This document shows positions 1 through 46,441 of a stretch of 46,441 nt of DNA, in pieces (position 1 is the stretch's first letter; every line of letters begins with the position of its first letter). Both the position numbers and the translations under genes were made by a program. The notes under the pieces are model-generated. The model was not told where the DNA came from, searched no databases, and worked only from the letters and a program-made list of their open reading frames with translations. The stretch covers positions 1 through 46,441 of the forward strand of contig JAFGCG010000004.1 in the NCBI GenBank assembly GCA_016932715.1. Reading direction: 5' to 3'. The DNA is from Anaerolineales bacterium (lineage in GTDB: Bacteria; Chloroflexota; Anaerolineae; Anaerolineales; Villigracilaceae).

Positions 1-39
1 CAGACCACTCATCTGCCCATTGCCGCTCTCCAAAAAATG

Positions 40-80
40 GTTCACTTTTGAAGTTTTGTTCAGTTCACTTTTGAAGTTTT
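40..80. repeat. 18-bp direct repeat
   Basis: The word GTTCACTTTTGAAGTTTT occurs at 40-57 and again at 63-80, just downstream of the alpha/beta hydrolase stop codon. Nothing else is seen in the first 82 bases. It may be part of the short-word repeat class seen at many other gene ends in this window; function unknown. Confidence 0.7.
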
Positions 81-82
81 CC

Positions 83-937
83 TTACATGCGCGCATTGAT
101 GGCTGGCAGTAATCGCTCCGGGATGAAATGCGGACTACCGCTAATGATCTCCGCGGCCACCAGGTTTTGAAAGACCTGCCCGGCCCGTTCCACAACGCGC
201 TTTGCCGGGAACAGGCGATCGTATTCGGCAGCCAGGACCAGGATCGGGGCGGTAAAGTTTTGCAACTCAGCCTTTGTTACATTGTGCGGCATTTCCGGTT
301 CGACGTGTACGTGCTGGAAAACCGCCAGGGTGATCTCGAGCACATCTTCGGGAATTGGGTTTTCCAGAAACATTGGACGCAATACTTTGAGTAATCTTGC
401 GCGGCTGGGAGCCAGCCGATAGGCTATCAGCGGAACCAGCAGGTCGAAGAACATTGTCCGCCACGGGATCGAGACTAAGCCCGAGGGGATCATGGCGACA
501 GCTTTTGAAATGCGCCGGGGAGCGAATGCCGCAGTACGCAGCAAAATGCCGGCTCCATACGATCCAGCCATGACAGCCGGTTGAGATAGTTGCAATGCGT
601 CGAGCACATCCACCAGCCACTGACCGTAACTGTTGTCGCGCGGCGAAAGTCTCACGGGCGCGCTCTTGCCAGGATGACCGAGTGTGTCAGGAGCATAGAC
701 TCGGTATTTCGTCATCAGCGGCTTGATCCACCACAGCGTGGTCGGGTTGATCGTGTTGCCGCCATGCAGCAGCACCAGCGGCGGACCGGACTCAGGTCCA
801 GCCAGCAGGACATGCGTCTGGCCGAAGCGGGTGGGAATCATCCGGCTTTGGGTTGTGATGCCAGTCCGGGCCAGGTGTTTGTCGTACAGGGCGTGAATGA
901 TGGCTTCGCCCTGGGGATGATGGTAAATGGTCTTCAT
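83..937 (-). CDS. alpha/beta hydrolase
   Basis: Alpha/beta-hydrolase-fold enzyme of about 284 residues; substrate unknown. The oxyanion-hole region LLHGGNT lies near residue 60, the nucleophile elbow is AGSYGAG (Ser as G-x-S-x-G), a late acid candidate is in AAEYDRLFP and the C-terminal His in GSPHFIPERL, so a complete Ser-Asp-His triad is visible. No signal peptide is evident, so it is probably cytoplasmic. The ATG at 937 is preferred because AAGGAAG lies 8 nt upstream; an in-frame ATG at 943 and a TTG at 958 are the alternatives. It follows the amidohydrolase by about 30 bases on the same strand, which suggests co-transcription. Esterase, epoxide hydrolase or C-C hydrolase activity cannot be told apart from sequence alone. 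Confidence 0.85.
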   Translation of the reverse strand: MKTIYHHPQGEAIIHALYDKHLARTGITTQSRMIPTRFGQTHVLLAGPESGPPLVLLHGGNTINPTTLWWIKPLMTKYRVYAPDTLGHPGKSAPVRLSPRDNSYGQWLVDVLDALQLSQPAVMAGSYGAGILLRTAAFAPRRISKAVAMIPSGLVSIPWRTMFFDLLVPLIAYRLAPSRARLLKVLRPMFLENPIPEDVLEITLAVFQHVHVEPEMPHNVTKAELQNFTAPILVLAAEYDRLFPAKRVVERAGQVFQNLVAAEIISGSPHFIPERLLPAINARM

Positions 938-969
938 AGTCATTACTTCCTTTTTCAAATGCCGGACTT

Positions 970-2034
970 CTATTTCTGAGACAAGCCAAGAAGCTTCCTC
1001 GCATTTCCGGAAAAAACAGCTCTGCGGTCTTGCTGATTATCAGTCGCCCTCAATACTGACACAATCGGAAATGCCTGATTGAAAAATGGGTAGTCCGACC
1101 CAAAAAGAAGACGATGGCTGCCAACGTCGCCGATCAGACGTTTAATGTTTTCCGAAGGTTGTGTGCTGATGTCCGTGAAGGTGTTGGGGAATTTCTTCAT
1201 CAATACAATCAGTTCGTCAGTTTGCTCTATGCCACCATGAGCAAAAACAAAAACATGATCCTGTATCTGGTGAAGCGCCTTTTCGTAACGATTGAGATTT
1301 TGCGTCTCGACACCGCGTTGAAGGGATCGAGGAAGCTGTCGGAGATAGGGAACAGGCAAAGCAAGTCCACTGCATGAAATTATAGGAAGCTGTGTCTTTG
1401 CCAGACGTTTCAGCAGGTCTATCATCCTTTCATCATCAAAATTGACTTTCTGAATATGAGGATTGACCTTAAAACCCCTAGCCCCTTTGGCGACGTACGT
1501 CTCGACTTTGACTTCAATATCGCTTTCCAATGGATGGAGCGAAGCGAATGGGAACAACTGCTCATATTCCAAAATACTATCCAATAGAAGAGATGCGCTA
1601 TCTACATGGATAGAATTAATTGGCAAAACAACAGCATAGCTTACACTTCCCAGTTTCATGTCGCGCGCCAGGCGTTTATTGCTTGCGTTACGCACCAACG
1701 ACATCACTCCATTGAAGCCCAGCAAATCAGCCGCTGTCTTGAGACCCAAAAAACTCCACAACGACTCGGGCCAGCAACGATAGCCTACTCTGTTGATGTC
1801 AAAGAAGTCGATGCTTCCCGGGTAACAGGAAAGTTCAAAAAAACTTGCTTGAGCATCGTCCAGTTCCCGCCTGAGTAGCGCCGGAAGCATGCCGGCAACA
1901 CCTGGAAAAGTATGCGTGTGAAAATCAATAATCTCATAACCCTGCACGCACTCTTTGCGAACAATAAAATCGCCAAAACTTGTCAGTTCGAGTTCTGGAA
2001 ACATGTCAAGAATATCTTGCTTTGTCTGAATCAT
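970..2034 (-). CDS. amidohydrolase family protein (Amidohydrolase_2)
   Basis: Putative metal-dependent hydrolase or decarboxylase of the amidohydrolase-2 family, 354 residues, the usual size. An N-terminal metal-binding motif DFHTHTFPG is seen near residue 37, a middle HGG (VFAHGGIEQ) and a C-terminal LLFGSDYPFF, the signature of the TIM-barrel metal site. A segment of about 30 residues at the N terminus precedes the first metal motif. The substrate cannot be told. It is followed closely on the same strand by the alpha/beta hydrolase, a pairing often seen in degradation pathways, but no pathway partner is present. Confidence 0.82.
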   Translation of the reverse strand: MIQTKQDILDMFPELELTSFGDFIVRKECVQGYEIIDFHTHTFPGVAGMLPALLRRELDDAQASFFELSCYPGSIDFFDINRVGYRCWPESLWSFLGLKTAADLLGFNGVMSLVRNASNKRLARDMKLGSVSYAVVLPINSIHVDSASLLLDSILEYEQLFPFASLHPLESDIEVKVETYVAKGARGFKVNPHIQKVNFDDERMIDLLKRLAKTQLPIISCSGLALPVPYLRQLPRSLQRGVETQNLNRYEKALHQIQDHVFVFAHGGIEQTDELIVLMKKFPNTFTDISTQPSENIKRLIGDVGSHRLLFGSDYPFFNQAFPIVSVLRATDNQQDRRAVFSGNARKLLGLSQK

Positions 2035-2089
2035 ACTTTATCCTCTGAAACCTCTCACACACAGGCCAGCTAACAGTTTGCGTCTGCGA

Positions 2090-2180
2090 AGCGCCCAGTG
2101 GGTACCCGCTGGTGGTTTCGACAGGCTGCATAGTCAACCCGGCGGGGCGGAGCGAGATGATGTTGTTTTGACGAAACCGG
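2090..2180. repeat. dispersed-repeat-like intergenic sequence
   Basis: The gap between the amidohydrolase and the small membrane protein holds an imperfect dyad with GGTTTCGACAGGCT on one side and TGACGAAACCGG on the other. It looks like a decayed palindromic intergenic element. No gene is seen here. Confidence 0.4.
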
Positions 2181-2198
2181 TTTACGCCCCTTCAAGGA

Positions 2199-2588
2199 TT
2201 AAGTAAATTGGTCTCTCCTTTTCCAGGTGTAAAAAATAACATAAATGGCAACCAATAAATAGATCGGACTCCACATCAGGACAAAAATATCGTCGAAACC
2301 TTTGACTACTACGGTCACTAGACTCGCCACAGAAGTGTATATCCAGGCTCCCATCTCGATTTGAGTAGCCACATAGCCCCAAAATTTCATCCTATACAAT
2401 CCAATAATGGACACTAACAGTAGGGGCATTGCAAATAAATCACCAGCAAGATAACCATAATACTGCGGCTGGGTGAAATCGCTTAACAAAACATTTTTAA
2501 CAATTCCCAGAATATCCAGTACCCAAAGCGATACTGTTCCTATGAATGTAACCGCAAAAAAGATGAGGATCAAATTTAACTTCTTCAT
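2199..2588 (-). CDS. small integral membrane protein, unknown function
   Basis: 129-residue hydrophobic protein that I do not recognise. Four membrane segments are likely: about residues 5-28 (LNLILIFFAVTFIGTVSLWV), 45-66, 73-93 and 100-120, with a short basic C-terminal tail (KRRDQFT). There is no signal sequence beyond the first membrane span. It stands between the ABC permease and the amidohydrolase on the same strand, separated from the permease by a hairpin element. The reading frame is well formed with a plausible ATG, but no family is named. Confidence 0.6.
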   Translation of the reverse strand: MKKLNLILIFFAVTFIGTVSLWVLDILGIVKNVLLSDFTQPQYYGYLAGDLFAMPLLLVSIIGLYRMKFWGYVATQIEMGAWIYTSVASLVTVVVKGFDDIFVLMWSPIYLLVAIYVIFYTWKRRDQFT

Positions 2589-2611
2589 TTTTCACGCCTT
2601 TGTCGTTCCAG

Positions 2612-2670
2612 CAGGGACGACCAGCAGGTTCATCGGGCAATTTTTGCCCGCCAGGCAGGTCGTCCCTGTG
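2612..2670. repeat. palindromic element downstream of ABC permease
   Basis: Arms CAGGGACGACC and GGTCGTCCCTG enclose a second hairpin (TTGCCCG/CGGGCAA). It sits just after the permease stop codon and could fold in the transcript of either strand. It resembles the dispersed intergenic hairpins elsewhere in the window; terminator activity is possible, but the run of T residues is inside the loop rather than after the stem. Confidence 0.6.
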
Positions 2671-2688
2671 AATAATTTTGTAAGTGCG

Positions 2689-5244
2689 TTACTCGTACCG
2701 CAGCGCCTGGACGACCTCCAGCCGCGCTGCCTGGCGTGCCGGGATAATCGCCGCTACTGCCCCGAAGAGCAGACCGATCACGATGGCAGCCACGATACCG
2801 CTGACCGGGAAGGAATAGCCCATCGGGAAAACGACCTCGATCGCGGTGACTAAAACGTACCCGAGGTACATCCCGCCCAGGATGCCAAAGACGGCTCCAA
2901 TGGCAGCCAGCAGCAGCGCCTCCGCCATGACCATGTTTCGAATCTGTTTGCGGGTGCCGCCCACCGCGCGGATCATGCCGATCTCACGCGTGCGTTCGAT
3001 CACACTGATCGTCAGCGTGTTGAGCATGGCGATCAACGAGGGAAATGCCAGGATGGCGAACAAAACGTACACGGCGCTGAAGGCAGCCTGGAATTGCGCC
3101 TGGATCGTGTTGTAGTAATCGACACCGGAGATCACCTTGAATTGAGGATAATCCGCGCCCAGTGCCTTGATCTGCGCGCCGGCAGCTTCCCGATCGGCGC
3201 CGTCCTGCAGGTCGATCTGGATGAAGACATCTTCTGTGCTGCCAAAATCGGCTTGAAGGTTGGATTGTGAGATGTAGATCGTGTTGATCTTGGCGTTCAA
3301 TAGATCGGATGCGACCGCCACAATGCGGTACTGTACCTGACCATCTGGTGTTGAGAGCTCCACCATATCGCCAGCGTTAAGTCCCGTGCCGATCATAAAG
3401 ACGCTGTTGGCAATCAGGGCGCGTTCTGAGACGATATCTTCATACGCCGACCTGTTCCCTTCCGTGAAGATCAATCCGCTAACCTGCTGGAATTCATCCG
3501 GCTGGATACCCAGTACCGAGACGACCTGTCCGTTAACCGTCTGGCTCGATGTGAAACGCAGTGTGCTGACCGTCTCGACGCCGGGGACAGATCGCAGGTT
3601 CTCGGCGAGTTCAGGTGTGGCGCCTACGTTACCGCTCCACAATCCTACGGATGGCGGGAGGTAAATGTAGTCGCTGCCGAAGCTATCATGCACCATGTCG
3701 AGCAATGTGCCTTTCATGCTGGTGACAATCCCTCCGGCTGCCACAATGACAGCCAACCCCAACAGGCTGGTCGAAGCCGTCACAGCCACGCGCGAGGGCT
3801 GGCGGGTGAGGTTGCTTTGCGCCAATCCACCAATACCCTGACGGATCGTAACAAACGCTACCGCTCGGCCGAACAGGCTGGCAAAGGGACGTACCAATCC
3901 CGGCGCCACCAGCACCAGCCCAACCAGGAAGAGGATCCCGCCGGGCAGGATCAAGGCAGACTGCCCTGAAAGAATAGCCAACACGGTCAAGACCATGATG
4001 ACGATTCCAATCCAGAAACCAACGCCGGTCTGGCGTTTGAATTCCGCTTCCGCCACAGTCGGTCGCAGTGCTTCGAGCGGCGTCACCCGGCTGGCATTCC
4101 AGGCAGGCAGAAGTCCAGCCAGCACGGTCACAGTTACACCGAGCAGGATGGAGATCAGCACCAGACCAGGCTCAACGACCGGCAGTCCCAGTTTTATGTT
4201 GATGAACGCGCTGATGGGGCCCTGCATCACCTTAAGCACACCGAACGCCATCAAATAGCCAATCAGCAATCCGATCGCCGAACCAAGCAGTCCCTGCAGG
4301 AAGCCTTCAGTCAGGATGGCGCCAAGGATCGTCCGGCGGGTGGCGCCCAGGGCGCGCAGCATACCGATATCGCGGCGGCGCTCAGTGACCACCGTGCGGA
4401 AGGTATTGAAGATGATGAAACCACCCATGAAGAGTGCCAGCGTGCCAAACACACTGAGGGCAATCTGGGCGATCTCCATGGTGGCGAACATCTCATCCCC
4501 GGTAATCAGCGTGCCCACCTTGTAATTCTTCCCCAGGGCAGTTTCGATCCTGCTTTGGATCTCGGTACGCCGGTCCTTATCGGCGAAAGCCTCCACGTTC
4601 AGTCGAATGACGTTGACCTTGCCGATATCTCCGGTCATTTTCTGGGCTTGCGGCAGGTTCACCAGCACAGACTCGTTTTCCGGACCGATGCTCGCCGGCA
4701 GGATGCCGACCACGGTCAGTTCGGTGAGTCCCGAGATGGAGGGCAGGTGGATGGAGTCGCCTACTGTTACGGAGAACGCATCAGCGAGAGTTTGTGAGAT
4801 GACCGCCGCGGCAGTGTCAGCGTCGTTCAGATAACGGCCGTCGATGATCGGGTAGGCGCGGATCGAACGGGCTTCCTCAGGAATAACGCCCACCAGATTG
4901 ACCGCGATGACCCTGTCTGCCCGGGCCGGGTCCTGGTCCACGAAATCGGCAGGCAGGTTGATAGTGCGCTCGAGCGAAGCCGCGACCGCGCGCACACCGT
5001 CGATGTTTTGCAGGTGGCCGGTTACGTCCGCGGGGAACGAATCGCCCGCGACGTTGGTAATGGTGAAATCTGTCTCACCCTCCGCGCCCTGGACGTTGGC
5101 TTGCAGCGCCGCGAGCATGGTTGGCAGGACAGTGTTCATGCCGAAGATAAGCGTCACGCCAAAGATGATCGCCAGCGTAGTGAGAGCGGTGCGTAATTTT
5201 CGCCCGGCGAGATAACGGGCAGCGAGAGTTAGTTGCAGGTTCAT
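2689..5244 (-). CDS. ABC transporter permease, MacB/FtsX type (duplicated)
   Basis: Membrane component of an ABC exporter or mechanotransmission complex, 851 residues. The N-terminal span follows RKLRTALTTLAIIFGVTLIFG, then comes an extracytoplasmic MacB-like periplasmic core (about residues 45-250), three membrane spans with the FtsX signature (ERRRDIGMLRALGATRRTILG, about 290-390), a middle pair of spans (about 410-455), then a second copy of the layout with its own extracytoplasmic domain and a final FtsX domain (ERTREIGMIRAVGGTRKQI, about 735-845). This duplicated architecture is typical of large permeases that need a single ATPase partner. Start ATG at 5244 has GGAG 6 nt upstream. The ATPase gene ends 9 bp before it, so the two are clearly one operon. 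Transport substrate unknown. Confidence 0.9.
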   Translation of the reverse strand: MNLQLTLAARYLAGRKLRTALTTLAIIFGVTLIFGMNTVLPTMLAALQANVQGAEGETDFTITNVAGDSFPADVTGHLQNIDGVRAVAASLERTINLPADFVDQDPARADRVIAVNLVGVIPEEARSIRAYPIIDGRYLNDADTAAAVISQTLADAFSVTVGDSIHLPSISGLTELTVVGILPASIGPENESVLVNLPQAQKMTGDIGKVNVIRLNVEAFADKDRRTEIQSRIETALGKNYKVGTLITGDEMFATMEIAQIALSVFGTLALFMGGFIIFNTFRTVVTERRRDIGMLRALGATRRTILGAILTEGFLQGLLGSAIGLLIGYLMAFGVLKVMQGPISAFINIKLGLPVVEPGLVLISILLGVTVTVLAGLLPAWNASRVTPLEALRPTVAEAEFKRQTGVGFWIGIVIMVLTVLAILSGQSALILPGGILFLVGLVLVAPGLVRPFASLFGRAVAFVTIRQGIGGLAQSNLTRQPSRVAVTASTSLLGLAVIVAAGGIVTSMKGTLLDMVHDSFGSDYIYLPPSVGLWSGNVGATPELAENLRSVPGVETVSTLRFTSSQTVNGQVVSVLGIQPDEFQQVSGLIFTEGNRSAYEDIVSERALIANSVFMIGTGLNAGDMVELSTPDGQVQYRIVAVASDLLNAKINTIYISQSNLQADFGSTEDVFIQIDLQDGADREAAGAQIKALGADYPQFKVISGVDYYNTIQAQFQAAFSAVYVLFAILAFPSLIAMLNTLTISVIERTREIGMIRAVGGTRKQIRNMVMAEALLLAAIGAVFGILGGMYLGYVLVTAIEVVFPMGYSFPVSGIVAAIVIGLLFGAVAAIIPARQAARLEVVQALRYE

Positions 5245-5253
5245 GGGAACTCC

Positions 5254-5997
5254 TTAGTCCCCGATCTCTTTGATCTTCCGGGACACAACGTCAGCATTGC
5301 TGGTGTTCTTGCGCTCCAGGATCGTTTCATCGATCACTTTGCCGTCTTTCAAAAAGATGATGCGATCGGCGTAGGCAGCAACGCGCGGGTCATGAGTGAC
5401 CATGATCACGGTGCGGCCGTACTTTTTGGCAACGTCACGCATCAGGCTGGCGATCTCGTCGCCCGAACGCGTGTCGAGGTTGCCGGTCGGCTCATCCGCT
5501 AGGATCAGGGACGGCTCAGCCGCCAGGGCACGCGCAATGGCGACGCGCTGCTGCTGCCCCCCAGACAACTGGTCCGGGCGACTTGCCAGCCGGTCCGACA
5601 ACCCGAAGCGAGTCAGCCACTCCGCAGCTTTTTTCTGCGCCTCAGCCGGTTTCACCCCATCGAGCGTGACGGGCAGCGCCGCGTTCTCGACGGCATTCAG
5701 CACGGGAATCAGGTTGAAGAACTGGAAGACGAAACCAATCCTGCGCCGGCGCAGTTCGGTGAGACGGTCGTCATCCATCTCCGCGATGGACGTCCCTTCG
5801 ATGATCACCTTGCCGTTACTCGGGCGATCCAATCCGCCGATCAGATGCAGCAGCGTGGATTTGCCGCAGCCGCTGGGACCCATAATGGCGACGAACTCAC
5901 CGGTATTTACGGACAGATTGACGTGATCCAAAGCGGTTACGGCTGTAGTTCCAGAACCGAATATTTTTGTTAGATTTTGTGTAGTAATGATAGACAT
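5254..5997 (-). CDS. ABC transporter ATP-binding protein (MacB/LolD type)
   Basis: 247-residue ATPase powering the neighbouring FtsX-type permease. Walker A is [10 protein letters not shown] (about residues 38-47), Q-loop in [17 protein letters not shown], the ABC signature [16 protein letters not shown], Walker [13 protein letters not shown] and the switch His in VMVTHDP. The wording [13 protein letters not shown] and EPTGNLD is characteristic of the LolD/MacB subfamily rather than importers. The C-terminal 20 residues extend beyond the core. AGGAAAATATC before the ATG at 5997 supports the start. PadR lies upstream on the same strand, as often for drug- or peptide-responsive exporters; regulation by that PadR is an inference. 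Confidence 0.93.
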
Positions 5998-6015
5998 GAT
6001 ATTTTCCTATCCAAA

Positions 6016-6152
6016 TAACTTCTGTCATTGCGAGGAGAGTGGAGGCGCCAAGCACCGAAAACTCGACGAAGCAATCTCAACTGCAATTTACAGTGTGAAT
6101 TTTGTTTGTATGAGGTTGCTTCGTCGTCGCTTCGCTCCTCCTCGCAATGACG
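6016..6152. repeat. long imperfect palindromic repeat, copy 1
   Basis: Outer arms GTCATTGCGAGGAG and CTCCTCGCAATGAC, inner arms CGACGAAGCAATCTC and GAGGTTGCTTCGTCG, enclosing about 40 unrelated bases. A second copy of the same design lies at 17930-18055. It is non-coding and probably a miniature dispersed element; no transposase is nearby. Confidence 0.8.
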
Positions 6153-6239
6153 GATGAGTGAAGGGTGAGGTAAGCAAAACTCCTGGTTGATGTAATCGAC
6201 GAAGCGGAACAGATCTTAAAGATCATGGACGCCTCATGA

Positions 6240-6306
6240 AAAACCGCTAAACATTGAATCATTTGGTGATTTAGTGATTAATCACCCAGTCTCGCAATCA
6301 CTCAAT
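6240..6306. repeat. degenerate heptamer array with dyad, at padR 3' end
   Basis: Words of the GTGATTA type on one arm and their complements (AATCACC) on the other form a dyad. The array supplies the last codons and the stop of the PadR gene (stop at 6282). Confidence 0.6.
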
Positions 6307-6920
6307 GGGTCTGGCGGTGGATAGGTTGAACCTTTGTCCCCTTTGCGGGGCCGGCCGCGCCGGCGGATCTGCGGCTCGGGCAGGGGCTGTCCCTTGATGG
6401 TTTCCAGGCGCATCTCGATCATGTCGAGCCAGCGCAGGTCGGCTTCCAGGTGCATGATCGACTTGTCGAGCAGCAGGATTTGCGCCATCTCCGTGTGCGG
6501 ATCGTACTCGTCACGCTGCGTGGTCGCGGCATGCATCTCCTGGAAAAGGAGGCTGCGCTGGGTCTGGATCAACCGCTCCGGATTTGCCCGCCCGGAGACC
6601 AAACCGATGATCAACTTAATGAAGAATTCATCGCGCTGATGTCCCGGGACGACTCCACCGGAAAACCATTCCTGCAAAGCTTCCTCGCCCAGCGGCGTGA
6701 TCTTGTACACCCGGCGGGATGGTTCCTCGCCCTCGCCCAGGTCAGAGGAACGCTCCACCAGCCCGGCCTCTTCGAGGCGGTCGAGGGTGGTGTAGATCTG
6801 AGCAGGCTTGACCTCCCAGGTCTCATCGCCACCGACAAGGTTCTCAAAAGCCATGCGTGTTTCATAACCATGGCGCGGCTTCTGCGAGATCAACCCAAGA
6901 ACAGCATAACGGACAGACAT
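6282..6920 (-). CDS. PadR family transcriptional regulator
   Basis: About 212-residue repressor with an N-terminal winged helix (YAVLGLISQKPRHGYET, then KPAQIYTTLDRLEEAGLVER and RRVYKITPLGEEALQEWF) followed by a C-terminal helical dimerisation domain (PadR C-terminal type, about residues 90-180). The basic RRRGRPRKGDKG near the end may be a DNA- or RNA-contacting tail; the last residues are encoded by a short repeat array. The ATG at 6920 is chosen; a TTG 15 bases upstream is in frame. Transcribed toward the ABC exporter, whose expression it probably controls together with its own, because two matching 17-bp palindromes overlap its promoter. Confidence 0.9.
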   Translation of the reverse strand: MSVRYAVLGLISQKPRHGYETRMAFENLVGGDETWEVKPAQIYTTLDRLEEAGLVERSSDLGEGEEPSRRVYKITPLGEEALQEWFSGGVVPGHQRDEFFIKLIIGLVSGRANPERLIQTQRSLLFQEMHAATTQRDEYDPHTEMAQILLLDKSIMHLEADLRWLDMIEMRLETIKGQPLPEPQIRRRGRPRKGDKGSTYPPPDPLSDCETG

Positions 6921-6939
6921 AGTCTCAATTCTCAATAAT

Positions 6940-6992
6940 TAGTAGACAAGTTACTAATATAAAATAATAAACGAGTTACTATTTTTTGTCAA
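6940..6992 (-). promoter_or_regulatory. padR promoter with two candidate PadR operators
   Basis: A near-consensus sigma70-type promoter is seen: TTGACA (6987-6992), 17-bp spacer, TATTAT (6964-6969). Two related palindromes overlap it: TAGTA-N7-TACTA at 6940-6956 and TAATA-N7-TACTA at 6965-6981, sharing the inner word AGTTACTA and spaced 25 bp apart. One covers the -10 and the spacer, the other the predicted transcription start. This is the layout expected for an autorepressing PadR protein; binding itself is inferred. Confidence 0.75.
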
Positions 6993-7011
6993 GGGGTATT
7001 CAGCTGATTAA

Positions 7012-7043
7012 CAAAAGACCCGCCTTTATCTGGCGGGTTTTTG
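7012..7043. terminator. bidirectional terminator after the alcohol dehydrogenase
   Basis: Stem ACCCGCC/GGCGGGT (7018-7024 and 7032-7038) with a T-rich tract on the plus side (GGGTTTTTG) and TCTTTTG on the minus side. It lies downstream of the minus-strand alcohol dehydrogenase and before padR. Confidence 0.8.
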
Positions 7044-7049
7044 CTATCT

Positions 7050-7079
7050 CACTGATTACTGCCCACTGAATACTGATCC
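7050..7079. repeat. heptamer array (ACTG-NNN type)
   Basis: ACTG recurs every 7-8 bases (CTGATTACTGCCCACTGAAT). The array abuts the stop codon of the alcohol dehydrogenase at 7080. The same word family recurs at 19258-19306 and 42838-42876. Confidence 0.65.
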
Positions 7080-8081
7080 TCACCCATTCGGCTGGACGAT
7101 CACCTTTTTCACAGCCGGGTCGCGGCTTTCGATCAATTCGAGAGCGCGGGGCAATTCCTGAAGAGGCAGGCGGTGGGAGATCAACGCGTCCACGCGCACC
7201 TGACCGGACTGCAGCAGGTTCACCGCCTGGAAGGAGTTCCGCACGGACGTGAACGAAGACAGCAGCGTGAGTCCTTTGCGGAAGATCTTGAACCCCTCCA
7301 TCTCCATGTTCCTGCCGGAGGGCGGCACCCCAAACAACAGCACGGTCCCCCCCATGCGGGCAAAATCGATCGAGCGGTTCATCACAGGGATGACGCCAGT
7401 GGCGTCGATCACGATGTCATATGCGTCAGCATCCGGCTGCAGCTCGTCGAAGCTGGCGACCACCCGGTCCGCGCCGAACTGGCGAGCGAGGTCCGCGCGC
7501 CCGGGGTTGATCTCCAGGACTGTAATGTGCGCGGCGCCCCTGATGCGCGCCATCTGGATCATCAAATTCCCGATCGGACCCGCGCCCAGAATGGCGACGT
7601 GATCCGCCAGACCGATGCGCGCCCGTTCGATCCCGTGGATCACACAGGAGAGCGGCTCCATGAACGCGCCGATCTCGAAGGGCAGGTCCCCAATGCTGAA
7701 GACTGCCTTCTCCGGGACGAGCACATATTCTTCCATGCCGCCCGGCAGGGTCACACCGATCGCCTGCCAATTGAGACAGAAGTTCTGCCGGTTGTTCAGG
7801 CAGTTCACACAGTTATCGCAGGCAATATTGGGTTCCACAGCCACCCGGTCTCCCACTTTAAAGCGCGTGATCCCGCTGCCGATGGCTGCCACGACACCGG
7901 AAAACTCGTGCCCCGGAATGACCGGGTAGTTCCCCATATATTCTCCCCGATAGATATGCAGGTCCGTGCCGCAAATCCCACTCGCCATCACCTGGATCAT
8001 CAGCTGCCCCGGACCCGGTTCAGGGACATCCCGTTCCAGGACAGAGATTTCGTTCGGTCTTTGGATGACAACACTTTTCAT
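7080..8081 (-). CDS. zinc-dependent alcohol dehydrogenase (MDR family)
   Basis: Medium-chain dehydrogenase of 333 residues, NAD(P)-dependent oxidation of a secondary alcohol or polyol. The catalytic zinc site is seen as CGTDLHIYRGEY and GHEFSGVV, the structural zinc cluster as CDNCVNCLNNRQNFC, and the Rossmann nucleotide site as ILGAGPIGNLMIQMAR with an acidic residue ending strand 2 (VLEINPGR), suggesting NAD preference. Closest in layout to threonine/sorbitol/galactitol-type dehydrogenases; the exact substrate is unknown. AGGAGGTAAGGA before the ATG at 8081 is a strong ribosome site. It is flanked by terminators on both sides, so it is probably a single-gene transcript. Confidence 0.88.
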   Translation of the reverse strand: MKSVVIQRPNEISVLERDVPEPGPGQLMIQVMASGICGTDLHIYRGEYMGNYPVIPGHEFSGVVAAIGSGITRFKVGDRVAVEPNIACDNCVNCLNNRQNFCLNWQAIGVTLPGGMEEYVLVPEKAVFSIGDLPFEIGAFMEPLSCVIHGIERARIGLADHVAILGAGPIGNLMIQMARIRGAAHITVLEINPGRADLARQFGADRVVASFDELQPDADAYDIVIDATGVIPVMNRSIDFARMGGTVLLFGVPPSGRNMEMEGFKIFRKGLTLLSSFTSVRNSFQAVNLLQSGQVRVDALISHRLPLQELPRALELIESRDPAVKKVIVQPNG

Positions 8082-8180
8082 TCCTTACCTCCTGACTCTC
8101 GTAATCCCTATGTGCAACGCTGGCATAACTACTAACGATGGCGATGTGCCCGAGATACGCCAGCAATGATACTACTTACT

Positions 8181-8237
8181 GAATCAAAAACCCGCCATGA
8201 AGGCGGGGTACAGTGCCGTCTCGAAGAGCGAGATTTG
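8181..8237 (-). repeat. degenerate duplicate of the tRNA-Met 3' end plus its terminator
   Basis: The minus strand reads CAAATCTCGC, then a diverged GGCACTG, then a hairpin ending GGCGGGTTTTTGATTC. The true tRNA-Met has CAAATCTCGC, GGCACTA and a hairpin ending GCGGGTTTTTGATTC in the same order. The 15-mer GAATCAAAAACCCGC is identical at 8181 and 8354. The hairpin at 8183-8209 with its T run should still work as a minus-strand terminator. Confidence 0.65.
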
Positions 8238-8353
8238 CCGAGCCTGCGAGGGCCGCGCCGCGGGACGCGCCCCTTGTTCAGCAGTGGGTCTCCGACCCCG
8301 CCGAGATTTTGAAACAACATCCGGCACGGTCCTGAGAACGTTGCCGAGCTGCC
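8238..8353. other. GC-rich spacer between tRNA and duplicate 3' end
   Basis: No credible open reading frame is seen in this stretch, nor in the rest of the roughly 300-base gap between the alcohol dehydrogenase and the tRNA. It contains GGCCGCGCCGCGGGACGCGCC and GGGTCTCCGACCC, which can form strong hairpins. It could be a structured RNA or residue of an excised element. Confidence 0.4.
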
Positions 8354-8357
8354 GAAT

Positions 8358-8383
8358 CAAAAACCCGCTGATTGCGGGTTTCG
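8358..8383 (-). terminator. terminator of tRNA-Met
   Basis: On the minus strand AACCCGC-loop-GCGGGTT followed by TTTGATTC begins 7 bases after the tRNA 3' end, a typical intrinsic terminator. Confidence 0.8.
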
Positions 8384-8386
8384 TAG

Positions 8387-8458
8387 TGCCGAGGGCGAGA
8401 TTTGAACTCGCGACCAAGGGCTTATGAGTCCCCTGCTCTACCACTGAGCTACCTCGGC
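8387..8458 (-). tRNA. tRNA-Met (CAT anticodon)
   Basis: 72-nt cloverleaf: acceptor GCCGAGG/CCTCGGC, D arm GCTC-AGTGGTA-GAGC, anticodon loop CTCATAA, T arm GCGAG-TTCAAAT-CTCGC, discriminator A. The 1-72 pair is G-C, so it is not the initiator. CCA is not encoded (the genome continues CTA). The innermost anticodon-stem pair appears as A31/G39, a mismatch. An Ile-tRNA with lysidine-modified CAT cannot be excluded by eye, although an elongator Met is more likely. Confidence 0.9.
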
Positions 8459-8488
8459 GCGGCGGCGGTTTGTGCCGGAGCGCCGCAA

Positions 8489-8517
8489 ATATTACTATGG
8501 GAGGATAGGTTTGTCAA
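8489..8517 (-). promoter_or_regulatory. tRNA-Met promoter
   Basis: TTGACA (8512-8517), 17-bp spacer, TAATAT (8489-8494) on the minus strand, about 30 bp upstream of the tRNA 5' end. This is close to the sigma70 consensus. Confidence 0.8.
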
Positions 8518-8646
8518 CACGCACGCCCAATCGAAACCTTCGCGAGGTTGTTACACCGGTTTAGCTTTCTGTAAGCATCAAAATATTCTCTCAGGCAGTT
8601 CCGCGTCGCCCGGTACGATATAATGGGGGCAGGAGGCTGCGTTGAT

Positions 8647-9558
8647 ATGAAGATCCTTGTCATCAACAAAGATTTGAAGGAACGCACGGTCATCCAGCAG
8701 GTCCTGCAAAGCAGCGGTCACGAGATTGTCGTGGTCGAAGACAGTGAAACTGCCATCCAGCATCTTCAGGAGGGCGGCGTACACTTTGTCATTGCGGATC
8801 GTGCCAGCACGGATATCGATGAAAAGCAGTTTATTAGACGTGTGCGGGATGCCAAACCGGCCTACTATATTTACATCTTGTTGGTCACAACCAAAGTCCA
8901 GGAAACCGATATCACGACTCCGCGCGCCAGCGCAGATGATTATATACACAAACCGGTCATTCCCATCGAGCTCAAGTCACGTGTCCATATCGGTGAACGC
9001 ATTCTGAGCCTGAGGGATTATCTGGTGCAGGCTAAGGACACGCTGGATAACAGCGCGATGCTCGATCCGCTTACAAACGTATTGAACCAAAAGGCCTTTC
9101 TGACCTCCTCGCGCGGTGAACTGGAACGCGCCCGCCGTGGACAAGCCCCCTTCAGTCTGGTTGCCCTGGATGTCGACAACTTCAAATCCATCAACGACAA
9201 ATATGGTCAGGAGATTGGGAACGACGTATTGAATGTGATCGCAAAAGCGATCCGGGAGAAAAGCCGGCCCTATGACGGGGTCGGCCGCTACGAAAATGAT
9301 CTGTTCCTGATTGCCCTCCCTGGCATCATTGGACAGGATGCTGAAAAAATCGCCGACCGAATCCTCAAGGGTATTCTCAATACAGACATCTCCCTGCTGG
9401 ATGGGAGCGCCATCCATGTCAGCGTCAGTGCCGGGATTGCCTGTTCCACGCATATCACGGCCGCCACCGAAGTCGACCTGCTGATCCAACGCGCACAGGA
9501 AGCGGTGGCTCACGCCAAGCGCGAGGGAGGCAATCAGTCGTACATGATTTTCATCTAG
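8647..9558 (+). CDS. response regulator with degenerate GGDEF domain
   Basis: 303-residue two-domain signalling protein. Residues 1-120 form a CheY-like receiver with the phospho-acceptor Asp51 (VIADRAS) and Lys102 (IHKPV). Residues 130-303 are a GGDEF-type domain that retains LDVDNFKSINDKYG, but the catalytic motif itself reads ENDLF (after GRY, about 215-219) instead of GGDEF, so diguanylate cyclase activity is unlikely; it may bind GTP or act as a protein partner. ATG 8647 is chosen because AGGAGG lies 10 nt upstream; an in-frame ATG at 8623 would precede this site. A TATAAT at 8619-8624 is a possible -10. It is divergent from the tRNA and convergent with azlCD, with no cognate kinase nearby. 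Confidence 0.88.
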   Translation: MKILVINKDLKERTVIQQVLQSSGHEIVVVEDSETAIQHLQEGGVHFVIADRASTDIDEKQFIRRVRDAKPAYYIYILLVTTKVQETDITTPRASADDYIHKPVIPIELKSRVHIGERILSLRDYLVQAKDTLDNSAMLDPLTNVLNQKAFLTSSRGELERARRGQAPFSLVALDVDNFKSINDKYGQEIGNDVLNVIAKAIREKSRPYDGVGRYENDLFLIALPGIIGQDAEKIADRILKGILNTDISLLDGSAIHVSVSAGIACSTHITAATEVDLLIQRAQEAVAHAKREGGNQSYMIFI

Positions 9559-9566
9559 CACGGGCT

Positions 9567-9896
9567 TTACCGGGGAAATAGAAAGAACTGTAACAGGAAC
9601 AGGGCGACCATCCCTGCGAGGATCGTGACCAGCGTGTTTTTGCTAAACCACGCAACTACGATTGCAGTCAGACCCGCGAGCAAACGGGTATTCTCAAACG
9701 ACAAATACAAGGCTTCCTCGCGCAGGAACAATTCAGGAAAGATAATAGCAGACAGCACCGCCGGGGGGACGTAATGCAGTGCCTTCCGCAGCGTATCCGG
9801 GACCTGGAACCTGCCCTCTGCGAGCAAATAAATGAGCGAGAACCGCATCCCAAATGTGATCAAGCCGCCGAGCAGCATCACCAGCCAGATATTCAT
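9567..9896 (-). CDS. azlD: AzlD family branched-chain amino acid export subunit
   Basis: 109-residue small membrane protein with about four membrane spans (WLVMLLGGLITFGMRFSLI, AVLSAIIFPELFL, LLAGLTAIVVAWF, LVTILAGMVALFLLQFF). Size and the TFGMRFS-type first helix match AzlD, the small partner of AzlC in branched-chain amino acid (and analogue) efflux. Its ATG overlaps the end of azlC by 4 bases (ATGA), so the two are translationally coupled. Confidence 0.88.
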   Translation of the reverse strand: MNIWLVMLLGGLITFGMRFSLIYLLAEGRFQVPDTLRKALHYVPPAVLSAIIFPELFLREEALYLSFENTRLLAGLTAIVVAWFSKNTLVTILAGMVALFLLQFFLFPR

Positions 9897-10594
9897 GAAA
9901 TTCCCCTTGAGGATTTTCTGTCCTCCAGAATCGTCCCAATGAGGATCCCAACCAGCGCCGCAAGGATCAAGCCAAGCTTGTAAGGCAGGGAAGAAGCAAT
10001 CAACGCGACAAGCCCGGCCGATAAGGCTGCCGCAATTGCCGCGCGATTCTTTAACACGGGGACAACCATTGCAATGAACGTCAGAGGCAGGGCAAAGTCA
10101 AGCGACCATGAGTCAGGGATGGAAGCGCCGAGGAAAATTCCTAGCGCGGTAGCGATTTGCCAGTTGAACCATAGCGCGAATCCCGCGCCAAGCCAGAACC
10201 AGTGGGCATATGGGGTGGCACCTTCCTTCTCGTAATGGAGGATGGTCGGGGCATAGGCCTCATCGGTGAGGAGATAGCTCAAGAGCACTTTCCAGCGCGC
10301 CGGAAGTGAAGCAATGTACGGAGCCAGGGAAGCGGAATACAACATATGCCGCAGGTTTACCACCGCGATGGTCAACACGATCACAAATCCGGGCGTTGCT
10401 TCATGCACAAGCTGTGCAGTGATGAATTGAGCGGATCCTGCAAACACAACGGATGACATCAACTGTGAGGCGGCGGTAGAAAGTCCCGCGTTGAGCGCCA
10501 GTGCGCCGTAGATCATGCCAAAGGGGAAAACGCCGATCAGGAGCGGGATCTCAGCCTGTACGCCCGCCCAAAAGTTTTTGATTTGTTCGTTCAT
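9893..10594 (-). CDS. azlC: AzlC family branched-chain amino acid permease
   Basis: 233-residue membrane permease, the large subunit of the AzlCD exporter. Typical family wording is seen: IPLLIGVFPFGMIYGALALNAGLS near the N terminus, SSVVFAGSAQFITAQL, VVNLRHMLYSASLAPYI and LSYLLTDEAYA. Some seven membrane spans are expected. The gene overlaps azlD by 4 bases and follows the VWA gene by about 60 bases on the same strand, so it may be read from the same transcript, although its function is unrelated. Confidence 0.92.
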   Translation of the reverse strand: MNEQIKNFWAGVQAEIPLLIGVFPFGMIYGALALNAGLSTAASQLMSSVVFAGSAQFITAQLVHEATPGFVIVLTIAVVNLRHMLYSASLAPYIASLPARWKVLLSYLLTDEAYAPTILHYEKEGATPYAHWFWLGAGFALWFNWQIATALGIFLGASIPDSWSLDFALPLTFIAMVVPVLKNRAAIAAALSAGLVALIASSLPYKLGLILAALVGILIGTILEDRKSSRGIS

Positions 10595-10653
10595 CGATAT
10601 GTATCAACCCCCATTTGCAATGTTCGTTACCGCGACGCGTCAGCCGCCGCGCT

Positions 10654-11706
10654 CTAAAGCAGTGGATGCCGGAGAGAGGATAAGACCAACGCCGCGAACG
10701 TCATCAACGCGGCAATGGCAGTAAAGAAGACACTGATCTCGGTTGTCTCGCGCGTGGCAATGACATACGTGGGCAGATCCGCGAAAACATTGCGAAGCTC
10801 ACCGGCGCTCTCGGCGACGTAATACTTTCCGCCGGTCATGCCTGCGACCTGCTTCAAGGTATCTTCATCGATCTCCCTTCGGAATCCGCCCCCGCCAAAT
10901 CCGCCGCCTCCACCGAAGCCGAATCCGCCAAACAGATCGCCGTCTCCGCAATTCATGGGCGAGGTATTGTGAGTTGTACCAAATCCGATTGTGTAGACTC
11001 TGACGCCCCGCTCCACAGCCTGCTCAGCCGCACTCAGCGGAAACGGACCCGCGTTGCTCGCCCCATCGGTGAGCAGAACGATAATGTGAGGCGAATATTC
11101 CACGGGTGCCTGGACCGGATTCGTGGGGCCGGTCGAAGAGTCCAACGCACTCGGCGCAACCCGGTCATCCACCTCGGAAATGGCATCCAGCGAGCGGAGG
11201 ATCGCGCTCCCGATCGCCGTCCTGCGGCCCGGGGACAGATAGCCGATTGCATTTTCCAGCGACTTTAAGTCATTGGTCGGCGGCTGGATCAATTCCGCAA
11301 AACCTGCAAAGGCAACGATCCCAACCTGCCTGCCTGAACTGTTTTCCTGAACAAATGTCAACGCGGAATCCTTGGCAACTTCCAGGCGATTGGGTGGGAT
11401 ATCTGTGGAACACATGCTCAGCGACACATCCACTGCAAGAATGACGGTCGCCTTATTGGAAGGGACGATCACTGTCGCAACGGGCCGCGACAGTGCAAAC
11501 CCAAGGCTGGCAAGCGCAAGCAGGAAGAGAATGAACGGAAAGTGCCTGCGCAGCCAGGATTGTTTCGCCGCCGCTTCGCGGACCAGCGAGAGACTCGAAT
11601 AACGGACGGCAAAACGTCTTCGCCGCCGCAGGAACCAGATATACACCGCCGCCGCCAGCGGGATCAATACCAGCGAGTAAAGGAAACCGGGCCAGAGCAG
11701 ACTCAT
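10654..11706 (-). CDS. VWA domain membrane protein (BatA/BatB-like) 2
   Basis: 350-residue protein. Two N-terminal spans surround a basic patch (YIWFLRRRRRFAVRYSSLSLV), a layout characteristic of BatA/BatB-type proteins. The von Willebrand A domain (about 75-290) carries a complete MIDAS: DVSLSMCS, a downstream Thr/Ser (GRRTAIGSAI) and LLTDGASNAG. An unusual Gly/Phe-rich loop (GGFGFGGGGGFGGGGF) lies near residue 255. A C-terminal span is at about 325-345. The start at 11706 is favoured because AGGAGAG lies just upstream and the protein then begins like its paralogue; a longer start lies within a repeat array. Last gene of the MoxR-DUF58-VWA-VWA set; presumed to be a metal-dependent scaffold in envelope maintenance. 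Confidence 0.85.
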   Translation of the reverse strand: MSLLWPGFLYSLVLIPLAAAVYIWFLRRRRRFAVRYSSLSLVREAAAKQSWLRRHFPFILFLLALASLGFALSRPVATVIVPSNKATVILAVDVSLSMCSTDIPPNRLEVAKDSALTFVQENSSGRQVGIVAFAGFAELIQPPTNDLKSLENAIGYLSPGRRTAIGSAILRSLDAISEVDDRVAPSALDSSTGPTNPVQAPVEYSPHIIVLLTDGASNAGPFPLSAAEQAVERGVRVYTIGFGTTHNTSPMNCGDGDLFGGFGFGGGGGFGGGGFRREIDEDTLKQVAGMTGGKYYVAESAGELRNVFADLPTYVIATRETTEISVFFTAIAALMTFAALVLSSLRHPLL

Positions 11707-11724
11707 TTGCGCTCTCCTGACACA

Positions 11725-11775
11725 AAACCAATCACCAACATACCAGCATACCAATTACCAACATACCAATTACCG
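11725..11775. repeat. octamer array (NNNTACCA type) between the two VWA genes
   Basis: TACCA recurs every 8 bases (for example CATACCAATTACCAACATAC). It begins directly after the stop codon of the upstream VWA gene and fills most of the gap. Confidence 0.75.
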
Positions 11776-12789
11776 TTATGGCACATGACCAAACCAAAGA
11801 AGCGACAATGTGCCGCCGATCAGAAATATCAGCATTCCAATGCCTGCAAAGATGGAAGTCATTTCGACCTTTTCGGGCTTGATGGATAACTTCGGCTTGA
11901 GATCCTGATAGATCTTACGCAGCTGCTCCTCATCGCCCGCATTGTAATAAGCCCCGCCGGTCGTCTCCGCAATGAATTGCAGTGTGAGCTCGTCGAGACT
12001 GGTATGGACGATAAAACCTTCCACTTCCAGGTCCACACCTGCCGGGCTGCCAACCCCGACGGTATACACACGCACCCCTAAATCCGCTGCCAGGTCCGCT
12101 GCCAGGGCGGGATCGGGTGATTCATTGTTCTCTCCGTCTGTGAGCAGAACGATCGCGGCTGAGGGATACCAGCCCTGCGGCGCCTGGACCGCCTCCACCG
12201 CCTCGGATGGATCCCCGGAAGCGCTGGTTTTCAAAATCGGAGGGTCGCCGGCATCCAAAACGATGGTATTCAAAGCCACCAGGATCCCGTTTCCAATCGA
12301 TGTACCTCGGCGAGGCACCAGACGATCTACCGTGGCGAGCGTCTGCTCCCGGTCATGTGTTGGAGCCTGCACGGAAATACCTCCATCGCTGAAGACGACC
12401 ACACCGATCGCAATGCTGGCGGGCTGGTTGTCGACGAACTGCTGTGCAGCAGCCTTCGCCGCTTCCATGCGCGAGGGCTGAAAATCACTCGCCGCCATGC
12501 TGCCTGAAACATCAAAGGTTAAGATAATCGTACCTTCGTTCCGCGGCACATCGATCGTCGCCTGCGGCCGTGCCAGGGAGAACACGAGGATCGTAATGCC
12601 TGCCAGAAAGATCAGGGCCGGGACATGACGGCGGAAACCAATTCCGCTGCCCAGGGCATCATGCACAAGTCCCAGGCTGCCATAGCGCGCCGCGAATCTG
12701 TGCCGCCGTCTCTGCAGCAGGACATACAACAATACCAGTAACGGTATGCCAGACAATGCCAATAAAAGTGTGGGCCAGATAAAAGACAT
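11776..12789 (-). CDS. VWA domain membrane protein (BatA/BatB-like) 1
   Basis: 337-residue paralogue of the next gene. Two N-terminal spans flank RRRHRFAARYGSLGLV, a VWA domain (about 75-280) has the MIDAS residues in FDVSGSMAAS, GTSIGNG and LLTDGENNES, and a C-terminal span follows (about 310-330). The start at 12789 (MSFIWPTLLLAL) matches the start of the paralogue; the longer in-frame start would translate the repeat array upstream. Located between DUF58 and VWA2, as in aerotolerance (Bat) and MoxR-associated operons, where such proteins are thought to act as membrane-bound partners of the MoxR ATPase. Confidence 0.87.
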   Translation of the reverse strand: MSFIWPTLLLALSGIPLLVLLYVLLQRRRHRFAARYGSLGLVHDALGSGIGFRRHVPALIFLAGITILVFSLARPQATIDVPRNEGTIILTFDVSGSMAASDFQPSRMEAAKAAAQQFVDNQPASIAIGVVVFSDGGISVQAPTHDREQTLATVDRLVPRRGTSIGNGILVALNTIVLDAGDPPILKTSASGDPSEAVEAVQAPQGWYPSAAIVLLTDGENNESPDPALAADLAADLGVRVYTVGVGSPAGVDLEVEGFIVHTSLDELTLQFIAETTGGAYYNAGDEEQLRKIYQDLKPKLSIKPEKVEMTSIFAGIGMLIFLIGGTLSLLWFGHVP

Positions 12790-12793
12790 ATTT

Positions 12794-12891
12794 AGTCTCT
12801 TGGTTTTGTAGTTGCTTAGTTTTGTAGTTGCGTGGTGTACCAACCACAAAACTACTGAACTACGCGACTACCGAACTACTCCATTAAGTAA
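12794..12891. repeat. 7-8-bp word array with dyad between DUF58 and VWA1
   Basis: One arm has GTAGTTG/TAGTTTTG words, the other the complementary NNNNACTAC words at 8-bp spacing (AACTACTGAACTACGCGACT). The arms meet at GTGGTGTACCAACCAC. The array starts at the DUF58 stop codon. Confidence 0.75.
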
Positions 12892-13791
12892 CTATCGCCG
12901 ATGCTGCCTGCGCTGCTGGGCGAAACGCACGATGGCGCGCACCAGGTCTTCTTCCGTCGAAAGCGCGAGCACATCCACCCCCGCGCGTTTGAACGACTCA
13001 TTCAAGACGGCCTCCCGCCGCAGTGCGGCCTCATGGAACCGCTGCCGGAATTTGCGATCGTGCGTATCCACGAACAACTGCTCGCCGGTCTCCGCGTCCT
13101 CCATCACCAGCACGCCGACGTCAGGCAGCTCCACCTCGCGCGGGTCCCACAAACGGATGGCAAGCACTTCATGGCGCTGGTTCAGCAAGCTCAGCGGCCT
13201 TTCCCAGCCAGGCTCACTGATGAAATCGGAAATGATGAAGACCAGTGACCGTCTCTTGATGGAATTCAACGCGCTTTGCAAAAACACCTGGAGATTCGTA
13301 AAGGGTGCCCGAGGCAGGCGCGGCTGACGGACCATATCGTTGATGAGACGCAGGACCTGGATCTTGCCGCTGCGCGCCGGGACCGTGTGCCGGGTACTGC
13401 CATTGAACATCATCGCCCCGACGCGGTTCCCGTGCCGCGTCAACAAACGTGCCAGCACCGCCACAAAATCAACCAGCATGTTCCGCTTCTGGTGTTCCAG
13501 GCTGCCGAAGTCGACAGAGGGACTCAGGTCGAGCAGGAACCAGGCGGTCAGTTCGCGGTCCTCCGAATACTGCCGCACATATGGCGTATCCATGCGTGCA
13601 GTCACGTTCCAATCGATATAACGAATATCATCCTCAGGCTGATATTCACGCAGATCGGCAAAGTCCACCCCGAAGCCGTAGAACAGCGTCCGATAGTCCC
13701 CTTGCAGCAAGCCATCCAGTCTGCGAATGACCTGCCAATCCAGACGCAGCAGCACGCGCTCAGGCGTCGGCGCGGATGTGAGCGTGCTCAT
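12892..13791 (-). CDS. DUF58 domain protein
   Basis: 299-residue cytoplasmic protein of the DUF58 family. The family hallmark GVDFADLREYQPEDDIRYIDWNVTARM is present in pieces near residues 40-68, followed by a degenerate VWA-like fold (AWFLLDLSPSVDFG, then VFIISDFISEPGWE). The C terminus is basic (RRQHRR). It overlaps the 3' end of the moxR gene by 32 bases, so the two are tightly coupled, and it precedes the two VWA genes. Known family context: MoxR ATPases and DUF58 proteins work with VWA proteins as chaperone-like assemblies; the client here is unknown. Confidence 0.9.
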   Translation of the reverse strand: MSTLTSAPTPERVLLRLDWQVIRRLDGLLQGDYRTLFYGFGVDFADLREYQPEDDIRYIDWNVTARMDTPYVRQYSEDRELTAWFLLDLSPSVDFGSLEHQKRNMLVDFVAVLARLLTRHGNRVGAMMFNGSTRHTVPARSGKIQVLRLINDMVRQPRLPRAPFTNLQVFLQSALNSIKRRSLVFIISDFISEPGWERPLSLLNQRHEVLAIRLWDPREVELPDVGVLVMEDAETGEQLFVDTHDRKFRQRFHEAALRREAVLNESFKRAGVDVLALSTEEDLVRAIVRFAQQRRQHRR

Positions 13792-14770
13792 GTAAAGGCA
13801 CCACAGGGATCGGAATACGGTCCAGGATTTTCGCCAGGATATCGTCGCCGGTCACATTATCAGAAAGCGCTTCATAGGTCAGCACGATGCGATGTCGCAT
13901 CACATCGAGCGCCATATCCAGCACATCCTGGGGCAGCGCATAGTTTCGTCCACGCACGTAAGCGAGCGCCCGCCCGGTCAGGATCAGGTTGATCGAAGCG
14001 CGCGGACTGGCGCCGAACATGATGTAACGCTTCAGTTCCTTCAAGCCCACCTCCTGCGGGTTGCGTGTGGCGGTCACCATGCGCACCGCATATTCCATCA
14101 GCGCCGGATCCACATAGACGCGGTCCGCTTCTTTCTGCAGTGCCAGCAACTGCTCGGTGGTCAGGACTTTCCCCACTCTCTGCAGCATGCCCGTCATGCG
14201 TTCCACAATGACGAACTCTTCCGTCGTGGTCGGGTAACCGATCAGCACTTTCAACATGAATCGATCCACCTGCGCCTCCGGTAAGGCATACGTGCCTTCG
14301 GTCTCGATCGGGTTCTGCGTCGCCAGAACGAGGAACGGATCGGGAACTTTGAAGGTCTCGCGCCCGATGGTCACCTGGCGTTCCTGCATCACTTCCAGCA
14401 AGGCGCTCTGCACTTTGGCAGGGGCGCGATTGATCTCGTCAGCCAGGAGCAGGTTCGTGAAAACGGGCCCCAGCGAGGTGTCGAATTTGCCGGTCTTCTG
14501 GTTGTAGATGCGCGTCCCCACCAGATCCGCGGGGACAAGGTCGGGCGTGAACTGGATGCGCTTGAACTCTCCGCCAACGGACTCAGCCAGGGTTTTGATC
14601 GCCATCGTCTTCGCCAGGCCCGGCACGCCCTCCACCAGAATGTGCCCGCGCGCCAGCAGCGCCACCACCATCCGTTCGAGCAGATGATCCTGCCCAACAA
14701 TAACCTTCTTCACCTCATACAGAACTTTTTCCATCGGTGTCCGATTTTCAGGATTTGTGTTTTGCACCAT
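13760..14770 (-). CDS. MoxR family AAA+ ATPase
   Basis: 336-residue AAA+ ATPase. Walker A is GVPGLAKT, Walker B LLLADEINRAPAKVQSALLEVMQE (the last part is the MoxR signature), sensor 1 is LATQNPIE and sensor 2 and lid regions follow (GASPRASINLI, about 255). The start ATG at 14770 has AGGAAA 7 nt upstream; an in-frame start 114 bases upstream would run into the protease gene. Probably remodels or activates partners encoded by the DUF58 and VWA genes downstream. Confidence 0.92.
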   Translation of the reverse strand: MVQNTNPENRTPMEKVLYEVKKVIVGQDHLLERMVVALLARGHILVEGVPGLAKTMAIKTLAESVGGEFKRIQFTPDLVPADLVGTRIYNQKTGKFDTSLGPVFTNLLLADEINRAPAKVQSALLEVMQERQVTIGRETFKVPDPFLVLATQNPIETEGTYALPEAQVDRFMLKVLIGYPTTTEEFVIVERMTGMLQRVGKVLTTEQLLALQKEADRVYVDPALMEYAVRMVTATRNPQEVGLKELKRYIMFGASPRASINLILTGRALAYVRGRNYALPQDVLDMALDVMRHRIVLTYEALSDNVTGDDILAKILDRIPIPVVPLHEHAHIRADA

Positions 14771-14804
14771 TCGCGATTTCCTTTCTTGATTCTCTGATCT
14801 ACAT

Positions 14805-15644
14805 CTAATATGGCGGCAATCCGGCTCCACCCGCGGCGACATTGATCGGTACGGCAAAGCCGATGCCAATAAAGAAACTCTCATTCGTTGGGTTGATAAT
14901 TCCTGTCACAATTCCAACCACCTGGCCCTGCCGGTTCAGCAGGGGTCCGCCCGAGTTGCCGGGGTTGATCGCGGCGTCCACTTGGATCAAGCCCTCGATT
15001 GCCTGATTGGAACCCGGCGGCCGGAACGTGCGGTCAAAACCTGAAATCACCCCCGCGCTCATCGAGCCATACAGGCCAAAGGGATTGCCAACTACATAGG
15101 CTTCATCTCCCACCTGTAAAGCGCCCGCGTTCCCCAGCGTTGCCGGCAGGAAGGCTTGCGGTAAAGTCTGCGGCTGCAGGAGAGCAATATCCTGTTCCGG
15201 CTGGGCAGAAGCCACCACCGCAAGGGATTCCGTCCCATCCGCAAAGGTCACCCTGATCCTGGTCGAACCATCCACAACGTGGAGGCTTGTCAGAATATCG
15301 CCGTTGATGTTGATGACCACGCCGGTCCCCAAACCGGTATGCGCCTCACCATCCGCGCCGGGACCATCCGACTCGATCCAGACCAGCGAAGGTTGTATGA
15401 TGCGATATACCTGCTCAGAAAAGGCCGGGCGCGGCGTGGCAGATGCCATTGCGCTGGAAATGGCAGTGCTCACTTCATTCTGAGTTAATGGTCTTGTTCC
15501 GGGGAAAAGGGTATTGTAAAGCAGTAGAGCCAGAAGGGCTGCCAGCATGCCTGACAGGAATGGGATCGCTTTTCGGGCGCGTTCGCGCCAACGCCTGATC
15601 CTATCTCTTAACCTGTCACCAACCGATAAAGATGGTTCGCTCAT
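14805..15644 (-). CDS. membrane-anchored trypsin-like (HtrA-type) serine protease lacking PDZ
   Basis: 279-residue protease. A cytoplasmic basic stretch (RLRDRIRRWRERARKA) precedes one membrane span (about 34-52), placing the catalytic domain outside. The triad is visible as His in TSLHVVDG, Asp in EQDIALLQ and Ser in NPGNSGGPLL. The frame ends shortly after the last strand (GFAVPINVAAGG), so no PDZ domain follows, unlike DegP/DegS. ATG 15644 is used; an in-frame start 48 bases upstream is possible. It heads the MoxR-DUF58-VWA set with a 34-bp gap to moxR, suggesting a role in envelope protein quality control. Confidence 0.88.
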   Translation of the reverse strand: MSEPSLSVGDRLRDRIRRWRERARKAIPFLSGMLAALLALLLYNTLFPGTRPLTQNEVSTAISSAMASATPRPAFSEQVYRIIQPSLVWIESDGPGADGEAHTGLGTGVVININGDILTSLHVVDGSTRIRVTFADGTESLAVVASAQPEQDIALLQPQTLPQAFLPATLGNAGALQVGDEAYVVGNPFGLYGSMSAGVISGFDRTFRPPGSNQAIEGLIQVDAAINPGNSGGPLLNRQGQVVGIVTGIINPTNESFFIGIGFAVPINVAAGGAGLPPY

Positions 15645-15837
15645 AGATATCCATTCATTACAAACAAAATGCACGATCCAGGAATAGATCAATCTTACAG
15701 GCTTTTATGCGATTTTTCGATTAGATCATGATGAGAAAATGTGGGAGCAAAAAAGGACTGGCACAACCGGCGGATTAAAGCGCAGACGCCCCGGACAGCC
15801 GAATCTTACCTGACGATTCCCATACGCTTCGCCGCGA

Positions 15838-15885
15838 AACGTCTACTTGCTACTCGTCTACTTGCCTACTTGTGTACCCGTTCCC
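15838..15885. repeat. octamer-like array (CTACTTG type)
   Basis: CGTCTACTTGCTACTCGTCT and following words repeat CTACTTG/CTACTCG every 7-9 bases. It lies in the gap after aroQ. The rest of the gap 15645-15900 holds no gene that I can support. Confidence 0.65.
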
Positions 15886-15900
15886 TTTCTTCATCCTTCA

Positions 15901-16332
15901 TCATTCCAGAATTTCCGCCAGCACCCTCAATGCCAGCGTGTAGGAGCGCCAGCCAAACCCAACGATCTTGCCTCTGCAGACAGCCGAGATCATGGAATGG
16001 TGCCTGAATTCCTCGCGGGCATACACATTCGATAAATGGACTTCCACCACGGGAATCCCGAGCGCGGTAATGGTATCCCGCAACGCAACCGAGGTATGGG
16101 TATACCCGCCGGGATTGAACAGCACACCATTCGCCCATGTCTTTGCATCCTGCAGTGCATCGATCAACGCCCCCTCATGATTCGATTGAAAGCATTTCAG
16201 GTCCGCGCCAAACTCCTTGCCCAGTTCCATCAATGTGGTATTGATGTCGCCCAGGGTCATCGAGCCGTAGATCTCCGGCTCCCGTGTACCCAGCATATTC
16301 AAATTTGGTCCGTGCAGGACTAGGATTTTCAT
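15901..16332 (-). CDS. aroQ: 3-dehydroquinate dehydratase, type II
   Basis: 143-residue cytoplasmic enzyme of the shikimate pathway, converting 3-dehydroquinate to 3-dehydroshikimate. Diagnostic type II motifs are complete: [16 protein letters not shown] (catalytic Tyr), [13 protein letters not shown] (binding Asn-His-Glu), [14 protein letters not shown] and [16 protein letters not shown] (catalytic His). The length is normal. It is the last gene of the aro operon, 50 bp after the aroKB fusion. Confidence 0.96.
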
Positions 16333-16381
16333 GATTGCTCATTTCCTCGCGCTGAGTGCTATGCGATCGAAGCGCGAATAG

Positions 16382-17914
16382 TCATTCCAATACCAATTCC
16401 AGATCGGTCACATCCACCAGTTCCACTTTGCCGATGTCGGCAGGCAGTGCAAAGCGGATCGATTTGGCATTTTTCTTTTTGTCCACGCGCATGGCGCGCA
16501 GGATCTCCTCGCGCGGCAGTTCCTCAGGAATTTGAACAGGCAGCCCCAGTTTTTGGAGCACCTCGCTGATCGTACCAGACAAGCCTCTGCCTGCCACCGT
16601 TAAATGTTCCGCCAGCTTCGCCTCAGCCACCATCCCGATCGCGATGGCTTCACCGTGCCGCAACTGGAACCTGCTTGCCAGTTCCACCGCGTGTCCAACG
16701 GTATGGCCCAGATTCAGGGCCGCCCGCAAGCCCTTTTCGTAGGGATCCTCTTCGATTACTTTGATCTTCACCGCGATCGCCTGCCTGACGATTTGCTTGA
16801 GGTTATCCTTTACGCAATCCAATCCACGCGCGCACAACGCAAATAATTCCGGGTCAGAGATGATCCCGCCCTTCACAACTTCCGCCAGCCCTGAAATGAA
16901 CTCGCGCTCAGGCAATGTACTCAATACCTGCGGGTCAGCCAGGACAAGTCTGGGTGGATAAAATGAGCCAATCAGGTTTTTCCCTTCAGGCAGGTCAAAG
17001 CCTGTTTTCCCGCCCAGCGAGGCATCGACCATCGCCAGCAGGGTGGTCGGGACGCACACCCAGTGGATACCGCGCATATAGGTCGCAGCGGCAAAGCCCG
17101 TCATATCACCGATCACACCACCGCCCAGCGCAATGGCTGTACTTTTGCGGTCGAGCCCATGCGCGAGAAATCCATGCCACAATGTCTGGATGGTCTCCAG
17201 GTTCTTGTAGTCTTCGCCCGCGGGAATCGTTATGATATTTGGAGAAAAACCTGCATTACGAAGAGATGTCAGCGCGTTTTCGGCGTGGAACCTCGCAACA
17301 TTTTCATCCGTCACGACGATGGGATTTTGCAAGCCGCGTTCGTAGGACAAATTACCAATTTGTCCTACAGATTGCACGAGGGCATCATACTCCCCCATTG
17401 CGCGCAGATGAAAACGCCCGAGCCTGGTTTGAATTTGAAAGGCATTTTGCTCGGCAGTCTTGCCATCCACATGGGACTGGATCGCAAAGGAAGAATAATG
17501 TTCGCTGCGTTGGTCCAGCAGGGCAGCCAGCTTCCGGCGCACATCACCTGCCAGCAGGGGCCGCCTGCCCGACTCGTTTTTCAGGCGCTCGACGAGCGTG
17601 TCCAGCTCTGCCGTGAGCAGGACGACCGTGCCGTGCGCCTCGGCAAAGAGGCGGTTTTCATCCCGCAGCAATGCCCCGCCGCCGAGAGCGATCACGCTCT
17701 CTCTTTCAGAAGGAATATTTTTTAGTGCAGCAGTTTCCATATCCCGAAATGCCGCTTCGCCCTGCCCTTCCATGATCTGTGCAATGGATCTGCCCGCGTT
17801 CGATTCGATCACGCGGTCGACATCCACAAATGGCAGGTTGAGGTTACGCGCCAGGATTTTTCCGATCGTGGATTTGCCTGTTCCCGAAGGGCCGTAGAGA
17901 AAAATGTGAGACAT
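16382..17914 (-). CDS. aroKB: bifunctional shikimate kinase / 3-dehydroquinate synthase
   Basis: 510-residue fusion of two shikimate-pathway enzymes. Residues 1-165 are shikimate kinase: Walker A GPSGTGKST, VDVDRVIE, GGGALL and the lid SGRRPLL. Residues about 190-510 are 3-dehydroquinate synthase: GGGVIGDMTGFAAATYMRG, PTTLLAMVDASLGGKTGFD, GLAEVVKGG and LNLGHTVGHAVE with the metal-binding His. The junction near residues 183-191 is encoded by a perfect 12-bp inverted repeat. AroK-AroB fusions are known from Thermotoga. AAGGA precedes the ATG at 17914. Confidence 0.95.
   Translation of the reverse strand: MSHIFLYGPSGTGKSTIGKILARNLNLPFVDVDRVIESNAGRSIAQIMEGQGEAAFRDMETAALKNIPSERESVIALGGGALLRDENRLFAEAHGTVVLLTAELDTLVERLKNESGRRPLLAGDVRRKLAALLDQRSEHYSSFAIQSHVDGKTAEQNAFQIQTRLGRFHLRAMGEYDALVQSVGQIGNLSYERGLQNPIVVTDENVARFHAENALTSLRNAGFSPNIITIPAGEDYKNLETIQTLWHGFLAHGLDRKSTAIALGGGVIGDMTGFAAATYMRGIHWVCVPTTLLAMVDASLGGKTGFDLPEGKNLIGSFYPPRLVLADPQVLSTLPEREFISGLAEVVKGGIISDPELFALCARGLDCVKDNLKQIVRQAIAVKIKVIEEDPYEKGLRAALNLGHTVGHAVELASRFQLRHGEAIAIGMVAEAKLAEHLTVAGRGLSGTISEVLQKLGLPVQIPEELPREEILRAMRVDKKKNAKSIRFALPADIGKVELVDVTDLELVLE
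17342..17368. repeat. perfect palindrome inside aroKB
   Basis: GTAGGACAAATT, a 3-base loop (ACC), then AATTTGTCCTAC. It is read in frame as the peptide VGQIGNLSY at the kinase/synthase linker. Confidence 0.8.
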
Positions 17915-17929
17915 AAAATTCCTTGAATG

Positions 17930-18055
17930 TCGTTGCGAGCCGAAGGCGAAGCAATCTCCCCGTTTAAGGGTTGCTTCGTCGCCGCTGGACGCACAGTTTG
18001 CTTAGCAAACTGTGCTGCGTCCCTACAGAACGCGGCGGCTCCTCGCAACGACATG
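17930..18055. repeat. long imperfect palindromic repeat, copy 2
   Basis: GTCGTTGCGAGCCGAAGGCG and GAAGCAATCTCC on one side, GGTTGCTTCGTCGCC and CTCCTCGCAACGAC on the other; an inner GCACAGTTTGCTTAGC/AAACTGTGC hairpin lies between. Same design as the copy at 6016-6152. It fills the gap between aroC and aroKB inside the operon. Confidence 0.8.
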
Positions 18056-18056
18056 A

Positions 18057-19253
18057 TTACTCCCAAAAGATGTGAGGCGTGTTATCCATTTGCAGATCGT
18101 CAAGCGTAGCTTTGCGCAATGATTCAAAGCGCGGTTTCATCTCATTCATCGAATCCCCGCCGAGTTTTTCGATGAGCGCCTCCGCCAGCACAAAGGCGAC
18201 CATCGCCTCCAGAATGGGAACGGCACGCGGGACCGGGCAGAAATCGGAGCGTTCATACCGGGTGGAGGATTCCGCTCCTGAAGCGAGATCCACTGTCGGC
18301 TGGGGCAGAAGCGTCGTGGCGATCGGTTTCATCGCCGCGCGGACGACGATCGGCTGTCCGTTGGAGACGCCGCCCTCCGTTCCGCCTGCGCGATTCGTGT
18401 GACGGGTGACTGCCCTCACCCCCGCCCCCTCTCCCTCAGGGAGAGGGGAGAGTCTCATCGCATCATGGGCCTGCGTCCCGGGCAGACGCGCGTTGGCAAA
18501 CGCGTCGCCGACTTCGACTCCTTTGATCGCCTGCACGGACATCACTGCCATGGCAAGTTTTGCTTCCAAGCGTTTATCCCATTGGGCGAAGCTTCCCAAG
18601 CCAACAGGCGGGTTCAAGACAACAATCTCCAGCACCCCGCCCAGCGTGTTTTTGCCGTGAATTGTTTTTTCGATCTCCGCCCGCATCTGACTCGCATAGG
18701 GCTCGATCGGGCAGCGCACATCTGATTCTTCGGCGCGGGCAAAACGCTCCTCGTAAGGCATATCACCAAAATCGGCGGTGATCTCGCCAATCGCTGAAAC
18801 ATACCCGCCCACAAGGATCCCAAATTGCGCGAGAAAATGTTTGCAGATTGCGCCCACCGCGACGCGCATGGTCGTCTCACGCGCCGAGGCGCGTTCGAGG
18901 GCAGGACGCAAATCCTTGTAGCCGTATTTCACTGCGCCCGTTAAATCCGCGTGACCGGGGCGCGGTGCGGTCATGGGCTCGATGGCCCTGCCCTTCCATT
19001 TGAGGTGATCATCATTTTGCACGAGCAAGGCAATCGGCGCGCCGGTTGTTTCGCCTGCCAACACCCCGCCCAGAATTTGCACGGTGTCTTTCTCGATCTT
19101 CATGCGCCCACCGGCACCATAGCCCTTTTGGCGGCGTGCCAGCTCCTGGTTAATGACCTCAGGCGTGATGGCAAGACCCGCAGGCATGCCGTCCAGGATG
19201 GCTGTCAGCGAAGGACCATGGGATTCTCCAGCAGTAAGAAAACGAAGTGTCAT
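18057..19253 (-). CDS. aroC: chorismate synthase
   Basis: 398-residue FMN-dependent enzyme turning EPSP into chorismate. Family motifs are RFLTAGESHGPSLTAILDG at the N terminus, RRQKGYGAGGRMKIEKD, GALERASARETT-like RPALERASARETTMRVA, and the C-terminal RTNNAGGIEGG equivalent HTNRAGGTEGGVSNGQPIV. Just before this last motif, residues about 266-280 (SPLPEGEGAGVRA) replace the usual short loop and are encoded by a palindromic DNA element. The frame remains open and the catalytic residues are intact, so the enzyme is probably active. GGAA precedes the ATG at 19253; it follows aroE by 42 bp. Confidence 0.95.
   Translation of the reverse strand: MTLRFLTAGESHGPSLTAILDGMPAGLAITPEVINQELARRQKGYGAGGRMKIEKDTVQILGGVLAGETTGAPIALLVQNDDHLKWKGRAIEPMTAPRPGHADLTGAVKYGYKDLRPALERASARETTMRVAVGAICKHFLAQFGILVGGYVSAIGEITADFGDMPYEERFARAEESDVRCPIEPYASQMRAEIEKTIHGKNTLGGVLEIVVLNPPVGLGSFAQWDKRLEAKLAMAVMSVQAIKGVEVGDAFANARLPGTQAHDAMRLSPLPEGEGAGVRAVTRHTNRAGGTEGGVSNGQPIVVRAAMKPIATTLLPQPTVDLASGAESSTRYERSDFCPVPRAVPILEAMVAFVLAEALIEKLGGDSMNEMKPRFESLRKATLDDLQMDNTPHIFWE
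18413..18456. repeat. CCTCTCCC palindromic element, copy in aroC
   Basis: CCCTCACCCCCGCCCCCTCT then CCCTCAGGGAGAGGGGAGAG: a hairpin of about 11 bp. It is translated in frame in aroC as SPLPEGEGAGVRA. Related copies lie at 34647-34689 (trpC) and 23947-24006 (aroH leader). Confidence 0.85.
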
Positions 19254-19257
19254 AAAG

Positions 19258-19306
19258 GTTCCAGTATTCAGTGGTCAGTATTCAGTGTTCAGTGTTCAGT
19301 GAGCAG
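19258..19306. repeat. heptamer array (CAGTNNT type) at aroE/aroC junction
   Basis: CAGT recurs exactly every 7 bases about seven times (CAGTATTCAGTGGTCAGTAT and onward). It supplies the final His codon and TGA stop of aroE. Confidence 0.85.
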
Positions 19307-20180
19307 TTTGGTCGGCCGCCGCAAACATGACTTCACGCGCAGGCTTGTGTGCAGTCCAAATTTCAAAGGAGAGGGCAGCCTGCTCGATCAGCATACCTAA
19401 ACCCGTCGTGGCAGATAGGCCCTGCAAACAGGCATCCCGCACCAGCTTTGTCTCGCGTGGATTGTAGACCAGATCGTAAATTGCTGCATGAGGCGGAAAA
19501 GGCAGGTTCGCCGGCCACGGAGATCCGGCGACGTTCGGGGTCATGCCGACCGGTGTGGTGTTGACGACAAGTGCGATGTTCGACAATTCGATATTCGATA
19601 GATTAAGATCCGCGACGGTCAATTGATCATTTGAGAATGAATCCGCAAGTCCCCTGGCCTGTTCGATGCGACGCGCGGCGATTGTTACCTGCCACCCATC
19701 CATGAGCAGGGCATACACGACTGCCCGAGCAGAACCACCGGCACCCAGGACGATTACCGATTTACGATTTGCGATTGACGATTTGCGATTCGCTGTTGGC
19801 GATTCGCTGTTGGCGAGAAAGCGGTCTAGATCCCGGAGGAAACCCGGTGCGTCGGTGTTGTCGCCGATGAGTTTGTGGTCCCACAGATAAATTGTATTTA
19901 CCGCCCCGATCGACCTGGCCGTTGCTGTCAGTTCATCAAGAACTTGCATTACATTTTGTTTATGCGGAATGGTGACGTTGAGTCCCTGAATTTCGCCAGA
20001 GCGGAGGCGGGAAAGCAGGTCTTTCAAAGATCCCATGTCATCGGGGTGGATAGGGAACAGCGAGTAGTCGCCTTCCAATCCACAGGATCGCAGCGCGGCG
20101 GCATGGATCTTGGGAGACAAACTATGTCCCAGTGGATAGCCGATCAGACCAAGTCGAAAGTGAGAAGTAGAAAGTGACAT
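19296..20180 (-). CDS. aroE: shikimate dehydrogenase
   Basis: 294-residue NADPH enzyme reducing 3-dehydroshikimate. Substrate-site motifs are GYPLGHSLSPKIHAAAL, LNVTIPHK (catalytic Lys) and GDNTDAPGF (catalytic Asp); the nucleotide site is VLGAGGSARAVVYAL. Just before the Rossmann motif, residues about 123-143 (ending SIANRKS) are encoded by a nine-unit heptamer array; a second small array encodes NLSNIELSNIAL near residue 195. Its very first codons (MSLSTSHFRL) and its stop codon also lie in heptamer arrays. The frame is intact, so the extra residues seem tolerated. Lies between aroA and aroC. Confidence 0.94.
   Translation of the reverse strand: MSLSTSHFRLGLIGYPLGHSLSPKIHAAALRSCGLEGDYSLFPIHPDDMGSLKDLLSRLRSGEIQGLNVTIPHKQNVMQVLDELTATARSIGAVNTIYLWDHKLIGDNTDAPGFLRDLDRFLANSESPTANRKSSIANRKSVIVLGAGGSARAVVYALLMDGWQVTIAARRIEQARGLADSFSNDQLTVADLNLSNIELSNIALVVNTTPVGMTPNVAGSPWPANLPFPPHAAIYDLVYNPRETKLVRDACLQGLSATTGLGMLIEQAALSFEIWTAHKPAREVMFAAADQTAH
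19575..19606. repeat. short word array in aroE (TCGA type)
   Basis: On the minus strand ATCGAAT, ATCGAAT, TGTCGAAC, ATCGCAC follow one another. It is in frame and encodes NIELSNIAL. Confidence 0.5.
19751..19813. repeat. in-frame heptamer array inside aroE
   Basis: Nine consecutive 7-bp units: CGATTAC, CGATTTA, CGATTTG, CGATTGA, CGATTTG, CGATTCG, CTGTTGG, CGATTCG, CTGTTGG. The total of 63 bases is 21 codons, so the reading frame is kept. Confidence 0.9.
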
Positions 20181-20206
20181 GGGATCAAAGAAGAAAGAGG
20201 AAAGAC
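20145..20206. repeat. heptamer array across the aroE start
   Basis: On the minus strand TCACTTT, CTACTTC, TCACTTT, CGACTTG include the first codons of aroE, and AGGAAAG-type words fill the gap to the aroA stop at 20207. Confidence 0.65.
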
Positions 20207-21490
20207 TTAACGTAAGGTTTCCAGTACCTCAAAGAATGCAGGGAACGTTTTGGAGACGCAGGAGGGATTTTCTATGGTAATTCCTTCTGCTCGCAGACCG
20301 ATCAGGGAAAAAGCCATTGCCATGCGGTGATCGTTGTACGTCTGAATCGTTGCAGGCCGGGTCTCCCCGCATGGATAGATTGTCAGGCCGTCTTCATGCT
20401 CCTCCACACGGACGCCGAGCCGCAGCAGCTCTGTGCAGACTGCGTGGACGCGATCCGTTTCCTTGGCACGGATGAACGCAATGCCGCGGATCCTTGTGGG
20501 AGAGGAAGCAAAGGGAGCAATCGCCGCGAGGGTCTGGGCGGTGTCGGAGATGTCGCGCATATCCACATCCACGCCATGCAGTGAGTTCGTACCCGTTACT
20601 TCGATAAAGTTATTTACTTCTTTTATGCTGCAGCCCATTTGCCGGAGGACATCAAGAAAACCCATATCGCCTTGTCTGGATTTGCGCGAGATGTTTTCCA
20701 CACGGACTGTTCCATTACAGATCGCAGGCGCAGCAAAGAAGTACGAGGCAGCGGAGGCGTCGGATTCGATGGAGTAAGAAGAAAGAGGAAAGAAGTGAGA
20801 AGGTTGAGTTATGAATCGTGCATACCCCTGACGCTCAATTTTTACTCCAAAGTCCTGCATGATGGCAATGGTCATGTCGACGTAGGGCTTGGAATTTAAT
20901 TCCGTGATCACTTCTATTTCGACCGGAGATTTTGCGTAAGGAGCAATCATCAACAAGGCTGAAAGAAATTGAGAGGAGACATTTCCCGCTATTTTTGTCT
21001 TCCCGCCGGGTAGACCAGAGGCAAGGATGCGTACAGGAGGGCAGATTGATGAAGGCTGATCGCTAATCGCTAATGGCTTGATCTTTGCGCCGAGTTGTGT
21101 AAGTGAATCTACGAGATCACCGATGGGGCGTTCGCGCATGCGCGGTTCGCCGTCCAGAATGTATTCCCCGTTTCCAAGCGTGAGAAACGCAGAAAGGAAG
21201 CGCGCGGCGGTACCTGCATTGCCGATAAAGAGTTCCGCTTTCTTTGCAGGAATTTTCCCGCCCAGCCCGATAACCGTCATTTCGTGGTTCGCTTCATCGA
21301 GTCGAACGTCAAAGCCCAGGGTTTGCAATGCTTTGGCGAAATAACGGGAGTCGTCGGAGAATAGCGCATTGACGAGACGGGTCGTTCCGTTTGCCAGCGA
21401 GGCAATCAGCAGGGCGCGGTTCGTCAATGACTTGGAGCCGGGGACGCGGACGGCAGCGCGGAGGGGATGGCGGATCGGGGTGATTTGCAT
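20207..21490 (-). CDS. aroA: 3-phosphoshikimate 1-carboxyvinyltransferase (EPSP synthase)
   Basis: 427-residue enzyme joining shikimate-3-phosphate and PEP. Motifs: PGSKSLTNRALLIASLANG, FIGNAGTAARFLSAFL, the second-domain ESDASAASYFFAA and TYNDHRMAMAFSL near the C terminus. Two segments are encoded by short-word arrays: residues about 135-145 (PLAISDQP) and 227-240 (QPSHFFPLSSYS), the latter replacing the usual loop before ESDAS. The ATG at 21490 is preferred; a longer start would translate an upstream array. The active-site Gly after GNAG is the usual Thr-Ala context, a class I-like sequence; inhibitor sensitivity cannot be read from this. Confidence 0.95.
   Translation of the reverse strand: MQITPIRHPLRAAVRVPGSKSLTNRALLIASLANGTTRLVNALFSDDSRYFAKALQTLGFDVRLDEANHEMTVIGLGGKIPAKKAELFIGNAGTAARFLSAFLTLGNGEYILDGEPRMRERPIGDLVDSLTQLGAKIKPLAISDQPSSICPPVRILASGLPGGKTKIAGNVSSQFLSALLMIAPYAKSPVEIEVITELNSKPYVDMTIAIMQDFGVKIERQGYARFITQPSHFFPLSSYSIESDASAASYFFAAPAICNGTVRVENISRKSRQGDMGFLDVLRQMGCSIKEVNNFIEVTGTNSLHGVDVDMRDISDTAQTLAAIAPFASSPTRIRGIAFIRAKETDRVHAVCTELLRLGVRVEEHEDGLTIYPCGETRPATIQTYNDHRMAMAFSLIGLRAEGITIENPSCVSKTFPAFFEVLETLR
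20771..20811. repeat. in-frame heptamer array inside aroA
   Basis: On the minus strand CTTCTCA, CTTCTTT, CCTCTTT, CTTCTTA, CTCCATC. It encodes the loop before the ESDASAASYF motif. A smaller CGATTAG-type triplet lies at 21056-21080, also in frame. Confidence 0.7.
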
Positions 21491-21549
21491 GAGAACGAAA
21501 CAAGAAAGAGGAAAGAAGAAAGAGGAGAGAGGCAAGAAGTTATCTGCAA
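21491..21549. repeat. AGAAAGA-type heptamer array at tyrA/aroA junction
   Basis: GAAAGAG/GAAAGAA words recur (AAGAAAGAGGAAAGAAGAAA). It extends from the aroA start back to the tyrA stop, where GAACACTGATTGC supplies the stop codon. Confidence 0.65.
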
Positions 21550-22404
21550 TCAGTGTTCTATGAGGGATTGGTAGGCAGCGCGTGACTGATCGAGGAGGAG
21601 TTCAAGTTGGGTGTAATTCTCTGCCTGCAAAGCGGAATCGATTTCGTTGAGCGAGTTGCGGAAGGCCTGGAGGGCGTCGAGAATGTTGTCCCGATTCGAC
21701 TGCAGGATGCCCATCGCCATGGAAGAGGGCGTCCCTGCCAGACGGCTGGTGGATTTGAAACCCGTGCCAACGAAGGAGGCAAATTCCGGCGGCGTGCAGA
21801 GGACCAGCGCAGACGACAACATACACAGAAGATGACTCGTCGAGGCGAGGGCACGGTCATGATCTTCAGCAGCCATCTCGATGGCATGCGCGCCAATGTT
21901 CGCAATGATCTTCCGGATGGCAGATTTTGCCCGTCCAGTTGTTCTTGCCAGGGCTGTGACGACAAAAGCCGCCTCCCGATATAAACTTGCCTCCGCATTT
22001 TCCAGGCCCAGTCTTTCTTTTCCGCAGATGGGATGTCCGCCGATCGGGTCGAAGCGCTCCGGCAAGGCAGCCATGGCGCTGACGATGTCTCTTTTTGTCG
22101 AGCCAAGGTCAAGAACGATACAGGGCTTTTGTATAAATGACGGCAGTTTCCGGATAAAGTCAATAATGGCTGGAACGGGAGTCGCCAGGATCACGAGATC
22201 CGCTCGAGGTAAAAGTTTGGCGGGATCGCTGTCAGCCTGGTCAACGACCTGTTTCGCGCGGGCAAGCTTGAGCGTCGCGGGCTGCGCGTCGATCCCATAA
22301 AGCGCGGCGCATTTCCCTTTCAACGCCAACGCCAGCGATCCGCCCATCAATCCCAGTCCAACAATGGCAACCTTTGCATTTTGTAGTCGAAAGCCAGCCT
22401 CCAT
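21550..22404 (-). CDS. tyrA: prephenate dehydrogenase
   Basis: About 284-residue enzyme of tyrosine synthesis (prephenate to 4-hydroxyphenylpyruvate). NAD(P) fold at the N terminus: VAIVGLGLMGGSLALALKG, then LVILATPV; catalytic region IGGHPICGKERLG with the conserved His; C-terminal helical dimerisation domain (GTGFKSTSRLAGTP). ATG 22404 is chosen because it lies 4 bp after the aroF stop; an in-frame ATG at 22446 would overlap aroF by 38 bases. No ACT domain follows, so feedback by Tyr through such a domain is not expected. Confidence 0.93.
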   Translation of the reverse strand: MEAGFRLQNAKVAIVGLGLMGGSLALALKGKCAALYGIDAQPATLKLARAKQVVDQADSDPAKLLPRADLVILATPVPAIIDFIRKLPSFIQKPCIVLDLGSTKRDIVSAMAALPERFDPIGGHPICGKERLGLENAEASLYREAAFVVTALARTTGRAKSAIRKIIANIGAHAIEMAAEDHDRALASTSHLLCMLSSALVLCTPPEFASFVGTGFKSTSRLAGTPSSMAMGILQSNRDNILDALQAFRNSLNEIDSALQAENYTQLELLLDQSRAAYQSLIEH

Positions 22405-22408
22405 AGCG

Positions 22409-23455
22409 TCACCATCCGGCAACAGCGGTCTTTTTGATCGGAGCAATCTGACGACCCATCACTTCAGCAATCGCCCTGACCTGCCTGACCATCTCGGCAA
22501 ATGCTTCCGGCTTGAGGGATTGCTTGCCATCCGAGGCGGCATGCTTGGGGTCGGGATGAACTTCCACGATGAGACCGTCCGCACCCGCGGCGATTGCTGC
22601 GCGCGCGATCGGAGCGACATAATCCCAGTGACCCGTGGCATGCGAGGGATCCAGGATGACAGGCAGGTGCGTCAGGCTTTTGAGAACAGGGATGGCGTTG
22701 ATATCAGTTGTGTTGCGCGTGGTTGTTTCAAAGGTGCGGATGCCGCGCTCACACAGGACCACCTGTTTGTTGCCCCCCGCAAGAATATATTCGGCTGACA
22801 TCAACAGTTCTTCGATCGTGGCGGAAAGACCTCGCTTGAGCAAGACACTTTTGCGTGTTTCCCCGATCGCGCGCAAAAGATTGAAGTTCTGCATGTTGCG
22901 CGCGCCCACCTGGAGGACGTCGACATACTTTACCATCAGGTCAAGCTGAGTCTGCGACATGATCTCGACCACCATGGGCATACCGGTTTGTTCACGCGCT
23001 TCGGCAAGATATTCGAGGCCTTCCTCGCCGAGACCCTGGAATGAGTACGGTGAGGTACGCGGTTTGAACACACCGCCGCGCAGGGCGTTTGCGCCCGCTT
23101 CACGCACAGCCTGAGCCGTCTCGAGGATCTGCGAGCGTGATTCCACCGCGCAGGGACCCGCAATGATGACGATGTCATTCCCACCCACCTGGAAACCATC
23201 GATCGGGAAGATGGAATTTTCGGGATGGAACTGCCGCGAGGCAAGTTTGAATGGCTGGGTGATACGCTTCACCATATCGACCCCATCCAGCACTTCGAAG
23301 TTCTCGGTCGGGAGGTCGTGCGTCTCGCCGATCGCGCCGATCAGGGTGGTTTCCACCCCCTGCGATAGATGCGCGGCGAGGCCCGCGTCCTTGATCCGTT
23401 TGATCACATTCTCGATCTGTTGGGGTGTGGAGTTGGGTTTCATGATAATCAACAT
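22409..23455 (-). CDS. aroF: 3-deoxy-7-phosphoheptulonate synthase (DAHP synthase)
   Basis: First enzyme of the pathway, joining PEP and erythrose-4-phosphate; 348 residues. An N-terminal ferredoxin-like regulatory domain (about 1-75, [18 protein letters not shown]) precedes the KDO8PS/DAHPS barrel: [81 protein letters not shown] and EVHPDP. This is the COG2876 type, as in Thermotoga and Bacillus-like forms, where the N-terminal domain mediates inhibition by aromatic products. AGGAG precedes the ATG at 23455. Confidence 0.95.
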
Positions 23456-23475
23456 AGGGTCTCCTGAATAATGGA

Positions 23476-23560
23476 ATTTGAAAAATGAAAAGTAGACGAG
23501 TAAACACGTATCCGGAAAGGTTAGTCACTTGACTTGTGTACCTGTTTACTTGTCTACCTC
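23476..23560. repeat. octamer array with dyad between aroH and aroF
   Basis: AAAGTAGACGAGTAAACACG on one arm, TGTGTACCTGTTTACTTGTC and TACCTCC on the other: ACTTGTGT, ACCTGTTT, ACTTGTCT, ACCTCCTC at 8-bp spacing. It fills the intercistronic gap. Confidence 0.75.
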
Positions 23561-23561
23561 C

Positions 23562-23933
23562 TCACTGCGCGGCGATCAGGTCGGGTCGCAGCGTGACTGC
23601 GTCGCGCAAATACACATGTTTGATCTCAGACTGCGGAACTTCCGTATTCCAGTGGACCAGCACGCGGATCACATACGGCAGGCTACCCGGCACAGGGATC
23701 TCGCGCGCACACATCATCGGGACAAGTTCCCAACCCATCTGACGCGCGGCTTGCGCGGGGAAGGCAGAATTGAGATCGCCCGTCAGAGTAAAGATGGCGC
23801 TGGCAACATCTTCCGGTCGCATCCCCTCGTTTTCATCCAGGATCGCCTCCAGCAGTTCGCGCGTGCCTTGCAGGATCAAATCAGGATCATCGGCTGAAAC
23901 GGTTGTCGCACCACGAATGCCACGAATTGTCAT
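23562..23933 (-). CDS. aroH: chorismate mutase, AroH type
   Basis: 123-residue monofunctional chorismate mutase converting chorismate to prephenate. The family start [19 protein letters not shown], the middle [20 protein letters not shown] and the catalytic-site [16 protein letters not shown] (with Arg and the preceding CAREIPVPG) match the Bacillus subtilis AroH class. AGGAG lies 7 nt before the ATG at 23933. The frame is open further upstream but that stretch crosses the leader terminator, so it is not translated. First structural gene of the aro operon, behind the attenuator. Confidence 0.94.
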
Positions 23934-23946
23934 TGTCTGCTCCTGA

Positions 23947-24006
23947 GCCCTCATCCCCGGCCCCTCTCCCATCCTTAGAGGAGGTCGGACGGGAGAAGGG
24001 TGAGGA
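23947..24006. repeat. CCTCTCCC palindromic element, copy upstream of aroH
   Basis: GCCCTCATCCCCGGCCCCTC TCCC on one side and GGGAGAAGGGTGAGGA on the other, with a longer loop. It lies between the leader terminator and the aroH ribosome site. Confidence 0.7.
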
Positions 24007-24010
24007 GAGG

Positions 24011-24047
24011 AAAAATAAAAGAGCGGGACCGCATGGTCTCGCTCTTT
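24011..24047 (-). terminator. leader terminator (attenuator) of the aro operon
   Basis: On the minus strand AAAAGAGCGAGACC, loop ATGC, GGTCCCGCTCTTTT, then ATTTTT. Strong intrinsic terminator located between the leader peptide stop and aroH, so operon expression requires read-through. Confidence 0.85.
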
Positions 24048-24075
24048 TGCTGCACTGAGATATGGTTCTCTGTAC

Positions 24076-24153
24076 TTAAGCGCCACCAACGGCAACCGTA
24101 TTCGGGAGGCCGTAATAAAAGTAAAACGCAAACCAACGTGACAACTTAAGCAT
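24076..24153 (-). CDS. aromatic-rich leader peptide of the aro operon
   Basis: 25-codon reading frame, too short to be an ordinary gene. It begins [15 protein letters not shown] and continues PNTVAVGGA after a Leu. Seven of nine residues at positions 7-14 plus neighbours are Trp, Phe or Tyr (W, F, F, Y, F, Y, Y with one Ala). It ends with TAA, 29 bases before the terminator stem. The predicted transcription start lies only 2-4 bases before the ATG, so the message is probably leaderless. The composition and position are those of an attenuation leader whose translation senses charged aromatic tRNAs, as in the pheA and trp leaders of enteric bacteria. Control of the aro operon is an inference. 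Confidence 0.85.
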
Positions 24154-24163
24154 ATTGGGCGCA

Positions 24164-24192
24164 ATTCTATGCCAGTGATGAGAATGAGTCAA
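24164..24192 (-). promoter_or_regulatory. aro operon promoter
   Basis: TTGACT (24187-24192), 17-bp spacer, TAGAAT (24164-24169) on the minus strand. The segment CATAGAATTGCGCCCAATA covering the -10 and the start point is nearly the same as in the trp operon promoter. Confidence 0.85.
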
Positions 24193-24525
24193 GAGGGGAA
24201 TTTGCTTTTATTATGGTTTTCTCAAATTAATGTCAGACAAGGGTCTTGAACCGTAAAGCCCGCGAAGATCGTAAAGAGAATCATAAAACTTTGCGTGCCT
24301 GGCGCTCTTGGAGATTGTTTTGAAATTCCGCCGAGACCTCGTTGACCTACTCGCTTGGGCAAGATTCAGCCGCGGATTACACGGATTCACACAGATTTTT
24401 CCGTCCTTCTCAAATCTTCGTGTCCCTTTGTGTCCTTTGTGGTGAATAAGAAACACTCTCTTCGCGGTTTTATCTTGTAAACCCGGAACGCTACAACGGT
24501 TTTAAGAAAATCTCATGCGCTTCCG
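24193..24525. repeat. gene-free region with dispersed short repeats
   Basis: No gene is supported. The region holds GCCGCGGATTACACGGATTC, TTCACCACAAAGGACACAAA on the minus strand (a word array of about 10 bp period, related to 29092-29125) and CGCGAAGATCGTAAAG. It separates the glycosyltransferase end from the aro promoter. Confidence 0.6.
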
Positions 24526-25821
24526 TCAACGCAATCGCCGAAAGACTTCCAGCGTGGCGGCAGCCATTCGTGCGGAGGAAAATTTTTCCCAGGCGGCTTG
24601 CTGAGCATGTCCGCTCATTTGCTTTCGCAAATCCGCATTCCGCAACAGGAAAGCAAGTTTTTGAGCAAGATCGAGACTGTCATGCGGGCGATGCAGGAGC
24701 CCTCCCTGCGTGGCTTTGACCCATTCCGGGTAGGCTCCATGTTCGGGCTGCACGACAGGTACGCCGCTCGCCAGCGCTTCGAGAATGGATATTCCTTTCG
24801 GCTCGCGATAGGTCGCCGGGACGGAGAACACATCGATCTGGCGGAAGAAGTCCAGTTTTTCGAGGCGTTCCAGGGTGCCCAGCAATTTGATACGATCTTC
24901 AAGCCCGTTATTTTTGATGGTCTTGCGAATGCCATTGAGATATGCCTCATAGGCGCGGCTGAGATAGCCGCCAGCCAGCAAACGCAAATCTGGAAATTCA
25001 CCGGAACGCACTAAACTAATAAACGCGTCCACAAGCAAATGCAATCCTTTTTCAGGGACGAAGCGCGCCAGGAAGCCGATCGTCAGCGGGCGGGATGTGG
25101 ATGCATCAGCACTCAGATTACGATAATCGTCCAGGGCGATCCCGGGCCAGACAACATCTATTTTCGAGCGGTCCAACCCGACCCATTTCGAGAACATGTC
25201 CGCATAGTATGTGCTGATCGCCAGGAAACGGTCTACGTCACGGGCACGGTCGCGGATCAATTCCAGTGCTTCCTGCTGGTAAGGCTGAGGCATCCCTTCC
25301 AGGAAGATGTCTTCGCCATGCAGTCCACAAGTGATGGGAACCTGGAGGGAACGCTTGAACTCGGGCGCGACGCCGATCAATAACGTGTTCGTGATATGGA
25401 TCAGATCCGGTTTATAGGTTGACTTGATCCAGCCGACCAGTTCCTGGAGCAGCTCGCGCTGGTTGCCTGCCTCCCCTTTCAGGATGGAGAGGGTCATTTC
25501 CGCATTTGCTTTTGGGTCCACTGCCGAGCCGATATCGAAGCGGGGCATCAGGCGCAGGATCGCCTGCGAACCGGCCACTCGCAATAAAAGATCGCGCCCA
25601 AAGAATGGACGCGGATACTTCTGCAATAAATAGGCTTTGATCCCGCCATAGAAAATCCGCCGCTCGCCGACGTTCTCTTCATCCAGGCGCATGGGCGTAT
25701 ACAGCGGAAAGAGGCTGACATCTTCCCCGGCGGCTTTCAGGGCAGCTGCCAGCGCGTTATCGTGCATGCAGCTGCCGCAATACATATTGGCTGCGCCGGA
25801 GGCGATGTAAATGATTTTCAT
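24526..25821 (-). CDS. glycosyltransferase family 4 (GT-B fold)
   Basis: 431-residue glycosyltransferase. N-terminal acceptor domain begins MKIIYIASGAANMYCGSCMHDN, with a CGSC-HDN stretch typical of one GT4 subgroup; the donor domain starts near residue 230 (TIGFLARFVPEKGLHLLVDA) and holds the E-x7-E region PKGISILEALASGVPVVQPE. No membrane span. The ATG at 25821 overlaps the stop of the upstream methyltransferase gene (ATGA). Donor and acceptor sugars are unknown; a lipid or cell-surface glycan role is a guess. Confidence 0.9.
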   Translation of the reverse strand: MKIIYIASGAANMYCGSCMHDNALAAALKAAGEDVSLFPLYTPMRLDEENVGERRIFYGGIKAYLLQKYPRPFFGRDLLLRVAGSQAILRLMPRFDIGSAVDPKANAEMTLSILKGEAGNQRELLQELVGWIKSTYKPDLIHITNTLLIGVAPEFKRSLQVPITCGLHGEDIFLEGMPQPYQQEALELIRDRARDVDRFLAISTYYADMFSKWVGLDRSKIDVVWPGIALDDYRNLSADASTSRPLTIGFLARFVPEKGLHLLVDAFISLVRSGEFPDLRLLAGGYLSRAYEAYLNGIRKTIKNNGLEDRIKLLGTLERLEKLDFFRQIDVFSVPATYREPKGISILEALASGVPVVQPEHGAYPEWVKATQGGLLHRPHDSLDLAQKLAFLLRNADLRKQMSGHAQQAAWEKFSSARMAAATLEVFRRLR

Positions 25822-26489
25822 GATTTCTTCCCCAGAACGATCTCCACGGGCAATCCCCACATGGACGAAACGCTGAAATCCTGGATGGTGAATCCGCTTT
25901 GCTCGAGCGCGTGCCGCGCAAAGATCGGACGGCAGTCCGCGTAGGCCGGCATGTGCTCGTGGAACCATTCATACATGCGGACAGCCAGGCCGGGCGGGGT
26001 CGTCTTTGTCATGGATACGATCGCGATCCTGCCCCCGGGTTTCAGGATGCGGTGACACTCCTGGAGCACGCGCGGGATCTCCGGGTTATCGAACAATTCC
26101 AGGGTGAAACTCATGAACACGCCATCCAGGCTGCCGGCCTCGATGAAGTCCAGATTGGCAGCATCCCCTAAATGCAGGTCGACGCGTTCAGCCAGTCCCT
26201 CCTGCTGCAAACGCTGGCGCGCGATGGCAAGCATCCCATCGGAAATATCCACGCCGGTCACGCCTCCCGCGGGTCCCACTGCCTTCGCCAGAGACACCAG
26301 GCAGTGTCCGGTCCCGAAACCAATTTCCAGGATTCGCTCGCCTGGCTGAGCAGCCAGCTTTTCCAGCCCCCAGTCGCGGTACTTTTTCTCGGTACTTCCT
26401 GCAACAAGGTCATACCAGCGGCTGAGGCGATTGTAGCTTGTCCGCGCGGCTTCCTTGGAACGGTTCACTCGTTTAATGGAGGCATCCAT
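25818..26489 (-). CDS. class I SAM-dependent methyltransferase (UbiE-like)
   Basis: 223-residue methyltransferase. Motif I is ILEIGFGTGHCLVSLAK, motif II region GVDISDGMLAIARQRL, then LHLGDAANLDF, and the family-specific DGVFMSFTLELFD with VLQECHRILKPGGRIAIVSM. Resembles UbiE/MenG and phospholipid N-methyltransferases; the substrate is unknown. It overlaps the glycosyltransferase gene by 4 bases and its upstream region has TATAAT at 26512-26517, back to back with the plus-strand cassette. Confidence 0.9.
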   Translation of the reverse strand: MDASIKRVNRSKEAARTSYNRLSRWYDLVAGSTEKKYRDWGLEKLAAQPGERILEIGFGTGHCLVSLAKAVGPAGGVTGVDISDGMLAIARQRLQQEGLAERVDLHLGDAANLDFIEAGSLDGVFMSFTLELFDNPEIPRVLQECHRILKPGGRIAIVSMTKTTPPGLAVRMYEWFHEHMPAYADCRPIFARHALEQSGFTIQDFSVSSMWGLPVEIVLGKKS

Positions 26490-26538
26490 GGAATAGTCTC
26501 TTCAAGCTACTATTATATGATGAATTTGGCTGAGGCAC

Positions 26539-26568
26539 TGGAAATCCGCGTGGAGTTCACGATATAAT
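26539..26568 (+). promoter_or_regulatory. possible promoter of the plus-strand cassette
   Basis: TATAAT at 26563-26568 with a weak -35 TGGAAA at 26539-26544 (18-bp spacer), 22 bases before the ATG at 26591. Confidence 0.45.
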
Positions 26569-26590
26569 TGCCTGTTCGAGGAAACCCACC

Positions 26591-27766
26591 ATGTCCTTCT
26601 CACACAAAATCGACGAATGGATGAAAGAAGCCGAAACCCGGCCCGAGTCCGCGGTGACGATCGTGAAGCTGATCGCCAGGCGTCTGCGCGAGCTGACCGA
26701 ACGCAACGAGGAACTGCTGGCGGAAAACATCGCCCTGCAGAACGGCACGCGCGTCGAGGAATATCAGAAGCGCATTGCACATCTGGAATACCAGCTCGAC
26801 CTGCTCAAGCGCCGCTTCGGCGCGGATGAGGCCCTGCTGGCAGAACTTCCAGCCAGGGCTGCGGAAATCTCCACGCTGAGCCTGCTGGTATACAACACAT
26901 ACGGGCGCCTCTTCCGCCTCGAAGTGGATCCGGGCCTCCAAACGCTCGGGCGCATCCTGGACGAGACGCTCGCCAGCAGCGAACAGCCGCGCCTGCTTGC
27001 GATTCCATCCAATGAAGAGGTGCTGCTGCTCTTCACGTCCGGAAGAGTCAGTACCTGTGCGGTCAGCAGCCTCCCGGCTGTAGAGGCGGGCGGCACCTGG
27101 ACCTGGGACCAGGCAGCCTTGCCCGACGAGCCGCGCGCCGGAGAAATGCTGGCTTGCATCATGCCCCTCTCGCATCTCCCGCTTTCCGAGTTTTTTCTGC
27201 AGGTCAGCCGGCGCGGCTGTGTGAAGAAAACGATGACATCCCTGGCGCAGTCCATCCTTGGCAATCATTACCTGGGCAAGAGCACGCTGCAAAAGTCTGA
27301 TCAGCCGTTTGATGTGCTGCTCTGCCAGAAGAAGGATCTCTTTGCCTTCGTCACCCTCGAAGGCAAGCTGCTCGGGCTGGATGTGGATGCCCTGCCCTAT
27401 AATGCCGAGGATCGCATCCGCCTGACCGCCTCCGATTATGTGATCGCCTCCTTTGTGCCGCATCCGGACGAGTCCATGATCTTTGTGACTCAGACCGGCA
27501 AGGTCATTCAGCGCGCAAGCGACAATCTTGACCTATCGAAATCCGGATTGGCAAAAGGTCAGGCGCTCATCCCGCCCGCGCGGCTCGAGCAGGGAGTCCG
27601 CTTTATCGGCGCGGCATCCGTTCGGGAGGAGGAGCGCGTCGTGGCACTGGACGCGACGGGGAGTCTCAACGTCCATCTGGCGGAAGCCATGATCGGCGCC
27701 GGTTCGATCGCAGCCGGAGGCCTGGTCCTGTCCATCGGCGTGCTCTCCCCTCAGGTGAATCCATGA
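26591..27766 (+). CDS. coiled-coil protein with gyrase-A C-terminal-like repeats
   Basis: 391-residue protein not assigned to a named family. Residues about 35-78 form a coiled coil (ELTERNEELLAENIALQ, then EEYQKRIAHLEYQLDLLKRR). From about 95 on there are repeated blades resembling the GyrA/ParC C-terminal beta-pinwheel: VLLLFTSGRVSTCAV, VSRRGCVKKTMTSLAQSIL (V-x-R-x-G-x-VKKT is the strongest match), LFAFVTLEGKLLGLD, SMIFVTQTGKVIQRAS and RVVALDATGSLNVHLAEA. No topoisomerase breakage domain is present. It overlaps the Hsp70-like gene by 4 bases (ATGA), so the two products probably work together. Possibly a DNA-binding or scaffold protein. Confidence 0.75.
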   Translation: MSFSHKIDEWMKEAETRPESAVTIVKLIARRLRELTERNEELLAENIALQNGTRVEEYQKRIAHLEYQLDLLKRRFGADEALLAELPARAAEISTLSLLVYNTYGRLFRLEVDPGLQTLGRILDETLASSEQPRLLAIPSNEEVLLLFTSGRVSTCAVSSLPAVEAGGTWTWDQAALPDEPRAGEMLACIMPLSHLPLSEFFLQVSRRGCVKKTMTSLAQSILGNHYLGKSTLQKSDQPFDVLLCQKKDLFAFVTLEGKLLGLDVDALPYNAEDRIRLTASDYVIASFVPHPDESMIFVTQTGKVIQRASDNLDLSKSGLAKGQALIPPARLEQGVRFIGAASVREEERVVALDATGSLNVHLAEAMIGAGSIAAGGLVLSIGVLSPQVNP

Positions 27767-29088
27767 GCATCAAAGTCGGTATTGACTTCGGCACGTCCAA
27801 TTCCGGCGTGGCCGTGTACGATGGTCAGCACGTCAGGCTGCTTCCCGTGGATCCGCAGAACGTCCTGCCTGAAGTCATCAAGACGGTGCTGTACATCACG
27901 CGCGACTATCGCACCTCGATCGGGCAGGAGGCGGTGGAGAACTATTACCGCGACAACGTCAACCGCCAGCGGCGTTTTGTCAAGCAGTGGGCGGGCGAGA
28001 TCGATGTCTATGGCTCGGATATGCACTACGTCCGCGACATTTATGTCTACGTGGATGAGCTTCAACCGGGACGTTTGCTGCAATACCTCAAGACCGCTCT
28101 GCGGAAGGAGAAATACTCAGGCACGCAGGTCTTCGAACGTTTTTTCACAGTAGGCGATCTCGCAAAAACCTATCTGAGTCTGCTCAAGCAGCGGGCAGAA
28201 GATATTCTCGGCGAACCGGTCCATTCCGTGACGCTTGGACGACCAGTGAAATTTTCCGAGTTACCTGAGCAGGACCACAAAGCGCAGGAAACGCTGCGCC
28301 AGGCTGCACACGAATCCGGCTTCAAGGAAGTGGACTTCGAACTGGAACCTATCGCGGCCGCGCTGGATTATGAGCAATCCATTCGCAAACCGCAGAACGT
28401 CGTCATCTTCGACTTTGGCGGCGGCACGCTCGACATCGCCGTGATGCGACTGGGCGACCCGCACAGGCGGGAGGTGTATGCCAGCGGCGGCGTCGACATC
28501 GCCGGCAGCGACTTCGACCGCACGATCATCGAGAAACGCATGTTGTCTCACTTCGGGCTGGGGCGCGTCAAACATCATCCCGAGATCCTGGAAATGATCC
28601 AGGCCGTGCCCGATTGGATGGCACTCCCCTACCTGGGCACACCCATCAACAAAAACATCCTCGATAAGGCAATCCAGGCGGGCATAGCCCCCATTCAAGT
28701 CAGGGCTTTACGAGGATTGATCTACAACGACCTGGCATTCACGTTTTACAACCGCGTCGAAGCAGGCAAGATCGCCCTTTCAAACGATGGCGCGACGATC
28801 ATTAGTCTGGAAGATAAAGACATTGCGCTTTGGGAACTTTATACCCGCCACCAGTTCGAAACGGATATTCAGCATTATCTGGGCGATGTGGAAAAAGTTC
28901 TCTTAGATACGATCGCCAAGTCCGGGCTCGAGCCAGGGGAGATCGATGCGGTCGTCAAAACAGGCGGGTCATCGAATATTCCGCTGTTCAGCAGCATGCT
29001 CGCGCGCATATTTGGCAGGGAGAAGGTCAGGGAATCGAACGCGTTCACGAGCGTGGTCGCGGGGCTGGCGATCAAGGCAAAGATGTGA
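27763..29088 (+). CDS. Hsp70-like protein, YegD type
   Basis: 441-residue actin/Hsp70-fold ATPase. Phosphate 1 is VGIDFGTSNSGVAVYDG, connect and phosphate 2 is VVIFDFGGGTLDIAVMRLG, the adenosine motif is VVKTGGSSNIPLFSSMLARIFG. Between them SVTLGRPVKFSE and EPIAAALDYE match the YegD arrangement. It stops at the end of the ATPase domain: the usual DnaK substrate-binding domain is missing, as in E. coli YegD. Coupled by a 4-base overlap to the coiled-coil/pinwheel gene upstream. Client unknown. Confidence 0.88.
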   Translation: MSIKVGIDFGTSNSGVAVYDGQHVRLLPVDPQNVLPEVIKTVLYITRDYRTSIGQEAVENYYRDNVNRQRRFVKQWAGEIDVYGSDMHYVRDIYVYVDELQPGRLLQYLKTALRKEKYSGTQVFERFFTVGDLAKTYLSLLKQRAEDILGEPVHSVTLGRPVKFSELPEQDHKAQETLRQAAHESGFKEVDFELEPIAAALDYEQSIRKPQNVVIFDFGGGTLDIAVMRLGDPHRREVYASGGVDIAGSDFDRTIIEKRMLSHFGLGRVKHHPEILEMIQAVPDWMALPYLGTPINKNILDKAIQAGIAPIQVRALRGLIYNDLAFTFYNRVEAGKIALSNDGATIISLEDKDIALWELYTRHQFETDIQHYLGDVEKVLLDTIAKSGLEPGEIDAVVKTGGSSNIPLFSSMLARIFGREKVRESNAFTSVVAGLAIKAKM

Positions 29089-29091
29089 AAC

Positions 29092-29125
29092 CTTTCACCA
29101 CAAAGGACACAAAGGGGCACAAAGG
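29092..29125. repeat. CACAAAGG word array
   Basis: TTCACCACAAAGGACACAAA GGGGCACAAAGG repeats CACAAAGG every 9-11 bases. It lies between the Hsp70-like and kinase genes; a relative is at 24410-24450. Confidence 0.65.
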
Positions 29126-29142
29126 AAAACGATTAAATCACT

Positions 29143-30162
29143 ATGCTTGAAAAGCCTACTATCCCGGACGAACTCATCGTTTCCCGTTTGGAAGCAGAAT
29201 ATGATCTGCGCGTTGCCGAGTTGGCATTCCTGCCTCTCGGCGCGGATGAAAACACGGCCGTTTATCGCGTCATCGCTGAGGCTGGAACAGCGCACTTCCT
29301 GAAACTGAGAAGGAACTTCGAGGAAATCATTGTGCGCGTTCCGCTCTTTCTCAAAGAGCAAGGTGTTCAAGCCATCATTGCCCCGTTTGAAACCAGGTCG
29401 AAACAACACTATGCAGACTTCGGTGAGTACAAGATCATCCTGTACCCCTTCATCGCAGGCAAAGATGGCTTTGAGATGGAATTATCGGACCATCACCGGC
29501 GAAGCCTCGGCGCGGCGCTGCGAGCCATTCATCGTGCTGAATTGCCTGCAGAGCTCAGAAGCCTCATCCCACAGGAAACGTATTCCCCACACTGGCGTGA
29601 ACTTCTAAAAACGTACCAGACGCGGATCGAAACCAACCTGTTCGAGGAATCGACGGCCGCCAAATTAGCAAATTTCATGAAGTCCAGGCAGGCTGAGATC
29701 AGCAGGCTCATCGACCGGGCTGAAGGACTGGCATCGGAAATTCAGTCCAAATCTGTGGACCTCGTTTTATGTCACTCGGATTTTCACGGCGGCAACATCC
29801 TGATCAGCGACCAGGATGAACTTTATATCGTGGATTGGGATGATGTCCTCCTGGCGCCAAAGGAGCGCGACCTGATGTTCATCGGCGGCGGGATCGACGG
29901 TATCTGGAAAAGCAAACAGGACGAGGCAGTATTCCATGAAGGCTATGACAAAACAGAGATCAACTTGTCCACGCTGGCATATTATCGTTACGAACGAATC
30001 ATCGAAGATTTAGCGATAATTTGCAGGCAGTTGTTATCGACGGAGGAGGGCGGCGCAGACCGCGAACGATCCCTGGGGTGGTTTACATCCAATTTCGAGC
30101 CGGGAGGCACGATCGAGATTGTCAGGAAGACAGATCAGTTACTATCCAATCCAGACATCTAA
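29143..30162 (+). CDS. APH-type phosphotransferase
   Basis: 339-residue kinase-like protein of the aminoglycoside phosphotransferase/choline kinase fold. Catalytic loop LCHSDFHGGNILI with the catalytic Asp and the metal Asn, then the DWDD of YIVDWDDVLLAPKERDLMF. The overall layout, with PKERDLMFIGGG following, resembles the spectinomycin (APH(9))-like subgroup. The true substrate may be a small metabolite rather than an antibiotic. Probably in the same transcript as the Hsp70-like gene, after a 54-base gap. Confidence 0.85.
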   Translation: MLEKPTIPDELIVSRLEAEYDLRVAELAFLPLGADENTAVYRVIAEAGTAHFLKLRRNFEEIIVRVPLFLKEQGVQAIIAPFETRSKQHYADFGEYKIILYPFIAGKDGFEMELSDHHRRSLGAALRAIHRAELPAELRSLIPQETYSPHWRELLKTYQTRIETNLFEESTAAKLANFMKSRQAEISRLIDRAEGLASEIQSKSVDLVLCHSDFHGGNILISDQDELYIVDWDDVLLAPKERDLMFIGGGIDGIWKSKQDEAVFHEGYDKTEINLSTLAYYRYERIIEDLAIICRQLLSTEEGGADRERSLGWFTSNFEPGGTIEIVRKTDQLLSNPDI

Positions 30163-30316
30163 AACAGACATGATTACCCCAACCTTAATCCAAAAACCAA
30201 CAGCATCCCTGTCCCGGCGATTCACAGAGCACGGTCATTGCGAATTTCACGAATTGTCGCGAGGCCCTTAAAAATTCGTGACTGGAACTTATAACGCTCA
30301 TGTTCCTTTATTCTTA

Positions 30317-30357
30317 AAAAGAGCCTCACCCTGAAAACTGATTTCAGGGTGAGGCAT
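30317..30357 (-). terminator. terminator at the 3' end of the trp operon
   Basis: GCCTCACCCTGAAA / TTTCAGGGTGAGGC, a 14-bp stem with a 5-base loop; on the minus strand it is followed by TCTTTTTAAG. It lies after the small membrane peptide gene and probably ends the long trp transcript; it may also serve the kinase gene from the other side. Confidence 0.85.
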
Positions 30358-30377
30358 GTTCATGTTACAAATAGCAG

Positions 30378-30500
30378 TTACTGAAGAAGCATCAATCCTA
30401 CGCCCAGCAAAAGCAGGCTGACGGATATGAATGCCACGACGGGAACTACTTTCCCTTTTCGTTCCGGGAAACGACGTTCGATCAATTTTACGATATGCAT
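30378..30500 (-). CDS. 40-residue single-span membrane peptide
   Basis: Small gene with a near-perfect ribosome site (GGAGG, 6-base spacer, ATG at 30500). The product starts MHIVKLIERRFPERKGKVV, a basic amphipathic segment, then one hydrophobic span (VVAFISVSLLLLGVGLMLL) and ends LQ. I do not recognise it. It lies between trpA and the operon terminator, so it is probably co-transcribed with the trp genes. A positive N terminus suggests an N-in membrane topology. Confidence 0.75.
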   Translation of the reverse strand: MHIVKLIERRFPERKGKVVPVVAFISVSLLLLGVGLMLLQ

Positions 30501-30545
30501 GTTAAACCTCCATTCATTTATACGAGTAAATCACTATCAGGCTTT

Positions 30546-31322
30546 TTATTGTAAAGCATTTTTAAAGTTTTTTGCAAGTTCTCCCGCCGCCTCGACCGGG
30601 TTCTCACTCTCCCCGATCGTCTTCACACACGTCGTGCCGACAATGACTCCATCCGCCAGCGCCCCGACTTGTTTTGCCTGCTCGGGCGTGCCAATTCCGA
30701 ATCCCACACAGACAGGCACGGAGGTGTGCTCGCGCACCCGGAGGATCAGTTCGCCGAGTCCCTCCGAGATGGATTTTCGTTCGCCGGTCACTCCCGTGAC
30801 CGAAACGAGATAAATGAATCCCCTTGCATTTCTGGCAGCCATCTCCATCCGTTCGTCGGATGTGGTCGGCGCAAGCATTTGGATCAACGGCAGGGGCGAG
30901 GCATGCCTCGCCCCAACGAATTCCTCGGATTCCTCCACCGGCAGGTCCGGGACGATGAATCCATCCACACCTGCGACGGCGGCATCACAAATGAATTTCT
31001 CCAATCCGTACGCCAGCATGGGGTTGTAATATCCCATCAGTACCAGCGGGATGTCCACGCCGCGCTGGCGGAGTTCCTTCACGGCTGCGAGAGATTTCCT
31101 GACCGTGATCCCGTTTTCCAAAGCAACCTGCGTTGCCTTTTGGATCACAGGCCCGTCCGCGAGCGGATCGGAGAACGACAGTCCCACCTCGATCAGGTCC
31201 GCGCCGTGTCTGGCGAGGGCTTCGATCACATCAATGGACATATCCAGATCGGGATAGCCCAGGGGGAAATAGGGCATGAAAATCGGTTTCTTCTCGAATG
31301 CCTCATCTATTCTATTCCTCAT
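30546..31322 (-). CDS. trpA: tryptophan synthase alpha chain
   Basis: 258-residue barrel enzyme cleaving indole-3-glycerol phosphate. Catalytic Glu is in LIEVGLSFSDPLADGP (with the catalytic Asp in the same motif), the phosphate site is GFGIGTPEQ and the active-site loop YLVSVTGVTGERKS. Residues about 135-144 (VGARHASPLP) are extra compared with the usual PEE-x-LA segment and are encoded by a perfect 22-bp palindrome. The start codon lies in a heptamer array shared with the stop codon of the upstream gene. Partner of trpB; the two are separated by a membrane protein gene, which is unusual. Confidence 0.95.
   Translation of the reverse strand: MRNRIDEAFEKKPIFMPYFPLGYPDLDMSIDVIEALARHGADLIEVGLSFSDPLADGPVIQKATQVALENGITVRKSLAAVKELRQRGVDIPLVLMGYYNPMLAYGLEKFICDAAVAGVDGFIVPDLPVEESEEFVGARHASPLPLIQMLAPTTSDERMEMAARNARGFIYLVSVTGVTGERKSISEGLGELILRVREHTSVPVCVGFGIGTPEQAKQVGALADGVIVGTTCVKTIGESENPVEAAGELAKNFKNALQ
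30893..30914. repeat. perfect 22-bp palindrome inside trpA
   Basis: GGGGCGAGGCA/TGCCTCGCCCC, uninterrupted dyad. It is read as GARHASP in trpA. Confidence 0.85.
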
Positions 31323-31352
31323 TCCTCATTCCTCATTCTTCATTCGACTTTC
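31308..31352. repeat. heptamer array (ATTCCTC type) across the trpA start
   Basis: ATTCCTC occurs three times in tandem, then ATTCTTC. It contains both the stop codon of the membrane protein at 31333 and the start codon of trpA at 31322. Confidence 0.85.
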
Positions 31353-32019
31353 CTATTTGCGGATCAATCCTCAGCACAAGGATCAGCGCGAAGACATCCG
31401 TTAACATCCAAAGTACATTCTGCAAAGTGCCGCCACTCAGTGAAAAAATATACTCTGTAAGATTGATCGTATTGGCAGCCCCATAACTCAGCATGGCGCA
31501 AAACAGAAGGAGAACATACCTGTTCCATGAAGCCGGTCGTGGGGCACGGACCCGCAGCCAGGCAAGCGCAATGATCCCCACATCCAGGATCAGATACATG
31601 ACCTGACCCCAAAAATCAACCCAGTCACTACCTATAAGAGCCACGGCCGGTTCGAAATAGACCGCCCGAGCGAACACATTCGCCGCGAGCATTGCTCCGC
31701 CGACCCAAAGCCAGGCACGCCGGGACAAAGGCGCGGGGTACAGCCAGAGCACGTACCCAAGCAGCACGTAACGCAGCACATAGAACAGATCGATAATAGA
31801 GAATGCACCCAATTCGGTTTCAATGGTAAGGTCATGCACGATCCAAACGATGGTGCCAAGCATACCGAATGTCCATGCTGACGCAAGCAGAACCCAAAAG
31901 GTACGAATTTCCGATGGGCGAAATGCCCTGCGCCAGAGAAACGCCAGGACAACCAGCGAGAACAGAAAGCCAATTGTCTGAAAGATTTGTGAGATGATAT
32001 CCATTGTCATAATTTCCAT
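31333..32019 (-). CDS. multi-span membrane protein inside the trp operon, unknown function
   Basis: 228 residues with about seven hydrophobic segments: residues 7-27, 40-60, 73-94, 103-121, 135-155, 168-187 and 197-217. Conserved-looking features are few (YVLRYVLLGYVLWLYP). It could be a sensor-type seven-span module without an output domain. The start may be ATG 32019 or 32004 (MDIISQ). It lies between trpB and trpA in the same direction; no relation to tryptophan is known. The last codons lie in a heptamer array. Confidence 0.65.
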   Translation of the reverse strand: MEIMTMDIISQIFQTIGFLFSLVVLAFLWRRAFRPSEIRTFWVLLASAWTFGMLGTIVWIVHDLTIETELGAFSIIDLFYVLRYVLLGYVLWLYPAPLSRRAWLWVGGAMLAANVFARAVYFEPAVALIGSDWVDFWGQVMYLILDVGIIALAWLRVRAPRPASWNRYVLLLFCAMLSYGAANTINLTEYIFSLSGGTLQNVLWMLTDVFALILVLRIDPQIGKSNEE

Positions 32020-32027
32020 TCGATGAT

Positions 32028-32098
32028 CGACCGACTCCCGATTCCCGACTCCCGATTCCCGACTCCCAATTCCCTATTTACCATTCCCCAATTCCTTG
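32028..32098. repeat. heptamer array (GACTCCC/GATTCCC) at the trpB 3' end
   Basis: GACTCCC and GATTCCC alternate five or six times at exact 7-base spacing, then AATTCCC-type words continue into the last codons of trpB (stop at 32074). Confidence 0.9.
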
Positions 32099-33270
32099 AT
32101 CACGGTATTCAGATCCTTGTCGCCTCTTCCCGACAAATTCACCAGAACAATCTGATCTTTCCTCATCTTTGGGGCGCGCTTGATGACCTCTGCCACAGCA
32201 TGCGAGGATTCCAATGCCGGGATGATTCCCTCGATGTGACACAAGGTTTGGAAAGCATCCAACGCTTCCTCATCCGTCGCTGATGTGTAGAACGCCCGCT
32301 CGTTATCCCGCATCAAGGCGTGTTCGGGACCCACCGCGGCATAGTCCAAGCCCGCCGAGACGGAATGAGTGTCTGCGATCTGTCCGTCTTCGTCCTGCAG
32401 CACATACGTGCGCGTGCCGTGGATCACGCCGATGCGCCCCTTTGACGGGTCGCCGAAGCGCGCCGCATGCTTGCCCGAGGCGATTCCGCTCCCACCCGCC
32501 TCGACTCCGATCAATTCGACCTGTTCATCCTCCATAAATCCACTGAACACGCCAATGGCGTTCGAGCCGCCGCCCACGCAGGCAATGACCGTGTCCGGCA
32601 GGCGTCCTACGTCTGCCAGCATCTGCTCGCGCGCCTCTCGCCCGATCACCGATTGAAACTCGCGCACCATCGTCGGATAGGGATGCGGTCCCAGCGCCGA
32701 ACCAAGCAGGTAATGCGTATCGCGCACGTTCGTCACCCAATCGCGGATCGCCTCGTTGATCGCGTCCTTCAGGGTCTGCGTGCCCGATGCCACGGGCCGC
32801 ACTTCTGTGCCGAGCAATTTCATGCGGAACACATTCGGTTCCTGCCGGGCAATGTCTACAACTCCCATATAGACGACGCACTCCAACCCGAGCAGTGCCG
32901 CGACGGTTGCGGACGCGACACCGTGCTGCCCCGCGCCGGTCTCTGCAACGATGCGCCGCTTCCCCATTCGTTTGACGAGCAGCGCCTGCCCCAGGGCATT
33001 GTTGATCTTGTGCGCGCCGGTGTGTGCCAGGTCTTCACGCTTCAGATAGATCTGCGCGCCGCCAAGCCGTTCCGACAATCTTTTTGCATACGTCAACGGC
33101 GTGGGTCTGCCCACAAACGATGCCATCAGCTTATCGAACTCGCGCCCAAATTCCGGGTCCTGCCTGGCAGAGACGAACGCCTCTTCCAGTTCGATCAGGG
33201 CGGGCATCAGCGTTTCAGGGACGAACTGTCCGCCGTAGGGACCAAATTTGTGGGACAATAATGTTGCCAT
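32074..33270 (-). CDS. trpB: tryptophan synthase beta chain
   Basis: 398-residue PLP enzyme condensing indole and serine. [14 protein letters not shown], the PLP Lys in [29 protein letters not shown], the phosphate-binding GGGSNAIG and the Na/interaction region [14 protein letters not shown] are typical of TrpB1. Length is normal. Partner of TrpA, two genes downstream in the operon. Confidence 0.97.
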
Positions 33271-33283
33271 AAAACCTCGATAA

Positions 33284-33358
33284 TCAGAGAACAGAGAGTA
33301 GAGAGCAGAGATTAGTGACTAGTTTCTAATCTCTGTTCCCTGCTCTCTGATCTAACTG
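33284..33358. repeat. heptamer array with dyad between trpF and trpB
   Basis: AGAGAAC, AGAGAGT, AGAGAGC, AGAGATT on one arm; TCTGTTC, CCTGCTC, TCTGATC on the other. The second arm is translated as the C-terminal tail of TrpF. Confidence 0.85.
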
Positions 33359-33956
33359 CTTTCACAAATGCTTTCATCCTGACCGCGTCTTTCAACCCCG
33401 GAACTGCTTCCACGCCGGAAGCCACATCCACACCCCAGGGCTTCACCCGCCGCACCGCCTCCGCGACATTCTCGGGGGTCAAGCCGCCCGCCAGCAAAAT
33501 CGGATAGTGCTTCGCCAATTCCGCGGCGCCCCTCCAATCGGCAGTGACACCTGTCCCGCCATACGTGCCTTTGACAGAAGCATCCACCAGCAAGGCCGGA
33601 GCATCTTCTCTTGCAAAGCCATTGATGCCAGCAGGGATTCCACGAAAGGCTTTGAATGCCTTGCCATAAAAGGATTGCACCATCGCTGATGTTTCGTCTC
33701 CATGCAGTTGTGCAAGATTGAGCCCGCAGGTTTCCATCGTCGCGCGGATTTCCGCCGCCGAGGCGTTAACGAAGACGCCGACATAGGTGATGTGTCCATA
33801 TCTCCGCATCACGGCCATGATGTCACGGCATGTGCCGACGTCAATGGAACGCGGGCTTTTTGGATAGAAATTGAAGCCCAGCAGATCCGCCCCGGCGTCC
33901 AGCGCGGCGAGCGCGTCGTTGATCGTTTTGATCCCGCAGATCTTTATTTTGGTCAT
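33312..33956 (-). CDS. trpF: phosphoribosylanthranilate isomerase
   Basis: 214-residue barrel enzyme of tryptophan synthesis. [32 protein letters not shown] (catalytic Cys and phosphate loop), LAQLHGDE, a catalytic Asp in LLVDAS, and GGLTPENV with [14 protein letters not shown]. The final 14 residues ([13 protein letters not shown]) are low-complexity and encoded by a repeat array, beyond the normal end. The ATG overlaps the end of trpC by 4 bases. Confidence 0.95.
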
Positions 33957-34804
33957 GATTTCTCGTAGGGGCGACCTTCATGGTCGCCCAGGGCAGGGAC
34001 GAGCCCAGCCCCTACAAATTCCCGTACCTTGGCAGGAATATCTCCTGAAGTCACCAACGCTTCGCCAACAAGGATCGCATCCACATTTGCTTTTGATAAT
34101 CGTTCCACGTCACTTGCAGCGAAGATGCCTGATTCGGAAACAACGGTGATGGTATCCGGGATCATGGGGCGGATTCGTTCCGTAGTTTCCAATGACACAT
34201 CAAATGTCGCGAGGTTACGGTTATTGATCCCGATCAAACGGACATCCTTCAATTTGAGGGCACGTTCAGCTTCGGCTTCGTTGTGGACTTCCACAAGCGG
34301 AGTCAATCCCAGTTCGAGAGCCAGGGCATGTAGTTCAGCGAAGTGCCTGTCGTCGGTCAATGCGGCAGCGATGAGCAGGACCGCGTCTGCCCCATTGGCT
34401 CTCGATTCGTAGAGTTGGACTTCATCGATGAGGAAGTCTTTTCGCAGCAAGGGCAATCCCAGTTTGTGAACAAAACGCAATTTGCTCAGGGTTTCGAGTT
34501 TACCCAGAAAGAATTTTTCATCGGTGAGAACGCTGAGGGCTGCCGCACCGTTTTGGGCATAAAGGTCTGCCACCTGGAAAAGGTCGAGGTGCGCAGCGAG
34601 GATCCCTTTTGAGGGTGAGGCGCGCTTGAGTTCCGCGATCAGGCGCGCCCTCACCCCTAACCCCTCTCCCGCGGGGAGAGGGGAGAGAGCGGCAAGAAAA
34701 TCTCTGGGCGCAGGGGAAGCCTCCGCTGCGTGGCGTACAGCTCGGGCGTCGAGCGCCGCGATTTCCGTCTGCTTGTGGGCGATGATTTCAGCGAGAATGC
34801 TCAT
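33953..34804 (-). CDS. trpC: indole-3-glycerol phosphate synthase
   Basis: 283-residue enzyme. LIAELKRASPSKG, LSVLTDEKFFLG, LPLLRKDFLIDEVQLYES (catalytic Lys), LVEVHNEAE, GINNRNLATF and VSESGI are the usual motifs. Two segments are unusual: residues about 39-53 (SPLPAGEGLGVRA) just before LIAELKR, and the C-terminal end (EFVGAGLVPALGDHEGRPYE), both encoded by palindromic elements. The catalytic core is intact. It overlaps trpGD upstream and trpF downstream by 4 bases each. Confidence 0.95.
   Translation of the reverse strand: MSILAEIIAHKQTEIAALDARAVRHAAEASPAPRDFLAALSPLPAGEGLGVRARLIAELKRASPSKGILAAHLDLFQVADLYAQNGAAALSVLTDEKFFLGKLETLSKLRFVHKLGLPLLRKDFLIDEVQLYESRANGADAVLLIAAALTDDRHFAELHALALELGLTPLVEVHNEAEAERALKLKDVRLIGINNRNLATFDVSLETTERIRPMIPDTITVVSESGIFAASDVERLSKANVDAILVGEALVTSGDIPAKVREFVGAGLVPALGDHEGRPYEKS
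33965..34014. repeat. palindromic element forming the trpC 3' end
   Basis: GTAGGGGCGACC ... GGTCGCCC and GGGCAGGGACG ... AGCCCCTAC: two nested hairpins, outer arms GTAGGGG/CCCCTAC. A decayed relative lies at 42786-42838 upstream of pheA. Confidence 0.75.
34647..34689. repeat. CCTCTCCC palindromic element, copy in trpC
   Basis: GCCCTCACCCCTAACCCCTC then TCCCGCGGGGAGAGGGGAGA: hairpin CCCCTCTCCC/GGGAGAGGGG. Translated in frame as SPLPAGEGLGVRA, almost the same peptide as in aroC. Confidence 0.85.
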
Positions 34805-36429
34805 TGGATCGTCTGGAAGTCCTGTGAAAATTCGACCAGCGCGTTGAGTTTGGCAAGGGCTTTGCCGCTATCGAGAGATTCGCGCGCCTCCACGAGCCCG
34901 GCTTTGAAGTCACCTGTTTCGGCGGCGAGTACCGCGGCGGCATTGAGCAGAACAGACTCGCGGCGCGCCCCGTTCACTGCCGAAGGCGTGCTCGAAAGAA
35001 GCTCGCGCATCATCACCGCCGACTCATCGGGGGTGCCGCCGCGCAGGTCCTGGATCGTTGCAGGCTTGAAGCCGAATTCTGTTGGGTCAAGATCATACGT
35101 GCGGACTGCGCCATCCTTGAGATGGCTGACGCGATTGATGCCACACGTGTTGAGCTCGTCGGTGCCGCCCGCGCCGTAAATCACCAGGGCCGCGCGTGAA
35201 CCGAGTTCGTTGAGGACGTTGGCGAGCGGCTCGGTGAGCGCGGGAGAGAAGACTCCCGTCAGCTGGATGTGCGCGCCCGCGGGGTTGGTGAGCGGACCGA
35301 GGATGTTGAAGATGGTGCGCTGACCGATTTCCTTGCGCGGACCGATGGCATGTTTCATCGCAGGATGGAACTTGGCTGCGAACATGAAGCCAATGCCGAT
35401 CTGCTCGATGGCTTGCGCAACCTGCTCGGGTGTCAGATCGAGGTTGACGCCGAGCGCAGAGAGGACATCAGCGGAACCGCAGTGCGAGGAGGCGGCGCGG
35501 TTGCCATGCTTGGCAACTTTGCGCCCCGTACCTGCGACGATGAAGGCGGCCGCCGTCGAAATGTTGAAGGTGTGCGCTCCGTCGCCGCCCGTGCCAACGA
35601 TGTCGTAGAGAGGTTCATCCGTTCGAGGTCTGACTTTTAGAGAATTCGCACGCATGGCGCGAACGGAGCCGGTGATCTCCGGAATGGTCTCACCTTTCAT
35701 GCGCAGGGCAATCAGGTAGGCGCCGATCTGCGCGGGCGTGGCTTGACCTGTCATGATGATGTTCATCGCCTCCTGCGCTTCGTCGGCAGTCAGGTCGGTG
35801 CGGTTGATCGTTTTGGCAATGAATGGTTTGAGCATGATTAGTTCTCCTCCTGCCACCGGGGCAGGCTTCAGGTCCAGAAAGTTCTTGAGCAGTTTCTTGC
35901 CGTGTTCGGTGAGGATCGACTCGGGATGGAACTGAACACCGTAGGTTGGATGTTCGCGATGTTTGAGTGCCATGATCTCGCCTTCGGCGGTCGTGGCAAG
36001 GACTTCGAGTTCGGCGGGCACAGGTTCATGGACGATGAGCGAGTGATAGCGCATGCCCTCGAGGGGCGAGGGAATATCCTTGAAGATTCCCTTGCCATTG
36101 TGATTGACAATCGAAGTCTTGCCGTGCATGAGACGCTCGGCGCGGTCCACTTTGCCGCCGTAGATGGCGCCCAGGCATTGGTGCCCGAGGCAGACGCCGA
36201 GCACAGGAATTTTGCCTGTGAAATGTTTGACGGCTTCCGGAGAGACGCCCCCATCCTTGAGCGGTTCGCCGGGCCCCGGAGAGACAACGAGATGATCTGG
36301 CTGGAGGGCGATCAGCTCGTCCAGCGAAACCTGGTCGTTGCGGAAAACGCGGATATCCGCGCCCAGCTCGCCGAGGTATTGGACGAGGTTGTAGGTGAAA
36401 GAGTCGTAATTATCGATGAGGGCTAACAT
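34801..36429 (-). CDS. trpGD: anthranilate synthase glutaminase / anthranilate phosphoribosyltransferase fusion
   Basis: 542-residue fusion. Residues 1-195 are the glutamine amidotransferase: ALIDNYDSFTYNLVQYL, VSPGPGEP, the nucleophile Cys in GVCLGHQCLGAIYGG, and QFHPESILTEHG for His-Glu. Residues about 205-542 are TrpD: DIVGTGGDGAHTFNISTAAAF, KHGNRAASSHCGSADVLSALG, GFMFAAKFHPAMKHAIGPRKE and NILGPLTNPA. The same fusion order is known from enteric bacteria. The glutaminase half works with TrpE. It overlaps trpC by 4 bases. Confidence 0.96.
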   Translation of the reverse strand: MLALIDNYDSFTYNLVQYLGELGADIRVFRNDQVSLDELIALQPDHLVVSPGPGEPLKDGGVSPEAVKHFTGKIPVLGVCLGHQCLGAIYGGKVDRAERLMHGKTSIVNHNGKGIFKDIPSPLEGMRYHSLIVHEPVPAELEVLATTAEGEIMALKHREHPTYGVQFHPESILTEHGKKLLKNFLDLKPAPVAGGELIMLKPFIAKTINRTDLTADEAQEAMNIIMTGQATPAQIGAYLIALRMKGETIPEITGSVRAMRANSLKVRPRTDEPLYDIVGTGGDGAHTFNISTAAAFIVAGTGRKVAKHGNRAASSHCGSADVLSALGVNLDLTPEQVAQAIEQIGIGFMFAAKFHPAMKHAIGPRKEIGQRTIFNILGPLTNPAGAHIQLTGVFSPALTEPLANVLNELGSRAALVIYGAGGTDELNTCGINRVSHLKDGAVRTYDLDPTEFGFKPATIQDLRGGTPDESAVMMRELLSSTPSAVNGARRESVLLNAAAVLAAETGDFKAGLVEARESLDSGKALAKLNALVEFSQDFQTIQ

Positions 36430-36451
36430 GGGTCACTTCCTTATCTGTGAC

Positions 36452-36536
36452 GACCATGGACGATGGACAATAGACCATCCCCAAGGGGACGCAAGCAGTG
36501 GTCAATCGTCTATGGTCCATGGTCTATCCGTCGTAT
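36452..36536. repeat. heptamer array with dyad between trpS and trpGD
   Basis: First arm CCATGGACGATGGACAATAG, second arm GTCAATCGTCTATGGTCCAT then GGTCTATC; each arm has 7-base periodicity and they are roughly complementary around GGGGACGCAAGC. It includes the trpS stop at 36524. Confidence 0.85.
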
Positions 36537-37585
36537 TCTCCAAACAGATCTACTTCATCGGCGAAGAGGTCGAAGGAATATTCCAGTCCCGTGATCGAAC
36601 GGACGATGTCCATGGTCTCTTTCGCTTCGGCCTGCATGCGGCGGATGCCGTTGGCGAGGACATCCCGCGGATATGTGGGATGAGCCAGATAGTAGGCACG
36701 CTTTTCACGGAACGGTTCCAGGAAATCATTGAGCGCTTTGACAAGCTTCTTCTTGACTTCCACGTCGCCGACTTTGCCGACGCGATAACGTTCCTTGAGA
36801 TCATCCACTTCCGCCCTGGAGGGGTTGAACGCGTCGTGATAAGTAAAGACCGGATTGCCTTCCACCGTCCCCGGGTCTGTGGCGCGCAGGCGTTTCGGGT
36901 CGGTGTACATGCCCATGACTTTTTCTTCGACCGTCGTGGCGTCATCGGAGAGATAGATGGCATTACCTAATGACTTGCTCATCTTGTTCTGTCCGTCCGT
37001 GCCGACGAGCGTGGGCACATCGCCGATGATCGCTTCCGGCTCGGGGAAGACTTCGCCGTAGAGGTTGTTGAAGCGCCGCGCCAGCTCGCGCGCCAGCTCC
37101 ACGTGCGACTGGTTATCCTTCCCCACCGGGACGACCTCGGCACGCGGCAGCAAAATGTCCACGGCTTGCAGGACGGGATAACCCAGCAAGCCAAAGGGCA
37201 TCGAGTCGATGTGCGCGTCGCGCGCCATTTCCTTGAGCGAGGGGATACGCTCGAGCCGTGGGACAGTGACCAGCATCTCGAGCAGCAAATTCAACTGATA
37301 GGTCTCGGGGATCGCCGACTGGACGAAGATCGTGCTGATCTGCGGGTCGATGCCCACCGCGAGATAATCCAGCACCGTTTCGCGCACAAAGATCGGGATA
37401 TCCTTGATGTACTGCGGCTCCGGTTTGGTCGTCAGCGTGTGCAGGTCAGCGATAATGAAGAAGGATTCATACTGGTGCTGAAGCCGCACGCGGTTCGCCA
37501 GCGAGCCGACGTAGTGTCCCAGGTGCAGGCGTCCCGTGGGACGATCGCCGGTGAGCAGGCGGGGCTTTGTGTTAGTCATTTTCAT
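36524..37585 (-). CDS. trpS: tryptophanyl-tRNA synthetase
   Basis: 353-residue class I aminoacyl-tRNA synthetase. The HIGH-type motif is [14 protein letters not shown], the KMSKS motif is [14 protein letters not shown], and [13 protein letters not shown] and [17 protein letters not shown] are characteristic of TrpRS. Normal length. Sitting inside the trp operon behind a tRNA-Trp T-box means that uncharged tRNA-Trp would raise both amino acid supply and its charging enzyme. Confidence 0.96.
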
Positions 37586-37599
37586 AACTCATGATCCTT

Positions 37600-37700
37600 T
37601 CCAACAAATGCAGAATAAAGAATGAGGAATGATGTGAATGCAGAATGATGAATATTCTTCGTTCTTCATTCTGCATTCTTCATTCATCATTCATCATTGG
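37600..37700. repeat. heptamer array with dyad between trpE and trpS
   Basis: GAATGCAGAATGATGAATAT then TCTTCGTTCTTCATTCTGCA, followed by CATTCTT, CATTCAT, CATTCAT, CATTGG at 7-base spacing. It supplies the trpE stop codon (37694). Confidence 0.9.
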
Positions 37701-39130
37701 TTTGTTTCTGCCATATCGATCGCGCGCAGCATCGCGGAGGCTTTGTTCACCGTCTCCTGATATTCCGTCGGCGGATGCGAGTCGGCGACGATGCCGGCCC
37801 CAGCCTGCACGCTGACAGTTCGTCCGCGCCCGATCATCGTGCGGATGGCGAGACAGGTGTCCATCGCGCCGTCGAAGCCGAAGTACCCGATCGTGCCCGC
37901 GTACGCGCCGCGCACATCCGATTCGAGTTCAGCAATGATCTCCATCGCGCGGACCTTCGGCGCGCCGCTGACGGTCCCGGCCGGGAAGGCCGCCCGCACC
38001 AGGTCGAACGCCGTCAGGCCGCGGCGCAGAGTCCCTTCCACATGGGAGACGATGTGCATTACGTGGGAATAACGTTCGATGGTGAAGAAGTCGGAGACCT
38101 TCACAGTGCCATATTCGCAGACCCTCCCAAGGTCATTGCGTCCCAGGTCCACCAGCATGACATGCTCGGCGCGCTCCTTCGGGTCGGCAAGCAGTTCTTT
38201 GGCAAGTGCCGCGTCGGCTTCGGCGGTGGCTCCTCGGGGCCGCGACCCAGCCAGGGGCCGGAGCGAAGCGGTACGGCCCTCCAGGCGGACAAACATCTCC
38301 GGCGACGACCCAACCAGGTAGTATGGCTCGCCGTCCACGATTCCAAAATCAAAGAAGAACATGTACGGCGAAGGGTTGAGCCGCCGCACGGCGCGATAGA
38401 CGTCGAACGCCTCGACGCTGGTTTCGCGGGTGAAACGCTGCGAGAGCACCACCTGGAAGATGTCGCCTGCGGCAATGTGTTCCTTGGCATCAGACACCAT
38501 CGCTTCGAAGCGTTCCGGCGTCATATTCAGGCAAATTTCAGAAGGCATCACATTGACTTTGCCTGCAGCCGGCAGGGGTTGATGAATGCGCTCAGCAATC
38601 TGATCGAGTTTTTGATTCGCGGCGTCTGCATCGCCATCCAGTACGTTTGCGATCAGGAAGATGCTGCGGCGCGCATGGTCGAAGGCGACGACGGTATCGG
38701 CAAGCAAATAGATTCCGTCGGGCGTTTCTGCAGCGCTCATCCTGGACTTCAGGGTCGGCTCGAAGTGACGAACCGCCTCATAGCCGAGATAACCCACCAA
38801 TCCGCCCGTGAAGCGCGGCGCGTTGGGCAGTCGCTCCGTGGAAAAGCGACTCATTTCCTCCTGCAGGAAGCGCGTCGGGTCGCCATCGAGTGGAATGACG
38901 CGGGTCGCCCCGTTCTCCTTGATCTCGACCTGCCCGTCCCGCAGGATGTACTCCGCCCGCGGCTGGACCCCGATAAACGAGTAACGCGCGATCCGCTCCC
39001 CGCCCTCAACGGATTCCAGCAAAAAGGAGGCGCCGTCCCCGCGCAGCTTGAGGTACAGGCTGACAGGCGTTTCCAGGTCCGCAGTGATCTCGCGGATAAG
39101 TGTTTGGGTTGTGGTAGCTTCGAGTAACAT
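37694..39130 (-). CDS. trpE: anthranilate synthase component I
   Basis: 478-residue enzyme converting chorismate to anthranilate with the TrpG half of TrpGD. The Trp-binding feedback motif is LLES (SFLLESVEGGERIARYSFIG), and the catalytic C-terminal half has VVLSQRF, RRLNPSPYMFFFDFG, LRPLAGSRPRGAT, VDLGRNDLGRVCEYGTV, SHVEGTL, FPAGTVSGAPKVRAMEII and GYFGFDGAMDTCLAIRT. Allosteric inhibition by tryptophan is therefore likely. The start at 39130 has GGAG 7 nt upstream. First gene of the T-box operon. Confidence 0.96.
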   Translation of the reverse strand: MLLEATTTQTLIREITADLETPVSLYLKLRGDGASFLLESVEGGERIARYSFIGVQPRAEYILRDGQVEIKENGATRVIPLDGDPTRFLQEEMSRFSTERLPNAPRFTGGLVGYLGYEAVRHFEPTLKSRMSAAETPDGIYLLADTVVAFDHARRSIFLIANVLDGDADAANQKLDQIAERIHQPLPAAGKVNVMPSEICLNMTPERFEAMVSDAKEHIAAGDIFQVVLSQRFTRETSVEAFDVYRAVRRLNPSPYMFFFDFGIVDGEPYYLVGSSPEMFVRLEGRTASLRPLAGSRPRGATAEADAALAKELLADPKERAEHVMLVDLGRNDLGRVCEYGTVKVSDFFTIERYSHVMHIVSHVEGTLRRGLTAFDLVRAAFPAGTVSGAPKVRAMEIIAELESDVRGAYAGTIGYFGFDGAMDTCLAIRTMIGRGRTVSVQAGAGIVADSHPPTEYQETVNKASAMLRAIDMAETNQ

Positions 39131-39139
39131 AATTTCTCC

Positions 39140-39208
39140 TTGACGATTGACCATGGACGACTGACGATGGTTAATGGATCATGGTCGATGGTCCATCGTC
39201 CGTGGTCT
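39140..39208. repeat. heptamer array with dyad upstream of trpE
   Basis: GACGATT, GACCATG, GACGACT, GACGATG, GTTAATG, GATCATG, GTCGATG, GTCCATC, GTCCGTG, GTCTGG: exact 7-base units changing from GA-type to GT-type words at the centre, so the whole forms a dyad. Lies between the T-box terminator and the trpE ribosome site. Confidence 0.9.
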
Positions 39209-39212
39209 GGTT

Positions 39213-39605
39213 TAAAACAGAATCCCCTCCGTCCATTGGGACGAGAGGGGACTCCCGTGGTGCCACCCAGGTTAACGCCTACTAAACAAAAATCCCTGTG
39301 TGAGGCAACAGGGAGAAGAAAGCCAGCGTCACTCTTGTAGTCAACTAGTCGGCTAGTCGTTTGGTCAACTGGTCGCTAAGTAACTCTGCCTGATAACGGG
39401 TGCAGTTCCCGACGCAGGCTACTCGACCGTTTGACTACTCAACTACCTAACTATTGAACTAGCAAACTGCTTTTGCCCTTGCAACTCGGAGGTCCATTCG
39501 GCTTCTGCGCTTTTGCCTTGCTTTCAGACTGCGGTCATTCCCGACCGCGTGCTCGGCTCTCTGGAAATCGCTTTGAAGCGTACTCGTCCTCGTCAGCGTT
39601 TTTGG
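39213..39605 (-). promoter_or_regulatory. tryptophan T-box riboswitch of the trp operon
   Basis: T-box leader read on the minus strand. Stem I starts near 39605 (GACGAGGACGAGTACG) and holds the specifier TGG in GAATGGACC (39494-39496), the Trp codon. The T-box sequence CTGGGTGGCACCACGGG contains the TGGC bulge (39262-39265), whose last base matches the G discriminator of tRNA-Trp. The terminator GTCCCCTCTCGTCC / GGACGGAGGGGAT with a T-rich tail is at 39213-39253. Uncharged tRNA-Trp should stabilise the antiterminator and turn on trpE and the genes after it. An 8-bp word array occupies the linker between stem I and the antiterminator. Confidence 0.93.
39343..39470. repeat. octamer array with dyad in the T-box linker
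   Basis: AGTCAACT, AGTCGGCT, AGTCGTTT, GGTCAACT, GGTCGCTA, then (after about 40 bases) GTTTGACT, ACTCAACT, ACCTAACT, ATTGAACT, AGCAAACT: exact 8-base units of complementary sense. The arms could pair as an extra stem. Confidence 0.88.
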
Positions 39606-39617
39606 TTATTGGGCGAT

Positions 39618-39646
39618 ATTCTATGACGGAGGGAAGAGAATGTCAA
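39618..39646 (-). promoter_or_regulatory. trp operon promoter
   Basis: TTGACA (39641-39646), 17-bp spacer, TAGAAT (39618-39623). The TAG of the -10 is also the stop codon of the upstream methyltransferase. The start region CATAGAATATCGCCCAATA closely matches the aro operon promoter. Confidence 0.88.
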
Positions 39647-40220
39647 GAGGGAGATTGACCGCCATCGCCTCCCAAACCGATTTTGGTTTCTGGTAGCGGT
39701 GGATCACATTTTCTTCCAGGAATTGAATATCCCAGCCCTGCAGGAAGAGGCGTACGCCGGTTTCGTCGAAGAAGCGCTTGGTCCTGGTTCCCACCTGATA
39801 AAAATTAGGCTCGATTTCCAGATCGGAGGCTGCACCGAAATGATGATCATTGGTCGAATTAAAGCGGGCAAGTAGGAGTCCGCCATTTGTGAGGCAACGC
39901 TTGAGCTCAGACGAGATCTGCAAAGTGACCTCCCATGAAAAATAATGCAGGCTCAGGCTGGCAACGATCACCAGCAGGCTGTGATCCGCAAATGGGAGTG
40001 GCTTTCCAATATCCATCTGAAGGAGCTTCGCGCGGGAAGCGGACTGCGTACATTCCGCCAGGTTTTCCATGAAAATATCCGTCGCGATGACGCAAGGCAC
40101 TGCTGCCAGCAGATCGACCGTATCCCGGCCGTTTCCGCACCCAAGCTCGAGGACAGGTCCATTCGCGGACCTTTCGCGGATCAGCGCCAACCATTTATCC
40201 AACCAGGGATCGTTTTGCAT
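39621..40220 (-). CDS. class I SAM-dependent methyltransferase
   Basis: 199-residue methyltransferase. Motif I VLELGCGNGRDTVDLLA, acidic loop VIATDIF, then MDIGKPLPFADHSLLVIVASLSLHYFSW and CLTNGGLLLARFNS (motifs post I to III). Substrate unknown. It ends exactly at the trp promoter. It follows the P-loop ATPase gene by 38 bases, a gap filled with another small dyad, so the two are likely co-transcribed. Confidence 0.87.
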   Translation of the reverse strand: MQNDPWLDKWLALIRERSANGPVLELGCGNGRDTVDLLAAVPCVIATDIFMENLAECTQSASRAKLLQMDIGKPLPFADHSLLVIVASLSLHYFSWEVTLQISSELKRCLTNGGLLLARFNSTNDHHFGAASDLEIEPNFYQVGTRTKRFFDETGVRLFLQGWDIQFLEENVIHRYQKPKSVWEAMAVNLPLDILFPPS

Positions 40221-40224
40221 TGCC

Positions 40225-40260
40225 TATACCCCATGGACGATTGTCCATCGTCCACCGACT
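40225..40260. repeat. small dyad word array
   Basis: CATGGACGATTGTCCATCGT plus CCACCGACTAC: GGACGATTGTCCATCGTCC is a dyad of the same word family as 36452-36536 and 39140-39208. Confidence 0.65.
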
Positions 40261-41824
40261 ACTCCACCTTATCCCGATAATCCTCATCCTCCAGCGCGCT
40301 GCCGTACGGATAGACGGGGCGATCCTTCCTGCCATCATTCCGGAAAATACCTGAAAAGAGCGGATGGATACACAATTCATCGTCGTGGCTGAGCGTCAAT
40401 TCATGTGAAACGGTGTATTCAAAGTTGCCTTTGATGTAAATATCCGTTTCCTTGCCAGGGATGACCCGCCCCAGGGCGCCGATCTCGATCAGCATGCGCT
40501 GGAATTCGAACATACCCTCCCCGCCAAAGACCGCTTTCCCGTGCCGGGTGAACACCTGGTGGAGTTGACCGATCGAGAACTTATGTCCAAGCTCGGGCAG
40601 ACAGCGTTTGCAGGTCGCTTCGGCCGTCGGGTGGATCAGCTTGAAAGCCACAAAAATCTCGCTGACGATGAACTCCTCCACTTTCCGAACCCCCCTGATG
40701 ATCTTCTCTGCGCTGATCGGAAACGGATGCGAGTCCGACGCCGCGCCTCTGAAAATGGAGTTCAACAACATCAGGAAATGCCGCGGCAAAAGCTGGGTAT
40801 GCCGCAAAATATAAGACATGGTCTCTTCCTGAAAGCCCGCCTGGTTGGTGATTCTCTCAGGCAGCACCTTGCCAAAGAGCATCAGCGCATCGGCGCGTTT
40901 GGTGAGGTCGAGCGGAGAAATCTCCTTTAAAAATTTCGGATAATACAAGGCGAGGTAATACATCAAACGCTGGGCGCCAATCAGGACTAGTTCGCTGGCT
41001 GTCCACTGGAGCTTCAGCGCGCGCCGGAAATCCTTGTTAGGGTTGGAGGAGATCTTGACGATCCGGCGGAACAACTCGGAGGGCAGGCAGAATCGGATGT
41101 CCACCACGTCCCTTGGCTTGTTCATCGAACCCACAAATTTCAGGAGTCCCTGCAGTGAATGGGAAACGGAGTCGATATCCAGGCGGAAATCGTCAAGCGA
41201 GTCCATCAGGATAACAAAGTTCTTTTTGGAGGCCTGGAGGCTTGCCACGACTGCGGATTGGGCATCATCGAAAGCGACGCGGTCGAAGCGCCTCAGGATT
41301 TCCGAAATTCCATCCCGGGGGTTGCTCTTGATGACTTCATCGAAAAGATTGGCGAGTTTCCAAAGCACATCATCAACGGTGTCGCCGTCCTGAACGCCCA
41401 CTTTTTCCAGATATGCACTGACGACAGAGGACTTTTCCGGTGATAACAACGGATGCCTGCGAATTTCTGACAGGACGCAGGTCCACAGGATCGTTTCCCA
41501 CAGTTCCGAAAGCGTTTCCGGGAAAACGGCATCCTTCGTCATGCCCTGGATCACGCTGGAGATATGCCCGAGCAGATGTGCGGTTCGGATCTCGGTAAAA
41601 AAATCGTACTGCTTGTCGAAGAAGACGGTCCGCAGATAATAGGTCTTCCCCGCGCCTTTACGCCCCATGATAATGGACGGTCTCTGATGGAGGTGTTTAT
41701 AGATCCAATTGTGCCGTTCAAACAACCGGTTCATGACTTCGGTATCTTTAGGATCGATATCCACCGAGTCGATCGGACCGAACGGTTCATCTTTTGTGAT
41801 GTAAGGACGGATGGTGTCGATCAA
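40259..41824 (-). CDS. P-loop ATPase, Sll1717-like
   Basis: 521-residue predicted NTPase. Walker A is IMGRKGAGKTYYL (about 52-64), a probable Walker B/acidic cluster is NFVILMDSLDDFRLDID (about 205). The rest is mostly helical with no transmembrane span; the C-terminal part contains CKRCLPELGHKF and a winged-helix-like region (HQVFTRHGKAVFGGEGMFEFQRMLIEIGALG). The layout RHNWIYKHLHQRPSIIMGRKGAGKT resembles the Sll1717 family of P-loop ATPases, whose role is not established; some relatives lie near defence genes. No defence partner is seen here. Confidence 0.7.
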   Translation of the reverse strand: MIDTIRPYITKDEPFGPIDSVDIDPKDTEVMNRLFERHNWIYKHLHQRPSIIMGRKGAGKTYYLRTVFFDKQYDFFTEIRTAHLLGHISSVIQGMTKDAVFPETLSELWETILWTCVLSEIRRHPLLSPEKSSVVSAYLEKVGVQDGDTVDDVLWKLANLFDEVIKSNPRDGISEILRRFDRVAFDDAQSAVVASLQASKKNFVILMDSLDDFRLDIDSVSHSLQGLLKFVGSMNKPRDVVDIRFCLPSELFRRIVKISSNPNKDFRRALKLQWTASELVLIGAQRLMYYLALYYPKFLKEISPLDLTKRADALMLFGKVLPERITNQAGFQEETMSYILRHTQLLPRHFLMLLNSIFRGAASDSHPFPISAEKIIRGVRKVEEFIVSEIFVAFKLIHPTAEATCKRCLPELGHKFSIGQLHQVFTRHGKAVFGGEGMFEFQRMLIEIGALGRVIPGKETDIYIKGNFEYTVSHELTLSHDDELCIHPLFSGIFRNDGRKDRPVYPYGSALEDEDYRDKVE

Positions 41825-41894
41825 GGGATGTTCCTTCCGGCGGCCTTGCGCTGATTGAGAAAATTATACAGTAAAACAGGCACCCCTCGCTGAC

Positions 41895-41946
41895 AGACCT
41901 GCATCTTTCCTCTTTCATCTTCCTCTTTCCTCTTTCTTCTTTCATC
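41895..41946. repeat. CTTTCCT-type heptamer array after pheA
   Basis: CTTTCCT, CTTTCAT, CTTCCTC, TTTCCTC, TTTCTTC, TTTCATC at 7-base spacing. It begins at the pheA stop codon (41942). Confidence 0.75.
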
Positions 41947-42757
41947 CCTTAAATCTCGGGTACGACCCCAGCACCCTCAACATCAAGGCATATTCGCCCA
42001 GGTGATCCAAAGCCCTGCAGACCGTCTCTTCATGCGAGGCGCCAATGAAGTCAATATAAAACAGATATTCCCAGGGTTTGCCTTGCAAAGGTCGGGACTC
42101 GATCTTGGTCAGGTCGATGTCGCGCAGAGCGAAGACGCTCAAGGCTTTGAACAATGCCCCAGGCTGATTCTTCAACGTGAACACGATAGAGGTCTTGGCA
42201 TCGCCATCCGGTCCCTGGGCGGCCGTTTTCGAAATGGCAAGGAAGCGGGTGTAATTCTCGGGATTGTCCTCGATGCCCTCCTCGAGGATTTGCATCCCGT
42301 AAATCTGCGCGGCGCGGCGGGAGGCGATCGCAGCGGTATCGCGCGCGCCGGATTCTTTGAGCATCTTCACGCTGCCGGCCGTATCGTAAACCGCTTCCGG
42401 CTTCACACCCAATTTGCGCAGATACGCGGCGCACTGTCCCAGCGCCTGGTAATGGCTGATCGCTTTTTTGATGTCCGCTTTGGCAACGCCGGGGAGAGCG
42501 ATCAGGCAATGCTGCACGCGCAAGGGATATTCGCCGATGATATGCAGGTCGTGGCGCAAAAGCAGGTCATAGTTTTGATGGATACTTCCCGCCAGCGAAT
42601 TCTCGATCGGGATCAACCCCGCGTCAGACTCCCCTGAGACGACTGCATCAAATACTGTATCGAATGATTCGCGTGGCAGCGTTTCAACCTCCCCAAAATA
42701 ATTGAAGACAGCCTGTTCGCCATACGCGCCGGGTTCACCCTGGAATGCAATTTTCAT
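41942..42757 (-). CDS. pheA: prephenate dehydratase
   Basis: 271-residue enzyme turning prephenate into phenylpyruvate. Start motif [40 protein letters not shown], and the catalytic TRF in [10 protein letters not shown]-terminal ACT domain follows (about 190-271) with the GAL motif (PGALFKAL) and the ESRP motif ([20 protein letters not shown]), which mark Phe feedback binding. ATG 42757 is used; an upstream in-frame start would translate a repeat element. The aminotransferase that would complete Phe/Tyr synthesis lies directly upstream. Confidence 0.95.
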
Positions 42758-42785
42758 TGTATGTTTCCTTGTTTCGCAGACCGGC

Positions 42786-42876
42786 GACCCTTCGTGGTCT
42801 ATCCAACTCCACAACCGACCGTAGCAGGTCACCCCTACTGCACACTGATTACTGAATACTGAACACTGCCTACTGT
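42786..42876. repeat. decayed palindromic element plus heptamer array between aminotransferase and pheA
   Basis: GACCCTTCGTGGTC and GACCGTAGCAGGTCACCCCT resemble the trpC 3' element. The next stretch, 42838-42876, is an ACTG-NNN heptamer array (ACTGATTACTGAATACTGAA) that supplies the aminotransferase stop codon at 42870. Confidence 0.75.
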
Positions 42877-44057
42877 TTCTCAGCCCACTCCACAATCTTG
42901 CGGAATCCCGCTTCCACTTCCTCATCCGAGGCTGCGATCGTCATGCGGATGAATCCCTCGCCCTGCGCGCCAAAGCCGGAGCCGGGCACAAGTCCTACGC
43001 CGGCCTCTTCGAGGATCCGCTCGCAGATCTCGAGCGAAGTCATCTTCAGTGGACGAACGTCGAGGAAGAAGTAGAAGGCGCCCTGCGGCGGTGTGACCAG
43101 GACCTTCTCGCTTTCCAATTCATGCGATATTCGCAGCACCCGGTCGCGGCGACGTGCGTACGCGGCTCGCATATCTGCCGTTGCCTGCTGGGCAGCTGGA
43201 TCGGTCAATGCAAACGCAGCCGCTTTCTGCACGAACGGCGCCACACAGGTGATCGAGTTTTGTCCCGCTTTCAAGGCATTGTCGATGACCGCCTGCGGCG
43301 CGGCAAGATAGCCCACGCGCCAGCCCGTCATGGCATAGGTCTTCGAGAGGCTGTTGACGAGGATCGTCCGTTCTTTCGCGCCCTCGAAAGCCGCGGCGCT
43401 CGTCGGTTTCTCACCATAGTATAAGTTTTCATAGACTGTGTCGCTGACGATCCACAGATGATGTTTCGCAGCAAAACTCTGTAACTGCTCCAAATACTCG
43501 CGGGTGGGATATGCGCCCGTTGGGTTCGACGGATAATTCAAGACGATGACGCGCGTCTTCGAGGTCAATGCCTTTTGCCAGGACTCCAAAGGGGGGATGA
43601 ATCCATCCTCCGCCGGGGCAGGGACGCGGATCACGTTCGCGCGCAGCATCGTCGCCATGTTGGCATGCGTTCCCCAGCTCGGGTCAGGGACCAGCACCTC
43701 ATCGCCCGGGTTCAGGATGGACTGCATCGCAAGATAATAGGCATGGATCCCGCCGTGCGTGACCAGCAGCTCGGTTTCCGGATCGTATGCTGCGTGGACG
43801 CCATTGTCGCGTTCCAGTTTGAGGGCTGCCGCCTGGCGCAGTTCAGGGTATCCTTTGCTGGGGCCGTAGTGAGTGAAGCCTTCCTGCATCGCTTTGGCTG
43901 CAACCTCGAGCACAGCGGGGGGTGTCCCAAAATCGGGATCGCCCACCTGCAAGCCAATCAGCTTTCGTCCGCTGGCTTTGAGCGCAAGGATACGATCTGC
44001 CATCGCGACAGTTGGTGATTGCCGGAGAGCGTTGAACTGAATGTTGAGGCTTTGCAT
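42870..44057 (-). CDS. PLP-dependent aminotransferase, class I/II
   Basis: 395-residue fold-type I aminotransferase. [78 protein letters not shown] and the PLP Lys in [19 protein letters not shown] are all in place, with the C-terminal RMTIA Arg region ([10 protein letters not shown]). Similar to aspartate/aromatic aminotransferases of the AspC-like group; given the neighbouring pheA, transamination of phenylpyruvate and hydroxyphenylpyruvate is plausible. AAGG lies before the ATG at 44057. Confidence 0.92.
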
Positions 44058-44081
44058 AGGAACCTTAATCAGGAATGAAGC

Positions 44082-44111
44082 AGTTTATCAGCATCATTCC
44101 AATCTCGTCAA
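44082..44111 (-). promoter_or_regulatory. probable promoter of the aminotransferase-pheA transcript
   Basis: TTGACG (44106-44111), 18-bp spacer, TAAACT (44082-44087) on the minus strand, 25 bases before the ATG. On the plus strand a TACAAT at 44128-44133 could be the -10 for galK, which would then be nearly leaderless. Confidence 0.55.
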
Positions 44112-44141
44112 CCTGCGTGAACTCCTGTACAATCGGTTGAA

Positions 44142-45317
44142 ATGGAACTCATCGATCACATCATAAGTATCTTTCAACAAACCTATGGGCATGCACCTGC
44201 ACACATTGCCAGGGCACCCGGTCGTGTGAACCTGTTGGGCGAGCATGTGGATTACAACGACGGATTCGTTTTGCCGGCTGCGATCGACCGCGCCACCTAT
44301 GTCGCTTTCTCGCCAGCCGATGCGGATCAGACCCGGCTGGTGGCTGCCGACTTCGACCAGGAGGTTTTTTTCTCCCCGCGCACGATCCCGTTAAAAACCG
44401 GGGCGGATGGTTCTCCCCTGCCCGAATGGGCGCAGTATCCCGCGGGGGTGATGTGGGCGCTGAACGAGAATCATTTGGAAGCGCGCGGACTGAACGGGGT
44501 CTATGCATCGAATGTGCCGCGCGGCTCAGGCTTGAGCTCGTCCGCCTCGGTGGAGATGGCGTTCGTGATCGCCTGGCAGGCTCTCGGCGGCTGGACCCTG
44601 CCGCCCATGCAGCGCGCCCTGCTCGGCCAAAAAGCGGAGAACCAGTATGTGGGCGTCAACTGCGGGATCATGGATCAGTTCGCCTCGGCTTGCGGCGTGG
44701 AAAATCGTTTGCTCCTGCTCGATTGCCGTTCGCTGGAGTGGAAGACGATTCCCCTGCCGGAGGATGTTTCCATTGTGATCGCGGATACCAAGGTGCGCCG
44801 CAAGCTGACCAGCGGTGAATACAACAAACGCCGCGCGGCGTGCGAGGAAGCCGTGCGCCTGCTCAAACAGGACCTGCCGGACATCCAATCGCTGCGCGAC
44901 GTCAGCGTGGAGCAGTTCAATCGTTTCGCCGCGAAACTCCCGGAGCTGGTCTCGCAGCGGGCGCGCCACGTGGTGGAAGAGATCGAGAGGTCGAAACAGG
45001 CTGAGGCGCTGCTCGAAGCGGGAAACATCCGGCGCTTTGGCGAATTAATGGATCAGTGTCACGTCAGCCTGCGCGACCTGTATGAGGTCTCCTGCCCCGA
45101 GCTGGATTCGATGGCGCGCATCGCGCAATCCCTGGACGGATGCCATGGGGCACGTCTCACCGGCGCGGGCTTTGGAGGCTGTACGGTCAACCTCGTCGCC
45201 CGCGAACAAGCCGAAAGGTTTTCTCAATTGCTGGCAGAGGGGTATGAATCCGAAATCGGGTATCAACCGGAAATATACATCACGCGTGCCTCCAACGGCG
45301 CTGAACTTCTAACGTAA
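44142..45317 (+). CDS. galK: galactokinase
   Basis: 391-residue GHMP kinase phosphorylating galactose at C1 (Leloir pathway). The signature is ARAPGRVNLLGEHVDYNDGFVLP, the ATP loop is PRGSGLSSSASVEMAF, catalytic Asp in VNCGIMDQFASACG, and C-terminal GARLTGAGFGGCTVNLV. Full normal length. Divergent from the aminotransferase and ends at a terminator. No other gal gene is in the window. Confidence 0.96.
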   Translation: MELIDHIISIFQQTYGHAPAHIARAPGRVNLLGEHVDYNDGFVLPAAIDRATYVAFSPADADQTRLVAADFDQEVFFSPRTIPLKTGADGSPLPEWAQYPAGVMWALNENHLEARGLNGVYASNVPRGSGLSSSASVEMAFVIAWQALGGWTLPPMQRALLGQKAENQYVGVNCGIMDQFASACGVENRLLLLDCRSLEWKTIPLPEDVSIVIADTKVRRKLTSGEYNKRRAACEEAVRLLKQDLPDIQSLRDVSVEQFNRFAAKLPELVSQRARHVVEEIERSKQAEALLEAGNIRRFGELMDQCHVSLRDLYEVSCPELDSMARIAQSLDGCHGARLTGAGFGGCTVNLVAREQAERFSQLLAEGYESEIGYQPEIYITRASNGAELLT

Positions 45318-45319
45318 TG

Positions 45320-45352
45320 CAACAGTCCCGCGCAATGCGGGACTGTTCTTAT
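45320..45352. terminator. terminator after galK
   Basis: AACAGTCCCGC/GCGGGACTGTT with a 4-base loop, followed by CTTATTT on the plus strand. It also lies just after the stop of the convergent DNRLRE gene. Confidence 0.85.
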
Positions 45353-45378
45353 TTGCCTCAGGGAGACAGACTTGAAGT

Positions 45379-46441
45379 TCACATACGCCATCGCAGGCGA
45401 GTTAAACCTGGCAGGCTGACTGTCGGTGTTGGCGAAGGTGTGTCGGCAGGTGTCGCAGTTGGCGCAGGTGTGTCCGTCGGCGCGGGCATGGCTGTATCGG
45501 TAGAAGCAGGCATATCAGCGGACGTGGGCGTCCAGGCGGGTGTTTGCGTAGCGATCGGCATATCGATCGGTGCAGAGAAGGAAGCATCCATACTCATCAG
45601 CGCGCCTGCATCCAGAGTCACCACCAGTTCAGGATCAAAGGATCCTTCGCGGGAGGAGAAGGTAACGCCATCATAGCTGTCCGCGACCAGGGCAAAGGTA
45701 TAGGTGCCGTCCCCGGTCACCAGGGCCGTTACATCGTACTCCACCCAGGAGGCTGCCGCGATCGCACCTTTGTTATCGAACGCGCCGCTTAACAGGGCCG
45801 GCTGCGTATTCCAGGTGACCCCTCCGGTACCTCTTTCGATCCAGGTATTATCCGCCAGATAGGCAGCCGGACCATTTACTGTTCCATTGGTCGTGCAATA
45901 GACCCGCAGTTTCACGCTTTCGATGGGTCCGCTGATGCCACTCACATCGAAGCGGAGATAACTCCTTTGCACCGAAGTTCCTGGACCTGCATCTGCCTGG
46001 ATGTTGGTTTGGTATCCGTAGTTGGTGGTTGGCGAGCCTTGATAAACGCGCGCATCTGCCACGGTTATGAACGTTAGCGGGCCGCCCGGAGCGCTGACGG
46101 TAGCTGTAGGTGTCGGAGTATTCGTTGGCGTAGCTGTTGAGGCGGTCTGCGTAGGTGTCGGTGTGCTGCTTGCCGCGAGCGTAGCTGTGGAGGTTGGCGT
46201 AGCGGTTGGAGTATTTGTGGCTCCTGAGGAACCCGTGCCGAGTGTCACCACAAGTTCGGGAGGCGCGGTCCCTTCGCGGGAGGAGAAGGTAACACCATCC
46301 GTCCCGTCAGCGATCAAGGCGAATGTGTACGTTCCATTCCCGGACACCAAAGCCGTCACATCATATTCGACCCAGGTGTTCCCTGCGATCGCACCCTTGT
46401 TATCGAACCCGCCGCTCAACAATGCTGGCTGCGTGCTCCAG
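45379..46441 (-). CDS. DNRLRE-repeat surface protein, 3' part (cut by the window edge)
   Basis: Partial gene; only the C-terminal 354 or so residues are visible and the frame remains open to the last base. Two DNRLRE-like beta-sandwich modules are seen: the end of one (ending VTFSSREGTAPPELVVTL) and a complete one (TFITVADARVYQGSPTTNYG ... NTWIERGTGGVTWNTQPALL ... VTFSSREGSFDPELVVTL). They are joined by linkers rich in Thr-Pro-Ala (TPTATPTSTATL; TPTNTPTPTATV), and a third such stretch ends the protein (TPAPTATPADTPSPTPTV). The linker type is common in secreted Chloroflexota proteins. It is presumably extracellular; no anchor is visible at the short C terminus (LTRLRWRM). Confidence 0.85.
   Translation of the reverse strand, partial: WSTQPALLSGGFDNKGAIAGNTWVEYDVTALVSGNGTYTFALIADGTDGVTFSSREGTAPPELVVTLGTGSSGATNTPTATPTSTATLAASSTPTPTQTASTATPTNTPTPTATVSAPGGPLTFITVADARVYQGSPTTNYGYQTNIQADAGPGTSVQRSYLRFDVSGISGPIESVKLRVYCTTNGTVNGPAAYLADNTWIERGTGGVTWNTQPALLSGAFDNKGAIAAASWVEYDVTALVTGDGTYTFALVADSYDGVTFSSREGSFDPELVVTLDAGALMSMDASFSAPIDMPIATQTPAWTPTSADMPASTDTAMPAPTDTPAPTATPADTPSPTPTVSLPGLTRLRWRM
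45600..46441 (-). repeat. tandem module duplication in the DNRLRE gene
   Basis: About 200 bases at 45600-45830 recur at 46240-46441 with clear similarity, including the shared blocks CCTTCGCGGGAGGAGAAGGT and GCGATCGCACC. It is an internal gene duplication of about 640-bp period. Confidence 0.8.

Follow-up and report, generated by a model that had tools for sequence, protein, structure and literature searches.

Locus organization

The window, that is, the whole stretch of DNA that was analysed, comprises 46,441 nucleotides from an Anaerolineales bacterium. Its minus strand carries an aro operon of eight genes in the order aroH, DAHP synthase, tyrA, aroA, aroE, aroC, an aroKB fusion, and aroQ (Pfam). 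aroH encodes a type I chorismate mutase and the fusion gene an AroK-AroB protein; the eight genes cover all steps to chorismate and the entry to phenylalanine and tyrosine. The features of the operon and its upstream region are as follows.

24164..24192, minus strand: promoter TTGACT-17-TAGAAT (TTGACT at 24192-24187, a 17-bp spacer, TAGAAT at 24169-24164)
24076..24153, minus strand: leader open reading frame (ORF) of 25 codons plus stop; the ATG follows the -10 hexamer by 10 nt and lacks a Shine-Dalgarno motif
24112..24135, minus strand: putative control codons (7-14 of the leader), encoding W F A F Y F Y Y; relatives keep them as a class
24110..24113, minus strand: segment 1 (ACGG), sharing bases with the last Tyr codon; pairing partner of the first part of segment 2
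24078..24092, minus strand: segment 2 (CCGUUGGUGGCGCUU), which extends into the UAA stop codon; 5' strand of the predicted antiterminator
24029..24044, minus strand: segment 3 (GAGCGAGACCAUGCGG), comprising the terminator 5' arm, the loop, and the start of the 3' arm; 3' strand of the predicted antiterminator
24011..24048, minus strand: intrinsic terminator, with a hairpin at 24048-24017 followed by the U tail (A and five T)
23944-23940, minus strand: AGGAG before aroH, a Shine-Dalgarno-like motif; no such motif occurs at the leader
15901..23933, minus strand: the eight-gene aro operon

An initial annotation of this DNA had proposed a near-consensus promoter, a 25-codon frame with seven aromatic residues in its core RWFAFYFYY, a terminator behind the frame, and an eight-gene aro operon downstream, and all four were found in place. 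The core contains one Trp, three Phe, and three Tyr residues. The terminator hairpin formed in the RNA fold with a z-score of -3.1; a simple terminator scanner listed 0 terminators and missed this real hairpin. The promoter scan returned one site versus a mean of 0.6 in shuffled sequences; hence, the promoter site alone proves little. A search of a phage collection with positions 23565-24700 gave no match, which is uninformative. Between the terminator and aroH lies a GC-rich imperfect palindrome (23940-24005, minus strand). Similar-looking palindromes were seen by eye in the same gap of several relatives and are perhaps a dispersed repeat.

Conservation of the leader in the window's family

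A sample of 100 genomes from the window's family was used, and AroH was found in 73 of them. Seventy of the 73 aroH matches were compared as loci L001-L070; two further genomes, G009 and G021, were added later and both carry the leader frame, and G098 ends at a contig edge. Thus, 72 of the 73 aroH loci are readable, and the aromatic leader frame is present in all 72, roughly 140-270 nt upstream of aroH in the 70 loci. A conserved aro operon without an aromatic short frame, which the initial annotation had named as the case that would speak against it, did not occur among them. When the region within 360 nt of aroH was scanned, a frame with at least six W/F/Y in 10 codons was found in 66/70 loci versus 1.2% of dinucleotide shuffles. 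The leader frame is not due to chance. Four loci fell below this threshold. L046 has an intact aromatic run, as read in the sequence, and has lost the usual stop, so that the frame passes beyond it and was missed by the script; L049, L062, and L065 have weaker runs of 4-5 aromatic residues per ten. The promoter layout is common to 69/70 loci (best hexamers matching at least 9 of 12), and the terminator hairpin was detected in 69/70 by script and in L059 by eye. One genome, G039, has two copies of the leader, the additional one lying upstream of an additional DAHP synthase gene.

A covariance model was built from 53 loci of the family, obtained from alignment A2 by leaving out L046, L049, L059, L060, L062, and L069 and thinning near-identical rows. 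It matched with an E-value of at most 1e-10 in 71/73 genomes with aroH, the 53 source loci matching by construction, and in none of the 27 genomes without aroH; weak matches were seen in 4 of these 27. No match to the operon's own type of DAHP synthase was found in 26 of the 27 either, and the exception, G077, has this gene at a contig edge. The absence of both genes from 26/27 genomes suggests that the family has repeatedly lost the synthesis of aromatic amino acids, although some genomes are incomplete. The leader is co-inherited with the pathway in the window's family.

The aromatic codons lie in a single frame, at 7.36 per 10 codons versus 1.84 and 1.59 in the other two. Synonymous codons are mixed (TTT 201, TTC 68, TAC 124, TAT 106), and relatives differ freely in which of F, Y, and W they use and in what order. 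Phe and Tyr codons occur in 70/70 leaders of the family; Trp codons occur in 36/70 and are missing from 34/70. The idea in the initial annotation that one ribosome reports on all three aromatic tRNAs is therefore borne out for Phe and Tyr, and for Trp only in the 36 leaders that encode it. Outside the family, F and Y were found in 61/64 leaders and W in 29/64. The RNA after the aromatic run is strongly conserved. In the final third of the leader, largely the same RNA encodes a ..VAVGGA-type end in 51/70 loci, a ..PLVALK-type end in 13/70, and neither in 6/70. Because of this frame bias and these changes of the C-terminal frame, codons are kept within the run and RNA after it. This agrees with the earlier expectation that aromatic codons are conserved and flanking codons are not: outside the aromatic run the peptide sequence changes among relatives, even to the point of a different reading frame.

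Competing helices

GCCGUUGGUGGCGCUU, which adjoins the stop codon, has two alternative partners: ACGG, where the aromatic run ends, and the 5' arm and loop of the terminator. Three helices are possible: 1:2, formed by segment 1 and the beginning of segment 2; 2:3; and 3:4, in which segment 3 joins segment 4 as the terminator. Across the 70 sequences of the family, the share of paired cells was 85.8% for helix 1:2, 86.7% for 2:3, and 94.9% for 3:4, compared with 16.5-56.6, 36.4-44.5, and 28.0-64.1% in the respective slid controls. Two-sided changes were observed at 6 of 8 pairs in 1:2, 5 of 13 in 2:3, and 10 of 13 in 3:4. Shuffles, which treat rows without regard to the kinship of the sequences, equalled the two-sided pair count of 2:3 in 9/500 cases and the pair-type count of 1:2 in 29/500. 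In L066, segments 1 and 2 and the terminator loop change together, as judged by eye. The sequences' own 2:3 duplexes averaged -16.0 kcal/mol versus -15.3 kcal/mol for permuted ones (4/5000 permutations). Judged from sequence, a mutually exclusive antiterminator exists and covaries; its pairing, which the initial annotation had been unable to resolve, was located between segments 2 and 3.

Outside the family the sequences differ, yet the same principle is seen again: a strand after the run resembles the 3' arm of the terminator and often complements its loop. Sequences with a run and no terminator (L144, L152, L159, and L224) were dropped from the duplex test, and the remaining 60 rows contain 50 unique terminators. 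Own duplexes had a mean of -19.8 kcal/mol versus -16.3 kcal/mol for permuted ones (0/10000), and a sequence's own terminator ranked first in only 4/50.

The predicted folds depend on the position of the ribosome. Free RNA up to segment 3 was predicted to form 1:2 in 59/70 loci and 2:3 in 14/70. With a ribosome placed on the last aromatic codon, the antiterminator 2:3 was predicted in 67/70, so that an alternative fold, the lack of which the initial annotation had named as a counterargument, is predicted. With a ribosome at the stop, or in the complete RNA without a ribosome, the terminator 3:4 was predicted in 70/70. Shuffled versions of segment 2 still gave at least six pairs of 2:3 in 161/350 folds; the fold test alone is therefore weak, and the main weight was put on covariation. 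Ribosome geometry was evaluated in the 67 of 70 same-family loci with a fitting terminator distance. In 65/67, segment 2 falls at least partly within the footprint of a ribosome at the stop, and the geometry of a stalled ribosome fits in 63/67. Outside the family, by a crude footprint, the stall geometry fits in 51/60 loci and the stop geometry in 26/60; because of the latter count, the terminating (release) step may differ there.

Distribution in Chloroflexota

Among the best 80 of 122 matches, close named relatives are Anaerolineales and other Chloroflexota metagenome-assembled genomes (MAGs). Elsewhere in the class, 28/40 loci of other families have a frame containing six or more W/F/Y in 10 codons, versus 0.125% of shuffles; the count rises to 31/40 when any stop-free frame is included. 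No aromatic run was found in the other 9 of 40, one of which has a frame further upstream.

Named loci with at least 250 nt of upstream sequence were then scored among the best 80 of the 122 relatives, with phyla assigned from record titles; L157, the title of which names no phylum, was omitted. L132 has less than 250 nt upstream. Within these best 80, the run and terminator were present in 11/11 close relatives and in 25/32 other Chloroflexota loci (29/32 at a threshold of five or more aromatics), were not found in the remaining 7 of these 32, and occurred in 0/35 loci outside Chloroflexota (1/35 at five or more). Roseiflexus MAGs carry both elements (L193, L203); they were not found in Ktedonosporobacter (L191) or a Thermoflexaceae MAG (L168). 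Among 20 loci from other Chloroflexota classes, four carry the device at threshold (L211, L214, L217, and L220) and 16 do not show it at the same threshold. The expectation that the aro operon always comes with the frame thus holds in the window's family, but the frame was not found in some loci elsewhere in the class and phylum.

A different gene content was noted by eye in L156, a Caldilineaceae MAG, whose operon comprises aroH, pheA, two DAHP synthase genes, tyrA, aroA, aroE, trpB, and trpA. A single F/W/Y leader there precedes genes for all three aromatic amino acids.

Proposed mechanism and alternatives

The leader is very probably a ribosome-mediated transcription attenuator of the whole aro operon, and we infer its translation, stalling, and response as follows. 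RNA polymerase would begin some 2-4 nt ahead of the leader ATG, leaving a near-leaderless RNA end for a ribosome to bind. When charged Phe-, Tyr-, or, where encoded, Trp-tRNA is short, the ribosome would stall on codons 7-14 and cover segment 1; segment 2 could then pair with the 5' arm and loop of the terminator to form the antiterminator, and the operon would be transcribed. When charged tRNA is ample, the ribosome would reach the stop at the end of segment 2 and cover this segment, allowing the terminator to form. If no ribosome is present, segments 1 and 2 would pair, and the terminator would also form.

Within this reading, the start site has an alternative: the same attenuator might be transcribed from further upstream and carry an ordinary leader 5' end. 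Data from outside the family lean this way, as among the 42 loci whose promoter is clear, an in-frame start codon lies no more than 20 nt from the -10 hexamer in only 13, and 34/60 loci show a Shine-Dalgarno-like motif ahead of at least one in-frame start. Within the family, however, the distance from the -10 hexamer to the ATG is 10 nt in 49/70 loci and 8-12 nt in 59/70 (the latter including L062, which has poor hexamers), a Shine-Dalgarno-like motif stands before aroH in 69/70 and before the leader ATG in 0/70, and the T-box leader of trpE in the same window shares the promoter and start region. An upstream start is accordingly unlikely at this locus. From the -10 spacing and the missing Shine-Dalgarno motif, a leaderless start is likely in the window's family. 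As a class-wide trait it was rejected, given the few close starts and frequent Shine-Dalgarno-like motifs in other families; for the same reason the leaderless form looks special to the window's family, and the leaderless start of the initial annotation is retained for that family and not for most others.

The aromatic run is also a distinctive peptide stretch, as would be expected if the nascent aromatic peptide, perhaps together with a free aromatic amino acid, rather than a shortage of charged tRNA, halted the ribosome. Such an arrest-peptide switch is very unlikely: F, Y, and W are freely interchanged, and two reading frames are used for the C-terminal third, so that no fixed peptide end is conserved. 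For a TnaC-type arrest peptide in particular, fixed residues up to the stall site were looked for and not found, and this candidate was rejected. The strong conservation of the RNA after the run would in turn suit an untranslated U-rich site for a protein or a tRNA (TRAP-like or T-box-like). Against this stand the aromatic frame bias, the mixed synonymous codons, the TGG codons, and the fixed spacing of the ATG, and we regard it as extremely unlikely. No Rfam family matched the aro leader above chance, and a T-box or other known RNA family was rejected on this ground; RF00230 gave no match at 23900-24300 even at an E-value of 1. A UGGU motif as a tRNA 3'-end site was likewise dropped, since by eye it is not kept in all rows of the alignment.

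Other leaders in the same genome

Attenuation by stalling on aromatic codons, as preferred here for aro, is accompanied in this window by a T-box leader before trpE (39234-39605, minus strand; RF00230, 62.1 bits, E-value 3.6e-13, below the gathering score of 93), the promoter of which resembles that of aro. Elsewhere in the genome, a Thr-rich leader, MFAHGFGMTMTTTTSRSFREEFVPG, followed by a terminator, precedes an aspartokinase gene (G000:C96:72414-72455 and downstream; L111, L122). It shares the promoter layout and start region of the aro leader. Among 24 aspartokinase loci of the family (relatives L227-L250), at least four Thr in 10 codons were found upstream in 19, a count made with no shuffle control, and an aro-type promoter with the ATG 10 nt after the -10 hexamer in 6. 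A similar promoter, with an ATG 8-11 nt after the -10 hexamer, a short frame, a hairpin, and a T run, was also seen at G000:C26:12883-12922 (L117). The short frame there lies directly before what looks like a dihydroorotase gene (pyrC).

A broader view is that the aro leader belongs to an old Chloroflexota attenuator family that pools the charging of Phe-, Tyr-, and often Trp-tRNA for the whole shikimate pathway. In the window's family it would have been rebuilt in leaderless form with a promoter layout common to the Thr-rich aspartokinase leader, which would make leaderless attenuation a general control principle of the lineage. We consider the chances for and against this view to be evenly balanced.

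Comparison with known systems

The enteric trp and pheA attenuators serve one amino acid each, and to our knowledge none of them has a leaderless start. The aro leader resembles them, as far as they are described in the accessible text of PMC11802643, in its control codons, its 1:2, 2:3, and 3:4 helices, and a terminator before the first gene. The elements of the trp/phe type were found at the locus, namely product codons clustered in a short ORF, an intrinsic terminator, and, from sequence and covariation, a mutually exclusive antiterminator; by analogy, the mechanism would be that of the trp/phe attenuators. No shared sequence is expected with the enteric leaders, and the aro leader has no Rfam match.

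The nearest known case in content, according to the available parts of the sources, is aroR of Corynebacterium glutamicum, a short Phe-Tyr-Phe leader peptide before aroF; phenylalanine limitation raises read-through there, and tyrosine has no effect (PMC4046766, PMC11802643). Both leaders encode a short aromatic peptide ahead of a DAHP synthase gene. As compared by description in those parts, the aroR core is F-Y-F in one species, whereas the Chloroflexota runs mostly comprise 6-9 F/Y/W, and the Chloroflexota leader, in another phylum, precedes a whole aro operon. The initial annotation knew of no such attenuator for this operon type in this phylum. This stands for Chloroflexota, for which none was found in the open-licence literature, but aroR provides a precedent before a DAHP synthase gene.

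For leaderless translation, the ilvBNC leader peptide of C. glutamicum is reportedly leaderless. Leaderless leader peptides are also described, in the portions of the papers available, for trpL of Sinorhizobium meliloti (PMC7298713) and for several leaders of Streptomyces lividans (PMC8079986). Like these, the aro leader ORF lies at or near the predicted 5' end of the RNA and has no ribosome site. As far as those portions describe them, the three cases concern other amino acids and other phyla and have mapped 5' ends, unlike the Chloroflexota ends, which are predicted.

Leader-peptide attenuation has been described mainly for Proteobacteria and Actinobacteria. In open-licence literature, as far as its accessible text goes, no description of a leader-peptide attenuator in Chloroflexota was found, including in PMC4833913, PMC3766115, and PMC2494555. 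According to the available part of a comparative study with five Chloroflexi genomes, the motifs of amino acid attenuators that Rfam contained at the time were suggested to be gamma-proteobacterial in origin (PMC3766115). The presence of a conserved, covarying aromatic attenuator in Chloroflexota, Roseiflexus MAGs among them, speaks for an origin that was broader or took place more than once. According to the accessible portion of PMC2494555, Chloroflexi are known to have T-boxes upstream of trp genes. Like the T-box before trpE in the window, the aro leader would control an aromatic pathway by tRNA charging through a terminator and an antiterminator, from the same promoter type; a T-box needs no ORF and senses uncharged tRNA directly, whereas the aro leader would use an ORF. 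The device offers a test case for one ribosome summing several tRNA signals and for attenuation with leaderless initiation. With aro under a leader peptide and trp under a T-box, two tRNA-sensing systems would divide one pathway in this window.
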